Below, in pieces: positions 1 to 64,000 of a stretch of DNA of 64,000 nucleotides (positions are counted from its first letter, which is position 1; every line of letters starts with the position of its first letter). The position numbers and the translations under genes were made by a program. The DNA comes from Gammaproteobacteria bacterium. GTDB taxonomy: Bacteria; Pseudomonadota; Gammaproteobacteria; Thiotrichales; Thiotrichaceae. The notes beneath the pieces are model-generated. The model was given only the letters and a program-made list of their open reading frames with translations, did no database searches and had not been told where the DNA came from. Location: NCBI GenBank assembly GCA_018822845.1, contig JAHJJD010000049.1, forward strand, positions 1 to 64,000. Reading direction: 5' to 3'.

Positions 1-3
1 ACA

Positions 4-134
4 GTCCCAAAATAACTTCCCTGTATCCAAGCTGCCATGAAGAGGGCGACCACCGGTCGCCCCTACAGGGGATGATCTTCGTAGGGGCGACCGGTGGTCG
101 CCCTCTTGGGGGAGTCGGGGAGTTATTTCAGGAC
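4..134. repeat. Compound hairpin element 1 (GTAGGGGC family)
   Basis: Two exact inverted 25-base arms (42-66 and 81-105) are separated by 14 bases. Each arm is itself a near-palindrome built on GGGCGACC/GGTCGCCC. An imperfect outer inverted repeat encloses them: GTCCCAAAATAACTTCCC at 4-21 against GGGGAGTTATTTCAGGAC at 117-134. The element lies just downstream of guaA. It has the same plan as the element at 16849-16979 but a different core sequence. It looks like a non-coding REP/MITE-type element. No gene is seen here. Confidence 0.8.
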
Positions 135-174
135 AATTCCTTAATCCTACGAATCCCAGTTCAAGAAAAGGAGT

Positions 175-1752
175 TTATTCCCACTCAATCGTGGCAGGCG
201 GCTTCCCGGAAATATCATAAACTACCCGTGAAATCCCCTTGATCTCATTGATAATCCTGCGGGAAACCAGATCAAGATAATCGTATGGCAAGTGCGCCCA
301 GCGCGCCGTCATAAAGTCGATGGTTTCCACCGCCCGCAACGCAATCACGTAATCATAGCGGCGGCCATCGCCAGTCACCCCAACCGATTTCACTGGCAGG
401 AATACCGCGAACGCCTGCGAAGTCTTGTCATACAGGTCATGCTTGCGCAGTTCCTCAATGAAAATGTGGTCAGCCAGACGCAGCAGGTCAGCGTATTCCT
501 TTTTCACTTCGCCGAGGATACGCACTCCCAGGCCAGGGCCGGGGAATGGATGGCGGTAAACCATTTCTGGTGGCAGGCCGAGTTCCACACCCATCACCCG
601 CACTTCATCCTTGAACAGTTCACGCAGCGGCTCGACCAGACCCAGCTTCATGTTTTCCGGCAAGCCACCGACGTTATGATGCGACTTGATCAGGTGCGCC
701 TTGCCGGTTTTTGCCCCGGCGGATTCGATCACATCCGGGTAAATCGTGCCTTGCGCCAGCCATTTGGCATTGGTCAGTTTGGAAGATTCTTCGTCGAAAA
801 TGTCGATGAACATGCCACCGATGATCTTGCGCTTTTTCTCCGGGTCGGTAACGCCCGCCAATGCTGACAGGAAACGCTCTTCCGCATCCACGCGGATGAC
901 TTTCACCCCCATGTGCTCGGCGAACATCGCCATCACCTGATCGCCTTCGCGATAACGCAACAGGCCGGTATCGACGAATACACAGGTCAACTGCGTACCA
1001 ATCGCCTTGTGCAACAATGCAGCGACCACCGAGGAATCCACCCCGCCGGACAGGCCGAGGATCACTTCATCCGACCCCACCTGTTCGCGGACTTTGCGGA
1101 TGTTGTCTTCGATGATATTGGCCGTTGTCCACAAACCTTCACAGCCGCAGATGTCATGTACAAAACGTTGCAGGATGCGCTTGCCCTGTTTGGTATGCGT
1201 CACTTCCGGGTGGAATTGCAGCGCGTACAGCTTGCGGGTTTCATCCGCCATCCCGGCAATCGGTGCGGAATCGGTGCTGGCCATCAGTTTGAAACCTGGC
1301 GGCATTTCCACAACCTTGTCACCGTGCGACATCCACACATCCAGCAGGCCGAAACCTTCCGGGGAAACATGGTCTTCGATTTCACGCAGCAATTCAGTAT
1401 GGCCACGCGCCCGCACTTGGGCATAGCCGAATTCGCAATGGCTGGAAGCTTCCACCTTGCCACCGAGTTGCGCCGCCATGGTCTGCATGCCGTAGCAAAT
1501 GCCCAGCACTGGCACGCCCTGCGTGAACACGGTATCCGGCGCACGCGGCGGTTCCGCATCAGTCACGGATTCGGGGCCACCGGAGAGGATAATGCCTTTA
1601 GCGCCGAAATCAGCCACTGCCTGCGCATCCACATCCCACGGGTAAATTTCACAGTAAACACCCACTTCGCGCACCCGGCGCGCAATCAACTGGGTGTACT
1701 GCGAACCGAAATCAAGGATCAGTACGCGGTCAGCATGTATATTTTGTGTCAT
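175..1752 (-). CDS. guaA: GMP synthase (glutamine-hydrolysing)
   Basis: This cytosolic enzyme converts XMP to GMP using ATP and glutamine, the last step of guanine nucleotide synthesis. The 525 residues match the usual length. The N-terminal class I amidotransferase domain shows the nucleophile motif VLGICYGMQ and the FHPEV histidine/glutamate pair near residue 180. The ATP-pyrophosphatase P-loop GLSGGVDSS follows at about residue 235. The C-terminal dimerisation domain ends in KPPATIEWE, the typical terminus. The gene starts 4 bases after guaB ends, so the two form a guaBA operon read from the guaB promoter. Compound hairpin element 1 lies immediately downstream and may form the transcript end. 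Confidence 0.98.
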
Positions 1753-1756
1753 GTGC

Positions 1757-3322
<1,566 letters not shown>

Positions 3323-3362
3323 TTATCTCATTGAAGAACTTTAGGAGAGGAGGAACCCATTG

Positions 3363-3698
3363 ATGAAATTGAAAGCACTGTTTACTGCCGTAGCACTGTC
3401 CGTAATGGTTTCAACTGCGTTTGCCGCAGACGATAAAGTCGCCCTCAAGGGTGACGCATCCGCAGAGCTCAAGGCTGCTTATGAATCTGCCGAAAAAGAA
3501 AACTCTGCCGCCAAGAAAGCCGGTTTTGAGTGGTTCATGGACGGCAAAGCCATGTCCAAAATTCTGGAAGATGGCGTCAAGGCCGCCAATGAAGGCAAGG
3601 ACGAAGACGCCATGAAAACCTTCAAGAAAGTCGAAGCTGCTGGCAAAGCCGCTCAGGCACAGGCTGAAGCCGCCAAGACTGCTGCTCCGCACTTCTAA
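3363..3698 (+). CDS. Small periplasmic helical protein, SoxXA-binding (SoxK)-like
   Basis: The protein has 111 residues counted from the ATG at 3363; the track begins one TTG codon earlier. A strong AGGAGAGGAGG ribosome site precedes the start. A signal peptide (KLKALFTAVALSVMVSTAFA, cut before ADDK) sends it to the periplasm. The mature part is an alanine/lysine-rich helical domain with AAKKAGFEW, a GK.EDA segment and a C-terminal QAEAAKTAAPHF. This spacing resembles the SoxXA-binding protein family, which stimulates the SoxXA cytochrome of thiosulfate oxidation. It has no CxxCH haem motif. No sox genes are in the window, so the assignment rests on sequence pattern only. It has its own promoter and terminator. 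Confidence 0.5.
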   Translation: MKLKALFTAVALSVMVSTAFAADDKVALKGDASAELKAAYESAEKENSAAKKAGFEWFMDGKAMSKILEDGVKAANEGKDEDAMKTFKKVEAAGKAAQAQAEAAKTAAPHF

Positions 3699-3720
3699 GC
3701 GCTTTCACTGACCCAAAGAG

Positions 3721-3747
3721 AGCCGGGCACTGTCCCGGCTTTTTTGT
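3721..3747 (+). terminator. Rho-independent terminator after the SoxK-like gene
   Basis: The stem AGCCGGG/CCCGGCT with a six-base loop is followed by a run of T. It separates the SoxK-like gene from xseA, whose ATG is only 13 bases further on. Confidence 0.85.
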
Positions 3748-3759
3748 TATGGTTGCCCC

Positions 3760-5097
3760 ATGCAAGCAGAACGCACTATCCTCACCGTATCCCAGCTCAA
3801 CAACGAAGTTGGCCAGCTACTGGCGCAAGGTTTCCCCGCCCTGTGGGTGGAAGGCGAAATTTCCAACTTCGTGCGTGCCGCTTCCGGCCACCTCTACTTC
3901 AGCCTGAAGGATGCTGGCGCGCAAGTCCGTTGCGCCATGTTCCGCAACCGCGCCATGTACATGCAGCTCGCCCCGCGCAATGGCCTGAAAATCATGGTGC
4001 GGGGCAAAGTCGGCCTGTATGAACCGCGTGGCGAATACCAGTTCATTATCGAGCACATGGAAGATGCAGGGATCGGTGCGCTGCAACGCCAGTTCGAGGA
4101 ACTCAAGCGCAAGTTGCAGGCACAAGGTCTGTTTGCCGGGGAACACAAAAAGCCCCTGCCCGCTTTTCCGCGCTGCATCGGCGTCATTACCTCACCAACC
4201 GGGGCAGCTATCCGTGACATCCTCAACGTGCTGAAACGCCGTTGCCCGCAGATTCCGGTCCTAGTCTTTCCAGTGCTGGTGCAAGGGGAAGGCTCCAAGG
4301 AACAGATCGTCAACGCCATCCGCCAGGCTGACCGGGAGCAACGCTGCGATGTGCTGATTCTGGCGCGTGGCGGCGGTTCCATCGAAGACCTGTGGTCGTT
4401 CAACGAGGAAATCGTTGCCCAGGCTGTCTACGCTTGCCAGACACCCATTATTAGCGGCGTGGGGCATGAAATCGATTTCACCATTGCCGATTTCGTCGCC
4501 GACATCCGTGCACCTACCCCATCCGCCGCTGCCGAACTGGTCAGCCCGGACATGGCTGCCCACCAAACCCATTTGCAGCGCCTGTTCCAGCAATTGCAAC
4601 GCAACCAGTTACGCAAAATACAACTGGCAGGCGAGCACCTGCTGCGCCTGCACCAACGGCTGGAAAACCAGCGCCCCACCAACCGCTTGCAGCAGAAAGC
4701 GCAACGCCTGGATGAGCTGGACATGCGCTTGCGCGCGGCTCTTGCCCGCAGCCTGCAACAACGCAGTGCACGGCTGGAAAACCTGCATGCCCGCCTGCAA
4801 ACCCAGTCCCCTGTCCGCCGGATTCGCCAGCAGCAGGAACAGCTTGCCCGCCTCCGCCAGCAACTGGCGCTGCGTATCAACCAGCAACTGGAAAAAGCCC
4901 GCAGCCGTTTACAGATGCAGGCAGGCCAATTGCAGGCGCTCAGCCCGCTGGCGACTCTGGAACGCGGTTACAGTATCGTGCGTAATGCGGAAACGGCCCA
5001 GCTCGTGCGTAGTACGGCAAGCCTGCGGCTGGGGCAAACGGTTGCCACCGAATTGATGGACGGCAGCTTCGAAAGCATCGTCACCCGCATCAACTAA
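3760..5097 (+). CDS. xseA: Exodeoxyribonuclease VII large subunit
   Basis: This is the large subunit of the single-strand-specific exonuclease VII, which works with several small XseB subunits in mismatch repair and DNA damage processing. It has 445 residues, a normal length. The N-terminal OB fold contains LWVEGEISNF and SGHLYFSLKD. The catalytic region has GVITSPTGAAIRD, LARGGGSIEDLWSFN and SGVGHEIDFTIADF. A long glutamine/arginine-rich coiled coil spans about residues 265-400, and LERGYSIV sits near the C-terminus. The last 8 bases overlap the convergent RpfE-type gene. xseB is not next to it. Confidence 0.96.
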   Translation: MQAERTILTVSQLNNEVGQLLAQGFPALWVEGEISNFVRAASGHLYFSLKDAGAQVRCAMFRNRAMYMQLAPRNGLKIMVRGKVGLYEPRGEYQFIIEHMEDAGIGALQRQFEELKRKLQAQGLFAGEHKKPLPAFPRCIGVITSPTGAAIRDILNVLKRRCPQIPVLVFPVLVQGEGSKEQIVNAIRQADREQRCDVLILARGGGSIEDLWSFNEEIVAQAVYACQTPIISGVGHEIDFTIADFVADIRAPTPSAAAELVSPDMAAHQTHLQRLFQQLQRNQLRKIQLAGEHLLRLHQRLENQRPTNRLQQKAQRLDELDMRLRAALARSLQQRSARLENLHARLQTQSPVRRIRQQQEQLARLRQQLALRINQQLEKARSRLQMQAGQLQALSPLATLERGYSIVRNAETAQLVRSTASLRLGQTVATELMDGSFESIVTRIN

Positions 5098-6103
5098 GCT
5101 GTTCCCAGCTTGCCGCTTTGTTTTGCCAGAACTTCCAGACCGGTGATGGCTGGCAATGCAAAGTGCGCCCATCGCAGGGCGTCAGGCTGACGCTGAATTT
5201 GCCGGATTTCATGCCCGCCAGTGCCGGGGCAAACCAGTTTTCTTCCAGCGTATGCATGACTTGCTGCCAGGCATAGGGGTCATCGCTGACCGAGGGAATC
5301 AGCAGGTCTTCGAGGATGATGGGGTAAATACCTGATTCTAAGCGGCAATCTGCCAAGCTGGTAGCTGGCTGGTATTGGCTATTGGTTGCCACAGCCAGGG
5401 TTTGGGCAGTGGTGGTCAGGCCGGAAAATCCCCCCCAGCCTCCCTTTTGCAAAGGGGGGAGTGACGCAGGGTTACTTGCGCCCCACAACCAAAGGGCATT
5501 GACAGCTGGAATATTGCTGGTGTGCAGCAGCATCTGGATTTCGTTAAGCAGACGATGCCAATAGCGCTTGTCGCCCTGTGGCAACAAGGGAAAGACGCCC
5601 TGCCCCAATGCCTGGGAAATGGGTATGGTGCGCAGACTGGAAGAGGCAACCCTTGCGCCCAGCAAATACCAGCGCCGGGGATGCCTTGCGACCAGTTGCA
5701 GGCCATCTTCCGCCAGATGCCGGTTGAGCAAAACCAGCAGGGTTTCCATTTCCTGCTGACTGATCTGCGGGGGTTCGGCACGCAGCAACACCTGATCAAC
5801 GCCACTTTGCAGGAAAACCGGGTCAGCGCACATCAAGGGCTGTTCTGGCAAGGCAGCAAAATCCAGCAGATAACGGTAGTAAGCAAACGGAATTTCACTA
5901 TCGGCAGGATGCCCGCAAATATGAAAAAGGGTGTTTTCCAACCCGGATACCGGCAGCGTTTCCACCCGCGCATTTGCGCACAAGCGTAATAAATGCCCTG
6001 CATGCGGATGAAAAGCAAAATCTTTGCGCCACAAAGGCAAGGGCTGTAACAGACCGGGAATGATGAAAGAAATGTGAGGCTTTGCAGACAAATCAATGCT
6101 CAT
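5090..6103 (-). CDS. RpfE-type regulatory/phosphoglycerate mutase-like protein
   Basis: The 337-residue cytosolic protein belongs by overall pattern to the 'regulatory protein, RpfE type' family of gammaproteobacteria and Xanthomonas (IPGLLQPLP at the start, HPRRWYL, NEIQMLLH, NALWLWG). The family's biochemical role is poorly defined. The sequence SLPPLQKGGWGGFSG after NALWLWGASNPA is encoded by a palindromic repeat read in frame (feature 5426-5463), so about 15 residues are likely repeat-derived. The start codon lies inside the 3' end of the short regulator-like ORF 6093-6254. The 3' end overlaps xseA by 8 bases. Confidence 0.65.
   Translation of the reverse strand: MSIDLSAKPHISFIIPGLLQPLPLWRKDFAFHPHAGHLLRLCANARVETLPVSGLENTLFHICGHPADSEIPFAYYRYLLDFAALPEQPLMCADPVFLQSGVDQVLLRAEPPQISQQEMETLLVLLNRHLAEDGLQLVARHPRRWYLLGARVASSSLRTIPISQALGQGVFPLLPQGDKRYWHRLLNEIQMLLHTSNIPAVNALWLWGASNPASLPPLQKGGWGGFSGLTTTAQTLAVATNSQYQPATSLADCRLESGIYPIILEDLLIPSVSDDPYAWQQVMHTLEENWFAPALAGMKSGKFSVSLTPCDGRTLHCQPSPVWKFWQNKAASWEQLS
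5426..5463. repeat. AATCCCCC-family palindrome inside the RpfE-type gene
   Basis: The segment AAATCCCCCCCAGCCTCCCT, then TTTGCAAA, then GGGGGGAG forms a hairpin. It is read in frame on the minus strand as LPPLQKGGWGGF. It is the same family as the hairpins at 12261 and 34252. Confidence 0.7.
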
Positions 6104-6254
6104 GGTTCAAAATGAACAAGCCTATGGCCTTGTGCAGCCCTTCCACGTCGGCAATGGATACCGCTTCACCATAAGGTGTTTGCTTATTTTCAAATCCGTT
6201 GCATAGCCAGACATTGGCAAGGCCGCAAGATTGGTAATGGAGCAGATCAGACAT
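6093..6254 (-). pseudogene. Truncated HTH-type regulator, N-terminal fragment
   Basis: A 53-codon ORF, below the track's cutoff, runs from the ATG at 6254 to the TGA at 6095-6093. Its product contains YQSCGLANVWLCNGFE, TPYGEAVSIADVEGLHKAIG. This resembles the N-terminal half of a family of small HTH/antitoxin-like regulators that normally continue into a helix-turn-helix. The DNA-binding half is missing and the frame stops inside the start of the RpfE-type gene. It could be a remnant or a shortened but translated protein. The family resemblance is from memory. Confidence 0.45.
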
Positions 6255-6286
6255 AAAACAACCTCATTTTGGTTGGGGCGTGCATG

Positions 6287-6640
6287 TCAGCTAATGATGC
6301 TTGATAGTATTTCAAGCACTTCATCTGTGAGGCTTGCCGGTGCTGTTTCTACTTTCCGCGCCCCTCTGTTTTCAAGGTCAAGCATCCTTACGGCACTGAC
6401 CAATACAACCCCTTGCGTTTCAGTCCCGCACCCCATCAACGGCACGGCAAACCCTGCTACCCGTGCAAGGTTCCCGCCCTGGGTAATCGGCGCTACCAAT
6501 GCAGTACCTACGGTATTGTTAAAATCACGGGGAGAAAGTACCAGTGCAGGGCGCATATCGCCTTGCATTTCCCTGCCTACTGTCGGGTTAAAACTGACTC
6601 GCACAATATCGCCGCGTTCAAATCCTCTGCGCTTTACCAT
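6287..6640 (-). CDS. chpB: ChpB/MazF-family mRNA interferase toxin
   Basis: The 117-residue PemK/MazF-fold endoribonuclease cleaves mRNA when not held by its antitoxin. Family motifs are clear: FERGDIVRVSFNPTVGREMQG at the start, RPALVLSPRDFN, a ChpB-type APITQGGNLARVAGFAVPL, and GVVLVSAVRMLDLENRGA. These fit E. coli ChpB more closely than MazF. The gene overlaps the 3' end of the antitoxin gene by 7 bases, the usual antitoxin-first arrangement. Confidence 0.92.
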   Translation of the reverse strand: MVKRRGFERGDIVRVSFNPTVGREMQGDMRPALVLSPRDFNNTVGTALVAPITQGGNLARVAGFAVPLMGCGTETQGVVLVSAVRMLDLENRGARKVETAPASLTDEVLEILSSIIS

Positions 6641-6900
6641 ACTTCATTTCCAACCGCTGGCATGTTTTCCCAATCCTTTGCTTCCTGAGGCATGGGTGCA
6701 TCAGGGTCACACTTTGCCAGCAGGTCAGCCAGCTTATACTTTTTCCGTGCTGCCTTTGGTTTTGCCTGCAAAGTGAGGCGGTCGCCTTCCAGCTTCATTT
6801 CCACCTTTTCACCAGCAGCCAGCCCCAGCACTGATAGCCACTGCTTGGGGATAACGACTGCTACAGAATTGCCGACATTGCGTAATGTTGCGGTAGTCAT
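6634..6900 (-). CDS. chpS: ChpS/MazE-family antitoxin
   Basis: The start is MTTATLRNVGNSVAVVIPKQ at 6900, because TATAGGAGGTGATCAA upstream is a near-perfect ribosome site; the track start is 17 codons too early. The product has 88 residues. An AbrB/SpoVT-type swapped-hairpin DNA-binding domain fills residues 1-50. The tail YKLADLLAKCDPDAP...GNEVW matches the toxin-binding tail of ChpS. It should neutralise ChpB and repress the operon. The strong ribosome site fits the need to make more antitoxin than toxin. Confidence 0.9.
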   Translation of the reverse strand: MTTATLRNVGNSVAVVIPKQWLSVLGLAAGEKVEMKLEGDRLTLQAKPKAARKKYKLADLLAKCDPDAPMPQEAKDWENMPAVGNEVW

Positions 6901-6980
6901 TTGATCACCTCCTATAAACTTCCTATCCTGCATTGTAGGCAAGTTTTCCAAAAAGAAAACACCAAAATATCAGCACTTGT

Positions 6981-7067
6981 TTACGATCCTTTCACCTGTT
7001 GGCGCTTTGCCAGTATTTCCGCTGCGTGTTGCTGCTGGTAGGCGGTTATGTCGCCTTCCTCGCTCAT
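6981..7067 (-). CDS. Possible 28-residue ORF
   Basis: A short frame (MSEEGDITAYQQQHAAEILA...) follows TAGGAACC, a usable ribosome site. No family is recognised. It may be a leftover of a lost gene between the toxin-antitoxin pair and tRNA-Pro. Confidence 0.2.
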   Translation of the reverse strand: MSEEGDITAYQQQHAAEILAKRQQVKGS

Positions 7068-7109
7068 TGGTTCCTAGAAGCCTGATACAGATTGACGCAC
7101 CCTGAAACA

Positions 7110-7142
7110 CAAAAACCCTTGCAGATTGCGGCCTGCAAGGGT
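7110..7142 (-). terminator. Terminator downstream of tRNA-Pro
   Basis: On the minus strand ACCCTTGCAG/CTGCAAGGGT pairs over ten bases around an eight-base loop and is followed by TTTTTG. It lies 38 bases after the tRNA 3' end. Confidence 0.75.
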
Positions 7143-7179
7143 CTTTTGAAGCGTTCTGAAACAGCTTGAAACAGTTAGT

Positions 7180-7256
7180 TGGTCGGGACGAGAGGATTCG
7201 AACCTCCGACCCCCACACCCCCAGTGTGGTGCGCTACCAGGCTGCGCTACGCCCCG
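7180..7256 (-). tRNA. tRNA-Pro (anticodon GGG)
   Basis: A full cloverleaf can be folded. The acceptor is CGGGGCG/CGTCCCG, the D stem GCGC/GCGC, and the anticodon arm CCACA-CTGGGGG-TGTGG with anticodon GGG. The T arm is GGAGG-TTCGAAT-CCTCT and CCA is encoded. It is 77 nucleotides long and lies upstream of the terminator at 7110-7142. Confidence 0.95.
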
Positions 7257-7306
7257 ACCGAAGGGGTGCAAGCTTACCGTAACCAGCAAGCAAGCTCAAG
7301 CTGAAT

Positions 7307-7690
7307 TCAGTGCTTGAGGATATAGAGGATACGCTCAAGCTCCTGAATGATTGGCGCAACATCATTGCCATTGACAATGATGGGTTCCAGCGGCGACTCT
7401 GCCTGCGGCGGCATATGCGCGTCTTCCAGCAGTTTCTGGCGTGCACCGCTGATCGTATAACCCTGCTCATACAACAGGGAACGGATCTGACGGATCAGCA
7501 ACACATCGTTACGCTGGTAATAACGCCGGTTGCCGCGCCGCTTCATCGGTTTGAGGGAAGGAAACTCCTGCTCCCAGTAGCGCAACACATGTGTCTTGAC
7601 GCCACACAGGTCGCTGACTTCACCAATGGTGAAGTAGCGCTTGCCCGGAATGGGTGGCAGTTGACTGTTAGGCGTCACCGCTTCCTGCAT
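7307..7690 (-). CDS. MerR-family transcriptional regulator
   Basis: The 127-residue protein has an N-terminal winged-helix MerR domain ([28 protein letters not shown], then [13 protein letters not shown]). A short C-terminal helix ([14 protein letters not shown]) should form the dimer coiled coil. It has no cysteine cluster for metal sensing, so the effector is unknown. It overlaps the end of ihfA by 23 bases and is the last gene of the pheST-ihfA operon. The same neighbour order is common in gammaproteobacteria. Confidence 0.9.
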
Positions 7691-7976
7691 ATTCCTCTAC
7701 TCGCTGTTTGAGCTTTTGCCCAGGCCGGAAAGTCACCACGCGGCGCGCCGTGACCGGTATTTCTTCCCCTGTTTTCGGGTTGCGGCCCGGACGCTGCGTC
7801 TTGTCACGCAGCATAAAGTTGCCGAACCCCGACAGCTTCACGTTTTTACCTGTTTCCAGAGCATCACGGATTTCTTCAAAGAACATTTCGACCAAGTCCT
7901 TTGCTTCGCGTTTGTTCAAGCCCAGTTCTTCAAATAAATGTTCGACCATATCCGCTTTGGTCAGTGTTGTTGTCAT
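7668..7976 (-). CDS. ihfA: Integration host factor subunit alpha
   Basis: This 102-residue DNA-bending protein of the HU/IHF family forms a heterodimer with IhfB. It shapes nucleoid DNA, promoters and recombination sites. The start [29 protein letters not shown] and the beta-arm [29 protein letters not shown] with its intercalating proline are diagnostic. It follows pheT by 15 bases, as in E. coli. Confidence 0.97.
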
Positions 7977-7991
7977 GCACTATCTCCCTGT

Positions 7992-10379
7992 TTAACGCAA
8001 CACCGCGCCCACTTCTTTTTGAAGTGAGGCAATGACTGCATCTACAATCCGGTTAATTTCCGCTTCCTCAAGAGTGCGCGAAAAATCCTGTAAAATCAAG
8101 CTTAAAGCGACACTTTTCTGTCCATCTGGTATTCCTTTGCCACTATAGACATCAAACAGATAATAGGACACCAGTTGCGGAATCGCTGTTTTTTTCACCG
8201 CATTTTCCAGTGCCACCGCCAATACATCCTGTTTTACCAGCAAAGCCAGATCACGGCGAATGGCCGGGAAACGGGAAATGGCCTGATACTTCGGCAAAGT
8301 CCGTTGCGTCAGTAACCCCAGATCCACTTCAAACAGGTAAACGGGTTGCTCCAGACCCAGTTTTTCCTCAATACGCGGATGCAAAGCACCCATCCAGCCA
8401 ACCACATCCCGTTGGGTCATGATTTCGGCTGACTGCCCCGGATGCAAGGCAGCATGGGCAACCGGCGCAAAATAAAATTGCGTACCCGTTACCTGCTCCA
8501 GCAAGGCTTCCACATCCCCTTTCAGGTCGTAGAAATCTACCGGACGGTTGGCTTGCCCCCATTGTTCAGGATAAAGATTACCCGTGATCATGCCGGAAAG
8601 CATGGTTCTCTGTTGCGGCTTGCCATCTGCATCCTGATGGAATGCAGGCCCGATTTCGAATAAACGCACCCGATATTGCTGACGGTTCAGATTATAGGCC
8701 ACAGAACGCAACAAGCCCGACCACAGTGTGCTGCGCATGACCCCGAGATCAGCAGAAATGGGGTTGGCCAGGGTAATATTGTCTGCTGTTGGTGCCAGCG
8801 TCAGCTCCATTTTCGGGTCGACAAAACTGAATGTCACCGCCTCCTGATAGCCACGCGCCACCAGCAGGTTGCGCAACCTGCCCTGCCCTACGGCAGTTTC
8901 GCTGGGTTGGGCGATCCGTGGCGCGCGCGCGCGCAGTTCCGCCGGAATCGAGTCGTAGCCACGTACACGCGCCAATTCCTCGATCAGGTCTTCTTCAATG
9001 GTCAGGTCGAAACGCGCCAGTGGAGCCTGCACCTGCCAGCCTGCATCGCTCTTGCTGAATTCGCAGTTGAGACGCGCCAGCACGCCTTCCACGCCAGCAT
9101 CATCCATTACAACACCAAGTACGCGGCGGATGCGTTCAGGGCGCAGCAGGATGGATTTGCGCTCCAGTACGCTGGCGTCCGCGCAGGTATCCACCAGCGG
9201 GCCAACTTCACCGCCGCAGATTTCCACGATCAGTTGGGTCGCGCGTTCCATCGCCTTAAACGGCATATCCGGGTCAACACCACGTTCGAAACGGGCGGCA
9301 GAATCAGTTTGCAAACCATAGCTGCGCGCCTTGCCCATGATTTTGGCCGGGCGGAAATGGGCGCTTTCCAGGAATACATTGCGGGTGGAAGCAGTTACGC
9401 AGGTCGGCTCACCACCCATGATGCCCGCCATCGCTACCGGCTTGGCAGCATCGGCAATCACCAGCGTATCGCTGCGCAGGGTGGCGGTTTGACCGTCAAG
9501 CATGACCAGCGTTTCGCCATCCCGCGCATAACGCACCACGATTCCGCCTTGCAGCGTGTCGAGATCGAAAGCGTGCATTGGCTGGCCGAGTTCCAGCAAT
9601 ACGTAGTTGGTCACATCAACCGTGGCGGAAATGCTGCGGATACCGGCGCGGCGCAGTTTTTCCTGCATCCACACTGGCGTTGGCGCTTGCGGATTGATGT
9701 TGCGGATAATGCGGCCTGCGTAACGCGGGCAGGCATCCGCCGCCTGAATGTCGACCGGGAAAGCGTCGTCATGATGGGCGGCTTGCGCAGGGATTTCCGG
9801 CACATGCAGCGGCACATCCATCACCAGGGCCGTTTCGCGCGCCACCCCGATCATGCTCATGCAGTCACCACGGTTGGCGGTGATCGCCAGCTCGATGACT
9901 TCATCATCCAGTTTCAGGTAGTTGCGGATATCCGCCCCGACAGGCGCGTCTTGCGGCAATTCCAGCAAACCGTCGGACTTGTCAGACATGCCCAGCTCAG
10001 TCGAGGAACACAGCATGCCAAAGGATTCGACCCCGCGCAGCTTGCCCTTCTTGATTTTCAGTTCCTTGCCATCCGGCAACGGCAGCACCGCACCGATCAG
10101 TGCCAGCGGCACCTTGATCCCGGCACGCACGTTTTGCGCACCGCAGACGATTTGCAAGGTTTCGCCCTGCCCGTTGTCGACCTTGCAGACGCTAAGCTTG
10201 TCGGCGTCCGGGTGCTTTTCACGTTCCAGCACATGGCCGACCACGATACCGGTGAAGGCGGTCGCCACCGGGTCACGCGCTTCCACTTCGCAGCCGGACA
10301 TGGTGAGCTTGTCGGCAATCGCATCCAGCGTTTGCGGGGTATCAATCCACTCACGCAGCCATTTTTCACTGACTTTCAT
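7992..10379 (-). CDS. pheT: Phenylalanyl-tRNA synthetase beta subunit
   Basis: This is the beta chain of the alpha2-beta2 synthetase and has 795 residues, the normal length. It carries the N-terminal tRNA-binding OB domain (GIVVGHVLEREKHPDADKL, about residues 43-150). The B3/B4 editing domain follows (ANRGDCMSMIGVARE, VTNYVLLELGQPMHAFDLD), then B5 and a catalytic-like domain. The C-terminal ferredoxin-fold anticodon-binding domain contains SRFPAIRRDLALLV. It lies 18 bases downstream of pheS. Confidence 0.98.
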   Translation of the reverse strand: MKVSEKWLREWIDTPQTLDAIADKLTMSGCEVEARDPVATAFTGIVVGHVLEREKHPDADKLSVCKVDNGQGETLQIVCGAQNVRAGIKVPLALIGAVLPLPDGKELKIKKGKLRGVESFGMLCSSTELGMSDKSDGLLELPQDAPVGADIRNYLKLDDEVIELAITANRGDCMSMIGVARETALVMDVPLHVPEIPAQAAHHDDAFPVDIQAADACPRYAGRIIRNINPQAPTPVWMQEKLRRAGIRSISATVDVTNYVLLELGQPMHAFDLDTLQGGIVVRYARDGETLVMLDGQTATLRSDTLVIADAAKPVAMAGIMGGEPTCVTASTRNVFLESAHFRPAKIMGKARSYGLQTDSAARFERGVDPDMPFKAMERATQLIVEICGGEVGPLVDTCADASVLERKSILLRPERIRRVLGVVMDDAGVEGVLARLNCEFSKSDAGWQVQAPLARFDLTIEEDLIEELARVRGYDSIPAELRARAPRIAQPSETAVGQGRLRNLLVARGYQEAVTFSFVDPKMELTLAPTADNITLANPISADLGVMRSTLWSGLLRSVAYNLNRQQYRVRLFEIGPAFHQDADGKPQQRTMLSGMITGNLYPEQWGQANRPVDFYDLKGDVEALLEQVTGTQFYFAPVAHAALHPGQSAEIMTQRDVVGWMGALHPRIEEKLGLEQPVYLFEVDLGLLTQRTLPKYQAISRFPAIRRDLALLVKQDVLAVALENAVKKTAIPQLVSYYLFDVYSGKGIPDGQKSVALSLILQDFSRTLEEAEINRIVDAVIASLQKEVGAVLR

Positions 10380-10397
10380 AAGGTTACTCCGCTTTGT

Positions 10398-11444
<1,047 letters not shown>

Positions 11445-11445
11445 T

Positions 11446-11491
11446 TAAAAAGCAAAAGGCGGGGAGAGGATAAACCTTCCCCCGCCTTTTG
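11446..11491 (-). terminator. Attenuator- or terminator-like hairpin before pheS
   Basis: On the minus strand CAAAAGGCGGGG pairs with CCCCGCCTTTTG around an inner stem and is followed at once by CTTTTTA, 29 bases before the pheS start. In E. coli a phenylalanine-controlled attenuator occupies this position. Here no PheM-like leader rich in Phe codons is seen upstream, so control by a leader peptide is not supported. Confidence 0.65.
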
Positions 11492-11500
11492 TTGGTGTTA

Positions 11501-11601
11501 CCCCTCACCCCCCAGCCCCCTCTCCCTCAAGGGGAGAGGGGGAGCAAGAAGGTATCCTCTTAGCCCCTCTCCCCTTGAGGGAGAGGGGTTGGGGTGAGGG
11601 G
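11501..11601. repeat. CCCCTCACCCC-type long hairpin repeat between rplT and pheS
   Basis: The left arm (11501-11542) and right arm (11564-11601) are near-perfect inverted copies built on CCCCTCACCCC and CCCCTCTCCCTCAAGGGGAG. Each arm can also fold on itself. The repeat fills the rplT-pheS spacer almost completely. Confidence 0.85.
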
Positions 11602-11609
11602 TTCTTTCG

Positions 11610-11969
11610 TTAAGCAGCCAGGGCGGATTTTGCCTTTTCTGCTACTGCACCAAACGCCGCGATGTCATGTACAGCCAGATCAGCCAGTACTTTGCGGTCA
11701 AGCGCAATACCAGCTTTTTTCAGGCCATTCATCATGCGGCTGTAAGACAGGCCGAACTGACGTGCACCGGCATTGATACGCACGATCCACAGGGCGCGGA
11801 ACTGGCGTTTCTTCTGACGGCGGTCGCGGAATGCATACTGGCCTGCCTTGATGACAGCCTGGTGTGCAACCCGGTATACACGGCTACGCGCGCCGTAGTA
11901 ACCTTTGGCCAGTTTCAGGATCTTCTTGTGACGGGCATGTGCCGTTACACCACGTTTTACTCTTGCCAT
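11610..11969 (-). CDS. rplT: 50S ribosomal protein L20
   Basis: This 119-residue basic protein is an early-assembly component of the 50S subunit that binds 23S rRNA. The start [27 protein letters not shown] and the core [28 protein letters not shown] are family signatures. In E. coli L20 also represses translation of rpmI-rplT. The order infC-rpmI-rplT is conserved here. Confidence 0.98.
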
Positions 11970-11985
11970 GTTTCAAGTCCTCCTG

Positions 11986-12186
11986 TTAGGCGTAAGGCAA
12001 CATTTTCTGGATGCTAGCGTGATCCGCAGCTACAACAAAGTTGTCGCCGGAACGCAAATGACGCTTACGCTTGGTGGACTTTTTGGTCAGGATATGACGC
12101 AGGTGTGACTGCTTGCGCTTGAACAAGCCGCTACCCGACTTCTTGAAACGTTTCGCCGCAGCACGGCTACTTTTCATCTTAGGCAT
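11986..12186 (-). CDS. rpmI: 50S ribosomal protein L35
   Basis: This 66-residue basic ribosomal protein begins [23 protein letters not shown] and contains [19 protein letters not shown], both characteristic of L35. It lies 16 bases before rplT. A repeat hairpin lies between it and infC. Confidence 0.97.
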
Positions 12187-12260
12187 CTTTGTCTCCTTTT
12201 ATTAAGGTAGATAAAACATCCTGCAAGAGTGCCTCGCCTTAACAGGATGGTGTCAGGAAG

Positions 12261-12354
12261 AAAATCCCCCTCAATCCCCCTTTTTCAAAGGGGGAAGCAA
12301 GAATCCTTGCTTTTCTTTAGCCCCCCTTTGAAAAAGGGGGGATGGGGGGATTTT
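12261..12354. repeat. AATCCCCC-family long hairpin between infC and rpmI
   Basis: Outer arms AAAATCCCCC/GGGGGATTTT enclose CCCCCTTTTTCAAAGGGGG and its inverse CCCCCCTTTGAAAAAGGGGGG. The centre is AAGCAAG-AATC-CTTGCTT. The whole 94 bases can form one long hairpin starting 2 bases after the infC stop codon. Confidence 0.85.
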
Positions 12355-12355
12355 C

Positions 12356-12877
12356 TTAAATTTTCTTTTTCGGTGCCAGCATCATGACCATCTGGCGACC
12401 TTCGAGTCTGGGGAACTGCTCAACAACTGCCAGTTCTTCCAGTTCTTTCTCGACACGCTTGAGGACTTCCAGCCCCAGTTCCTTGTGCGCCATTTCGCGC
12501 CCTTTGAAACGCAGGGTAACCTTGACCTTATCGCCTTCGTCCAGAAACTCTTTCAGCTTGCGCATCTTGATCAGGTAATCGCCCTCGTCCGTGGCTGGAC
12601 GCATCTTGATTTCCTTAACTTGCACCTGTTTCTGGTTCTTGCGGGCCAAGGCGGCTTTCTTGCTTTCATCGAAACGGAATTTACCATAATCCATGATACG
12701 GCAAACCGGTGGTTTCGCATTAGGCACGATTTCCACCAGATCGAGTTCAGCGTCGTAAGCCATTTCCAGCGCGTCCCGCAGGGAGACTACGCCTTTATTC
12801 TCACCTTCAGCATCAATCAGACGAATTTTCGGAACGTTGATATCGTCATTGATACGGTGTTCTTTTTCGAGAGCGAT
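12356..12877 (-). CDS. infC: Translation initiation factor IF-3 (ATC start)
   Basis: The factor binds the 30S subunit, keeps subunits apart and checks start codons. The track begins at an internal Met and loses 38 residues. Reading upstream in frame gives [20 protein letters not shown], the conserved N-terminus. The only plausible initiator is ATC at 12877-12875, with AGGA eight bases before it and a TAA two codons upstream. The product then has 173 residues, the normal length. Known infC genes use rare non-AUG starts, which lets IF-3 repress its own translation. The N-domain, the linker and the C-domain ([18 protein letters not shown]) are complete. It starts 16 bases after thrS. Confidence 0.93.
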
Positions 12878-12893
12878 AAGTTAAGTCCTCATT

Positions 12894-14816
12894 TTACAAA
12901 AGCGCCAAGCCGCGCGCTGCCATCTCTCCGCTCAGACGTTGCTGGATGTCGGCCAGCGGGAAGGTTCCCAGGTCTTTACCGGAGCGTGTGCGCACGGCGA
13001 CAGATTGCGTTTCCACTTCGCGATCCCCGACCACTAACAGGTAAGGTATACGTTGCATAGTGTGTTCGCGGATTTTAAAGCCAATTTTTTCATTTCTCAA
13101 GTCTGCTACCGCACGGATACCCGCTTGCAGCAGTTGCTTGACTGCATCTTGCACGAAATCAGCCTGTTTGTCAGTGATATTCATCACCACCGCCTGGGTT
13201 GGTGACAACCACAGCGGGAATTTGCCTTCGTGATGCTCAATCAGGATTCCGACGAAACGTTCCAGCGAACCAAACAGCGCACGGTGCAACATGACAGGAC
13301 GTTTGCGGGTATTGTCTTCCGCTACGTAAGAAATGTCGAAACGTTCCGGCAGGTTCATGTCCACCTGCAAGGTACCACACTGCCAGTCACGGCCAATCGC
13401 ATCGCGCAGCACGAATTCCAGTTTCGGGCCGTAGAAAGCGCCTTCGCCGGGGAACAGGCTGTATTCCAGTTGCATGCTTTCCAGCGCATCGGCCAGCGCA
13501 GCTTCCAGCTTGTCCCAGATTTCGTCGGAACCGATACGGTTTTCCGGACGGGTGGACAGCTTGATGCGCACGTTGTCGAAACCGAAATCCTTGTAGATGT
13601 CCAGCACCAGCGCCACCACATCCTTGCATTCCTGCGCCATCTGGTCTTCGGTGCAGTAAATGTGGGCGTCATCCTGGGTAAAGTGGCGCACGCGCATCAG
13701 GCCGTGCAGCGCACCGGATGGCTCGTACCGGTGCACCTTGCCGAATTCGGCCATACGCAACGGCAGGTCACGGTAGCTTTTCAAGCCTTGCGCGAACATC
13801 AGCACCGAACCGGGGCAGTTCATCGGCTTGAGGGCGAATACACGTTCATCTTCCGTAGTCGTGGTGAACATGTTTTCGCGGTAGTTGAACCAGTGGCCGG
13901 AAACTTCCCACAAGGAACGGTCCATCACGTCAGGCGTATTCACCTCGACGTAACCGGCGCGTTGCTGACGCTGGCGCATGTAACCGATCAGCTCCTGGAA
14001 CACCGTCCAGCCTTTCGGATGCCAGAATACCGCACCGGGCGCATCTTCATGGAAGTGGAACAGGTCAAGCTGGCGGCCCAGTTTGCGGTGGTCGCGCTTT
14101 TCAGCCTCTTCCAGCAAGGTCAGGTAGGCTTGCAAGTCTTTCTTGTGCGCCCAGGCTGTACCGTATATACGCTGCAACATCTCGTTATTGGAGTTGCCGC
14201 GCCAGTAAGCGCCCGCCACCTTCATCACCTTGACGGCAGGAATCCTGCCAGTACTGGGGATATGCGGCCCACGGCACAAATCGATGAAATCACCCTGACG
14301 ATAGAGGGAAATCACCTGCCCTTCCGGGATGCTTTCGATGATCTCGGCCTTGTAGGCTTCGCCCATATTTTTGAAGAAGGCAATCGCCTCATCGCGCGGC
14401 ATGATGCTGCGCTCGACCGGGATGTCCTGCTTGACCAGCTCCAGCATCCGCTCATCAATCGCCTGCAAATCTTCAGGCGTGAACGGGCGTGGAGCAGCAA
14501 AATCGTAGTAGAAACCGTTCTCGATGGTCGGGCCAATGGTGACCTGCACATCCGGGAACAGTTGCTTGACTGCCTGCGCCATCAGGTGGGCGGAGGAATG
14601 ACGGATAATGTCCAGCCCTTCTGCGTCTTTGGCGGTAACAATGCTCAAGGTCGCGTCGCCGTCAATCACGTGGCTGGCATCAACCAGCTCACCATCGACT
14701 TTGCCTGCAAGCGTAGCCTTGGCAAGACCTGCACCAATATCGGCGGCAACTGCCAGAACAGAAAGGGGGGATTCGTAGGAACGCTGACTTCCGTCAGGGA
14801 GAGTAATGATTGGCAT
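12894..14816 (-). CDS. thrS: Threonyl-tRNA synthetase
   Basis: This enzyme charges tRNA-Thr. The start is placed at [20 protein letters not shown] (14816), preceded by GGAGTAG, giving 640 residues. The track adds 12 residues upstream. Domains in order are TGS (1-60), the N2 editing domain with [15 protein letters not shown] (near residues 73-87), the class II catalytic core ([44 protein letters not shown]) and the anticodon-binding domain. It heads the minus-strand translation operon, downstream of tRNA-Val. Confidence 0.98.
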
Positions 14817-14874
14817 CGTTCTACTCCAGTGGTGATCTATACGAGGGATCACATGGTTGTAATTGAATAAGGGT

Positions 14875-14951
14875 TGGTAGGCGTAATTGGACTCGAACCA
14901 ACGACCCCCACCATGTCAAGGTGGTGCTCTAACCAACTGAGCTATACGCCT
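14875..14951 (-). tRNA. tRNA-Val (anticodon GAC)
   Basis: The acceptor is AGGCGTA/TACGCCT, the D arm GCTC-AGTTGGTTA-GAGC, and the anticodon arm CCACC-TTGACAT-GGTGG with anticodon GAC. The T arm is GTTGG-TTCGAGT-CCAAT and CCA is encoded. It is 77 nucleotides long and lies upstream of thrS on the same strand. Confidence 0.95.
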
Positions 14952-15178
14952 GTCGTTGAAGGAGGCAGATTATAGCGTGATGACAAGGGAGTGCAAGTGT
15001 TTTTTTCATAACATTAGCTTTACACAAAATCTCCATGAAAAACATGATAATACAACTTATTGGCTATTACATCTGGCATTCACTCGTGATTTGCCATAGA
15101 TTTATGGCTATCGAACTTGAGCAAGGGAAAGCATACCTGACTCCCTGTCAATACAATTAACATTCAGCACCCACTCAA

Positions 15179-16846
15179 ATGAATAGCCCGGTCAAACCCA
15201 CACTCAACCACGGACACACCCTAACATCCTGGGATATGGATTTGCGTCAGCTCTGTGACACTGAGCTATTGTTGAATGGCGCTTTTGCGCCTTTACAGGG
15301 CTTCCTCAATGAAGCGGATTACCGTTGCGTGGTTGAAGGAATGCGCCTTGTCAACGGTCAGTTATGGCCAATACCGATTACACTGGATGTTACACAGCCA
15401 TTTGCTGATAGATTGGAAATTGGGCAAAAAATTGCCCTGCGCGACCCGGAAGGCATTTTAATTGCCACCCTGGCGCTTGAAAGTATCTGGATACCAGATA
15501 AACGCAAGGAAGCACTGAACGTATTCGGTACGGACAATATTTCCCACCCTGCCGTCGATTATCTGTACCACCATGCGGGCGAAGTTTATCTTGGCGGTAC
15601 ACTAAAAGCGGTTGAATTACCACAGCATCATGATTACCGACAACACCGCCATACTCCGGATGAACTCAAAGCTGCTTTCAAAAAGCTGGGGTGGAAACGC
15701 ATTATTGGTTTTCATACCAGCAGCCCAATGCATACTGCCCAGCGAGAGCTGACAGCACGCATTGCACGCGAGCTGGAAGCCAGCCTGTTGATTCACCCGG
15801 CAACTGGCATGGCCCAGGCGGGTGACGCCGGGCACTTTACCCTGGTGCGCTGCTACCAGTATCTGCTGGCATACTACCCGGAACAGAGCACGATGCTGAG
15901 CCTGCTGCCACTGGCAACGCGCATGGGTGGCCCGCGTGAAGCCGTGTGGCACGCCATCATCCGCAAGAATTACGGTTGCACGCACATTATCATTGAGCGT
16001 GACCATGCCAGCCCTGATGCCAATGACTGTAATGGCGAAACATTCTACCAGCCACATGATGCCCAGCAATTGGCCAGGGAATTTGCCGATGAGATTGGCA
16101 TTGGCATCGTCAATGCCCCAAAAATGGTCTACGTGCAGGATCGCACCGAATACGTAGCAGAATCCGAAGTTCGCCTGGGTGAGACGGTACTGGATATTTC
16201 CGGTGCAGAATTCCAGCGTCGTTTGCGTGCAGGCTTGGTGGTTCCGGAATGGTTTTCCTGCTCCGAGGTAGTCAACGAGTTGCGCAAGGTGCATCCTCCG
16301 CGCCACAGACAAGGCTTTACGGTCTTCTTTACCGGACTGTCGGGTGCGGGCAAATCCACCGTCGCCAAGGCACTTACGGTCAAAATGCTGGAGTTGGGCG
16401 GACGCCCGGTGACATTGCTGGATGGCGATGTAGTACGCAAACACTTGTCCAGCGAACTGGGCTTTTCCAGGGAACATCGCGACCTGAATATCAGGCGGAT
16501 CGGTTTTGTCGCCAGCGAGATCAGCAAAAATGGCGGTATTGCCATCTGCGCGCCCATCGCACCGTATGCCGCGACCAGACGCGAAGTACGGGAAATGGTG
16601 AGCACTCACGGCGGCTTTGTGGAAGTGTATGTGGCCACGCCCATTGAAGAATGTGAACGGCGCGACCGCAAGGGTTTGTACGCCAAGGCGCGGGCGGGAC
16701 TGATCAAGTGCTTCACGGGCGTTAATGACCCGTATGAAGTGCCGGAGAGACCAGAACTGCAGCTGGATACCAGCGGAATTTCGCCGGATGAATGTGCGCA
16801 TCAGGTACTGCTGACGCTGGAACGGCAGGGTTTTATCAAGAGCTAA
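15179..16846 (+). CDS. Sat-CysC fusion: ATP-sulfurylase-like domain plus APS kinase
   Basis: The 555-residue protein has an ATP-sulfurylase-like domain (about 1-370) joined to an APS kinase domain (about 375-555). The kinase half looks intact: P-loop FTGLSGAGKST near residue 385, LDGDVVRKHLS, NIRRIGFVA, CAPIAPYAATRR. It should make PAPS from APS and ATP. In the sulfurylase half the universal QxRNPxHxxH motif reads HTSSPMHTAQ (about 177-186) and GRDHAG reads ERDHAS, so key catalytic residues are changed. MGGPREAVWHAIIRKNYGCTH still marks the family. The sulfurylase reaction may be lost or altered. No clear ribosome site precedes the ATG. A polysaccharide phosphatase gene follows. Confidence 0.85.
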   Translation: MNSPVKPTLNHGHTLTSWDMDLRQLCDTELLLNGAFAPLQGFLNEADYRCVVEGMRLVNGQLWPIPITLDVTQPFADRLEIGQKIALRDPEGILIATLALESIWIPDKRKEALNVFGTDNISHPAVDYLYHHAGEVYLGGTLKAVELPQHHDYRQHRHTPDELKAAFKKLGWKRIIGFHTSSPMHTAQRELTARIARELEASLLIHPATGMAQAGDAGHFTLVRCYQYLLAYYPEQSTMLSLLPLATRMGGPREAVWHAIIRKNYGCTHIIIERDHASPDANDCNGETFYQPHDAQQLAREFADEIGIGIVNAPKMVYVQDRTEYVAESEVRLGETVLDISGAEFQRRLRAGLVVPEWFSCSEVVNELRKVHPPRHRQGFTVFFTGLSGAGKSTVAKALTVKMLELGGRPVTLLDGDVVRKHLSSELGFSREHRDLNIRRIGFVASEISKNGGIAICAPIAPYAATRREVREMVSTHGGFVEVYVATPIEECERRDRKGLYAKARAGLIKCFTGVNDPYEVPERPELQLDTSGISPDECAHQVLLTLERQGFIKS

Positions 16847-16848
16847 GG

Positions 16849-16979
16849 AACGTGCACGAAACAACATCCCTGACTCGGTACAACCGTGAAGAGGGCGTAT
16901 GCCATACGCCCCTACGAAGAACATCCGCTGTAGGGGCGTATGGCATACGCCCTCTTTGGGAAGTTGTTTCGTGCACGTT
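16849..16979. repeat. Compound hairpin element 2 (GTAGGGGC family)
   Basis: Exact inverted 25-base arms (16891-16915 and 16930-16954) are separated by 14 bases, with core GGCGTATGGCATACGCC. The outer arms AACGTGCACGAAACAAC and GTTGTTTCGTGCACGTT are a perfect 17-base inverted repeat. It starts 2 bases after the Sat-CysC stop codon. It shares the plan of element 1 but differs in both cores. This and a promoter fill the 334-base gene-free stretch before cpsB. Confidence 0.85.
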
Positions 16980-17050
16980 TCTAAATACTTGCAATGGAGC
17001 CCCTCCTGACATACTGATATGGCGGAACAGCACAATAAGCCGTTCCGGCC

Positions 17051-17079
17051 TGAGCATTCTTTCTACCATGCGCTATAAT
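17051..17079 (+). promoter_or_regulatory. Candidate promoter for the CpsB-type gene
   Basis: A perfect TATAAT (17074-17079) lies 17 bases after a weak TGAGCA, about 100 bases upstream of the chosen ATG. The -35 match is poor. Confidence 0.4.
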
Positions 17080-17180
17080 CTGCGGGTTTCTGGCACGAAC
17101 CCCACCTTATGCTGGATTCCCCCAGAAAATTAGTAACCCCATTCATTCCCACCAAGCCATTCGGACGATATATTGGGCTT

Positions 17181-18017
17181 ATGATAGATTTACACAGCCA
17201 TATCCTCCCCGGTCTTTGTGATGGTTCCCAGAATATGGAAACATCGCTGGAGATGGCGCGCATGGCGGTCGCTGGCGGCACTACCCATCTGGCCTGTACT
17301 CCCCACATTTACCCCGGCCTGTACAATAACAACCATGCAGGGATTGCCAATGCCCTAACTAGCTTGCAGGCTGAACTCGACAAGCGGAATATTCCCCTCA
17401 AGCTGATCATCGGTGCTGACGTGCATCTGGTGCCGGAAGTCATGCGGGGGTTGAAACAGGGAGATATTCCAACCTTGAATGGTTCACGCTATTTCCTGCT
17501 GGAGCCATCCCACCATGTGCCGGTAATTGGCTTTCTTGAGCACATCGAGAATTACCTGGATGCTGGTTACGTTCCAGTCATTACTCACCCTGAGCGCCTG
17601 CGTTGGCTGGGTGACAAGTATCAGGACATTCTACAGGCCGCACGGATGGGTGCATGGCTGCAAATCACGGCTGGTTCTATTGCCGGGCACTTTGGCAAAA
17701 CAGCCAGGCTGTATTCGGAAAAATTGCTGCGAGATGGTTATGTACACATCATGGCCTCTGACGCGCACGGAGTGGAAAGACGCCCACCCACCCTCACCGA
17801 GGGTGTCCAGCATGCAATTCGCATATTAAGTGACGAAGCAGAAGTCATGCGCATGGTGGTCGAGCGGCCACAAGCCATTCTGGATGACCTGGAGCCTGAA
17901 GCAGTCCTGCCCTGCATTGCCTTGCAGGCATCCAGCAATCACCCTGAAAGCAGTGAACTTTTTCCTCTCATGCCCAATCAAGCCAGAAAATCATGGCTCA
18001 CCCGCCTGCTTGGTTAA
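17181..18017 (+). CDS. CpsB/CapC-type PHP-domain tyrosine phosphatase
   Basis: This is a manganese-type phosphatase of the PHP superfamily that dephosphorylates the tyrosine kinase controlling capsule or exopolysaccharide export. The start is set at MIDLHSHILPG (17181), giving 278 residues; the track adds 24. Metal-binding motifs are seen in order: LHSH, GLCDG, CTPHIYPG, GADVH, LLEPSHH, ITHPER and SDAHG. The cognate kinase and export genes are not in the window. It follows the Sat-CysC fusion, so a role in a sulfated polysaccharide is possible but unproven. Confidence 0.85.
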   Translation: MIDLHSHILPGLCDGSQNMETSLEMARMAVAGGTTHLACTPHIYPGLYNNNHAGIANALTSLQAELDKRNIPLKLIIGADVHLVPEVMRGLKQGDIPTLNGSRYFLLEPSHHVPVIGFLEHIENYLDAGYVPVITHPERLRWLGDKYQDILQAARMGAWLQITAGSIAGHFGKTARLYSEKLLRDGYVHIMASDAHGVERRPPTLTEGVQHAIRILSDEAEVMRMVVERPQAILDDLEPEAVLPCIALQASSNHPESSELFPLMPNQARKSWLTRLLG

Positions 18018-18080
18018 TCATTTTGCCCTATCCGTGCTATTTATTCTACATCCATCAGATTTCCGAGGTGGGCTAATCAA

Positions 18081-19394
<1,314 letters not shown>

Positions 19395-19513
19395 TTAACC
19401 CAGATCATCTGCCCTGTAAGCACGTCGTGCCAATCATGCCGGATTCAACTAGAATTAATTTTTCTGCAAAAAGCGGATACACTACCTCCCGTCATCGTAA
19501 GTCAAGGAAACCA

Positions 19514-20983
19514 ATGGAATTTGACCCTGACCTGAAAGCGCGCCTGCTTTTCCAGCTTAATGAAATTTTACCGGCAGATTGCATCCTGACCGCCACAGAG
19601 GATCTGCGCCCGTATGAATGCGATGGCCTGACAGCCTACCGCCGCTTGCCGCTGGCAGTGGTATTGCCAACCAGCACGGAACAAATCCAGCAAGTTACCC
19701 AGACCTGCGCCCGCCTGAATATCCCGGTGGTTGCGCGTGGTGCTGGCACTGGTTTGTCCGGTGGCGCATTACCGGAAGAAAACGGCATTATCCTTGGCCT
19801 TGCCCGCCTCAACAAAATCCTGGAAATCGACACCAATAACCTGGTAGCACGGGTACAACCGGGGGTGCGCAACCTCGCCATCAGTCAGGCAGTCGACCAA
19901 TACGGCCTGTTTTACGCTCCCGACCCGTCGTCGCAGATTGCCTGCTCCATTGGCGGCAATGTGGCGGAAAACTCCGGCGGAGTGCACTGCCTGAAATACG
20001 GCCTGACCGTGCATAACATTCAGGAAATCAAGATTGTCACCATCGATGGCGAGTTGGTAAACATTGGTTCGGAAACGCTGGATGCGACCGGCTACGACCT
20101 GCTGGCGCTCATGACAGGATCTGAGGGCATGCTGGGTATCGTGGTGGAGGTCACTGTCAAACTGACTGTCAAACCGGAAACCGTACAGGTGCTGATGGCT
20201 GCATTCCCCGAAGTGACCGCTGCCGGTGATGCTGTGGCCGCCATTATCAGCGCCGGAATCATCCCTGCCGGGCTGGAAATGATGGACAACCCCGCCATCC
20301 GCGCTGCCGAAGCCTTCGCCAAGGCTGGTTACCCGGTCGATGCCGCCGCCATCCTGCTATGCGAACTGGACGGCTCGGCAAGCGAAGTGGAAGAACAGGC
20401 CGCCAGCGTCAGCGCCATCCTGCAACGTTATGGCGCGACCAGCATCCATACTGCCAACACCGCCAGCGAACGCGCCAAACTGTGGGCCGGGCGCAAATCC
20501 GCGTTCCCCGCAGTCGGGCGTATTTCCCCGGATTATTACTGTATGGATGGCACCATTCCACGCAAGCATCTGGCACACGTGCTGCAAAAAATCGCGGATT
20601 TCTCACAGCAATACAGCCTACAGGTCGCCAATGTATTTCACGCAGGCGATGGCAACCTGCATCCGCTGATCCTGTATGATGCCAACCGCCCCGGTGAACT
20701 CGAAAAAGCCGAACGTTTTGGCGCAGATATTCTGGCGCTCTGTGTTAAAGTTGGCGGCTCCATTACCGGCGAACACGGCGTCGGGCATGAGAAACTCGAT
20801 TCCATGTGCGTACAGTTTGGTGAGCCATCACTGGAAATATTCCATGCCATCAAACGTGCATTTGATCCGGGTGAATTACTGAATCCGGGGAAAGCTGTCC
20901 CAACCCTGCACCGTTGTGCGGAACTGGGTGCCATGCACGTACATCACGGGCAACTCTCCCACCCTGAATTACCAAGATTTTGA
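19514..20983 (+). CDS. glcD: Glycolate oxidase FAD-linked subunit GlcD
   Basis: GlcD oxidises glycolate to glyoxylate as part of the GlcDEF complex, which passes electrons to the respiratory chain. The start is set at MEFDPDLKARLLFQL (19514) after CAAGGAAACCA, giving 489 residues; the track adds 29. The FAD_binding_4 fold shows PVVARGAGTGLSGGALP and SSQIACSIGGNVAENSGGVHCLKYG. The C-terminal part has NVFHAGDGNLHPLI and GSITGEHGVG. It is the first gene of a compact glcDEF operon. Confidence 0.95.
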   Translation: MEFDPDLKARLLFQLNEILPADCILTATEDLRPYECDGLTAYRRLPLAVVLPTSTEQIQQVTQTCARLNIPVVARGAGTGLSGGALPEENGIILGLARLNKILEIDTNNLVARVQPGVRNLAISQAVDQYGLFYAPDPSSQIACSIGGNVAENSGGVHCLKYGLTVHNIQEIKIVTIDGELVNIGSETLDATGYDLLALMTGSEGMLGIVVEVTVKLTVKPETVQVLMAAFPEVTAAGDAVAAIISAGIIPAGLEMMDNPAIRAAEAFAKAGYPVDAAAILLCELDGSASEVEEQAASVSAILQRYGATSIHTANTASERAKLWAGRKSAFPAVGRISPDYYCMDGTIPRKHLAHVLQKIADFSQQYSLQVANVFHAGDGNLHPLILYDANRPGELEKAERFGADILALCVKVGGSITGEHGVGHEKLDSMCVQFGEPSLEIFHAIKRAFDPGELLNPGKAVPTLHRCAELGAMHVHHGQLSHPELPRF

Positions 20984-21004
20984 GCCGGGAATGACTCTTT
21001 GAAC

Positions 21005-22078
21005 ATGATTGCTGATAACGACATAACCCAAACAATGCACGAGCAGGTCGTTGCCGCCATCGAAAGCAAACAGCCGCTACGCCTGACAGGTGGCGACACG
21101 AAAGCATTCTACGGCAATGAAACACAGGGAGAGGAGCTGCATACCTCCCGACACACCGGCATCGTCGCTTATGAACCCTCGGAACTGGCGGTAACGGTTC
21201 GCGCCGGAACCTGCACCCAGGAACTTGAAGCGCTGCTGGCCGCCAACGGGCAAATGCTGGCGTTTGAGCCACCCTGCCTGTCATCAAATTCCACCATTGG
21301 CGGCGCTATCGCCTCGGGGCTGGCTGGCCCTGCCCGCCCCTGGCGTGGTGGCGTGCGAGATCATGTACTCGGCACCAAACTGGTGACCGGCAAAGGCAAG
21401 GTCGCCAGCTTCGGCGGGCAAGTCATGAAAAACGTTGCCGGTTACGACGTATCCCGCCTGATGGCCGGTTCGTTGGGCACGCTTGGCCTGATACTGGAAG
21501 TTTCCCTCAAGGTGTTGCCCAGACCCTCGCATGAACTCACGCTGGCGCTGGAAATGCCGGAAACAGAAGCCCACGAAATCGGTCTGGCTCTGCGCAAGGG
21601 CGGTATGCCAATTTCCGCCAGTGCTTATTTCGATGGCTGTTTTTACCTGCGCCTGAGCGGGGCAAAATCTACCGTCAAAAGCGCCGCCAACACGATCGGC
21701 GGGGAAGCCCTGCAAGCACAGGATGAGTTCTGGAAGGCCCTGCGCAACCAGACCCATGAATTCTTCCAGCAGTTTGACCGCCCGTTGTGGCGACTGTCAT
21801 TCCCGCCTGCTACCGGAGCCATCAGCCGCCTGGATGGCAGTTCCCTGATCGAATGGGGCGGTTCCCAGCGCTGGGTTTACAGCAATATCCCGGTCAACCT
21901 GATCCGCAGCATTGCCGAAAAGCACAAGGGGCATGCCACGCTGTACCGGGGCCGTTTGCCCGGTGTCAGCACTTTCCACCCGCAAGCACAGGTATTGTTG
22001 CAGATACAAAAGCGCCTGAAACAGGCGATGGACCCGCACGGCATTTTCAACCCCGGCAGAATGAACAAGGACTGGTGA
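21005..22078 (+). CDS. glcE: Glycolate oxidase FAD-binding subunit GlcE
   Basis: This second flavoprotein subunit of glycolate oxidase has 357 residues from the ATG at 21005; the track uses a TTG two codons earlier. The FAD_binding_4 region contains PSELAVTVRAGTCTQELEALL and STIGGAIASGLAGPARP. The C-terminus has HGIFNPGRMNKDW, as in GlcE. It lies 21 bases after glcD and one base before glcF, so the three are co-transcribed. Confidence 0.95.
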   Translation: MIADNDITQTMHEQVVAAIESKQPLRLTGGDTKAFYGNETQGEELHTSRHTGIVAYEPSELAVTVRAGTCTQELEALLAANGQMLAFEPPCLSSNSTIGGAIASGLAGPARPWRGGVRDHVLGTKLVTGKGKVASFGGQVMKNVAGYDVSRLMAGSLGTLGLILEVSLKVLPRPSHELTLALEMPETEAHEIGLALRKGGMPISASAYFDGCFYLRLSGAKSTVKSAANTIGGEALQAQDEFWKALRNQTHEFFQQFDRPLWRLSFPPATGAISRLDGSSLIEWGGSQRWVYSNIPVNLIRSIAEKHKGHATLYRGRLPGVSTFHPQAQVLLQIQKRLKQAMDPHGIFNPGRMNKDW

Positions 22079-22079
22079 C

Positions 22080-23294
22080 ATGCAGACCCGCTTACTGGAC
22101 GAAGTACGGCAAACATCAGAGGGAAAGGTCGCGGAAGAAATCCTGCGCAAGTGCGTGCACTGCGGTTTCTGCAATGCCACCTGCCCGACCTACCAGTTGC
22201 TGGGTGACGAAAATGATGGCCCACGCGGACGCATTTACCTGATCAAGCAGTTGATGGAAGGCAAGCAAGTCGGTGAGAAAACCTTGCAACACCTCGACCG
22301 TTGCCTGCTGTGCCGCAATTGCGAAACCACCTGCCCCTCCGGCGTGGAATACGGCAAGCTGCTTGACATAGGCCGTCATCTGGCTGAGGAACAGATCGGG
22401 CGTAGCGGCAATGACAAAACCCTGCGCAAACGCCTGCGCAAATACCTGCCAAAATCCGGCCTGTTCGGTTTTGGCCTGAGCCTGGGCCGCGCATTCAAAC
22501 CCTTGCTGCCGGACAAGCTGGCAAGCAAGGTGACGCAAGCCCGCCCGGCAGGCCAATGGCCAGCGCCGCGTCACGAACGCAAAATGCTGGTGCTGGATGG
22601 CTGCGTGCAACCCAGCCTTTCCCCCGACATCAACGCTGCCACTGCGCGGGTGCTCGACAAGCTGGGCATCAGCCTGATCAGGGCGCAGGGTGCGGGCTGT
22701 TGCGGCGCGGTCAGTCAGCATCTGGGCGCACCGGATGAAGCCCTTGCCTACATCAAGCGCAATATCGACGCATGGTGGCCACACCTGACCACCACCGGGG
22801 TGGAGGCTGTTGTCAGTACCGCCAGCGGTTGCGGTACCATGATCAAGGATTACAAATACTACCTGCGCGATGACCCGGAATATTTCATCAAGGCCGAGCG
22901 CATTTCCTATCTCGCCAAAGACATTGCCGAAATCATCGCCAGGGAAAACTACCAGAAGCTTGCCACGGCCAAAGGCGCGCGCATTGCCTGGCATCCGCCC
23001 TGCTCCCTGCAACACGGTTTGAAGATCAAGGGTGTGGTGGAAAACATTTTGCAGGATTGCGGTTTCGTCCTGATACCGGTAACGGATGAGCACCTGTGCT
23101 GTGGATCAGCGGGAACCTATTCCATGCTGCAACCGGAGATTTCCCAGCAGTTGCGCAGTAACAAACTGGCGAACCTGATGGAACATAGCCCCGAATATAT
23201 TGTGACCGCCAACATCGGCTGCCAGACCCATCTGGAGGAAACCAGCCCGGTGCCGGTCAAACACTGGATCCATGTACTTGATCAGGAAATTTAA
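22080..23294 (+). CDS. glcF: Glycolate oxidase iron-sulfur subunit GlcF
   Basis: The 404-residue subunit carries two 4Fe-4S clusters at its N-terminus (CVHCGFCNATCPTYQ near residue 24 and CLLCRNCETTCPSG near 76). Two CCG/DUF3483-type cysteine-rich domains follow (GAGCCGAVSQHLG; HPPCSLQHGLK with DEHLCCGSAGTYS). It passes electrons from the flavin subunits towards the quinone pool. It is the last gene of glcDEF; a promoter and candidate small RNA begin right after it. Confidence 0.96.
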   Translation: MQTRLLDEVRQTSEGKVAEEILRKCVHCGFCNATCPTYQLLGDENDGPRGRIYLIKQLMEGKQVGEKTLQHLDRCLLCRNCETTCPSGVEYGKLLDIGRHLAEEQIGRSGNDKTLRKRLRKYLPKSGLFGFGLSLGRAFKPLLPDKLASKVTQARPAGQWPAPRHERKMLVLDGCVQPSLSPDINAATARVLDKLGISLIRAQGAGCCGAVSQHLGAPDEALAYIKRNIDAWWPHLTTTGVEAVVSTASGCGTMIKDYKYYLRDDPEYFIKAERISYLAKDIAEIIARENYQKLATAKGARIAWHPPCSLQHGLKIKGVVENILQDCGFVLIPVTDEHLCCGSAGTYSMLQPEISQQLRSNKLANLMEHSPEYIVTANIGCQTHLEETSPVPVKHWIHVLDQEI

Positions 23295-23295
23295 G

Positions 23296-23323
23296 CAGAC
23301 AAGTTCCAGAATTGTTCTATACT
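23296..23323 (+). promoter_or_regulatory. Candidate promoter for a small RNA
   Basis: CAGACA (23296-23301), a 16-base spacer and TATACT (23318-23323) begin 2 bases after the glcF stop codon. They point into a 100-base stretch that ends in a strong terminator and has no ORF. Confidence 0.45.
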
Positions 23324-23329
23324 AGCCAT

Positions 23330-23426
23330 ATCTGAAGGACGCCCCTGTATCAGGAAGATGTCGGTGAAGATGGCGTTTTACCCGAACGTCATCGGGAAGG
23401 GGAAGCCCCGCTTTGTGCGGGGCTTT

Positions 23427-23429
<3 letters not shown>
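23330..23429 (+). ncRNA. Candidate small RNA downstream of glcF
   Basis: About 100 bases lie between a promoter-like sequence and a strong terminator. The stretch can form the hairpin CCCGA-ACGTCA-TCGGG ahead of the terminator stem. It carries several GGA triplets (AAGGAC, CAGGAAG, GGGAAGGGGAAG), which could be sites for a CsrA/RsmA-type protein. No known RNA family is recognised. It could equally be the 3' untranslated region of glcF. Confidence 0.4.
23403..23429 (+). terminator. Rho-independent terminator after glcF/candidate sRNA
   Basis: AAGCCCCGC-TTTGT-GCGGGGCTT is followed by TTTT. It overlaps the last bases of the convergent Nudix gene. Confidence 0.9.
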
Positions 23430-25156
<1,727 letters not shown>

Positions 25157-25222
25157 CGGCTTGTAATAAATCTTTCATATTTGATGTGTTACCATCCGGG
25201 CATTCCAAGCAGCAAACTGAAG

Positions 25223-25912
25223 ATGAAAAAACAGATTCTGTGTGTCGAAGACGAAGCGGGCATCCGCAACATGATCCGCTTTTCGCTGGAACGCGAAGGC
25301 TACACGGTGGTGGAAGCTGCCAATGCCAGGGAAGCCCGTTCCTGCGTCGCCGATTCCCTGCCTGACCTGATGCTGATTGACTGGATGCTGCCCGACTTTT
25401 CCGGCCCCGAACTGATCAAGCGGTTCCGCCGCGATGAACTCACCCGCGACATTCCCATCATCATGCTGACGGCAAAATCCGAAGAAGAAGACATGATCTA
25501 TGGGCTTGACGCAGGGGCAGATGACTACCTGGGCAAACCGGTTTCGCTGAAAAACCTCAGCGCCCGCATCAAGGCGCTGCTGCGTCGCAGTGAAGGTTTC
25601 AACGATCAGCGCATCATCATTGCTGGCCGCTTGCAACTGAATCAGGATGCCCACCAGTTACGCATCGACAATGAACCCGTGCATTTGGGCACTACCGAAT
25701 ACCGTCTGCTGGAATTTTTCATGCAGCACCCCGGCAAGGTCTATTCCCGCTCCCAGCTACTGGATTTCGTCTGGGGCCAGACCACCTATATTGAAGAACG
25801 TACCGTGGACGTACATGTATTACGCCTGCGCAAAACCTTGAAACAGTACAACGCCGAGCAGGTCATCCAGACCATTCGGGGCGCTGGTTACCTGTTCAAC
25901 GCAGACGTGTAA
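25223..25912 (+). CDS. phoB: PhoB-like response regulator
   Basis: This two-component DNA-binding regulator of the OmpR/PhoB family has 229 residues from MKKQILCVEDEAGIRNMI. The receiver domain has the acidic pair ED, the phosphoacceptor in LMLIDWMLPDFSG, and T/K in MLTAKSEEED and LGKPVS. The C-terminal winged helix has LGTTEYRLLEFFMQHPGKVYSRSQLLD and RTVDVHVLRLRKTL. The whole resembles E. coli PhoB, which controls phosphate starvation genes. No phoR kinase follows; the next gene is convergent. Confidence 0.82.
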   Translation: MKKQILCVEDEAGIRNMIRFSLEREGYTVVEAANAREARSCVADSLPDLMLIDWMLPDFSGPELIKRFRRDELTRDIPIIMLTAKSEEEDMIYGLDAGADDYLGKPVSLKNLSARIKALLRRSEGFNDQRIIIAGRLQLNQDAHQLRIDNEPVHLGTTEYRLLEFFMQHPGKVYSRSQLLDFVWGQTTYIEERTVDVHVLRLRKTLKQYNAEQVIQTIRGAGYLFNADV

Positions 25913-25929
25913 CCAGTGCCACCATCCGT

Positions 25930-26793
25930 TCAGGGCAAGCCACCAAAGCCGTACTGTTGCACCTTGCGCCCGGCCAGTTCGACCGCGTAATGCAGGGCTT
26001 CCTCCAGTAACCGCCCGGTTGCAAGGGCATGAATCAGACCAGCATTGAAAGTGTCACCCGCCCCTACTGTATCGACCACTTTTTCCACCTGCATGGCAGG
26101 CGCATGGAACACAACACCGAGCTGGTCGATGGCCCATGCACCCTGATCCCCCCAGGTGCAGGTCATCCACACAGTGCCATGCCGGTTTTGCCGGTCGTGC
26201 AGGAAGCTTTCTGCATCACTGAAACCCTGCGCTTGTGCGTAGGCTCGCGGGAACATGGCCAGATCAACCTGTGGAACCAGTTCTTCCAGCCCGTCACGAA
26301 CTTTCTCGATTTCCAGTGAAACCGGCTGGTCAAAAATATTATCGCGGGTATGCGCCAGCATCTTGCCGAGTTCCACCACATTGCGCCCCTCGAAATGCAG
26401 CCAGTCGTAACGCTCCACCGGAATTCGGGCGAAATCCTCGGCCAATAGTTCCGCAAGCTGGCGATGATGCACGATGGTGCGGCTACCATTACGGCTATTC
26501 AGGGTAATGCAGGAAACCGGCGACTCCCCCTGCTGCCGAGTGGCGTAATCCAGCCCGATACCGCTGGCCAGCAGGCTTTCAGCAATACGCCCGCCATCCG
26601 CATCATTCGCCAACACACCCGCCCAATCGCAACGGTGGCGGTGGCTGGCCAGTACACGGGCCGTGTTGGCGGCATTCCCGCCGGTATCCACCCACTTGTT
26701 GAGGGCGCGCATTTCCTCGTCTTCCTGCGGGTAATGGTCGACCACATTCACAATGTCCAGCGTGGCGTTTCCGGTTGTCAAAATAAAGCTCAT
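25930..26793 (-). CDS. PfkB-family sugar kinase, ketohexokinase-like
   Basis: The start is set at MSFILTTGNATLDIVN (26793), giving 287 residues; the track adds 69. It has the ribokinase fold with GGNAANTARVLASHR near the start and the catalytic and anion-hole motif VVDTVGAGDTFNAGLIHAL at the end. Several segments follow animal ketohexokinase more closely than bacterial fructokinases: GNAANTARV, SGSRTIVHH-like NGSRTIVHH, WLHFEGRN and VSLEIEK. A ketose 1-kinase role is therefore likely, but the substrate is inferred. It is divergent from the protease gene. Confidence 0.75.
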   Translation of the reverse strand: MSFILTTGNATLDIVNVVDHYPQEDEEMRALNKWVDTGGNAANTARVLASHRHRCDWAGVLANDADGGRIAESLLASGIGLDYATRQQGESPVSCITLNSRNGSRTIVHHRQLAELLAEDFARIPVERYDWLHFEGRNVVELGKMLAHTRDNIFDQPVSLEIEKVRDGLEELVPQVDLAMFPRAYAQAQGFSDAESFLHDRQNRHGTVWMTCTWGDQGAWAIDQLGVVFHAPAMQVEKVVDTVGAGDTFNAGLIHALATGRLLEEALHYAVELAGRKVQQYGFGGLP

Positions 26794-26879
26794 AAATTTT
26801 TTTCCAGTTCGTGCAGTAATCCACGGCTTTTGACGGTCGTAATTATTGGGCCAAATGATAACGTGACAGGGGACATATA

Positions 26880-27902
26880 ATGTACAAACTATTGGGGATA
26901 ATTTTTCTCCTGCTGTTGCCATGGCAACACGCGGGAGCAGATTCCGGCTTGACGATGCGTATAGTAGGGGGAAATCCGGCGGGGCAAAATGCCTGGCCAT
27001 CCGTGGTCGCCATCAAGACAACATCTACCGGTGAAGTCCTTTGTGGGGGCAATCTGATTCACCCGCTGTGGGTACTGACCGCAGCACATTGTATCACGGG
27101 CGAAGCTGCGGGTCTGAGCTATGAGTACGGGCCTGCCGACATGGTGATCTTTTCCGGTGCGATTGGGCTGGACTCACCTCAAGGCCGCCATATGCCAGTA
27201 CAGCGTATTGTCGTCCATCCGCAATACAACACCAGCAACGGGGCAAACGATGTCGCGCTACTGATGCTGGCGGCACCACTGGAAGGGGCAACCATGCCCA
27301 TCTACGCCAACGACCCGCCGCCAGGTACGGCAGCAATCGTGGTTGGCTGGGGTGCCCGCACGGCCAGCGCGCCGGGCGGGACACCGGGCAACTTTCCGAA
27401 CCTGCTCCAGCAGGCCACCATTCCCATCGTACCAACCGACGTGTGTAACAGGCCATCATCCTATGGCGGCAAAATCCTTCCCGGCATGTTGTGTGCTGGT
27501 CTGCCACAAGGTGGACGCGATGCCTGCGTAGGTGACAGTGGTGGCCCACTGATGGTGCGGCAGAATGGCGTCTTCCGCCAGGTCGGTATCGTCAGTCAGG
27601 GAGATGGCTGCGCCATGCCCGGCAAGTACGGTATTTACACACGGGTTTCCAACTACGCCAACTGGATTCAGCAGTTTGCCCCACCACCCTATGCCGGACT
27701 ACCGGTTGCACAACCGGATAATCCACGCATGAATTACCCTGGTGGCGCAGGCGCGCTCAACTGGTGGGTATTGGGTGACTTGCTGGTACTGGCCGTGATT
27801 CTGTTGCTCAGGAAGTTTGCAGCAAGTGCAAGGTATTATCGAGCTCCACCTGCTTCCTCAACAGTTTCTTCATGCCAAACGGGACAAACTGGAACAGGCT
27901 GA
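26880..27902 (+). CDS. Secreted trypsin-like serine protease with C-terminal membrane anchor
   Basis: This S1-family endopeptidase has 340 residues. A signal peptide (LLGIIFLLLLPWQHAGA) precedes the activation site RIVGG. The catalytic triad is His in TAAHC (about 69), Asp in NDVALLML (about 123) and Ser in GDSGGPL (about 219). Near the C-terminus PGGAGALNWWVLGDLLVLAV, then LLLRK, resembles a GlyGly-CTERM sorting tail, as on some Vibrio-type secreted trypsins. The frame then runs about 25 residues past the basic stop-transfer and overlaps the convergent gene by 95 bases, which is unusual. Confidence 0.88.
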   Translation: MYKLLGIIFLLLLPWQHAGADSGLTMRIVGGNPAGQNAWPSVVAIKTTSTGEVLCGGNLIHPLWVLTAAHCITGEAAGLSYEYGPADMVIFSGAIGLDSPQGRHMPVQRIVVHPQYNTSNGANDVALLMLAAPLEGATMPIYANDPPPGTAAIVVGWGARTASAPGGTPGNFPNLLQQATIPIVPTDVCNRPSSYGGKILPGMLCAGLPQGGRDACVGDSGGPLMVRQNGVFRQVGIVSQGDGCAMPGKYGIYTRVSNYANWIQQFAPPPYAGLPVAQPDNPRMNYPGGAGALNWWVLGDLLVLAVILLLRKFAASARYYRAPPASSTVSSCQTGQTGTG

Positions 27903-29196
27903 CACCGGTCGCACCCAGCAACAGTATACTGCCCAGGACGGCAGTAATGATGGCGTCGGAACCCAGCAGACTGCCAACGCCGAGCAGCCCTGTGGCAAAG
28001 CGCAGCAGGTAGAACGCCAGGGAACCGAGCAGCAGGACGATGGAGGTGTGGATAAACGTACCACCCAACTGGTTGACCCATGACCAGCGGCAGCGCTGTT
28101 GTTCCATGTGCTGTTCGTACTGGAAAGAGCGACGCCTGACTTCGCGCATGATACGTTTTTGTGAAGCTTCCAGAATGATGTCGCCAATCTGTTTTTCACG
28201 TTGACTGAGGGTGACATAAGGCAGGTGCGAGATGACCCTGGCATGCTGCTGGAAAACCTGCCGGAATAACACGCCGGAATCAAGCCCGTCCGGCAGTGGC
28301 AAACTGGCCAGTGGACTCTGCTTCCAGTTGTGATGAACGTAGGTCTTGATGCGATTGACCTTGATGGAACGCAAATCCTGTAACACACCACTGATTTCAT
28401 CCGTATTGCCAAAATCCGGCTCCACTTGCGCCTGCACATAGTAGACGGGAGAACGCGCCACCACCTGCACCAGCCTGCGCACCGCTGCCCCACTATCACC
28501 CGCAACGGCCAGATAGCGGGCACATTCATACAGGTTTTCCATATCCGTTTGCTGCGCACACCCGAGTGCCGCCAGGGACGCCTCCACGGCATTGCCGGGG
28601 TCATGCAAGCCATAATGCGTATCAGCCAGATGACGCAGGGCAAAGGCAGCGAATGCCGGGTCACTACCCTGTGCCAACTGTGCTGCCTGTCCGAAGTGGA
28701 ATGCTGCCTGGGGCAACTTTCCCAGCATGAACAGGTATATCCAGCCCAGTTCGAAATGTGCCCGATGATTTTGGCTGTTGACTTCCAACGAGTTTTTCAG
28801 CAGACACTCAGCAACCAGCACCTGCTTATCTGCATCACTGCCCTGGAAATCCAGGGATTCTGCAAGCTTCTTGCTGGCAAAATCTTCCCGCTCACGCATC
28901 AACCGCAAGCCTTGCATGGAAACATGCGAGGCTACAACTTCAAGCTGGGGGCGCAGACTGCGCAGTACATCTTCGGCACTGCCAAACTTGCGCAGATTGT
29001 TGCGGATACCGGCGTTCAGCAGGCCATAAACACCTTGCCGCTTCATGCCGCGTAGAGGGACAAGATATTCAAGGTTGATGCGATGAAAGACATGTTGTTT
29101 GTGGGCAGGGAAAAACACGCCCTGTGCCTGGGGTACCAGCATTCCATTGTTCACGTCGCCAAATCCATTCTGACATATCGGGGGTTGATGGATCAT
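27808..29196 (-). CDS. TPR-like protein with two C-terminal membrane segments
   Basis: I do not recognise a named family. The 462-residue protein has helical repeat segments that look like tetratricopeptide repeats at about residues 110-230 (HRAHFELGWIYLFMLGKLPQAAFHFGQAA, LADTHYGLHDPGNAVEASLAAL). A charged linker region with REKQIGDIILEASQKRIMREVRRR follows. Two hydrophobic segments lie near the end (TSIVLLLGSLAFYLLRFA and AVLGSILLLGATGVSLFQF). It is probably an inner-membrane protein with a large cytosolic helical domain. It is divergent from hflK and overlaps the protease gene tail to tail. Confidence 0.6.
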   Translation of the reverse strand: MIHQPPICQNGFGDVNNGMLVPQAQGVFFPAHKQHVFHRINLEYLVPLRGMKRQGVYGLLNAGIRNNLRKFGSAEDVLRSLRPQLEVVASHVSMQGLRLMREREDFASKKLAESLDFQGSDADKQVLVAECLLKNSLEVNSQNHRAHFELGWIYLFMLGKLPQAAFHFGQAAQLAQGSDPAFAAFALRHLADTHYGLHDPGNAVEASLAALGCAQQTDMENLYECARYLAVAGDSGAAVRRLVQVVARSPVYYVQAQVEPDFGNTDEISGVLQDLRSIKVNRIKTYVHHNWKQSPLASLPLPDGLDSGVLFRQVFQQHARVISHLPYVTLSQREKQIGDIILEASQKRIMREVRRRSFQYEQHMEQQRCRWSWVNQLGGTFIHTSIVLLLGSLAFYLLRFATGLLGVGSLLGSDAIITAVLGSILLLGATGVSLFQFVPFGMKKLLRKQVELDNTLHLLQTS

Positions 29197-29439
29197 AATA
29201 TAGTCAATTTTTTAAGATTTTTCTATCAAACACAATTTATCTTCCTGATGAAGGCTGCTCACAGGGTGATTGCAACTTCATGAAAAACAGCCGCTTAATC
29301 AAATTTCAGATGGCTTACGGCGGATTATCCCCTTTTTTAGCGGTTGAGTTGAATACCGCCCCCCCTAATCTGTTATGCTTCGCGTTGTATTATGCAATAC
29401 CCTCACATTAGCGATAAACAGAACATTAGGAGCTGGTCT

Positions 29440-30636
29440 ATGCCCTGGAATGAACCGGGTGGAAATCAACAAGACCCTTGGACGGGGAAAAAACGTGGAT
29501 CAGGTGGCAATGATCCCGAAGAATTCATCCGCAAACTCAATCAGAAACTGGGTAAACTGTTTGGCGGCTCTGGCCGTCAGGATGGCCCCGATAACAACAG
29601 CAGCAAAGGGCTCGCCCTGTTAGTGGTGCTGCTGGTTGTGGGTTGGCTGTTGTCAGGTTTCTATACAGTGGATGCCCGTCAGCAAGGGCTGGTACTGCGC
29701 TTTGGTGCCTATCAGCAAACCACTGAGGCTGGCCTGCACTGGCGTTTGCCTTACCCCATTGAAACCGTTGAAGTCATTGATGTCGAGCAGAACCGTAGCG
29801 CCCAGGATCGCAGCACCATGCTGACCAAGGACGAAAACATCGTCGACATCGCTGTCTCCGTTCAATACAAGGTGCGCAATGCGGAAAACTATGCGTTCAA
29901 TGTCCTGAACGTCGACAACGCGGCTGACCAGACCCAGGGCACGATCTATCAGGTCATGCGTGGTGCCACCCGTGAAATCATCGGTCGCAACAACATGGAC
30001 TTCATCCTCCAGGAAGGCCGTGAACAGATTGCCATTGATGCCCAGAACCTGATGCAACAGATTCTGGATGGCTACAAGGCTGGCTTACAAGTCCTCAAGG
30101 TCAACCTGACGTATGCGGAAGCGCCAACTGAAGTAAAGGATGCTTTCGACGAAGCCAACCGCGCCCGCGAAGACAAAAACCGCTTCCAGAACGAGGCTGA
30201 TACCTATTCCAAAAGGGTCATTCCCGAAGCCCGTGGCCAGGCCGCACGCCTGAAATCGCAGGCGGAAGGTTATCGTCAGGAAAGCATCGACAAGGCCGAG
30301 GGCGACGCTGCCCGCTTCAGCCAGTTGGTAGCGGAGTATCGCAAGGCACCGGAGGTAACCCGTGAGCGCCTGTATCTGGATGCAATTGAATCCGTCATGT
30401 CCGGCAGCCGTAAAATCGTGATCGACTCAGAAAAAGGCAACAACATGATGTATCTGCCGCTAGACCAGCTTGGCATCCAGAGTAGCGGAACCCCCGACCC
30501 TGCCGCCGCCAGCGCTGCTGCCAAAACGTTTCAGAACAGCACCAGTGGTGCTGCCAGCACAAGTGGCAGTGACACCAGTAATGATGGCGTGGTTACACGC
30601 CCGTCACGTGAAACCAGCACCAGGGGAGGCCGCTGA
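29440..30636 (+). CDS. hflK: FtsH protease regulator HflK
   Basis: HflK forms with HflC a membrane complex that surrounds and modulates the FtsH protease. The start is set at MPWNEPGGNQQDPWTGKK (29440) after TTAGGAGC, giving 398 residues. A glycine-rich N-terminus is followed by one membrane span (ALLVVLLVVGWLLSGFY), then the SPFH/band 7 domain (YTVDARQQGLVLRFGAYQ, TMLTKDENIVDIAVSVQYKV) and a long helical region. Its stop overlaps the hflC start by one base. Confidence 0.96.
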   Translation: MPWNEPGGNQQDPWTGKKRGSGGNDPEEFIRKLNQKLGKLFGGSGRQDGPDNNSSKGLALLVVLLVVGWLLSGFYTVDARQQGLVLRFGAYQQTTEAGLHWRLPYPIETVEVIDVEQNRSAQDRSTMLTKDENIVDIAVSVQYKVRNAENYAFNVLNVDNAADQTQGTIYQVMRGATREIIGRNNMDFILQEGREQIAIDAQNLMQQILDGYKAGLQVLKVNLTYAEAPTEVKDAFDEANRAREDKNRFQNEADTYSKRVIPEARGQAARLKSQAEGYRQESIDKAEGDAARFSQLVAEYRKAPEVTRERLYLDAIESVMSGSRKIVIDSEKGNNMMYLPLDQLGIQSSGTPDPAAASAAAKTFQNSTSGAASTSGSDTSNDGVVTRPSRETSTRGGR

Positions 30637-31505
30637 TGGACATCAAGAATCTGTTTGTAGGCGCAGTTGCCCTGATCGTCATGCTGCTTTACACATCCGT
30701 TTATATGGTTGACCAGCGGCAGAAGGCCATACTGTTCAAATTCCGTGAAATCGTTAACGCTGACATCGGGCCGGGCCTGCATTTCCGCATTCCATTCGTC
30801 AATACGGTCAGCAAGTTTCCATCCCAGATACTGACCATGACCTCCAACTCGGAGCGCTTCCTGACGGGGGAAAAGAAATATGTGCTGGTTGATTTCTTCG
30901 TCAAGTGGCGCATTCAGGATGTATCCGCTTTCTACCGTTCCACTGGTGGTGGCCGGATCGCCGATGCTGAAAACCGGCTTGAACAGATCATGAAAGATGG
31001 CCTGCGCAACGAATTCAGCCGCCGTACCATTGAGGAAGCCCTTTCTGCCGAGCGTGACAACATCATGCACGGGCTGGAAACCAAGTCCAATGAGGTGGCC
31101 AAGCAACTGGGCATTGAAATCGTGGACGTGCGGGTCAGCAAGATCGACTTCCCGGATACTGTCAGCAGTTCCGTGTATGAACGCATGCGTTCCGAACGTC
31201 AGCGGGTTGCCGAAGACTTCCGTTCACGCGGTAAGGAAGAAGCGGAAAAACTGCGCGCGGATGCCGACCGCCAGGCCACCATCATCAAGGCCGAAGCCTA
31301 CAGGGAAGCGGAAAAGATTCGTGGTGAAGGCGACGCCAAAGCAGCTGAAATTTATGCCCGCGCCTATCAGCAGGATGCCGAATTCTATTCCTTCTACCGT
31401 AGCCTGAACGCTTACAAGAACAGCCTTGGCAAAAACGGTGACGTAATGGTGCTGGAACCGGATTCCGAGTTCTTCCGTTACTTCAACCAGCAGTACGCCC
31501 CGTAA
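30636..31505 (+). CDS. hflC: FtsH protease regulator HflC
   Basis: HflC is the partner of HflK and has 289 residues, with an N-terminal membrane span (LFVGAVALIVMLLYTSVYMV) and an SPFH domain (DQRQKAILFKFREIVNADIGPGLHFRIP). A charged helical region with RSRGKEEAEKLRADADRQATII follows. It overlaps hflK by one base (TGATG), which suggests translational coupling and fits the equal amounts needed in the complex. Confidence 0.96.
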   Translation: MDIKNLFVGAVALIVMLLYTSVYMVDQRQKAILFKFREIVNADIGPGLHFRIPFVNTVSKFPSQILTMTSNSERFLTGEKKYVLVDFFVKWRIQDVSAFYRSTGGGRIADAENRLEQIMKDGLRNEFSRRTIEEALSAERDNIMHGLETKSNEVAKQLGIEIVDVRVSKIDFPDTVSSSVYERMRSERQRVAEDFRSRGKEEAEKLRADADRQATIIKAEAYREAEKIRGEGDAKAAEIYARAYQQDAEFYSFYRSLNAYKNSLGKNGDVMVLEPDSEFFRYFNQQYAP

Positions 31506-31511
31506 GCTCCT

Positions 31512-31706
31512 GTGGCTTTCGACTGGAACGATCTGCTCAACGCTGTCGCCCTCCTGCTCATACTGGAGGGGCTTATGCCATTTTTAAGCCCCTCCCGCCT
31601 CAAGCATGCCTATGCGCAATTGCTCAATATGCCGGATAAAACCTTACGAACCATTGGTCTGGTAAGCGTAATTGCTGGTATCCTACTGCTCTTTGTGACT
31701 GACTAG
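31512..31706 (+). CDS. DUF2065 small membrane protein
   Basis: The 64-residue protein starts at GTG (31512). Two hydrophobic segments (LLNAVALLLILEGLMPFLSP and TIGLVSVIAGILLLFV) flank a short basic loop. This is the DUF2065 family, which commonly sits between hflC and hisZ or purA. Its function is unknown. The spacing of 6 bases to hflC and 7 to hisZ places it in the same operon. Confidence 0.88.
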   Translation: MAFDWNDLLNAVALLLILEGLMPFLSPSRLKHAYAQLLNMPDKTLRTIGLVSVIAGILLLFVTD

Positions 31707-31713
31707 CCAAACC

Positions 31714-32904
31714 ATGCCGAAGATTGACCAATATTGGGCGCTTCCCGACGGGATCAGTGAAGCCCTGCCCGATGAAGCGGAAGCGCTGGAACAACTGCGC
31801 CGCCGCTTGCTTGACCTGTTCGCCACCTGGGGTTACCGCCTCGTCATGCCGCCATTGGTGGAATTCATGGAATCGCTCAGCACCGGGCACGGCAGCAACC
31901 TCGACGTACAGACCTTCAAACTGACCGACCAGTTGAGTGGGCGCATGATGGGCCTGCGTGCCGACATGACGCCACAGGTTGCCCGCATCGACGCACACAA
32001 ACTAAAAACTGACCAACCCAACCGCCTGTGCTATATCGGCAGCGTACTACGCACCCGCAGTTTTCACCGCGACGGTTCCCGTTCGCCCTTGCAGGTTGGT
32101 GCCGAGCTGTTTGGCCATGCCGGGCAGGATAGTGATTTCGAGGTCATTTCCCTGTTGCTGGAAACCCTGACCGATTGCCAGATTCCCGATCTGGTGCTGG
32201 ACATCGGGCATGTCGGCATTTTCCGCACCCTTGCCCGCGAAGCAGGCATGAGCACGCAGCAGGAAAGCATTTTCTATGACATGCTGGTGCGCAAATCCCT
32301 GCCTGAAGTGGATGCATGGCTGGAAACAGCCGGTTTGCCCACCGACATCAGTTTGTACCTGCGCCAGCTACCGCGTTTGAGCGGTTCGGCAGAAGTACTG
32401 GAACAGGCTGCCAAACTGTTTGCGGGGGCACACCCCGACATTCGTGCGGCACTCGACTACCTGCAAACACTGGTACAGCGTATTGCCACCAGCTTCCCGT
32501 CATGCAGGGTTCACATTGATCTGGCCGAGTTGAGCGGTTATGACTACCATACGGGCATTGTCTATGGTATTTACACGCCAGGCATGGGTCGCGAAATTGC
32601 CCGTGGCGGACGTTACGACGGCATTGGCGAAGCTTTCGGGCGGGTACGGCCTGCGACCGGTTTCAGCACTGACCTGCGCACACTGGCAAGCTTTGCTTTG
32701 CGCGAAAATCGGCATTCTATCGCTGACCGCATCTTCGCCCCAGCCATACAGGATGCGGCACTGGAGCAACTGATCCGCGACCTGCGCAACCAGGGCAAGC
32801 GGGTTATCCGCGCGCTGGACGGGCAGGCAGGGACTCCGGCGGAACTGGGTTGCAACCAGCAGATTACACAGCAAAATGGCCAATGGGCCGTGACGGCTGC
32901 TTGA
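31714..32904 (+). CDS. hisZ: ATP phosphoribosyltransferase regulatory subunit HisZ
   Basis: The 396-residue protein is a histidyl-tRNA synthetase-like paralogue that does not charge tRNA. It joins the short HisG to form an active, histidine-inhibited first enzyme of histidine synthesis. It begins YWALPDGISEALPDEAEALEQLRRRLLDLF and contains RMMGLRADMTPQVARIDAHK and SGYDYHTGIVYGIYTPG. It lacks a C-terminal anticodon-binding domain. Its position before purA is common in gammaproteobacteria and related groups. Confidence 0.95.
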   Translation: MPKIDQYWALPDGISEALPDEAEALEQLRRRLLDLFATWGYRLVMPPLVEFMESLSTGHGSNLDVQTFKLTDQLSGRMMGLRADMTPQVARIDAHKLKTDQPNRLCYIGSVLRTRSFHRDGSRSPLQVGAELFGHAGQDSDFEVISLLLETLTDCQIPDLVLDIGHVGIFRTLAREAGMSTQQESIFYDMLVRKSLPEVDAWLETAGLPTDISLYLRQLPRLSGSAEVLEQAAKLFAGAHPDIRAALDYLQTLVQRIATSFPSCRVHIDLAELSGYDYHTGIVYGIYTPGMGREIARGGRYDGIGEAFGRVRPATGFSTDLRTLASFALRENRHSIADRIFAPAIQDAALEQLIRDLRNQGKRVIRALDGQAGTPAELGCNQQITQQNGQWAVTAA

Positions 32905-34244
<1,340 letters not shown>

Positions 34245-34245
<1 letters not shown>

Positions 34246-35060
34246 TGGAAGAATCCCCCCCATCCCCAGCCCTTCCCCCGCAAGGGGGGAAGGGAGCAGA
34301 GAGCGATCCGGCTCGTCGGTTTGGGGGGATTATCCGCATCTACGGTGAAGCGGCATTTGCCCGCTTCACCACTTCCCACATCTGCGTCATTGGTGTCGGC
34401 GGTGTCGGTTCCTGGGCGGTGGAAGCGCTTGCCCGCAGCGGCATCGGCACACTTACCCTGATCGACCTCGACAATGTGGCCGAATCCAACATCAACCGTC
34501 AGCTTCCCGCGCTCGGCAGCACCGTAGGCCGCGCCAAGGTCGACGTACTGAAGGAACGTTGCCTCGACATCAACCCTGCCTGCCGGATTCATACCATTGA
34601 AGATTTCATCGAGCGCGACAATCTTGCCGCCCTGATCAAACCCGAATTCGATTACGTACTGGACTGCATCGACACAGCCCGCATCAAGGCCGCCCTGATC
34701 GCCCATTGCCGCCGCAACAAAATCCGCCTGATTACACTGGGTGGAGCCGGGGGGCAACGAGACCCGGGCAAAATCCGCCTGAGCGACCTGAGCCGTACCC
34801 TGCAAGACCCATTGCTGTCCAAAGTACGCAAGGAACTGCGCCAGCAATACGGCTTCAGCAGCAACCCCAAACGGCGTTTCGACATCCCTGCCGTGTGGTC
34901 GGAAGAAGCGATGAAGCTGCCGGAAAACGGCCCTGCCTGCGACCTGAGCTGTGCAGGTGGCATCGGCTCGGTGATGACCGTGACGGCCAGCTTCGCCCTG
35001 GTGGCAGTCAGCCACGTACTCGAACGCATTGCCAAGCTGGCTCCTGACAATTCAGGGTAA
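34245..35060 (+). CDS. tcdA: tRNA threonylcarbamoyladenosine dehydratase
   Basis: This E1-like enzyme uses ATP to cyclise t6A37 to ct6A in tRNAs. The Rossmann nucleotide site is VIGVGGVGSWAVEALARSG (about residues 47-65). It also has LIDLDNVAESNINRQLPAL, the CIDTARIKAALI region and SSNPKRRFDIPAV. The family usually begins only a few residues before RFGGIIRIYG. Here about 25 residues (containing SPPSPALPPQGGKG) come from a repeat element, and the ATG overlaps the purA stop. A later initiation site is possible but none with a good ribosome site is seen. Confidence 0.92.
34252..34331. repeat. AATCCCCC-family hairpin inside the start of tcdA
   Basis: Outer arms AATCCCCCC (34252-34260) and GGGGGGATT (34323-34331) enclose an inner palindrome CCCTTCCCCC/GGGGGGAAGGG. 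The element lies 7 bases after the tcdA ATG and is translated in frame. Confidence 0.8.
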
Positions 35061-35118
35061 TAAACTACACTTGCTACAAGTGCTAGAATTACTGCCTGCA
35101 CTGCCAAAGTAAAGCCTG

Positions 35119-38064
35119 ATGAGGCAAGGAGAACATCCAGACGTGGAGCCGAAAAGCACCAGAACTGCCAATGTCCAGACTGCACTCACTGGCCCCAACC
35201 GCCAACAGCATTTTTGGGAAAGCGTAGCTCGGGTAAACCCCACCCTTGTCACCATTGGCGGGCTGGTTCTCGCCACATTCCTGCGCACTGTCTTCACGCC
35301 GTTGTGGGGCGAGGGTTTTACCTTCATTACCTATTTTCCCATCATCATGCTCATCACCGTGGTGGGCGGATGGAAACACGGTCTGGCGGCCACCCTCATT
35401 GCGTGCCTGCTTGCATTCAGTGTATTTTTGGGCGTCCACCTGCCGTCCCTGGCTGAGGCTATCGCCCTGACAATGTTCGTCCTGGTCAATAGCATGATTA
35501 TTTTTCTTACGGAAATGATCACCCGCGTCAGACGGCAGTCAGATATGGAAGCCGCAGTGGCCAAGGGGCGGATGGAAACCGCCTGGCAGGAAGTCGCGGC
35601 CCTGCGGCAAGCCGAGGAAGCTTTGCATGCGAGTGAGGAACGCTTCCATTCATTGTTCACCAACATGACGGAAGGCTTTTCCCTGCATGAGATCATCACC
35701 GATACACAAGGGCACCCCTGCGATTACCGGTTTCTTGACGTAAACCCGGCGTTTGAACATCTGACAGGAGTGAAGCGCGCGGACTGGGTTGGCAAGCGTG
35801 TGCGGGAGATCCTGCCCGGCATTGAAAACTACTGGATTGACAGCTACGGCAAGGTGGCGCTCACCGGCGAACCTGCCCATTTCGACAAGTACTCCGCCGA
35901 ATTGGGCAAGTGGTATCATGTCTTCGCCTACCGCCCAGCCCCAGAACAGTTTGCCGTCATTTCCACCGACATCACTGAGCGCAAGCAAGCTGAGGATAAG
36001 CTCGGCAAGCTCAACCGCACGCTTCAGGCGCTCACCGCCAGCGGCCATGCCATGCTGGTGGCCAGTGATGAAACCGAGCTATTGAAGGAAGTGTGCAACA
36101 TTATCATTCAGTCTTGCGGGTACTCCATGGTGTGGGTCGGGTTTGCTGAAAATGACACAGACAAAAGCGTGCGCCCGGTAGCCCACGCGGGCTTTGAGGA
36201 CGGTTATCTGGAGGCCATGAACATCACCTGGGCGGCAACCCCACGCGGCCTTGGCCCCACCGGGACGGCCATCCGCACCGCCCAGCCGGTCATATGCCGC
36301 AACATGCTCACAGACCCGCAGTTTGAACCATGGCGGGAACAGGCACTCAAGCGGGGCTACGCCTCCTCCGTCGTGCTTCCCTTGATGAATGCAGGCAAGG
36401 CATTTGGTGCGCTCAACATCTATTCCAGCGAACCTGACCCCTTTTCCGAAGATGAAATCAACCTGCTGACACAACTGACGGATGACCTTGCCTACGGCAT
36501 TGGGGTACGGCGGATGCGGGCGGCCCAGGGGCAGACAGAGGAAAAGCTGCATGAGAGCGGGGAACGCATGGCAAGCATCGTGGCTTCCGCCATGGACGCC
36601 ATCATTTCCATGAATGAACAGCAACAAATCATCCTGTTTAACGCTGCCGCAGAAAAAATGTTCGGCTACAGCGCCAGTGAAGTCATCGGCCACTCGCTCA
36701 CCATGCTGCTGCCCGAACGTTACCGCGCCTCACACGGCAAGTATGTACGCGAATTCGCCACCGCTGGCGTCACCACCCGGCGCATGGGCGCTCTCGGCGA
36801 AATCAGCGGCTGCCGCGCCGATGGAACGGAGTTCCCGATTGAAGCCGCCATTTCCCAGGTGAGGTTGGCCGGGAGCAAAATGTTCACGGTGGTGTTGCGC
36901 GATGTCACCGCCCGCAAGAAGGCCGAACAGGAACTGCTGGAAGCCGACCGACGCAAGGATGAATTCCTCGCCACCCTGGCCCACGAACTGCGCAACCCAC
37001 TCGCCCCGTTGCGTAACTCGCTGTACATTCTGCGCCGCCTGCCAGGCGCTGACAGCGGTCCCGCTACCCAGGTGTATGACATGATGGAACGGCAGGTTGC
37101 CCATCTGGTGCATCTGGTCGATGATCTGCTGGAAGTCTCACGCATCACCAGAGGAAAAATCGAGCTACGCAAGGAACGCACCGATCTGGCCGCCAGCATT
37201 CACAATGCAGTCGAAATGTCGCGTCCGTTAATCGAGGCCGCCGGTCACCATTTCACCCTTGCGTTGCCAGCGGAACCCCTCATCCTTGATGCTGATCCGG
37301 CGCGGCTGGCGCAGATATTTTCCAACCTGCTCAATAACGCTGCCAAATACACCGCCAACCATGGAGAGATCTCGCTCACTGCCTGGCAGGAAGGTGCCGA
37401 AGCCGTAGTGGCAGTGCGGGATAATGGCGTGGGCATCCCGCCCGATATGTTGCCGCGCGTTTTCGACATGTTTACCCAGGTAGACCGCACCCAACGGCAT
37501 TCACAAGGCGGTCTGGGAATTGGCCTGACCCTGGTGCAAAGTCTGGTGCAGATGCATGGCGGGCATATTGAGGCGCACAGCGCCGGGGCGGAACAAGGCA
37601 GCGAATTTCTGCTGCGCCTGCCGCTGGCCGCACTGCCGGGCAGACCAGAAACACCAGCCACCAGCATGGCAACAGCCAGTAATCCGACAGTAAAAATGCG
37701 CATCCTGGTAGTGGATGACAACCATGATGTAGCGGACAGCCTGGGTATATTGCTCCAACTATCAGGCCATGAAGTGCAGGTTGTCTATGACGGGCCATTG
37801 GCGTTGGCGACCATTAGCAGTTACCGGCCCGACGTTGTTCTGCTCGACATCGGCATGCCGGGCATGAATGGCTACGAAGTCGCCCGCCAAGTGCGCAAGC
37901 GGCCTGGCCTCAAGGATTTACCCCTCATTGCCATGACGGGCTGGGGACAGGAAGAAGACCGTCGCCACTCGAAGGAGGCAGGCTTTAACCACCACATTGT
38001 CAAGCCAGTTGACCCCGCCACCCTGGCGCTGGTACTGAAGGAACTTTCCCTGACCCCAAAATAG
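35119..38064 (+). CDS. Hybrid sensor histidine kinase (membrane, PAS, GAF, PAS, kinase, receiver)
   Basis: The 981-residue sensor has several N-terminal membrane segments at about residues 40-130 (VTIGGLVLATFLRTVF, YFPIIMLITVVGGW, AATLIACLLAFSVFL, ALTMFVLVNSMIIFL), similar to DUF4118 sensor modules. A PAS domain (about 175-290), a GAF domain (about 310-455) and a second PAS (about 480-605) follow. The HisKA helix contains FLATLAHELRNPL with the phospho-histidine near 622. The HATPase has NLLNNAAKYT, DNGVGIP and GGLGIGLTLV. The C-terminal receiver (from about 860) has VVDDN and the phosphoacceptor in VVLLDIGMPGMNG. The stimulus is unknown; no partner regulator is adjacent. Confidence 0.92.
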   Translation: MRQGEHPDVEPKSTRTANVQTALTGPNRQQHFWESVARVNPTLVTIGGLVLATFLRTVFTPLWGEGFTFITYFPIIMLITVVGGWKHGLAATLIACLLAFSVFLGVHLPSLAEAIALTMFVLVNSMIIFLTEMITRVRRQSDMEAAVAKGRMETAWQEVAALRQAEEALHASEERFHSLFTNMTEGFSLHEIITDTQGHPCDYRFLDVNPAFEHLTGVKRADWVGKRVREILPGIENYWIDSYGKVALTGEPAHFDKYSAELGKWYHVFAYRPAPEQFAVISTDITERKQAEDKLGKLNRTLQALTASGHAMLVASDETELLKEVCNIIIQSCGYSMVWVGFAENDTDKSVRPVAHAGFEDGYLEAMNITWAATPRGLGPTGTAIRTAQPVICRNMLTDPQFEPWREQALKRGYASSVVLPLMNAGKAFGALNIYSSEPDPFSEDEINLLTQLTDDLAYGIGVRRMRAAQGQTEEKLHESGERMASIVASAMDAIISMNEQQQIILFNAAAEKMFGYSASEVIGHSLTMLLPERYRASHGKYVREFATAGVTTRRMGALGEISGCRADGTEFPIEAAISQVRLAGSKMFTVVLRDVTARKKAEQELLEADRRKDEFLATLAHELRNPLAPLRNSLYILRRLPGADSGPATQVYDMMERQVAHLVHLVDDLLEVSRITRGKIELRKERTDLAASIHNAVEMSRPLIEAAGHHFTLALPAEPLILDADPARLAQIFSNLLNNAAKYTANHGEISLTAWQEGAEAVVAVRDNGVGIPPDMLPRVFDMFTQVDRTQRHSQGGLGIGLTLVQSLVQMHGGHIEAHSAGAEQGSEFLLRLPLAALPGRPETPATSMATASNPTVKMRILVVDDNHDVADSLGILLQLSGHEVQVVYDGPLALATISSYRPDVVLLDIGMPGMNGYEVARQVRKRPGLKDLPLIAMTGWGQEEDRRHSKEAGFNHHIVKPVDPATLALVLKELSLTPK

Positions 38065-38090
38065 TTTTTTACCCTGTGTCAGGTAAAAAA
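38065..38090 (+). terminator. Possible terminator hairpin after the hybrid kinase
   Basis: TTTTTTACC pairs with GGTAAAAAA across an eight-base loop right after the stop codon. The stem is AT-rich and no T run follows, so termination is uncertain. Confidence 0.35.
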
Positions 38091-38330
38091 CGCTTCGGCA
38101 ACCTGATAATTTTCGCCTTTGCGCTGCTGATCGTATTCCTGATATGGGCGTGATGAATATTTAGTGACGAGTGGCAACAGTATCCAGATACGATAATCGG
38201 AAAGTAATTATCATCACAACTTCGTAAAAATGCGCTAATCTAATTGAGCTTGTTAGAATGAATATATTTCATCAAATAAATCAGGCAGATAATAAATATC
38301 TTTGATTACTTGCAGCAAGGAACGCTTAAT

Positions 38331-39311
38331 ATGGATTATGCAAAAGATTCTCCCATGAGGCATTTTGCCATTCGCCTCATGCCCATTGCCGATATTTTAC
38401 TCGCACCATTTGTTTACCCCGCTGGCTGGCTGTTAAAGATGGTCAGACGCGCTGGCGTACACCGCATGCCATCCTGCCGGGCAGCACTTTACCACACAGC
38501 GGTTTTCCCCATCGTCGACCATTACTACGAACCCCAGTTTGACCTGCGCAAAATGAAGCGTAGCGCATCGCTGGAACGCCCCCTGACCGGCATCGACTGG
38601 AATATTGATGAACAGCTCGCTTTACTGGATACTTTTACCCATGCAGATGAGCTTAAAAACCTGCCCAGAAACAAAACCGGTGAACTGGAATTCCATCTTG
38701 AAAATACCCTGTTTGAATCAGGTGATGCTGAATATTGGTATCAATTGATCCGGCATAAAAAACCCAAGCGGATTTTTGAAATCGGCAGCGGCAATTCCAC
38801 CCTGATGGCAATAAAAGCACTTAAACAAAATCAACAGGATGACCCTGCTTACCAATGCAAGCATGTTTGTATCGAACCATATGAAATGCCATGGCTGGAA
38901 AAAACGGGGGTTTCCGTCATGCGCAACAAGGTGGAAGACACAGATTTAAGTTTTTTTGCCGAACTGGAAGAAAACGACATCCTGTTTATCGATTCATCCC
39001 ACATCATCCGCCCGGAAGGCGATGTACTGTTTGAATTCCTCGAACTGTTGCCAACCCTGAACAAGGGCGTCATCGTGCATATCCACGACATCCGCTCACC
39101 ACGTAACTATATGCATGAATGGCTGGTGGATGAAGTCAGGCTGTGGAATGAGCAATACCTGCTGGAAGCTTTCCTGACCCAAAACAAGCACTGGAAAATT
39201 ATCGGAGCCATTAATTATTTACGCCACAATCATTACGACCGTTTGCAGGCTGTCGCGCCGAACCTGACCCCCGAGCGGGAACCAGGCTCGTTCTACATCC
39301 AGCGCGTGTAA
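38331..39311 (+). CDS. Class I SAM-dependent methyltransferase-like protein
   Basis: The start is set at the ATG at 38331 (MDYAKDSPMRHFAIRL) with AAGGAACG before it, giving 326 residues; the track starts seven codons earlier at TTG. The methyltransferase_24-like core has RIFEIGSGNSTLMAIKAL (SAM-binding motif I, about residue 147), CIEPYEMPWL, ENDILFIDSSHIIRPEGD and VIVHIHDIRSPRNY. The N-terminal 110 residues include a hydrophobic stretch (LMPIADILLAPFVYPAGWLL) that may sit on the membrane. The substrate is unknown. The upstream 245 bases are AT-rich with no other gene. Confidence 0.7.
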   Translation: MDYAKDSPMRHFAIRLMPIADILLAPFVYPAGWLLKMVRRAGVHRMPSCRAALYHTAVFPIVDHYYEPQFDLRKMKRSASLERPLTGIDWNIDEQLALLDTFTHADELKNLPRNKTGELEFHLENTLFESGDAEYWYQLIRHKKPKRIFEIGSGNSTLMAIKALKQNQQDDPAYQCKHVCIEPYEMPWLEKTGVSVMRNKVEDTDLSFFAELEENDILFIDSSHIIRPEGDVLFEFLELLPTLNKGVIVHIHDIRSPRNYMHEWLVDEVRLWNEQYLLEAFLTQNKHWKIIGAINYLRHNHYDRLQAVAPNLTPEREPGSFYIQRV

Positions 39312-39319
39312 CCCAGGCG

Positions 39320-41020
39320 TCAGGTCTTGGGCAGTGTGACCCCGCGCTGCCCCTGATACTTGCCCCCCCGATCCCGGTAGGATGTGTCGCAAACTTCATC
39401 CGACTCGAAGAACAGCATTTGCGCCACGCCTTCGTTGGCGTAAATCTTCGCGGGTAACGGCGTCGTGTTGGAAAACTCCAGTGTTACATGCCCTTCCCAC
39501 TCCGGTTCCAGCGGCGTTACATTCACGATGATGCCGCAGTTATGTACAAAAACACCATCTTCCAGTGCAAAATTTCCTGCTTCTGGTACGGTCAGACAGA
39601 AAACGTCGTGATCACCGGGCACAGAGCGGACTGCTGTAACCTTATGGTTTTGTTTGCCTTCCTGCCGTACACCCCGAAATGCATCCAACACTTGTGGGAA
39701 ACGCCTGAATACTGCACGGTCACACTCCAGCAAACGGGCTGCCCCCCGGATTGAACCCGTCTGATGCAAGGCTTTACTCACGGCTTCCTCCGTTATTTCT
39801 CCGCGCAGGCGCAAATGACGGGCAATTTCAGCCTGACGCTGATGTCTGTCGGGGCTGGCCTGCTCCCAAACAGCTTTCATCCGTTCGCCTTGCCGCACCC
39901 GTTCTGCATAGTCCTGATAGCGGGCAAGCATCGCCTCACGATGTACCTGCCGCGTAGCATCGGAAGGATTGCGACGTGCAGCCAACAACTCCTCACGTTG
40001 CGCAGCATATACATCATCATGCCAAAACCGGCTGGCGCGTTCACTTTGCAAACTGGAGTAACGCTCCGCCCATTCCGGGTTCTGCATCCGCTCTTGCAAT
40101 GCAGCACGAATCGAGGCGCTATGCTCATCAGGATCAAACTCATCGCCATAGTTATCCGCATTATGCAGCCGGATATGCGCCTCAGCATCCATCCGCACAA
40201 TGTTCCACGGATTATTGTTCAGACGGTCAATATCAACATGATGGCGGTGGGTATTCGGCATATCAGCATACAAACCATGACGCAGGTTCCACTCGTCCGC
40301 CAGACGGTGCGTAGGATACAAATGCCCATTCAAGGGCTGGTATACCATCTCGTAACCTCGCGCCAACTGTCGATACAAGGGCATTAACGAAGCACCTGGC
40401 GTTAATTCACCGGCAGCCAGCCAACGGCCATCACGCAACATGAACAAATGGTCAGGTGTTGCAAAGATACTTTTCCCATTATCCAGCCCGACTTCAACCA
40501 GGCTATCACGCCCCACATAGCGGGGTGCATCCAGTTGAGTCACAATCAGGCGTCCATTGGCACCAATGCTATACCCCCAAAACAATTCACCTTGTTCGGC
40601 ACGTACCGCCATTTCTTCCAGGGGCAGTGAAGAGCCATCAACCAAGGCAACACGTGTATCTCCCCGGAAACAACGTGCATAAGTCGATTTACCGAGGCAA
40701 ACGGTCAGTACGCTGCGGGGAATGCGGAAATATTCCACCGTCCGCGCCAATGCAAACGAGTTGGGCGGAATGATGCACACATCGCCCTTGAAGTCGACGA
40801 AACTCTTTTCATCAAATGCCTTCGGGTCGACGATAGTGCTGTTGATATTGGTGAAAATCTTGAACTCGTTGGCACAACGCACGTCGTAGCCATAGCTGGA
40901 AGTGCCGTAGGATACGATCTTTTCCCCATTCATTGTGCGCACCTGTCCGTGCTCAAATGGCTCAATCATGCCCTCGTTTTCGGCCATGCGGCGAATCCAG
41001 TGGTCAGACTTGATACTCAT
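39320..41020 (-). CDS. dcd: dCTP deaminase containing an intein
   Basis: dCTP deaminase makes dUTP for thymidylate synthesis. The reading frame codes for 566 residues, three times the usual 190. Residues 1-116 ([21 protein letters not shown] to GKSTYAR) and 495-566 ([22 protein letters not shown] to VTLPKT) together make a normal 188-residue enzyme, with the catalytic Glu region HVTLEF. Residues 117-494 are an in-frame intein inserted directly after the active-site GKSTYAR sequence. The enzyme can work only after protein splicing. The start overlaps the upstream lipoprotein gene's stop by 4 bases. Confidence 0.96.
39539..40672 (-). mobile_element. Intein with HNH homing endonuclease in dcd
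   Basis: The 378-residue insertion begins with Cys ([20 protein letters not shown], block A) and has block [12 protein letters not shown]. It ends DGVFVHN with Cys as the +1 residue, so all four splice residues (Cys1, the block B Thr/His, penultimate His, terminal Asn) are present. The middle holds an HNH nuclease ([20 protein letters not shown] with HIRLH). A DNA-binding region follows, ending in a helix-turn-helix-like segment ([19 protein letters not shown]). It appears able both to splice and to home. Confidence 0.93.
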
Positions 41021-41460
41021 TGCTGCACCCCTACGCCGCCCTGACGCTGAAATGGAACCTTGATCAACGGCAAACGCACCGCGCCGGTCAGGTCATATTG
41101 CAGCTTGCGTTCACGCCACGCCACGGGAGCCAGCCGCGCCAACTCGACGAAATCCAGCCTGATGGGAATACTCACCGGCACTTCCTGCCCTGCGCCAATG
41201 CTTTGCTCCTGAACCTGGTCACCGCTAGCGACCGGGTGGCCATTGAGACTTAGACCATACTCAATACCCCTGATAGGCAAAGGAAATGGGTTGGGGTTAC
41301 TGACATTCAAGGTCACAATGGCAGTCCCCTGTGTCAGGGAAATATTCTGCAAACCGATATTCTGGATGGAAACCTTGGGTTGTTCGACGATGCCGGGAAC
41401 ACCGCTACAGGCTTGTAACAATAACGCGGTAAATACAAAAGCAAAGATACGTTTCAGCAT
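41017..41460 (-). CDS. LEA type 2 (WHy-domain) lipoprotein
   Basis: The 147-residue protein has a lipoprotein signal ([13 protein letters not shown]; lipobox LQAC, lipid on Cys18). The mature part has the LEA14/WHy pattern: [44 protein letters not shown] and [15 protein letters not shown]. Such proteins are beta-sandwich folds in the periplasm or outer membrane and are often linked to stress, but no function can be given. It is translationally adjacent to dcd. Confidence 0.82.
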
Positions 41461-41500
41461 GGCTTTTCTTCATTTGGGATGGATTGCTGAATACTAAACG

Positions 41501-41532
41501 AAAAAGGCCGTGGCAGGAAATCACCACGGCCT
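41501..41532 (-). terminator. Rho-independent terminator after the Mrp gene
   Basis: On the minus strand AGGCCGTGG/CCACGGCCT forms a nine-base stem followed by TTTTC, 25 bases after the mrp stop codon. It separates mrp from the lipoprotein-dcd pair. Confidence 0.85.
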
Positions 41533-41556
41533 GTTAAGCTCCCTCAACCGGAAAGC

Positions 41557-42645
41557 TTACACATTCATGATCTTGATGGTCGGGAACTTGGTGCTGTAGT
41601 CCTTGGCCTGACGCGCCAGACGGGCAGACGCCTTGCGCGCAATGCCCTTGTAAAGTTGCGCCGCCTTGCCATCCGGGTCAGCCACCACGCTCGGGTTGCC
41701 ATGATCCACCTGTTCGCGGATTTTGACATCCAGCGGCAAGCCACCGAGGTAGTTCACGTCATACTGTTCCGCCATGCGCTGACCACCACCTTCGCCGAAA
41801 ATATGCTCAACGTGGCCGCACTCGCTACAGATGTGCATGCTCATGTTTTCCACGATACCGAGGATCGGCACCTCCACCTTTTCGAACATTTTCAGACCCT
41901 TGCGGGCATCCAGCAGGGCGATGTCCTGCGGGGTGGTGACGATGATCGCGCCGGAAACCGGAATTTTCTGCGAAAGAGTCAACTGAATGTCGCCCGTACC
42001 TGGTGGCAAGTCGATAACCAGATAATCCAGATCGCCCCAGTTGGTATCGCCCAGCAACTGTTCCAGCGCCTGGGTAACCATCGGGCCGCGCCAGATCATC
42101 GGGGTGTCTTCTTCGATCAGGAAACCAATCGACATGGCCTTGATGCCGTGATTCTGCATCGGCTCCAGGCTTTTGCCATCTGCGGAAACCGGCTGACCAC
42201 TAATGCCGAGCATACGCGGCTGGCTGGGGCCGTAAATGTCTGCGTCCAGAATGCCAACGGTCGCGCCATCAGCTTGCAGCGCCAGCGCCAGGTTGACTGC
42301 GGTGGTGGACTTGCCTACCCCGCCCTTGCCGGAAGCAACCGCGATAATGTTCTTGATGCCATCCTTACGCTTGACGCTTTTCTGCACGGCATGAGCAACC
42401 ACCTGCGTTTCGACGCTAACATCGGCATCCGCCGCGCCTGCTGCCGCCAGCGCAGCCTTGATTTCAGCCGCCAGCTCATCACGGTAGTTGCCTGCCGGAT
42501 AGCCCTGTGCGATACGCACCGCCACCTTGCCACCGTCTACGCTGATGTCCTTGACCTGATGCAGGCTCACGATGTCCTGATCCAGATAACGGTCCTTGAT
42601 TCCTTTGAGTAGCGCTTCAACCTGCTCGCGCGTCATGTCTGCCAT
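41557..42645 (-). CDS. apbC: Mrp/ApbC iron-sulfur cluster carrier ATPase
   Basis: The 362-residue Mrp/NBP35-family P-loop ATPase carries and transfers Fe-S clusters. The N-terminal MIP18/DUF59 domain (EQVEALLKGIKDRYLDQDIVSLHQVKDI) spans about 1-85. The ATPase has the deviant Walker A SGKGGVGKSTTAVNLA at about 106, DADIYGPSQPRMLG, and DYLVIDLPPGTGD. The CxxC cluster site sits in MHICSECGHVEHIFGEGGG. It is divergent from hsdM, with a 210-base spacer in which no feature is seen. Confidence 0.95.
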   Translation of the reverse strand: MADMTREQVEALLKGIKDRYLDQDIVSLHQVKDISVDGGKVAVRIAQGYPAGNYRDELAAEIKAALAAAGAADADVSVETQVVAHAVQKSVKRKDGIKNIIAVASGKGGVGKSTTAVNLALALQADGATVGILDADIYGPSQPRMLGISGQPVSADGKSLEPMQNHGIKAMSIGFLIEEDTPMIWRGPMVTQALEQLLGDTNWGDLDYLVIDLPPGTGDIQLTLSQKIPVSGAIIVTTPQDIALLDARKGLKMFEKVEVPILGIVENMSMHICSECGHVEHIFGEGGGQRMAEQYDVNYLGGLPLDVKIREQVDHGNPSVVADPDGKAAQLYKGIARKASARLARQAKDYSTKFPTIKIMNV

Positions 42646-42855
42646 TCGGGTCTCCTCAGTAAGCTAGAAAATCTGAAGGCAATTCTACACCATATATTAG
42701 CAGACTCGAAATAAGCACCCACTCAGGAGAGGGATTCATGAGCGATATACTCAGGAATAGGTAAGAACAAAAATGGAGTAGCCATTGTTTACACCGGTTC
42801 ACATACATACAATCATTGGTCTGCATAGTCCCCACCTCACTGAATAAAGGCATTC

Positions 42856-45315
42856 ATGGCGATCAAGAAATCTGAACTGTATTCCTCCCTGTGGGCTTCC
42901 TGCGACGAACTGCGTGGCGGCATGGACGCCAGCCAGTACAAGGATTACGTCCTGTTCATGCTGTTCATCAAATACATCTCGGACAAATACGCCAATTCCG
43001 ATGACTTCGCCACGCCCGTGAGCATTCCCCAAGGTGGTAGCTTCGCCGACATGGTGAAGATGAAAGGCAGCATCGGCATTGGCGACAAGATCAACAAACA
43101 GGTGATCCAGCCGCTGGTTGAGGCCAATGCCCGCCTTGCCCGCACCGACTTCCCCGATTTCAACGACCCGAACAAGCTGGGGGAAGGCAAGGCGATGGTG
43201 GAACGCCTCACCAACCTGATCAGCATTTTCCAGAAGCCGGAGCTGGATTTCTCCAAAAACCGCGCCGACCACGACGACATTCTCGGTGATGCCTACGAGT
43301 ACCTGATGCGCCACTTTGCGCAGGATAGTGGTAAGAGCAAGGGGCAATTCTATACGCCGTCGGAAGTCAGCCGCATCATTGCCAAAGTCATCGGCATTTC
43401 ACCGCACAATGCGCTGGCGAACACCACGGCTTATGATCCGACTTGCGGTTCCGGCTCACTGCTGCTGAAAGTCGCGGCGGAAGCGGGCAAACGCATTACG
43501 CTGGAAGGTCAGGAAAAAGACGTAACCACCGCCGGTCTGGCGCGGATGAACATGATCCTGCACGATTTCCCGACCGCCAACATCCTCAACGGCAATACGT
43601 TGGCCGCACCCAAGTTCAGGGATGGCGAACGGCTCAAGACCTATGATTACGTGGTCGCCAATCCACCGTTTTCCGACAAGAGCTGGAGTACCGGGCTGAC
43701 ACCCGGCAATGACCCGTTCCAGCGCTTTGAATGGGGTGAGCCGCCTGCCAAACAGGGCGATTACGCCTACCTGCTGCATATCATCCGTTCGATGAAAAGC
43801 AGCGGCAAAGCGGCCTGCATCCTGCCGCACGGTGTGTTGTTCCGGGGCAATGCCGAGGCGGTGATCCGCAAAAAGCTGGTCGAATCCGGCTACCTGAAAG
43901 GGGTTATCGGCCTGCCTGCCAACCTGTTTTACGGCACGGGCATCCCCGCCTGCATTCTGGTGCTGGACAAGGAAAATGCCACCGCCCGCAAAGGCATTTT
44001 CATGCTGGATGCCGCCAAAGGCTTTATCAAGGATGGCAACAAAAACCGCCTACGCGAACAAGACATCCACCGCATCGTCGACACCTTTACCAAGCAAACC
44101 GACACGCCCCGCTATGCCCGCATGGTGGCACATGACGAAATCAGCGACCCGAAAAACGCTTACAACCTCAACCTGCCGCGCTACATCGACAGCACCGAGC
44201 CGGAAGATACCCAAGACATCACCGCCCACCTGCGCGGCGGCATTCCTGAGCCAGACATCAACGCACTGGCTGCCTATTGGCAAGTGCTGCCGACACTGCG
44301 GGCGGCCTTGTTCACCCCGACAGCGCAAGCAGGCTATGCCAAGCTGACCTTGCCAATTGCGCAAGTCAAACCCTTCATCTTGAACCATGCCGAGTTCACC
44401 GCCTTCAAAACCACGGTGACACGCAGCTTTGACGCATGGCGGGTAGACAACACCCCGCACTTGCAAGCCTTTGGCAAAGACGCACACCCCAAAGCCCTGA
44501 TCGACACGCTCGCCGAAGCTTTGTTGAATGCCTTTAAAGCCGCGCCCTTGCTGGATGCTTACGACGTGTACCAACACCTGATGGATTACTGGGCAGAAAC
44601 CATGCAGGACGATGCCTACCTGATTGCTGCCGATGGCTGGGTAGCCACCCCGCAACGCATCATCGACACCGACAAAAAAGGCAAAACCAAAGACAAAGGT
44701 TGGGCGTGTGACCTCATTCCCAAGCCGTATATCGTGGCGCGTTACTTTGCCGCGCAACAAACCGCATTGGAAGCCTTGCAAACCCAACTGGAAAGCGTCA
44801 CCGCGAACTTAAGCGAGTTGGAAGAAGAACACAGCGGCGAAGATGCTGCATTTTCCGGCTTCGAGAAAATCAACGCCGCCGCCATCAAAGACCGCCTCAA
44901 AGAGTTAAAAGCCGAACAAGGCGACTGGAAAGCGGCGGAAGAAGCCGTGCTGAACCAATGGCTAAAACTGAGCGGGCAAGAAGCCACCCTGAAAAAATCC
45001 ATCAAGGAAGCCGATGCCGCGCTGGATAAACTCGCTTATGAGAAATACCCCGCCCTGAGCGTGGCGGAAATCCAGACCTTGGTGATAGATGACAAATGGA
45101 TGGCAGCCCTGACCATCACCGTGCAAGGCGAACTCGATCGCGTCTCGCAAACCCTCACCACCCGCATCCGCGAACTTGCGGAACGCTACGCCACGCCGTT
45201 ACCGCAATTGGTGGAAGAGGTCGCGGGGTTGGCAGCGCGGGTCGATGCGCATTTGAAAAAGATGGGGGTTGACCATAATCCCAATCCCACCAATCCCCGT
45301 AGGGGCAATTCATGA
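42856..45315 (+). CDS. hsdM: Type I restriction-modification methyltransferase subunit HsdM
   Basis: This N6-adenine methyltransferase subunit works with HsdS to modify host DNA and with HsdR to cleave foreign DNA. It has 819 residues. The HsdM_N helical domain (1-150, KSELYSSLWASCDELRGGMD) precedes the N6-MTase core, with motif I PTCGSGSLLLKVAAEAG (about 195) and catalytic NPPFSDKSW (about 268). A long C-terminal region to residue 819 includes a coiled coil. The last residues TNPRRGNS and the stop are encoded by a REP palindrome. The TGA overlaps the ATG of the next ORF (ATGA). The natural C-terminus may have been replaced by the insertion. Confidence 0.95.
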   Translation: MAIKKSELYSSLWASCDELRGGMDASQYKDYVLFMLFIKYISDKYANSDDFATPVSIPQGGSFADMVKMKGSIGIGDKINKQVIQPLVEANARLARTDFPDFNDPNKLGEGKAMVERLTNLISIFQKPELDFSKNRADHDDILGDAYEYLMRHFAQDSGKSKGQFYTPSEVSRIIAKVIGISPHNALANTTAYDPTCGSGSLLLKVAAEAGKRITLEGQEKDVTTAGLARMNMILHDFPTANILNGNTLAAPKFRDGERLKTYDYVVANPPFSDKSWSTGLTPGNDPFQRFEWGEPPAKQGDYAYLLHIIRSMKSSGKAACILPHGVLFRGNAEAVIRKKLVESGYLKGVIGLPANLFYGTGIPACILVLDKENATARKGIFMLDAAKGFIKDGNKNRLREQDIHRIVDTFTKQTDTPRYARMVAHDEISDPKNAYNLNLPRYIDSTEPEDTQDITAHLRGGIPEPDINALAAYWQVLPTLRAALFTPTAQAGYAKLTLPIAQVKPFILNHAEFTAFKTTVTRSFDAWRVDNTPHLQAFGKDAHPKALIDTLAEALLNAFKAAPLLDAYDVYQHLMDYWAETMQDDAYLIAADGWVATPQRIIDTDKKGKTKDKGWACDLIPKPYIVARYFAAQQTALEALQTQLESVTANLSELEEEHSGEDAAFSGFEKINAAAIKDRLKELKAEQGDWKAAEEAVLNQWLKLSGQEATLKKSIKEADAALDKLAYEKYPALSVAEIQTLVIDDKWMAALTITVQGELDRVSQTLTTRIRELAERYATPLPQLVEEVAGLAARVDAHLKKMGVDHNPNPTNPRRGNS

Positions 45316-45326
45316 ATTGCCCCTAC
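45299..45326. repeat. REP palindrome copy 1 (hsdM end/RAYT start)
   Basis: A perfect 28-base palindrome built from the half GTAGGGGCAATTCA and its inverse. It encodes the stop codon of hsdM and the ATG of the RAYT ORF. It shares the extended left flank CCCACCAATCCCC with copy 3. Confidence 0.95.
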
Positions 45327-45950
45327 AACATCGCTCTCAACACCAATGGCAACCACCGTTACAATCCCGATATTCACCATCGGAGAACAATTCGGCGGCG
45401 GGAATACGATTATTCACAACGGGGAGCGTATTTCATGACGATCTGCACTCGTGATCGTGAATGTTTATTTGGAGAGATTGTAAACGAGACCATGCATATG
45501 AATGAATATGGTCGGATCATTGCCGAGGAGTGGGCAGCGTTAACTGAAGTACAGGATGCAATTGAAATAGGGGAGTTTGTCGTGATGCCCAATCATTTTC
45601 ATGGCATCATCATTTTCACCGTCGATATTGATGATATTGACCATGTTGACCATACCGTAGGGGCAATTCATGAATTGCCCCTACAAGAACAACGTAGAAA
45701 GATGGCATTACCCAAGGTCATTGGACGGTTTAAAATGCGCTCTGCCAAACGTATCAATCTATGTCGCAACACAAGCGGCATACCTGTTTGGCAACGCAAT
45801 TATTACGAACATATCATTCGTGACCAAGCAGACTACACACGCATTGCCGAATACATTACCGACAATCCACGCCGCTGGGTGAATGATTCATTGCATCCCG
45901 ATAACGATAACATGTGTCCTCCCACCAATCCCCGTAGGGGCAATTCATGA
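45312..45950 (+). CDS. REP-associated tyrosine transposase (RAYT, Y1/HUH family)
   Basis: The 212-residue single-strand transposase belongs to the Y1_Tnp/IS200-like family. Signatures are REYDYSQRGAYFMTICTRDR near the N-terminus, the HUH-type VMPNHFHGIII (about residue 93) and the catalytic Tyr in VWQRNYYEHIIRD (about 163). YITDNPRRWVND is at the C-terminus. RAYTs are thought to move REP palindromes. Four copies of one palindrome lie in and around this gene. Copy 2 is inside it, read as VGAIHELPL, and copy 3 supplies its last codons (TNPRRGNS). The true start may be later, since the first residues (MNCPY) come from copy 1. Confidence 0.88.
   Translation: MNCPYNIALNTNGNHRYNPDIHHRRTIRRREYDYSQRGAYFMTICTRDRECLFGEIVNETMHMNEYGRIIAEEWAALTEVQDAIEIGEFVVMPNHFHGIIIFTVDIDDIDHVDHTVGAIHELPLQEQRRKMALPKVIGRFKMRSAKRINLCRNTSGIPVWQRNYYEHIIRDQADYTRIAEYITDNPRRWVNDSLHPDNDNMCPPTNPRRGNS
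45657..45684. repeat. REP palindrome copy 2 (inside RAYT)
   Basis: An identical 28-base palindrome inserted in frame in the RAYT gene and translated as VGAIHELPL, between the HUH motif and the tyrosine helix. Confidence 0.95.
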
Positions 45951-45961
45951 ATTGCCCCTAC
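45934..45961. repeat. REP palindrome copy 3 (RAYT end)
   Basis: An identical 28-base palindrome that provides the RAYT stop codon. With its left flank CCCACCAATCCCC it repeats the hsdM end, so both proteins end in TNPRRGNS. Confidence 0.95.
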
Positions 45962-46051
45962 AACACCACGCAGACCACCCACAACGGAAACATGCGTAAT
46001 CATCCCCACAACCCCATCCGCAACGGTGATATGTGTAATCTCCCCATCCCC

Positions 46052-46079
46052 GTAGGGGCAATTCATGAATTGCCCCTAC
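46052..46079. repeat. REP palindrome copy 4 (before hsdS)
   Basis: An identical 28-base palindrome 31 bases before the hsdS start. The stretch 45951-46110 contains only copies 3 and 4 and short imperfect repeats such as CATGCGTAATC and TATGTGTAATC. Confidence 0.95.
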
Positions 46080-46110
46080 AACACCACCATCACCGAAAGG
46101 GAGGCAAAGC

Positions 46111-47274
46111 ATGGAACTGAAAGTAGGCTACAAACAAACCGAAATCGGCATAATCCCCGAAGATTGGGAAGTCAAATCTATTGAGGAAATCACAACTCGT
46201 ATTGGCGATGGATTACATGGCACGCCATTATATTCATCTAACGGCGAGTACTTCTTTATTAATGGCAATAATATTTATGAAGGAAAAATCGTTGTTACTG
46301 ATGACACAAAGCTAGTTAGTCATGCAGAGTTTATTAAACATCGTAAACCCATCAATGAAACGACAATATTGATGTCAATCAATGGGACAATTGGTAATTT
46401 AGGCTTTTTTAATAATGAAGCATTAGTACTTGGAAAAAGTGCAGCATATTTAAATATTAATCAAAATATATCTAAAAATCTTATTTATTACTCACTTCAG
46501 ACCCATAGTACTAAACAGCAATTTCTTGATGGATTGACCGGATCAACAATAGGTAATCTCGGTTTAACAACAATTCGCCAAACACAAATTCCTCTACCAC
46601 CAACAAGAATCGAACAAACCGCCATCGCCTCCGCCCTCTCCGACATGGATGCCCTGCTGGACGGTCTTGACCGCCTCATCACCAAAAAGCGCAACCTCAA
46701 ACAAGCCGCCATGCAGCAGCTTCTCACGGGCAAAACTCGGTTAGCGGGGTTTGAGGGGGAGTGGGAGGTGAAGCGGTTGGGGGACTTGCTGACTATCTGT
46801 CATGGGAAAAGCCAGAAAGATGTTGAAACTATTGATGGTACTTACCCAATACTAGCTACTGGTGGGCAAATAGGTACAGCTTCACGCGCTCTTTATGATC
46901 AGCCATCGGTACTAATTGGACGCAAAGGCACAATTAATCAGCCTCAATATATGGATACACCATTTTGGACGGTAGATACTCTTTTCTATTCAATTTTGAA
47001 GAATAATAACAATGCAAAGTTTCTTTACTACCGCTTCTGTTTAATTGATTGGATGCAGTTCAATGAAGCATCTGGTGTTCCAAGTCTCAACGCTAGAACG
47101 ATTGAAAGCATAACCATTAAAACACCATTACCTGAAGAGCAAGAAGCGATTGCGGCGGTGCTTGCGGATATGGATGCGGAGATTGCGGCGTTGGAGCAGC
47201 GGCGCACGAAGACACGGGACATTAAGCAGGGGATGATGCAGGAGTTGCTGACGGGGAGGACGCGGCTGGTATGA
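46111..47274 (+). CDS. hsdS: Type I restriction-modification specificity subunit HsdS
   Basis: HsdS sets the DNA sequence recognised by the type I complex. It has 387 residues and starts after GGGAGGCAAAGC. Two target-recognition domains (about 15-165 and 215-340) each end in a conserved helical spacer: RIEQTAIASALSDMDALLDGLDRLITKKRN and EEQEAIAAVLADMDAEIAALEQRRTKTRD. Both spacers are followed by QQLLTGKTRL or QELLTGRTRL. The two recognition domains are clearly AT-rich, while the spacers match the surrounding GC-rich genes, a mark of domain exchange. The stop overlaps the next gene's start (ATGA). Confidence 0.94.
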   Translation: MELKVGYKQTEIGIIPEDWEVKSIEEITTRIGDGLHGTPLYSSNGEYFFINGNNIYEGKIVVTDDTKLVSHAEFIKHRKPINETTILMSINGTIGNLGFFNNEALVLGKSAAYLNINQNISKNLIYYSLQTHSTKQQFLDGLTGSTIGNLGLTTIRQTQIPLPPTRIEQTAIASALSDMDALLDGLDRLITKKRNLKQAAMQQLLTGKTRLAGFEGEWEVKRLGDLLTICHGKSQKDVETIDGTYPILATGGQIGTASRALYDQPSVLIGRKGTINQPQYMDTPFWTVDTLFYSILKNNNNAKFLYYRFCLIDWMQFNEASGVPSLNARTIESITIKTPLPEEQEAIAAVLADMDAEIAALEQRRTKTRDIKQGMMQELLTGRTRLV

Positions 47275-47975
47275 ATACACCACAACCTAATGGCTACCAA
47301 ACATGGTTGACCGATGATCCTGAATTTGTGCAGCAGCCTGCTGCACGATTGCCGTGGTTTCATATTTGCACGGTCATGGACAGGTTGCCCATCGCCAGCA
47401 TGATCCCGGACGATGTGGAACGTGAATTACGCTCGCTCGACGAACTGGGGCGGGTGATTCTGATGCTTGCCCACCGTCTGGGTGAAATCAGCAATGAGGA
47501 CATCCAGCACTACCGGCGCGAACACCCCCGCGACATTGGCGTGCGCCTCAAACAACTGGTAACGGCAAACTGGCTGGAGAAAGCCGGGCATGGGCGCGGA
47601 ACCCGTTACCGTTTGCCCGTGCGGGTACAGGTGGATGGTGCATCCCCCGCCAACTCCGAACATTTGAGTGAAGACTCCGAACATTTAGGCAAAAGCTCCG
47701 AACATTTCGAGACTGAACAAGAATTGGCGTTGTTACAGATTGCAGAAAATGTGCGGAACAAACGCAAGGTTTCCAAACCCCTGATGGAAGCAACTATCCT
47801 CACCCTTTGTGCAGCGGATTGGCTGTCGCTGAAAATGTTGGCACATCTACTAAACCGCACCCCTGATTCCCTAAGAAACCACTACATTACGCCTATGTTG
47901 AGTGATGGTCGTTTGCAGGCACGGATGCCCGATAAACCTAATCATCCCAATCAGGCTTACAGGAAGGGGATATGA
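47271..47975 (+). CDS. Winged-helix protein, probable C-terminal part of an AlbA_2-type ATP-binding protein
   Basis: The 234-residue protein has an N-terminal wHTH-like part (EISNEDIQHYRREHPRDIGVRLKQLVTANWLEKAGHGRGTRYRLP). A hydrophilic stretch with repeated SEHL follows (NSEHLSEDSEHLGKSSEHF). A second wHTH-like part has LSLKMLAHLLNRTPDSLRNHYI and DGRLQARMPDKPNHPNQAYRK. The same arrangement is often the C-terminal half of AlbA_2/HATPase proteins near restriction systems. The N-terminal half is absent here, so this may be a split or shortened relative. It overlaps hsdS and the next gene by 4 bases each, so it is part of the operon. A DNA-binding role is inferred. Confidence 0.65.
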   Translation: MNTPQPNGYQTWLTDDPEFVQQPAARLPWFHICTVMDRLPIASMIPDDVERELRSLDELGRVILMLAHRLGEISNEDIQHYRREHPRDIGVRLKQLVTANWLEKAGHGRGTRYRLPVRVQVDGASPANSEHLSEDSEHLGKSSEHFETEQELALLQIAENVRNKRKVSKPLMEATILTLCAADWLSLKMLAHLLNRTPDSLRNHYITPMLSDGRLQARMPDKPNHPNQAYRKGI

Positions 47976-49324
47976 ACGAACACCAAACCATCGAGTGGAA
48001 AGAAGTCTGGCGCGATGAATACCTGAAATGGATTTGCGGCTTTGCCAATGCGCAAGGCGGCACGCTGATTATCGGCAAGGATGACAACGGCAACACCACG
48101 GGGCTACCCAACGCCCGCAAATTGCTGGAAGACATCCCCAATAAAGTGCGCGACATCCTCGGCATCGTCGTTGACGTAAACCTGCACACCGAAAACCAGC
48201 GCGATTATCTCGCCATCGTGGTCGAAGCCCATCCCTACCCGGTGAGTTACAAAGGCGAATACCACTACCGCAGCGGCAGCACCAAACAGGAACTCAAAGG
48301 CGCGGCACTCGACGCTTTCCTGCTGAAAAAGCACGGTGTGCGTTGGGATGCAGTTCCCGTCCCCAATATCAGCCTCAAGGATTGCAGCCCGACCGCCTTC
48401 CAGCTTTTCCGCACCAAAGCCACCAAAAGCGGGCGCATGAGCGACGACGTGCTACACGACAACAATGAATCGCTGCTGGAAAACCTGCAACTGCACGACG
48501 GGCGTTACCTCAAACGCGCCACCACCCTGCTGTTTTACGACAAGCCCGAAAAATACGTTTCCGGCGCAACCATCAAGCTTGGCTTTTTCATCACTGACGA
48601 CGAATTGCGCTTTCAGGACGAAATCCACGGCAACCTGTTCCAGCAAGTCGATCAAACACTGGATACACTGTTTACCAAATACCTGAAAGCCCACATCAGC
48701 TACGAAGGCATCCAGCGGGTCGAACGCTTCCTGTTCCCGCCGCTTGCCCTGCGCGAAGCCCTGCTCAATGCCGTGGTACACAAGGACTACAGCAGCGGCA
48801 TCCCCATCCAGATCAGCGTCTACGAAGACCGGATTGTGTTCTGGAATTACGGACAACTCCCCGAACACTGGACGCTCGAACGCCTGCTGGGCAAACATCC
48901 TTCCAACCCATTCAACCCACTGATTGCCAATACCTTCTTCCGCTGTGGCTATATTGAGTCATGGGGTCGTGGTATCGAAAAGATCAACCGCGAATGCGAA
49001 AAGTGGGGCATCCCACCGCCTGAATACGATTACGGTATGTCGGGGCTGATGCTGACGTTTCGTGCCAACCCCGCACAATTGGCGGAATCACTGGGAAAAA
49101 TGTCGGTAAAAACGTCGGTAGAAACACCCAAAATGCCGGTAAAAACGCCCGAGCAAATACTGATAATCCTGGCGGAAGACTCCAGCCTGACACTGGCTGA
49201 AGTGGCTGAAAGGATTGGCAAAACCTTGCGTACCGTAGAGCGTGCAGCCACTAAACTGGTGAAAGCGGGGCGTTTGCGTTATGTAGGCCCGAAAAAAGGT
49301 GGTCATTGGGAGGTCATCGAATGA
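47972..49324 (+). CDS. AlbA_2 (Schlafen-type)/HATPase protein associated with restriction system
   Basis: The 450-residue protein begins with an AlbA_2 domain (EWKEVWRDEYLKWICGFANAQGGTLIIGKDDNGNTTGL, about 8-125), the nucleic-acid-binding module shared with Schlafen proteins. A GHKL/HATPase_c_4 region follows (FPPLALREALLNAVVHKDYS, about 255; YIESWGRGIEKINREC, about 330). A C-terminal wHTH (LTLAEVAERIGKTLRTVERAATKLVKAGRLRYVG) ends it. Such proteins are often labelled RecG-like or 'divergent AAA' and occur inside type I restriction operons; their role is unsettled. It is coupled to the preceding gene (ATGA) and lies 54 bases before hsdR. Confidence 0.85.
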   Translation: MNEHQTIEWKEVWRDEYLKWICGFANAQGGTLIIGKDDNGNTTGLPNARKLLEDIPNKVRDILGIVVDVNLHTENQRDYLAIVVEAHPYPVSYKGEYHYRSGSTKQELKGAALDAFLLKKHGVRWDAVPVPNISLKDCSPTAFQLFRTKATKSGRMSDDVLHDNNESLLENLQLHDGRYLKRATTLLFYDKPEKYVSGATIKLGFFITDDELRFQDEIHGNLFQQVDQTLDTLFTKYLKAHISYEGIQRVERFLFPPLALREALLNAVVHKDYSSGIPIQISVYEDRIVFWNYGQLPEHWTLERLLGKHPSNPFNPLIANTFFRCGYIESWGRGIEKINRECEKWGIPPPEYDYGMSGLMLTFRANPAQLAESLGKMSVKTSVETPKMPVKTPEQILIILAEDSSLTLAEVAERIGKTLRTVERAATKLVKAGRLRYVGPKKGGHWEVIE

Positions 49325-49347
49325 CCACAAACCTCCCAACCACCGCC

Positions 49348-49360
49348 GTAGGGGCGAATA
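49348..49360. repeat. Degenerate half of a GTAGGGGC palindrome
   Basis: GTAGGGGCGAATA matches one half of the REP family and lies in the 54-base spacer before hsdR. The second half is missing. Confidence 0.5.
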
Positions 49361-49378
49361 CCAACCAAGGATTTGCCA

Positions 49379-52300
49379 ATGCCTGACCAAACCCGCCCGG
49401 AACGCCACACCCAAAACCGAGTAGTCCAACTGTTCACCGACCAGAACCACCCTGACTGGCTGGGCTACCGCTACCTCGGCGACTGGCACAAACGCACCAA
49501 CAACCGCCCTCTTGAAGCGGAATTGTTACAGGCCAACCTGAAACAACGCGGCTATTCCGATGCTCACATTGCCGCCGCCCTGACCAAACTGGAAACCGCC
49601 GCCGATACCACCGGCATCACGCTCTATCAGGCCAACCTGCGCATCTACCAGTTGCTACGCTACGGCATCCCGCTACAAATAGCTGTCGGGCAAGCCCATG
49701 AAACCGTCCACCTGATCGACTGGGACACACCCAAAAACAATGATTTCGCCCTCGCTGAAGAAGTCACCCTCAAAGGTGGCGCAGAACGCCGCCCCGATAT
49801 AGTCCTCTACCTCAACGGCATCGCCATCGCCGTGATTGAGCTGAAACGCGGCTCGGTTGAAGTCACCGACGCCATCCGCCAGCTTGTCAGCAATCAGGAA
49901 AAGATTTTCAACGAAGGCTTTTTCAGCACCGTGCAATTCGTGTTCGCTGGTAACGACTCACAAGGTTTGTACTACGGCACAACCGGCACAGCAGAAACGT
50001 ATTTCCTGGCATGGAAAGACGAAACCGGCAGCATCAACGCCCCCGCCTCCGGTGAATTGCTGGACAAACCGTTGGCGCAACTGTGCCACCCCGTCCGCCT
50101 GCTTGACCTGATGCGTAACTTCATCATCTTTGACGGAGGCATCAAGAAAGTCCCGCGCCCGCACCAGTTTTTCGGCATCAAGGCCGCACAGGAACGCATC
50201 CGCCAACGTGAAGGCGGCTACATCTGGCACACGCAAGGCAGCGGCAAGAGCATCCTGATGGTACTGCTGGCGAAATGGATCATGGAACACGACCCCGACG
50301 CCCGCATCCTGGTCATCACCGACCGCGACGAACTCGACAAGCAGATCGAAGGCGTGATGCGCAATGCGGGTGTCATCGGCGAGGAAGCAGCCTCCCCACG
50401 CATTACTTCCCGCGCCCAGTTCCTTGAAAAACTGACTTCTACCACCCCGCGCCTGCTGTGCGCCCTGATCCACAAATTCGAGCCAGACCTCAAGGGCGCA
50501 GTACCGCGCATCCATGGGCGCTTTTACGTCTTCGTCGATGAATGTCATCGCACCCAGGGCGGCGACATGAACCAGCAAATGAAACAGCGCTGGCTGAAAG
50601 ACGCCATTTTCATCGGCTTCACTGGCACGCCGTTGTTACGCAAGGAAAAGAAAACCACTGAGGCTGTCTTCGGTACGCCGATCCACAGCTACAAGTTCCA
50701 TCAGGCCGTCGCCGACAAGGTAGTGCTGGATTTGAAGTACGAAGCCCGTGACGTACCGCAACGCCTGACCACGCAAAAAGCCGTAGATCGCTGGTTTGAT
50801 CAGGCCACCAGAAATCTCAACAACTTCCAGAAAGCCGTGTTGCGCAAACGCTGGGCGAACATGGAAAAGCTGATGAGCGCCAAGGAACGCAAGGAGCGCA
50901 TCATCGCCAGCATTATTGAGGATTTCAGCCTCAAGACCCGCCTCAACAATGACCGGGGCACGGCGATTCTGGTGGCGGCCTCCATCTACGACGCCTGCCA
51001 CTATTTCCGCCTGTTGCAGAACATGCCTTTTGGCAAGCATTGCGGCATCATCACCTCCTACGAACCCAATGCCAACGCGGTTTCCAAAGAGCCGAAAGAC
51101 AGCGACGAACGCTATAAGTACGACACCTACCAACAGTATGTGCTAAAGGATTTTGCCAGCACCGACAAATACGAGACGGAAATCAAGCGTCGCTTCATCC
51201 ATGAGCCTGCCAACTGCAAACTGCTGATCGTGGTCAGCAAACTGCTGACGGGTTTCGATGCACCTTCCTGCACCTATATTTATCTGGATAACGAACTGCA
51301 CGACCACAACCTGTTCCAGGCCATTTGCCGCACCAACCGTCTGGACGGCGACGACAAGGATTACGGTTACATCGTCGACTTCAAGGAACTGTTCGGCGAC
51401 GTACAGGAAGCGATTGCCGTCTACAGCTCCGACGAACTGGAGCCGGACGAAAACGGCGGCACGGAGGGCAACAACGTCAAGCTCAAGGACTGGCTGCAAG
51501 AGGGCCGGAAACAACTGGATGCTGCCCGTGAAGCCCTGCAATACCTGTGCGAACCCGTAGCGCAACCGCGCCAACTGGAGCAATACCTGCACTATTTCTG
51601 CGGCAACGCCAGTAACCCCGAAGCCCTGAACGAAACCGAAGCGCTGCGCATCCCGTTCTACAAGGCGGTGGCAATGTTTATCCGCGCTTTCGCAGCCATT
51701 TCCCAGCACCTTGCCGAGGCAGGCTACCCGGCGGGTGAAATTGCCCGCCTGAACAGCGAGGTCGGCTTCTTTAGCGAGATTCGCGCCGCCATCAAGCATT
51801 ATTCCGGCGAAGAGATGGATACCAAGCCCTATGAAGCGGACATGCGTCACCTCATCAACACCTACATCCAGGCTGACCCAGCTGATCCGCTGGGCGCAAT
51901 CGACCAATACTCACTGGTGGAATTGATCGTCGAAACCGGCATCCACGACGCCATCGCCCGCAAGCTCAACGAAAAAGGCAAGCTGTCGAAGAATGCCGTC
52001 GCCGAGAGCATCATCAACAACATCCGCAAAACCATCATCCGCAACCAGCTCACTGACCCGCGTTTCTACGCACAGATGTCCAAACTGCTGGATGACCTGA
52101 TCAAACAGCAGCGCGATGATGCGGCATCCTATGAGGAATTCCTCAAAAAAGCCGAAGACCTGATCAAGCAGCAGGCGCAAGGCCAGACCAGCGAGGCCAT
52201 TCCCGCCGAATTGCAGGGCAAGCGCGAAGCCATTGTTATCTATAATAACCTGCCGGACATCCTCGCCAGCATTCAATCCGGGGACAAATCCAGCGAAACT

Positions 52301-52504
52301 CCCCACCCGGAATACGGTAACACCCGTGCTACGCTGGCGCTGAAAATAGACCGCACCATGCGCGAACACGCCCCGGCAAGCTGGCGCGGCGACGAAGCGC
52401 GGGAAAGCCAGGTGCTGAACGCATTGTTCCGCGTCATGAACAAAAACCGTGAAGCCACCAGAGCGCTGTTCGACATCATCAAAAACATGCACGGCTACGA
52501 ATGA
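49379..52504 (+). CDS. hsdR: Type I restriction endonuclease/translocase subunit HsdR
   Basis: HsdR is the motor and nuclease of the type I complex. The start is at [19 protein letters not shown] (49379) after CCAAGGA, giving 1041 residues. The nuclease domain has the PD-(D/E)xK motif [21 protein letters not shown] (about 136-156). The SF2 helicase part has Walker A TQGSGKSI (about 284), DECH (about 386), [17 protein letters not shown] and the arginine-finger region CRTNRLDG. A helical C-terminal domain binds the methylase core. No frameshift is seen, so the system looks active if HsdM tolerates its altered end. Confidence 0.96.
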
Positions 52505-53217
52505 GCGAAACCATCCAGCTAGGCGACATTGCGATTGCTGTCACCCGCAAACGTATCAAGAACGTCCACCTTTCCGTCCACCCGCCGGAAGGCCACGTCA
52601 CCCTGTCTGCCCCGCTCAATACCCGATTGGAGGTAGCCCGCGCCTATGCCATATCCAGACTCGGCTGGATTCGCCAACAACAGGAACAGCTACGCAATCA
52701 GGCACGCGAAACACCCCAAGAATTCATAGGGCGCGAAACCCATTACCTGTGGGGACGTCGCTACCTGCTGAATGTCGAAGAAACCCCATTCCGTCCCAGG
52801 ATTGACATCGACCACAAGCGTATCACCCTGTTCGTGCGTGCCGACACCGACCATACGGATCGGGCAAGGGTTATGCACGAATGGCATAAATCCCTGTTGC
52901 ATGAGCATATCCGCCAACTGCTGCGCAAATGGGAACCGAAACTGGGTGTCAAGGTACAGGCGTATTTCCTGCAACGCATGAAAACCAAATGGGGAAGCTG
53001 CAACCACAAGGCCGGGAACATCCGCCTGAATACCGAACTGGTGAAAAAACCCAAGGATTTGGTGGAGTATGTGGTGGTGCATGAACTGGTGCACCTGCTG
53101 GAACCGACCCACAACGACCGTTTCATTGCCATACTCAGTGAGCATTACCCCCACTGGCGGGAAGCACGCGCCGAACTCAATGAATTGCCACTGGCCGCCG
53201 AAGACTGGCGGGAATAA
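52501..53217 (+). CDS. YgjP/M48-like zinc metallopeptidase domain protein
   Basis: The 238-residue protein of the DUF45/YgjP family has a C-terminal zincin motif ([17 protein letters not shown]; HExxH near residue 195, third ligand His in PTHNDRF). [18 protein letters not shown], a family signature, precedes it. Its ATG overlaps the hsdR stop (ATGA). The family is frequently found directly after hsdR; a link with controlled turnover of the complex is only a guess. Confidence 0.88.
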
Positions 53218-53226
53218 GCCTGATCG

Positions 53227-53922
53227 TCAGTGTTGCAAAACGTACCTTGAAGTACTAACCACCCGCCCAGCAGCATCCACCGCACTGACTGAAACAGAAT
53301 CCCCCACGTACTGCCGCTCAAAGGCAATATTCATCGGCGTAATCGGCTCTGCTGCATAAAACCGTGCTGTCAGGGTATTCCCCTCCACCCGCAGCCACAC
53401 CACCAGCGGCGTTTGCAAACTGTTTTCCAGCCGCAAATCCTTGTAACCATAAACCACCGTGGCATCCGAACCCAGCGGCGTGAAACGCTCATCCTCTTTG
53501 TAAAAATCCACCGAATGGTGGTGCCGCTCAACAATCCTCAGGCTTCCCAGCAGCGCAAGGTGATAGAGGATGCTGGAAAGCTGGCACAAGCCGCCGCCAA
53601 AGTCCTTTTGCAACTTGCCGCCGATAATGTTGCGCCCTTCTTTGTAACCACGCTGTTCAGACGCCTCGCCAATCAGTTGCCAGAACGACAAAATGGCTCC
53701 CGGCTCCCACAGCAGCAAATGCAAGCGGTCTGCCGCCAGAGTAATGTTATGGATTTTGTTTTCGACCATGGAGCTTGGCATGATGGGCTGTACCAACTCG
53801 ATGTAGTGCGGGAATGCCTGAAGATCAGCTACCTTGCGCCTGACCCAGCGGAATGCAGTGCCGTTTGCCACATCAGCAACACGGCGCAAGGCAAGTTTGA
53901 GGTATCTTTTCAGCTTGCGCAT
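53227..53922 (-). CDS. VanW-family protein
   Basis: The 231-residue protein is counted from MRKLKRYLKLALRR with GTGGGAATGCTT upstream; the track begins seven codons earlier at GTG. The VanW core is visible: NKIHNITLAADRLHLLLWEPGAILSFWQLIGE, GYKEGRNIIGGKLQKDFGGGLCQLSSILYHLAL and RHHHSVDFYKEDERFTPLGSDATVVYGYKDLRLEN. The molecular role of VanW is unknown even in vancomycin clusters. Here it is an isolated gene with no van genes nearby and no clear signal peptide. It faces the M48-like gene tail to tail. Confidence 0.88.
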   Translation of the reverse strand: MRKLKRYLKLALRRVADVANGTAFRWVRRKVADLQAFPHYIELVQPIMPSSMVENKIHNITLAADRLHLLLWEPGAILSFWQLIGEASEQRGYKEGRNIIGGKLQKDFGGGLCQLSSILYHLALLGSLRIVERHHHSVDFYKEDERFTPLGSDATVVYGYKDLRLENSLQTPLVVWLRVEGNTLTARFYAAEPITPMNIAFERQYVGDSVSVSAVDAAGRVVSTSRYVLQH

Positions 53923-54081
53923 AAGCATTCCCACAGGAATCACGGTATCAACGAATTTAGCAGCTTATGGAACCCATTGATACTGTGCAGCAAAGCAGAC
54001 GCCCACAGTTTTCTTGACGGCTATCTGCCGCCCCGCCATTATTGCAGGGCAATATTTTCACCCGGACAACAAGGCAAAGCC

Positions 54082-54969
54082 ATGCAAACCACCAAACCCG
54101 TCATCGGCTGGATCGGCCCCGGCATCATGGGCAACCCCATGTGCAAAAACCTGATGAAAGCAGGTTTCCCGCTCGCGGTTTACGCCCGCCGCACCGAATC
54201 CGCGCAGGAACTCACCGACCTCGGGGCCAGCTTCTACGCCAGCCCCGCTGAACTCGCTGCCAACGTCGACATCATCATTTCGATGGTTTCCGACACACCG
54301 GATGTGCAAGCCGTCCTGCTGGGTGAAAACGGCGTCATGGCAGGCGGCAAACCGGGCCTGCTGGTGATCGACATGAGCACCATTTCCCCGGTCGCTACCC
54401 GTGAAATCGCAGCGCAACTGGCGGAAAAAGACATCCGTTTCCTTGATGCGCCTGTTTCCGGCGGCGATGTTGGCGCAATCGCCGGAACCCTGACCATCAT
54501 GGTTGGCGGTAATGCAGCAGACCTGGAATACGCCCGCCCTGCCCTCGAAGCCATGGGCAAAACCATTACCCACATCGGCGGCCACGGCGCAGGCCAGCTA
54601 ACCAAAGCCTGCAACCAGTTGATTGCCGCACAAACCGTGATTGCCGTCAGTGAAGCGTTTGAACTGGCGAAAGCCGCTGGTGTCGACCCAGCCAGGGTGC
54701 GCGCTGCCCTGCTGGGCGGTTTCGCTTATTCGCGCGTGCTGGAACTGCACGGCCAGCGGATTCTGGATGAAAACTTCCAGCCCGGTTTTATGGCCAAACT
54801 GCACAACAAGGACATGCATATCGTCACCGATACACTGGCCACTTTCGGCCTCAACCTGCCCGGCACGCAACGCGCCGCCGATTACATGCAGGCGCTGGTG
54901 GATCGGGGCGACGGGGATCTTGATTCCTCCGCGCTGGCCAAAATCGTGCAACAACAGATACATTCGTAG
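54082..54969 (+). CDS. 3-hydroxyacid dehydrogenase, tartronate semialdehyde reductase-like
   Basis: The NAD(P)-dependent beta-hydroxyacid dehydrogenase has 295 residues from MQTTKPVIGWIGPGIMG (54082); the track runs far upstream in a shadow frame. The Rossmann site IGWIGPGIMGNPMCKNL, substrate motif FLDAPVSGGDVGAIAGTLTIMVGG and catalytic Lys in GAGQLTKACNQL are present. GarR (tartronate semialdehyde) and MmsB (3-hydroxyisobutyrate) share these motifs. glcDEF in the window would supply glyoxylate, which favours GarR, but glyoxylate carboligase is not seen here. Confidence 0.85.
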   Translation: MQTTKPVIGWIGPGIMGNPMCKNLMKAGFPLAVYARRTESAQELTDLGASFYASPAELAANVDIIISMVSDTPDVQAVLLGENGVMAGGKPGLLVIDMSTISPVATREIAAQLAEKDIRFLDAPVSGGDVGAIAGTLTIMVGGNAADLEYARPALEAMGKTITHIGGHGAGQLTKACNQLIAAQTVIAVSEAFELAKAAGVDPARVRAALLGGFAYSRVLELHGQRILDENFQPGFMAKLHNKDMHIVTDTLATFGLNLPGTQRAADYMQALVDRGDGDLDSSALAKIVQQQIHS

Positions 54970-54991
54970 ACGGCTTATTGAAGGAATGAAC

Positions 54992-55702
54992 ATGCAAATC
55001 CAGAACCCTGACGCCATCACCCGCTGTAACGAACTCGACCTGATCGGCCAGAAACTGCCACTGGCAGGCGCAACCGTACTTGAACTCGGCTGCGGCACCG
55101 CCCGCATGACGCGCATGATCGCGGAACGCTTCCCGGTTGCACGCATCATTGCCACTGAAGTCGACCAAATCCAGCACGCCCGCAATATGGGCAGCGAACG
55201 CCCGGCCACCATCGAATTCAAATCCGGCGGCGCACAGGCCATCGACGCCCCCGACAACAGCATAGACGTGATTTTCATGTTCAAATCCCTGCATCACGTA
55301 CCACCCCAACTGATGGCGCAAGGCTTGCAGGAAATTGCCCGCGTGCTCAAACCCGGCGGGCTGGCGTGGATTTCCGAGCCAGTGTACGCAGGTGCTTTCA
55401 ACGACATCCTGCGCCTGTTCCATGACGAAAAGGTCGTGCGTGAACTGGCTTTCCAGGCTGTGTGTGATGCGGTGGAAAGCGGTAGGCTGGAACTGGCCGA
55501 ACAAATTTTCTGTAACACCGAATCGCGCTTTACCGGCTTCGACGAATTCGACCAGCGCATTCTTCAGGTCACGCATACCAATCACCAGCTGGATGCCGGG
55601 CTGTACGAGGAAGTCAAAACCCGCTTCAACGCGCATGTAGGGCCGGATGGCGCACGCTTCGAGAATCCGATGCGCTTCGACATCCTGCGTAAACCGCTCT
55701 GA
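54992..55702 (+). CDS. Class I SAM-dependent methyltransferase
   Basis: The 236-residue protein is counted from MQIQNPDAITRCNELD (54992) after GAAGGAATGAAC. It lies 22 bases behind the dehydrogenase and is probably co-transcribed. The methyltransf_11 core has VLELGCGTARMTRMIAERF (motif I, about residue 28), ATEVDQIQHA, SIDVIFMFKSLHHVP and ARVLKPGGLAWISEP. The substrate is unknown; small-molecule methyltransferases share this layout. Confidence 0.85.
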   Translation: MQIQNPDAITRCNELDLIGQKLPLAGATVLELGCGTARMTRMIAERFPVARIIATEVDQIQHARNMGSERPATIEFKSGGAQAIDAPDNSIDVIFMFKSLHHVPPQLMAQGLQEIARVLKPGGLAWISEPVYAGAFNDILRLFHDEKVVRELAFQAVCDAVESGRLELAEQIFCNTESRFTGFDEFDQRILQVTHTNHQLDAGLYEEVKTRFNAHVGPDGARFENPMRFDILRKPL

Positions 55703-55765
55703 AAGTTAGCCCACGGATAGTCGGGACTTGCGGCAGTTTTGTGGATAATCGTTAGAATGATCAGC

Positions 55766-56074
55766 ATGATGAAACGGGTCTACACTTCCGCCACTCCGAT
55801 GATGGCTGGCTTTATCAGGGACGTTCTGGAAAACGCCGGAATCCGCTGCACGCTGAAAAACTATTTCCTCGGCAGTGGCGCAGGCGATTTGCCCATCAAC
55901 GAAACCTGGCCCGAAATCTGGGTAAACGCCAAGGATGAATCCTGCGCCCTGGCCATCATCCGCCTTACCCTGGAAACGCAGGCCAATGCGCCTGCCTGGA
56001 CATGCCCCCAATGCAAAGAACTTATCGAGGGACAATTTCATAGTTGCTGGAAATGCGGTTACACGCCACAATAA
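55766..56074 (+). CDS. DUF2007 protein with C-terminal zinc ribbon
   Basis: The 102-residue protein is counted from MMKRVYTSATPMMAGFIRDVL. The DUF2007 domain (VLENAGIRCTLKNYFLGSGAGDLP, PEIWVNAKDESCALAII) is followed by a zinc ribbon (CPQCKELIEGQFHSCWKCG). DUF2007 is described as a putative signal-transducing module related to PII-like folds; no function is established. Alternative ATGs lie at 55757 and 55769. Confidence 0.82.
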   Translation: MMKRVYTSATPMMAGFIRDVLENAGIRCTLKNYFLGSGAGDLPINETWPEIWVNAKDESCALAIIRLTLETQANAPAWTCPQCKELIEGQFHSCWKCGYTPQ

Positions 56075-56106
56075 TCCTCATAGATTAATTATATCATGGG
56101 GAATCG

Positions 56107-56778
56107 ATGAAATTTTTAGGCATGATTTTGTCTTTTAGTTTAATCACGGGCACAAGCCTGCTTCACGCAGATGACAAGCAGGCTGAAATACTGAATGACC
56201 CGCAAGTCGATACTGTAATCACATTTACGGCTTCAGTCTCCACAGAGACGCTGACGCAATCAAGTGCAGAAACAGCAGCAAGGCAAGGCGACGACAGCAT
56301 CTGGGGAGCTACCGACTACAAACACGGCTTCCAGATTTTCCCGGACAAGCAGTTGCCCCCCGCCCTGAAACTCACCGATACCGAGGGTAAAGCCCACGAC
56401 CTGCAAGACTATCGCGGCAAAGTCGTCCTGCTCAATTTCTGGGGAATACATTGCCCACCTTGCATCAAGGAAATCCCTTCGCTGGAAAACTTGCAGAAAA
56501 AGTTCTCGCCGGATGACTTCGTGGTGCTCAGTGCCAACGTGGGTGAAGGCGAAGAAGAGGTCATGATGTTCCTCGACAACTTCACTACCGGCTACCCGGT
56601 TATGCTTGACCCCAACGGCAGCACACTCAATGACTGGAAACTACAGGCATTCCCTGCCACCTTCATCATCGACCGTGACGGTTACCTGCGGCTGAGCTAC
56701 TCCGGCGGGCTGGAGTGGGACCAACAAGGCGTGGTTGACTTTCTGGCGGCGGAAATGCAGTTGCAGGCAGCGAATTAA
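56107..56778 (+). CDS. TlpA-like periplasmic thioredoxin
   Basis: The 223-residue thiol-disulfide protein has a signal peptide (FLGMILSFSLITGTSLLHA). A poorly conserved 60-residue segment precedes the AhpC/TSA-Redoxin thioredoxin fold from about residue 78. The redox motif is FWGIHCPPCIKEIPSLENL (CPPC near residue 118), and FPATFIIDRDGYLRLSYSGGL carries the cis-Pro. It probably reduces disulfides in the periplasm, for example on cytochrome c apoproteins or secreted enzymes. No cytochrome maturation genes are adjacent. Confidence 0.88.
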   Translation: MKFLGMILSFSLITGTSLLHADDKQAEILNDPQVDTVITFTASVSTETLTQSSAETAARQGDDSIWGATDYKHGFQIFPDKQLPPALKLTDTEGKAHDLQDYRGKVVLLNFWGIHCPPCIKEIPSLENLQKKFSPDDFVVLSANVGEGEEEVMMFLDNFTTGYPVMLDPNGSTLNDWKLQAFPATFIIDRDGYLRLSYSGGLEWDQQGVVDFLAAEMQLQAAN

Positions 56779-56798
56779 ATCGCCACCTGCCTGTCAGC

Positions 56799-58154
56799 TT
56801 ACTCCAAACGTGAGTGCGTGGCTGTCACTACCTCAGCCAGCTCACGTTCAACTTCCTCATCCAGCACAATATCGCCAGTAGTGAGACCGGCATCGGGATC
56901 GTTATAGACATCCAGATCCAGCTTGCCTTCGCTCTTGGCGACAATGGTGGAAACCACTGCGTCGCCCGAAACGTTCACTGCCGTGCGCATCATGTCGAGC
57001 AGACGGTCGACGCCCAGGATCAGGCCGATTCCCTCTATCGGCAAACCAACCTGCGCAAATACCATTGACAGCATGACCAGACCCACTCCCGGCACGCCTG
57101 CTGTGCCGATGGATGCCAGCACCGCCATCGCAATCACGGTCAGGTAGCCACTCATACCCAGTTCCACCCCGTATATATTGGCGATGAAAACGGTCGCCAC
57201 ACCCTGCATCATGGCAGTGCCATCCATATTGATGGTTGCACCAAATGGAACGGTAAAAGAGGCCACCGAATTGTTTACCCCCAGCCGCTCGGTCACAGTA
57301 CGCATGGTGACAGGTATGGTTGCGTTGGAACTGGCCGTGCTGAAGGCAAACACCTGCACATTGCGGATTTTACTGATGAAACGCATGGGGCTAAGGCCGG
57401 AAAAGACTTTCAGCGTCACCATCAGGGTGATGAACAAATGGAACAGCAGGGCGAGAACCAGCACCAGCACGTAACCAATCAACACTTTCAACAGGTCGAA
57501 ACCCAGTTCCGCCATCGCTTTGGCAATCAGGGCGAAGACCGCATAGGGCGCGACGGCCATCACGATCGTCACCATTTTCATCATCACTTCATTGCCGATT
57601 TCAGCGCCTTCAATAAAGCTTCTGGCCTTTTTGCCCACCATCAGGATGCTGATGCCAACCAGAATGGCGAAGAAAATGACCTGCAACATTTCACCATTCA
57701 CCATGGCCGCAATCGGGTTGGTGGGGATGATATTGATGAAAACGTCGGTCAGCGGCGGTGCTTCCTTGCCGCTAAAGCTGGAGTCGGTGCTGGCCTGCAT
57801 GCCCTGGCCAATACCCGCCGTTACCGCAAACAGGATTGCTGTCGCAATCGCCACCGCCGTGGTCAGGATGTACAGGGCGAATGATTTGACGCCGACCCGC
57901 CCCAGGGTATTCAGGTTGCCTATGCCGCATACCCCACAAATCAGCGAGAACAGCACCAGCGGTACAACCAGCATCTTCAGGGCGTTGACGAACATCTTGC
58001 CAACCACCTGGAACAGGCCATCGACAATATAGACATTGATGAAACTGCCGGGTGCATTCAGCCCCGTATAGTTGATGAACAGGCCGACGATAATGCCGAG
58101 CGCCATGCCCATCAGCACCTTGGCGGTCAGGCTGACTTTGGTGGGTTGATCCAT
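56799..58154 (-). CDS. Dicarboxylate/amino acid:cation symporter (SLC1/DAACS family)
   Basis: The inner-membrane carrier takes up glutamate, aspartate or C4-dicarboxylates with Na+ or H+. The start is set at MDQPTKVSLTAKVLMGMALG (58154) after AGAGGAGTTACGC, giving 451 residues; the track adds 22. About eight membrane helices and two hairpins are expected. Family motifs include ASSNATIPVTMRTVTERLG (the serine-rich hairpin), PFGATINMDGTAMMQGVATVF, and GTAGVPGVGLVMLSMVF. The C-terminus is acidic. The exact substrate cannot be told from sequence. Confidence 0.9.
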   Translation of the reverse strand: MDQPTKVSLTAKVLMGMALGIIVGLFINYTGLNAPGSFINVYIVDGLFQVVGKMFVNALKMLVVPLVLFSLICGVCGIGNLNTLGRVGVKSFALYILTTAVAIATAILFAVTAGIGQGMQASTDSSFSGKEAPPLTDVFINIIPTNPIAAMVNGEMLQVIFFAILVGISILMVGKKARSFIEGAEIGNEVMMKMVTIVMAVAPYAVFALIAKAMAELGFDLLKVLIGYVLVLVLALLFHLFITLMVTLKVFSGLSPMRFISKIRNVQVFAFSTASSNATIPVTMRTVTERLGVNNSVASFTVPFGATINMDGTAMMQGVATVFIANIYGVELGMSGYLTVIAMAVLASIGTAGVPGVGLVMLSMVFAQVGLPIEGIGLILGVDRLLDMMRTAVNVSGDAVVSTIVAKSEGKLDLDVYNDPDAGLTTGDIVLDEEVERELAEVVTATHSRLE

Positions 58155-58331
58155 GCGTAACTCCTCTGCGTTTTTACTGGTGGTGTTAATTGTAGGCGTA
58201 AAGGGGAAGCAGTCTGGCATTTATAGGGGTGGGGGACAAATTTACCGATGTTGCGCACAGCTTCCCGAAGTAGCGAAACAGCCCGCAACCTGCTACGCTT
58301 TCCGCCTCCTAAAGGATTGCCAGATACAGCC

Positions 58332-60479
58332 ATGACGCCAAGAAAAATACTCATTACCAGCGCCCTCCCCTATGCCAACGGCCCGATCCATATCGGCCAC
58401 ATGGTCGAATATATCCAGACCGACATTTGGGCGAGATTCCAGCGACTGCGTGGCAATGAATGCTATTACGTGTGTGCCGACGATACCCACGGCACGCCCA
58501 TCATGCTGCGCGCCCAGCAGGAAGGCATCACCCCGGAGCAACTGATTGCCCGCATGGGTGAGGAACACAGGCGTGATTTTGCCGGTTTCAACATTGGCTT
58601 CGACAACTACTACAGCACGCATTCCGACGAAAACCGTTACTTCGCCGAATTCATCTACAAGGCAGCACGTGACAACGGGCATATTGAGCAGCGCACCATC
58701 CGCCAGGCTTACGATGAGCAGGCGAAAATGTTCCTGCCCGACCGCTTCATCAAGGGTGAATGCCCACGCTGTGGTGCTGCCGACCAGTACGGTGACAACT
58801 GCGAAGTGTGTGGCGCGACCTATTCCCCTACTGACCTGAAAAATGCCGTTTCCGCCATTTCTGGCACAACGCCGGTTGAAAAGGAAACCGAACACTATTT
58901 CTTCAAGCTGGGGCATTTCGAAGCCTTCCTGCGCGAGTTCCTCGCCAGCGGTGCAGTGCAGAAGGAAATCGCCAACAAACAGATGGAATGGTTTGAGTCC
59001 GACAACGGCCTGAGCGACTGGGACGTTTCCCGCGACGCGCCTTACTGGGGTTTCAAAATCCCCGATACCGACGACAAGTATTTCTACGTATGGCTGGATG
59101 CGCCAATCGGCTACCTGGCCAGCTTCCGCAATCTGTGCGACCGCACCGGGCTGGATTTCGATGCTTTCTGGAAAGCAGATTCCAGCGCGGAAGTGCACCA
59201 CTTTATCGGCAAGGACATCGCTTATTTCCACACCCTGTTCTGGCCTGCGCTGCTGCATGGTGCCGGTTTCCGTACCCCGACAGCGGTCAACTGTCACGGT
59301 TTCCTGACCGTCAATGGCGCGAAAATGTCCAAGTCGCGCGGCACGTTCATTCAGGCAGAAAGCTACCTCAAACACCTGAACCCCGAATGGCTGCGTTACT
59401 ATTACGCCAGCAAACTCAGCAATGGCGTGGATGACATCGACCTCAGCCTTGAGGATTTCGTCGCGCGGGTCAACAGCGATCTGGTCGGCAAGGTCGTCAA
59501 CATTGCCTCGCGTTGCGCCGGTTTCATCAATAAGCGCTTTGCCAGCAAACTGTCTGATGCGCTACCGAATAACGAACTTTATCAAGAGTTTAGCAATTCG
59601 TCCGAACGTATTGCCGAACTTTACGAAAACCGTCGTTACAATCAGGCGATGCGTGAAATCATGGCACTGGCTGACAAAGCCAACCAGTACGTCGATGAGC
59701 AAAAACCGTGGGTACTGGCGAAAGACCCGGAAAAGCAGGCTGAAGTGCAGGATGTCTGTACGCAGGGCATCAACATGTTCCGCGCCATCGTCTCTTACCT
59801 CAAACCGGTGCTGCCGCAACTGGCGGCGGATGCGGAAAGTTTCCTGAATGCAGGGGAACTGAGCTGGACAAGCGTCGCCCAGCCGCTGCTGGGGCAGGAC
59901 ATTGCCACTTTCAAAGCCCTGATGACCCGTGTTGAGCCAGCAATGGTAGCAGCCATGATCGAAGACAATGCTTCGACTCCGCTCAGCAACCGTACTTCGA
60001 CTCCGCCCCATGCTTCGACTCCGCTCAGCAACCGTACTTCGACTCCGAGCAACCGGGCAGAAGATGAGCGTTCCCTGAGCGTTAGCACTGACCGTTCCCT
60101 GAGCGGAGTCGAAGGGAACATAACTGGCCCGCTGGCAGACGATCCCGTCGGCCCCACCATCGAATACGACGATTTCGCCAAAATTGACCTGCGCGTTGCT
60201 AAAATCATTAAAGCCGAACACGTCAAAGGCGCAGACAAGCTGGTACAACTGACCCTTGATCTGGGCGGCGAAACCCGCAATGTATTCGCGGGCATCAAAT
60301 CAGCGTATGATCCTGCCGATCTGGAAGGTCGCCTGACCGTAATGGTCGCCAACCTTGCCCCGCGCAAGATGCGTTTCGGCGTATCGGAAGGCATGGTACT
60401 GGCAGCAGGCCCCGGCGGCAGTGACCTGTTCATTCTGACCCCAGACAGCGGCGCAGCCCCTGGAATGCGCGTGAAGTAA
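58332..60479 (+). CDS. metG: Methionyl-tRNA synthetase
   Basis: The enzyme charges initiator and elongator tRNA-Met. The start is set at [17 protein letters not shown] (58332), giving 715 residues; the track adds 28. The class I core has HIGH (IHIGHMVEY), the zinc knuckle [18 protein letters not shown] and KMSKSRGT, then the anticodon-binding helical domain. A C-terminal tRNA-binding OB domain ([12 protein letters not shown], from about 612) gives the long form. The linker at about residues 547-595 ([11 protein letters not shown] twice, RSLSGVEG) is made of inserted repeat DNA, making this MetG longer than usual. Confidence 0.97.
59970..60116. repeat. TTCGACTCCGCTCAG repeats inside metG
   Basis: A 35-base direct repeat starting GCTTCGACTCCGCTCAG occurs at 59970-60004 and 60012-60046. 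An inverted copy (CTGAGCGGAGTCGAAG) ends the block near 60114. The whole block is in frame with metG and can form hairpins in DNA or RNA. Confidence 0.88.
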
Positions 60480-60503
60480 CCATAACGCCAGAAGACCATA
60501 GTG

Positions 60504-62750
60504 ATGTTAGGGAACCTGTTCAAGCCGAAATGGCAACACACGGACGCGAAAGTACGCATCCAGGCGCTGGACTCGCTGGCTGGCGACAGCGTGGAAATGA
60601 TCAAGCTGGCGCAAACCGACCCGCACAGCACAGTGCGCATGGAAGCTGTCGTTCGCCTGACCCATCTGCCCACACTGGTGCAGCTTGGCCATGCCGCCGG
60701 TTCCATCGGTGAGCGCGCCCGCCAGCGGCTCATCGGCCTTGCTTCCAGCGACCACCATCATGACCATTTGCTGGCTGATGTTTTCCACTGGTTGCAAAAT
60801 CCTGCCCTGCTGCGCAGCATCGCCCGCGACCCCATGCGTGGCATCAAGCTGCGCCATCACGCCATCGGCGTACTGGAAGATCAGGAACTGCTGTTTACCA
60901 TCGCCAACAACGAAACATCCAGGGAAATCCAGTTTCTGGCTGCCAGCCGCATCAGCGACCTGGACCAACTGAAAACACTGGAAAAGACCCACGGCAAGAA
61001 TAACAAGCGCCTGCGCCAACTCCTCAAGGAACGCATGGAGCAGGAGCAGAAACAGCAGCAACAGCAAGCCCACATCGAAAACCTGTGCAGCGAAGCCGAA
61101 ACGCTGGGCAAAAACAGCAGCTGGGAACAGGACAAAACCCGCGCCCGCGTCCTCCAGCAAAGCTGGAACCAGATAGCGAAGCAGGCAGACACCAGCCAGC
61201 AACAACGTTTTGACAGCGCACTGGAAGAGTTCCGCCAACGTCTGGCCGTTTACACAGCCGAACAAGCTGAACGCAACCGCCTGCGCGCAGAACAGGAAGC
61301 AGAACAGGCTCGCCTGCAAGCCGAAGCCCAATTGCTGGCAGAACAGGCCGCCCAGGCCGAACGTGAAAGACTCGAACAAACACAACAACAACAGGCTGAA
61401 GAACGCAGACGCATCAAGCAGCAGCAGGAACAACGGGAAGAAGCCTTAAAAAACCTGCATAATGACCTGAAAAAACTGGAATCCCTCCTTGAGGAAGAGC
61501 AGTACGGTGAAGCCATCGACCTGCATAACCACTTCACACAGCGCATCAAGGAAACACCTGACTTACCCGGCAAGGACAAGGCATTCTTCCATCGCCGCAT
61601 CCAGATGCTCGCCCCCTACATCCACGAATTGCAGGACTGGCGTCGCTGGGGCACTGATCAGGTACGCAAGCAACTGATTGAAACTGCCGAACACCTGCGC
61701 ACAGACGATGGGCTTGACCCGGTAGAACGCGCCAAGCAAGTACAGGCGCTGCGCGATGAATGGCGCAAGCTTGCCCACATGGAGCCCGGCCAGCAACGCG
61801 CCCTATGGAAAGAATTTGACGCCAATGCCAGCGCCGCTTACGAGCCCAGCAAACAGCATTTCAATGAACAGGCGCAGCAACGCGAAGCCAACCTTGCCGC
61901 CCGCAACCAACTCTGCGCCCAACTGGAAACCCTGGAAACGGCGACCGACTGGGAAAATGTCGACTGGCGCACCTTGCAAGCCGAGGTCAACAAACTGCGC
62001 AAGCAGTGGAAGACTGCCGGGAATATCAACCACAAGGACTGGAAACAGGTAAACCAGCGCTTCAACGCCGCCATGGACATGCTGGAAAGCCACTTCAAGG
62101 TTGAACGTGAGCGCAACTGGCAGGAACGTGCACAACTGGTCACTGAAGCCCAGGCACTGCTGGAAAACGCTGATACCCAGCAAGCCATTGAGCAAGCCAA
62201 GGAATTGCAGTCACACTGGCAGATTACCCTGGCCTCCCGCCCCGCTGACGAACAGCGCCTGTGGAAACAGTTCCGTGAGCCGATCGACGCACTGTTTGCC
62301 CGCTCCCGTGAAGAGCGCCAGCAGAAACGCGCTGAATACGATTCCCATCAGGCCGAAGCTGCCCGTCTGGAAGCCGAGAAACGTCAACGCGAACTGGAAC
62401 GCCAGCAACAAAAGCAGGCAGAACTGGCTGCGCTGACCGAACAATCCGCCGCGCAGAAACAGGCGGACACTGATCCGGCCATTCAGGCTGACAATCAGGC
62501 CAAAGGTGAACAACTGTGCATGCAGATGGAAATCCTGCTGGAACTCGACACCCCAACCGAATTCCAGAAAGCGCGCATGCAATACCAGCTAGCCAAACTG
62601 TCAGAAGCCATGCTCAGCCGTAAGGAAACAGCCAGCCCGGCAAGCCAGGCGCTGGATCTGTTGAAACAGTGGTATGCATTGGGCGGAATGCCAGCAGACG
62701 CATTTGCCAGCCAGACCGCCCGCATCGAAACAATCAGGCAGGTTCTGTAG
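60504..62750 (+). CDS. DUF349 coiled-coil protein
   Basis: The 748-residue protein is counted from the ATG at 60504 (MLGNLFKPKWQHTDAKVRIQ). The N-terminal 180 residues look like HEAT-type helical repeats (RIQALDSLAGDSVEMIKLAQTD, RMEAVVRLTHLPTL). A glutamine/glutamate-rich coiled coil covers about 175-320. DUF349 repeats follow (LRDEWRKLAHMEPGQQRALWKEFD, LRKQWKTAGNINHKDWKQVNQRF, LQSHWQI...LWKQFREPID). The family's role is unknown. The gene starts 24 bases after metG, so the two may be co-transcribed. It overlaps rdgC by 17 bases at the 3' end. Confidence 0.88.
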   Translation: MLGNLFKPKWQHTDAKVRIQALDSLAGDSVEMIKLAQTDPHSTVRMEAVVRLTHLPTLVQLGHAAGSIGERARQRLIGLASSDHHHDHLLADVFHWLQNPALLRSIARDPMRGIKLRHHAIGVLEDQELLFTIANNETSREIQFLAASRISDLDQLKTLEKTHGKNNKRLRQLLKERMEQEQKQQQQQAHIENLCSEAETLGKNSSWEQDKTRARVLQQSWNQIAKQADTSQQQRFDSALEEFRQRLAVYTAEQAERNRLRAEQEAEQARLQAEAQLLAEQAAQAERERLEQTQQQQAEERRRIKQQQEQREEALKNLHNDLKKLESLLEEEQYGEAIDLHNHFTQRIKETPDLPGKDKAFFHRRIQMLAPYIHELQDWRRWGTDQVRKQLIETAEHLRTDDGLDPVERAKQVQALRDEWRKLAHMEPGQQRALWKEFDANASAAYEPSKQHFNEQAQQREANLAARNQLCAQLETLETATDWENVDWRTLQAEVNKLRKQWKTAGNINHKDWKQVNQRFNAAMDMLESHFKVERERNWQERAQLVTEAQALLENADTQQAIEQAKELQSHWQITLASRPADEQRLWKQFREPIDALFARSREERQQKRAEYDSHQAEAARLEAEKRQRELERQQQKQAELAALTEQSAAQKQADTDPAIQADNQAKGEQLCMQMEILLELDTPTEFQKARMQYQLAKLSEAMLSRKETASPASQALDLLKQWYALGGMPADAFASQTARIETIRQVL

Positions 62751-63666
62751 AAGAATCTGCCACCTCTTCCCCGTTAAAACAGCGCATCAGGTCAGCCAGC
62801 ATGCGGCTGACTTCGCCTGTCATCAGCGCGAACTCGATGTCCAGCTTTTCTGCATGAGACTGTGGGTCAGCATCCTTGAGGCTTTCTTCCAGCACATCCA
62901 GGAAACGCACCCGGCGGATACCCAGATCGTCGCCCAGGATGAAACTGATTTTCTCATCCCACACCAGCCCCAGTTTTGAAACCATCTTGCCTGCCGCCAG
63001 ATTGGCCTGTACTTCTTCTGCCGTGAGCTCGTGGCGCTTGAATACCGCCACACTTTGCTCTTCACCCTGACTGCGCAACTCGCAATCTTCACCGAGGGCA
63101 AACGGGGCAGGCAGACTGCTTTCATCCGCCAGCCATTGCGTCATCAGACTGGCCGGGCTGCTATCGGTCTTGGGGGGAACCACTGGCAAACTGCCAATGG
63201 TACTGCGCAGCAAATGGGTCAGGCGCTCACCCTGCGTATTGGAAGAAGTATTGATCACCATCCAGCCGTGCTGTGGATCAATCCATGCATCAATCTTTTT
63301 GGTACGGGTGAAAGCCTGCGGGAGTAATTCAAATTCGATTTCGTCGCGCAAATCCTGTTTCTCGCGCTTGCCGATCTTGCGCCCTTCCTTTTCCTCGATT
63401 TCGGCGACGGTGGCATCCAGCTCTTCACGGATGACAGAAGCAGGCAGCATCCGCTCCTGATGTCCCAGTGTCAGCAGCAGGTAGCCGTTGGCTGCGTGCA
63501 CCAACTGATCGCTGTTTCTGCCGAAGGGAGAAGTCCAGCCGGAATTTTCGCGCTGTTCCTTGCCACAACCCTGGAATGGCCGTGATTCCAGCGCTTCATG
63601 CAATTCTTCGGGGGAAAGGGTGAACTCGCTGCTGAACTGGAGCAGGTACAGGTTTTTAAACCACAT
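62734..63666 (-). CDS. rdgC: Recombination-associated protein RdgC
   Basis: The 310-residue protein forms a ring-shaped dimer around DNA and limits RecA activity. It begins MWFKNLYLLQFSSEFTLSPEELHEAL and contains GWTSPFGRNSDQLVHAANGYLLLTL, KEQRE...KIGKREKQDLRDEIEFELLPQAFTRT and HGWMVINTSSNTQGERLTHLLR, all typical of RdgC. The length is normal. It is convergent with the DUF349 gene and is restricted to beta- and gammaproteobacteria, which supports the host assignment. Confidence 0.97.
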   Translation of the reverse strand: MWFKNLYLLQFSSEFTLSPEELHEALESRPFQGCGKEQRENSGWTSPFGRNSDQLVHAANGYLLLTLGHQERMLPASVIREELDATVAEIEEKEGRKIGKREKQDLRDEIEFELLPQAFTRTKKIDAWIDPQHGWMVINTSSNTQGERLTHLLRSTIGSLPVVPPKTDSSPASLMTQWLADESSLPAPFALGEDCELRSQGEEQSVAVFKRHELTAEEVQANLAAGKMVSKLGLVWDEKISFILGDDLGIRRVRFLDVLEESLKDADPQSHAEKLDIEFALMTGEVSRMLADLMRCFNGEEVADSSTEPA

Positions 63667-63725
63667 GGCACGGCCTTTTATTGATTAAGTGGAAGCCGGA
63701 TTATGCCGGAGAACACCCCCCAAAC

Positions 63726-64000
63726 TCAAACAAACGGTATTGTGCCAAAGCTGCTCCATGGGTTACCACAGCGTAACCAGTTCTGCGCCAATGAGCCATA
63801 TACGGCGCGGTAATCCTGGGTAACGTGCAGGTTGCCACCTGCATCCAGCTCGTTCAGGCGCGGCGCATCGCCGTAGATGCCGCCACGTACCTTGCCACCC
63901 ATCACCAGTTGCACAGAAGCGCTACCATGATCAGTGCCACCCCCGTGATTTTCCTGTACCCGGCGACCAAACTCTGAATAGGTCACGAGCAGCACATCAT
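63726..64000 (-). CDS. DUF1501 family protein, C-terminal part (runs off the window)
   Basis: The reading frame is open to the right edge, so only the last 91 residues are visible. DVLLVTYSEFGRRVQENHGGGTDHGSASVQLVMGG is the conserved C-terminal signature of DUF1501 (a sulfatase/alkaline phosphatase-like fold). GKVRGGIYGDAPRLNELDAGGNLHVTQDYRAVYGSL follows. Such proteins usually carry a Tat signal and are exported, often paired with a DUF1800 gene, which cannot be checked here. Confidence 0.85.
   Translation of the reverse strand, partial: DVLLVTYSEFGRRVQENHGGGTDHGSASVQLVMGGKVRGGIYGDAPRLNELDAGGNLHVTQDYRAVYGSLAQNWLRCGNPWSSFGTIPFV

Follow-up and report, generated by a model that had tools for sequence, protein, structure and literature searches.

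GTAG-type REPs carry a GTAG tetranucleotide, a perfect stem and a loop of 3-4 nt, and two of them arranged with GTAG on the inside form a TT dimer (Di Nocera et al. 2013, PMC3733652). Dimers of A. variabilis (GTAG-15) were reported inside long palindromes (PMC3733652). TnpA_REP has been shown in vitro to cut REPs at CT and to recombine them (PMC8266576). The suggestion that gene conversion contributes to REP evolution dates from 1988 and has stayed open (Higgins et al., as cited in PMC3116915 and PMC3733652). Template switching between the arms of an inverted repeat leads to homogenisation of the arms and inversion of the spacer (PMC8604942). REP dimers, RAYTs and MITEs are already known kinds of element.

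The stretch of 64,000 nt analysed here (the window) lies on contig C30 of a Thiothrix draft genome of 4.0 Mb (G000; other genomes are numbered likewise) and contains two compound palindromes. The best explanation, to which we assign a probability of roughly 0.65, is that these are tail-to-tail dimers of GTAG-type REPs, the probable substrate of a subclass 2.4 RAYT, that they were captured in a MITE with ISAzo13-type ends, and that their cores are overwritten from other REPs and their arms made alike by template switching. Within this explanation, the identification of a MITE layer, a genus-wide layer of REP dimers and an exchange of REP cores in place is, in our judgement, very likely correct.

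Two compound palindromes in the window

A first-pass annotation of the window had located hairpin elements at 4-134 and 16849, and both are present there. It had described exact inverted arms in a 25-14-25 geometry. The exact pairing and the 14-nt spacing hold, but not the arm length, which is 27 nt in element 1 (40-66 and 81-107) as well as in element 2 (16889-16915 and 16930-16956). Each arm pair sits within a longer palindrome. The remaining description agreed with our analysis: edges of GTAGGGGC and GCCCTC and a left flank ending ...TGAAGAGGGCG in both elements, outer inverted repeats AAATAACTTCCC and GAAACAACATCCC, and differing inner cores (GACCGGTGGTC versus TATGGCATA). Compared with element 2, the spacer of element 1 is inverted relative to the outer flanks. 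In the window GTAGGGGC was observed 14 times (1.25 expected), a count reached in none of 100 shuffles. When folded as single-stranded DNA and compared with shuffles, the whole elements had z-scores of -11 and -17, and those of the inner dimers ranged from -12 to -13. A search against Rfam revealed no model match at the elements and two tRNAs only in the window. The features are listed in Table 1.

Table 1. Features of the two elements and of the RAYT locus, in window positions.
Feature	Position	Strand	Basis
Element 1, MITE with REP dimer, left end cut	1..140	+	7 further genomic copies, starts of intact copies
Left GTAG-type REP of element 1, core GACCGGTGGTC read on minus strand	42..66	-	Inverted arms, dimer listing
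14-nt spacer of element 1, aggggatgatcttc	67..80	.	Related 14-nt spacers in many dimers
Right GTAG-type REP of element 1	81..105	+	Inverted arms, dimer listing
Probable right target duplication (TTA) of element 1	141..143	.	Position, TTA/TAA in other copies; left copy off contig
Left TAA target duplication of element 2, stop codon of upstream gene 15179-16846	16844..16846	.	
Element 2, 135-bp MITE, terminal inverted repeats 16847-16870 and 16958-16981	16847..16981	+	Terminal inverted repeat common to ISAzo13-family IS
Left REP of element 2, core TATGGCATA	16891..16915	-	Inverted arms, dimer listing
14-nt spacer of element 2	16916..16929	.	Dimer listing
Right REP of element 2	16930..16954	+	Inverted arms, dimer listing
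Right TAA target duplication of element 2	16982..16984	.	
Double-foot REP GTAGGGGCAATTCATGAATTGCCCCTAC, 5' flank of RAYT gene	45299..45326	.	
RAYT gene, 212 aa, HuH motif NHFH, candidate catalytic Tyr in WQRNYYEHIIRD	45312..45950	+	NCBIfam, Pfam, PDB
Double-foot REP GTAGGGGCAATTCATGAATTGCCCCTAC, in-frame insertion within RAYT gene	45657..45684	.	
Double-foot REP GTAGGGGCAATTCATGAATTGCCCCTAC, 3' end of RAYT gene, provides stop codon	45934..45961	.	
Double-foot REP GTAGGGGCAATTCATGAATTGCCCCTAC, fourth copy	46052..46079	.	

Element 1 is truncated by the contig start and lacks the left target duplication and GGA. Seven further copies of window 1-137 are present in the genome (95-100% identity), and intact copies start with a TTA or TAA target duplication followed by GGAACAGTCCC..., GGA included. 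When element 2 inserted, the stop codon (TAA) of the gene upstream was duplicated; judged from its sequence, this gene presumably encodes a bifunctional ATP sulfurylase/APS kinase.

A MITE forms the outer layer

In both elements the outer layer is formed by a MITE whose insertion duplicates 3 bp of the target. The MITE measures about 135 bp, is without coding capacity, has terminal inverted repeats (GGAACGTGCACGAAAYAACWTCCC) and is flanked by duplications of TAA, TTA or ATA. An empty site illustrates the insertion: in G015 the MITE interrupts GATGATGGTTAGGTATTC, which is uninterrupted in G004, G009 and G010, and TTA is duplicated in G015. For element 2, the search revealed neither a precise empty site nor a relative with both flanking genes in synteny. 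The MITE ends match an 825-bp IS in G015, the ORF of which is a DDE_Tnp_ISAZ013 transposase. In G000 the IS is known from contig ends only, two of which carry a closely similar IS end (93% identity). The MITE may thus have been moved by the transposase of an ISAzo13-type IS; movement of REPs or MITE is in either case something we infer by comparing sequences.

A single MITE site behind guaA, common to G000 and G015, was considered and rejected. The flanking sequences differ, and hence the two MITEs are independent insertions. The G000 draft contigs C28, C30, C55 and C96 end within the element-1 MITE; consequently, the copy number of the MITE is probably underestimated.

REP dimers occur across the genus

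The inner unit reads GAGGGC-core-GCCCCTAC-spacer-GTAGGGGC-core-GCCCTC. About 35 such dimers are present in this Thiothrix genome, and 164 were gathered across the genus by a pattern search, in which strongly degenerate dimers are under-represented. Much of the genus carries REP dimers, for the most part with no MITE around them. In G000, a minority of the dimers lies within the MITE layer, while most stand alone between unrelated flanks.

In both units of each window element GTAG stands directly 5' of the stem (GTAGGGGC). Across 47 distinct units, G1, T2 and G4 of this foot are invariant and A3 is conserved in at least 90%. As in GTAG-type REPs, the stem is palindromic, the loop is short (3-4 nt) and the many copies often occur as dimers; the inverted doublet can fold as a single hairpin. 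Most of the 55 spacers of 14 nt resemble one consensus, but unrelated spacers occur in other dimers, and excision was not observed. Among the fetched loci there were no clean empty sites for stand-alone dimers. Instead, a collapse to a single REP was observed in G010 and the loss of one REP in G000.

Next to the RAYT, G001 and G009 carry a REP dimer (L398/L404) where the orthologous position of G010 (L350) holds one REP, consistent with a deletion between direct repeats within the two REPs. Among the matches listed, the GTAGGGGC...GCCC shell with arbitrary palindromic cores also appears in many phyla, among them Chloroflexota, Cyanobacteria, Planctomycetota, Armatimonadota, Myxococcota, Ruminococcus and others.

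RAYT genes and their REPs

The RAYT of the window matched NCBIfam REP_Tyr_transpos (E 2.4e-18; 66 bits, curated cut-off 80), Pfam Y1_Tnp (22.5 bits, just under the cut-off of 23) and, weakly, the TnpA_REP structure PDB 4er8 (E=0.008). Since its Pfam score falls below the cut-off, a Pfam search of the genome gave no Y1 transposase. The Pfam-based reading of a genome without RAYT was rejected when the gene was found at other GTAGGGGC copies. NHFH, WQ and the Tyr are present in the protein, and YITDNP is one residue off YIxNNP. This RAYT is likely to process the GTAGGGGC REPs.

The REPs at the RAYT locus read GTAGGGGC-AATTCATGAATT-GCCCCTAC, that is, the shell of the elements with another core, and among the places listed the core AATTCATGAATT occurs at its own locus only. 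A second RAYT in this genome (locus L069, contig C101) is flanked by ACC-core REPs with the loop GGC where element 1 has GGT. A scan of all fetched loci revealed RAYTs adjoining ACC-core REPs also in G001, G009 and G010, and no RAYT of the window subgroup linked to TAT-core REPs, the commonest class. Six RAYTs of this subgroup were present among 111 listed dimer-pattern loci from multiple phyla, all six with an internal REP. The Y1 proteins found by Pfam in relatives include sequences of the IS200 type and of other RAYT types that lack a GTAGGGGC repeat at the gene; the nearest such repeats lie about 1.2 kb off, in G007.

The RAYT/REP unit of the window lies between hsdM (42856-45315) and hsdS (46111-47274) of a type I restriction-modification operon (42856-52504), which also comprises hsdR (49373-52504). 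The stop codons of hsdM and of the RAYT gene both derive from a double-foot REP, and both proteins end ...NPRRGNS; the insertion may therefore have altered the C-terminus of HsdM. In PADLOC, a 450-aa ORF by the operon (47972-49324) matched pAgo-associated models weakly. On a predicted viral contig (L552, IMG/VR), GTAGGGGC REPs lie a short distance downstream of a RAYT relative (38% identity).

The arms of a dimer change together

All elements were gathered and tested for covariation, a check that the first-pass annotation had proposed, and the outcome was positive: many further elements exist, and their pairing is kept. Across the 47 distinct REP units, 96.0% of the pair cells are paired (82.9% in shuffles), 57 cells are changed on both sides (23.9 in shuffles) and the covariation score is 0.355 (0.145 in shuffles, with 0 of 500 reaching the observed score), although these shuffles overstate independence because the units are related. 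As a control, sliding the partner strand position abolished the signal. The genus holds 31 core sequences, and all four inner pairs are intact in 312 of 327 REPs.

From such paired changes the earlier annotation had argued for selection on a folded form. The paired changes are real; selection does not follow from them, since the arms of a dimer also agree in their loops, share a mismatch, and enclose spacers that have been inverted. The arms of a dimer agree in 32 of 36 cases in G000, 19 of 31 in G001 and 21 of 33 in G009, as opposed to means of 11.7, 4.6 and 5.0 in within-genome shuffles. The loops, which are unpaired within a REP, agree between the arms in 39 of 45 ACC-type dimers (14 expected). 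One G001 dimer carries an identical stem-breaking mismatch in both arms (GTCTTGCATAC). Most stem mismatches are confined to one arm, and homogenisation is thus incomplete.

Copying of whole dimers adds to the agreement of arms, and orthologous comparisons therefore weigh more. Between G001 and G009 orthologues, concerted loop changes were observed in groups 11 and 38. Spacers are inverted at six orthologous loci (134, 47, 48, 143, 124 and 62), a count from which locus 163 was left out, its MITE being in different places. Template switching is a mutational process that would yield paired changes without selection, and it plausibly homogenises the arms here.

Cores are exchanged in place

At eight orthologous loci, with both flanks aligned to the same junction, the core class has changed while the spacer is kept (at least 75%). 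Cores are thus exchanged between conserved flanks and around a conserved spacer, and the REP shell (GTAGGGGC...GCCCTC) is nearly invariant. At locus 87, for example, G001 has GACCGGCGGTC[GAAGACCGTCCCCT] and G006 has GTATTGCATAC[GAAGACCGTCCCCT]; at locus 90, three core classes surround CATCCTCC, CATCCCCC and CATCTTCC. In 18 pairs in which both arms had changed class, divergence amounted to 57% in the core, 12.4% in the flank, 11.3% in the spacer and 1.2% in the shell; these pairs share loci and genomes and do not represent 18 independent events. Hybrid dimers were also observed (e.g. G006 L411, G009 L406 and G001 L402) and are likely one-arm intermediates of the exchange. In-place replacement of cores appears to be undescribed in the open-access literature searched, which contained no relevant report on GTAGGGGC or on REPs and template switching.

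ACC dimers dominate in G001 (23 of 31) and G009 (23 of 33), TAT dimers in the other genomes. In a guaA tree, the inner cluster of which is poorly resolved, the TAT-rich genomes G000, G013 and G011/G015 branch outside the cluster with G001 and G009. ACC is therefore probably the derived class in G001 and G009. At the group 3 locus AAT is likely the older state, judged from G000 and G013.

How cores might be exchanged

We propose that single REPs would be overwritten by copying from another REP, which would give rise to hybrid dimers; the copying could be a gene conversion, an ectopic template switch or a strand transfer by the RAYT. Template switching from arm to arm would then equalise the arms and sometimes flip the spacer, producing what appear as paired changes, and the shell would persist if the RAYT needs GTAG and the base of the hairpin. 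We consider this combination of core copying, arm template switching and a shell kept by the RAYT to be plausible, with the odds about even. Intermediate cores (ACT, AAT) exist and leave stepwise change some room. More tentatively, REP populations might change specificity and not address, with RAYT or recombination overwriting cores genome-wide, REP by REP. A new core class would then sweep conserved sites, as ACC over TAT in the lineage of G001 and G009, and template switching between arms would complete each dimer.

The exchange could also be catalysed by the RAYT itself, cutting at CT by the REP and putting a REP strand of its own class into an existing site, so that classes spread with their RAYT. 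Such a route would draw on the in vitro activity of TnpA_REP at CT (PMC8266576) and fits the REP edge GCCC|TCTTC, found in almost all units, as well as the location of RAYTs by ACC-core REPs in the two genomes with a majority of ACC dimers, G001 and G009. However, the RAYT of G010 is ACC-linked, yet its four listed dimers are TAT, and REP-into-REP replacement by a RAYT is unreported in the open-access literature searched. We regard this route as possible but doubtful.

Selection on a folded RNA or DNA (a terminator, an mRNA stabiliser or a protein site) would hold the hairpin by compensatory substitutions while the sequence otherwise drifts. The strong covariation is what it would leave behind, as are compensated changes within a single arm (AACC/GGTT, GACT/AGTC) next to an unchanged other arm, and both window elements lie just downstream of genes. 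Yet it predicts neither the agreement of loops between arms nor a stem-breaking change in both, neither spacer inversions nor a wholesale change of core with 1% change in the shell, and Rfam has no matching model. As the explanation of the whole pattern it is unlikely. Some selection may still act on the hairpin of the REP, which could serve the RAYT as its substrate or function as RNA.

Stepwise compensatory mutation at each locus, from ACC through ACT and AAT to TAT, finds every step of the ladder among the 31 cores. It is nevertheless quite improbable: as many as 18 positions, spread over the four half-stems of the cores, differ around spacers that are the same or almost the same, and hybrids join complete, perfectly paired cores of two classes. 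Independent insertions of different REP dimers at one hot spot in different species are less credible still. REPs and MITEs can share preferred positions, as the independent MITEs behind guaA illustrate, but differing cores at one and the same junction enclose a common spacer sequence, which such insertions would not produce. Mis-joined repeats, a concern raised by the G000 contigs that end inside the MITE, would hardly account for false inversions and core swaps, given that a dimer is only about 68 bp, below ordinary read length, and that G001, G009, G006 and G015, which enter the key comparisons, are assembled into 1-4 contigs.

The preferred reading, copying of cores followed by template switching between arms, carries a warning: perfect covariation in inverted repeats can come from inter-arm copying and not from selection on structure. 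In orthologous Thiothrix dimers, flanks, spacer and core can be tracked separately, and the idea of gene conversion therefore becomes directly testable. In addition, REP dimers are shown to be carried within a DDE-type MITE.

Comparison with known systems

The ISAzo13-family IS and the MITE have terminal repeats in common, the IS encoding a DDE_Tnp_ISAZ013 transposase, and the 3-bp duplication is seen in the MITE. Only the ends of about 22-24 bp are common to both, and the interior of the MITE is a REP dimer.

Akin to the GTAG-tagged REP families (PMC3733652), the Thiothrix REPs have a GTAG foot, a short perfect stem, a loop of 2-4 nt, inverted dimers with GTAG inside and spacers that vary from locus to locus, and some of those families also lie in longer palindromes. 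Thiothrix is absent from that paper. In the present case a single conserved shell is common to several core classes, and the palindrome around the dimer could be identified as an ISAzo13-type MITE, for which both a target duplication and an empty site were found. With REPINs (Bertels and Rainey 2011, PMC3116915) the dimers share the inverted REP doublet, the one long hairpin and the many related copies per genome; in contrast to REPINs, the spacers are mostly locus-specific and the REP core of one locus differs between species.

The window RAYT resembles TnpA_Y1 subclass 2.4 / RAYT group 4 (PMC6006769) in its HuH (NHFH) and WQ motifs, in the double-foot REPs flanking the gene and in the in-frame REPs between HuH and Tyr. 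It has YITDNP and not YIxNNP, and was assigned by these described features, not by a tree. The dimers finally share arm homogenisation and spacer inversion with the template switching of PMC8604942. There, short arms and spacers in yeast coding DNA are concerned; here it is a bacterial REP population, in which both are combined with an exchange of the arm sequence itself.
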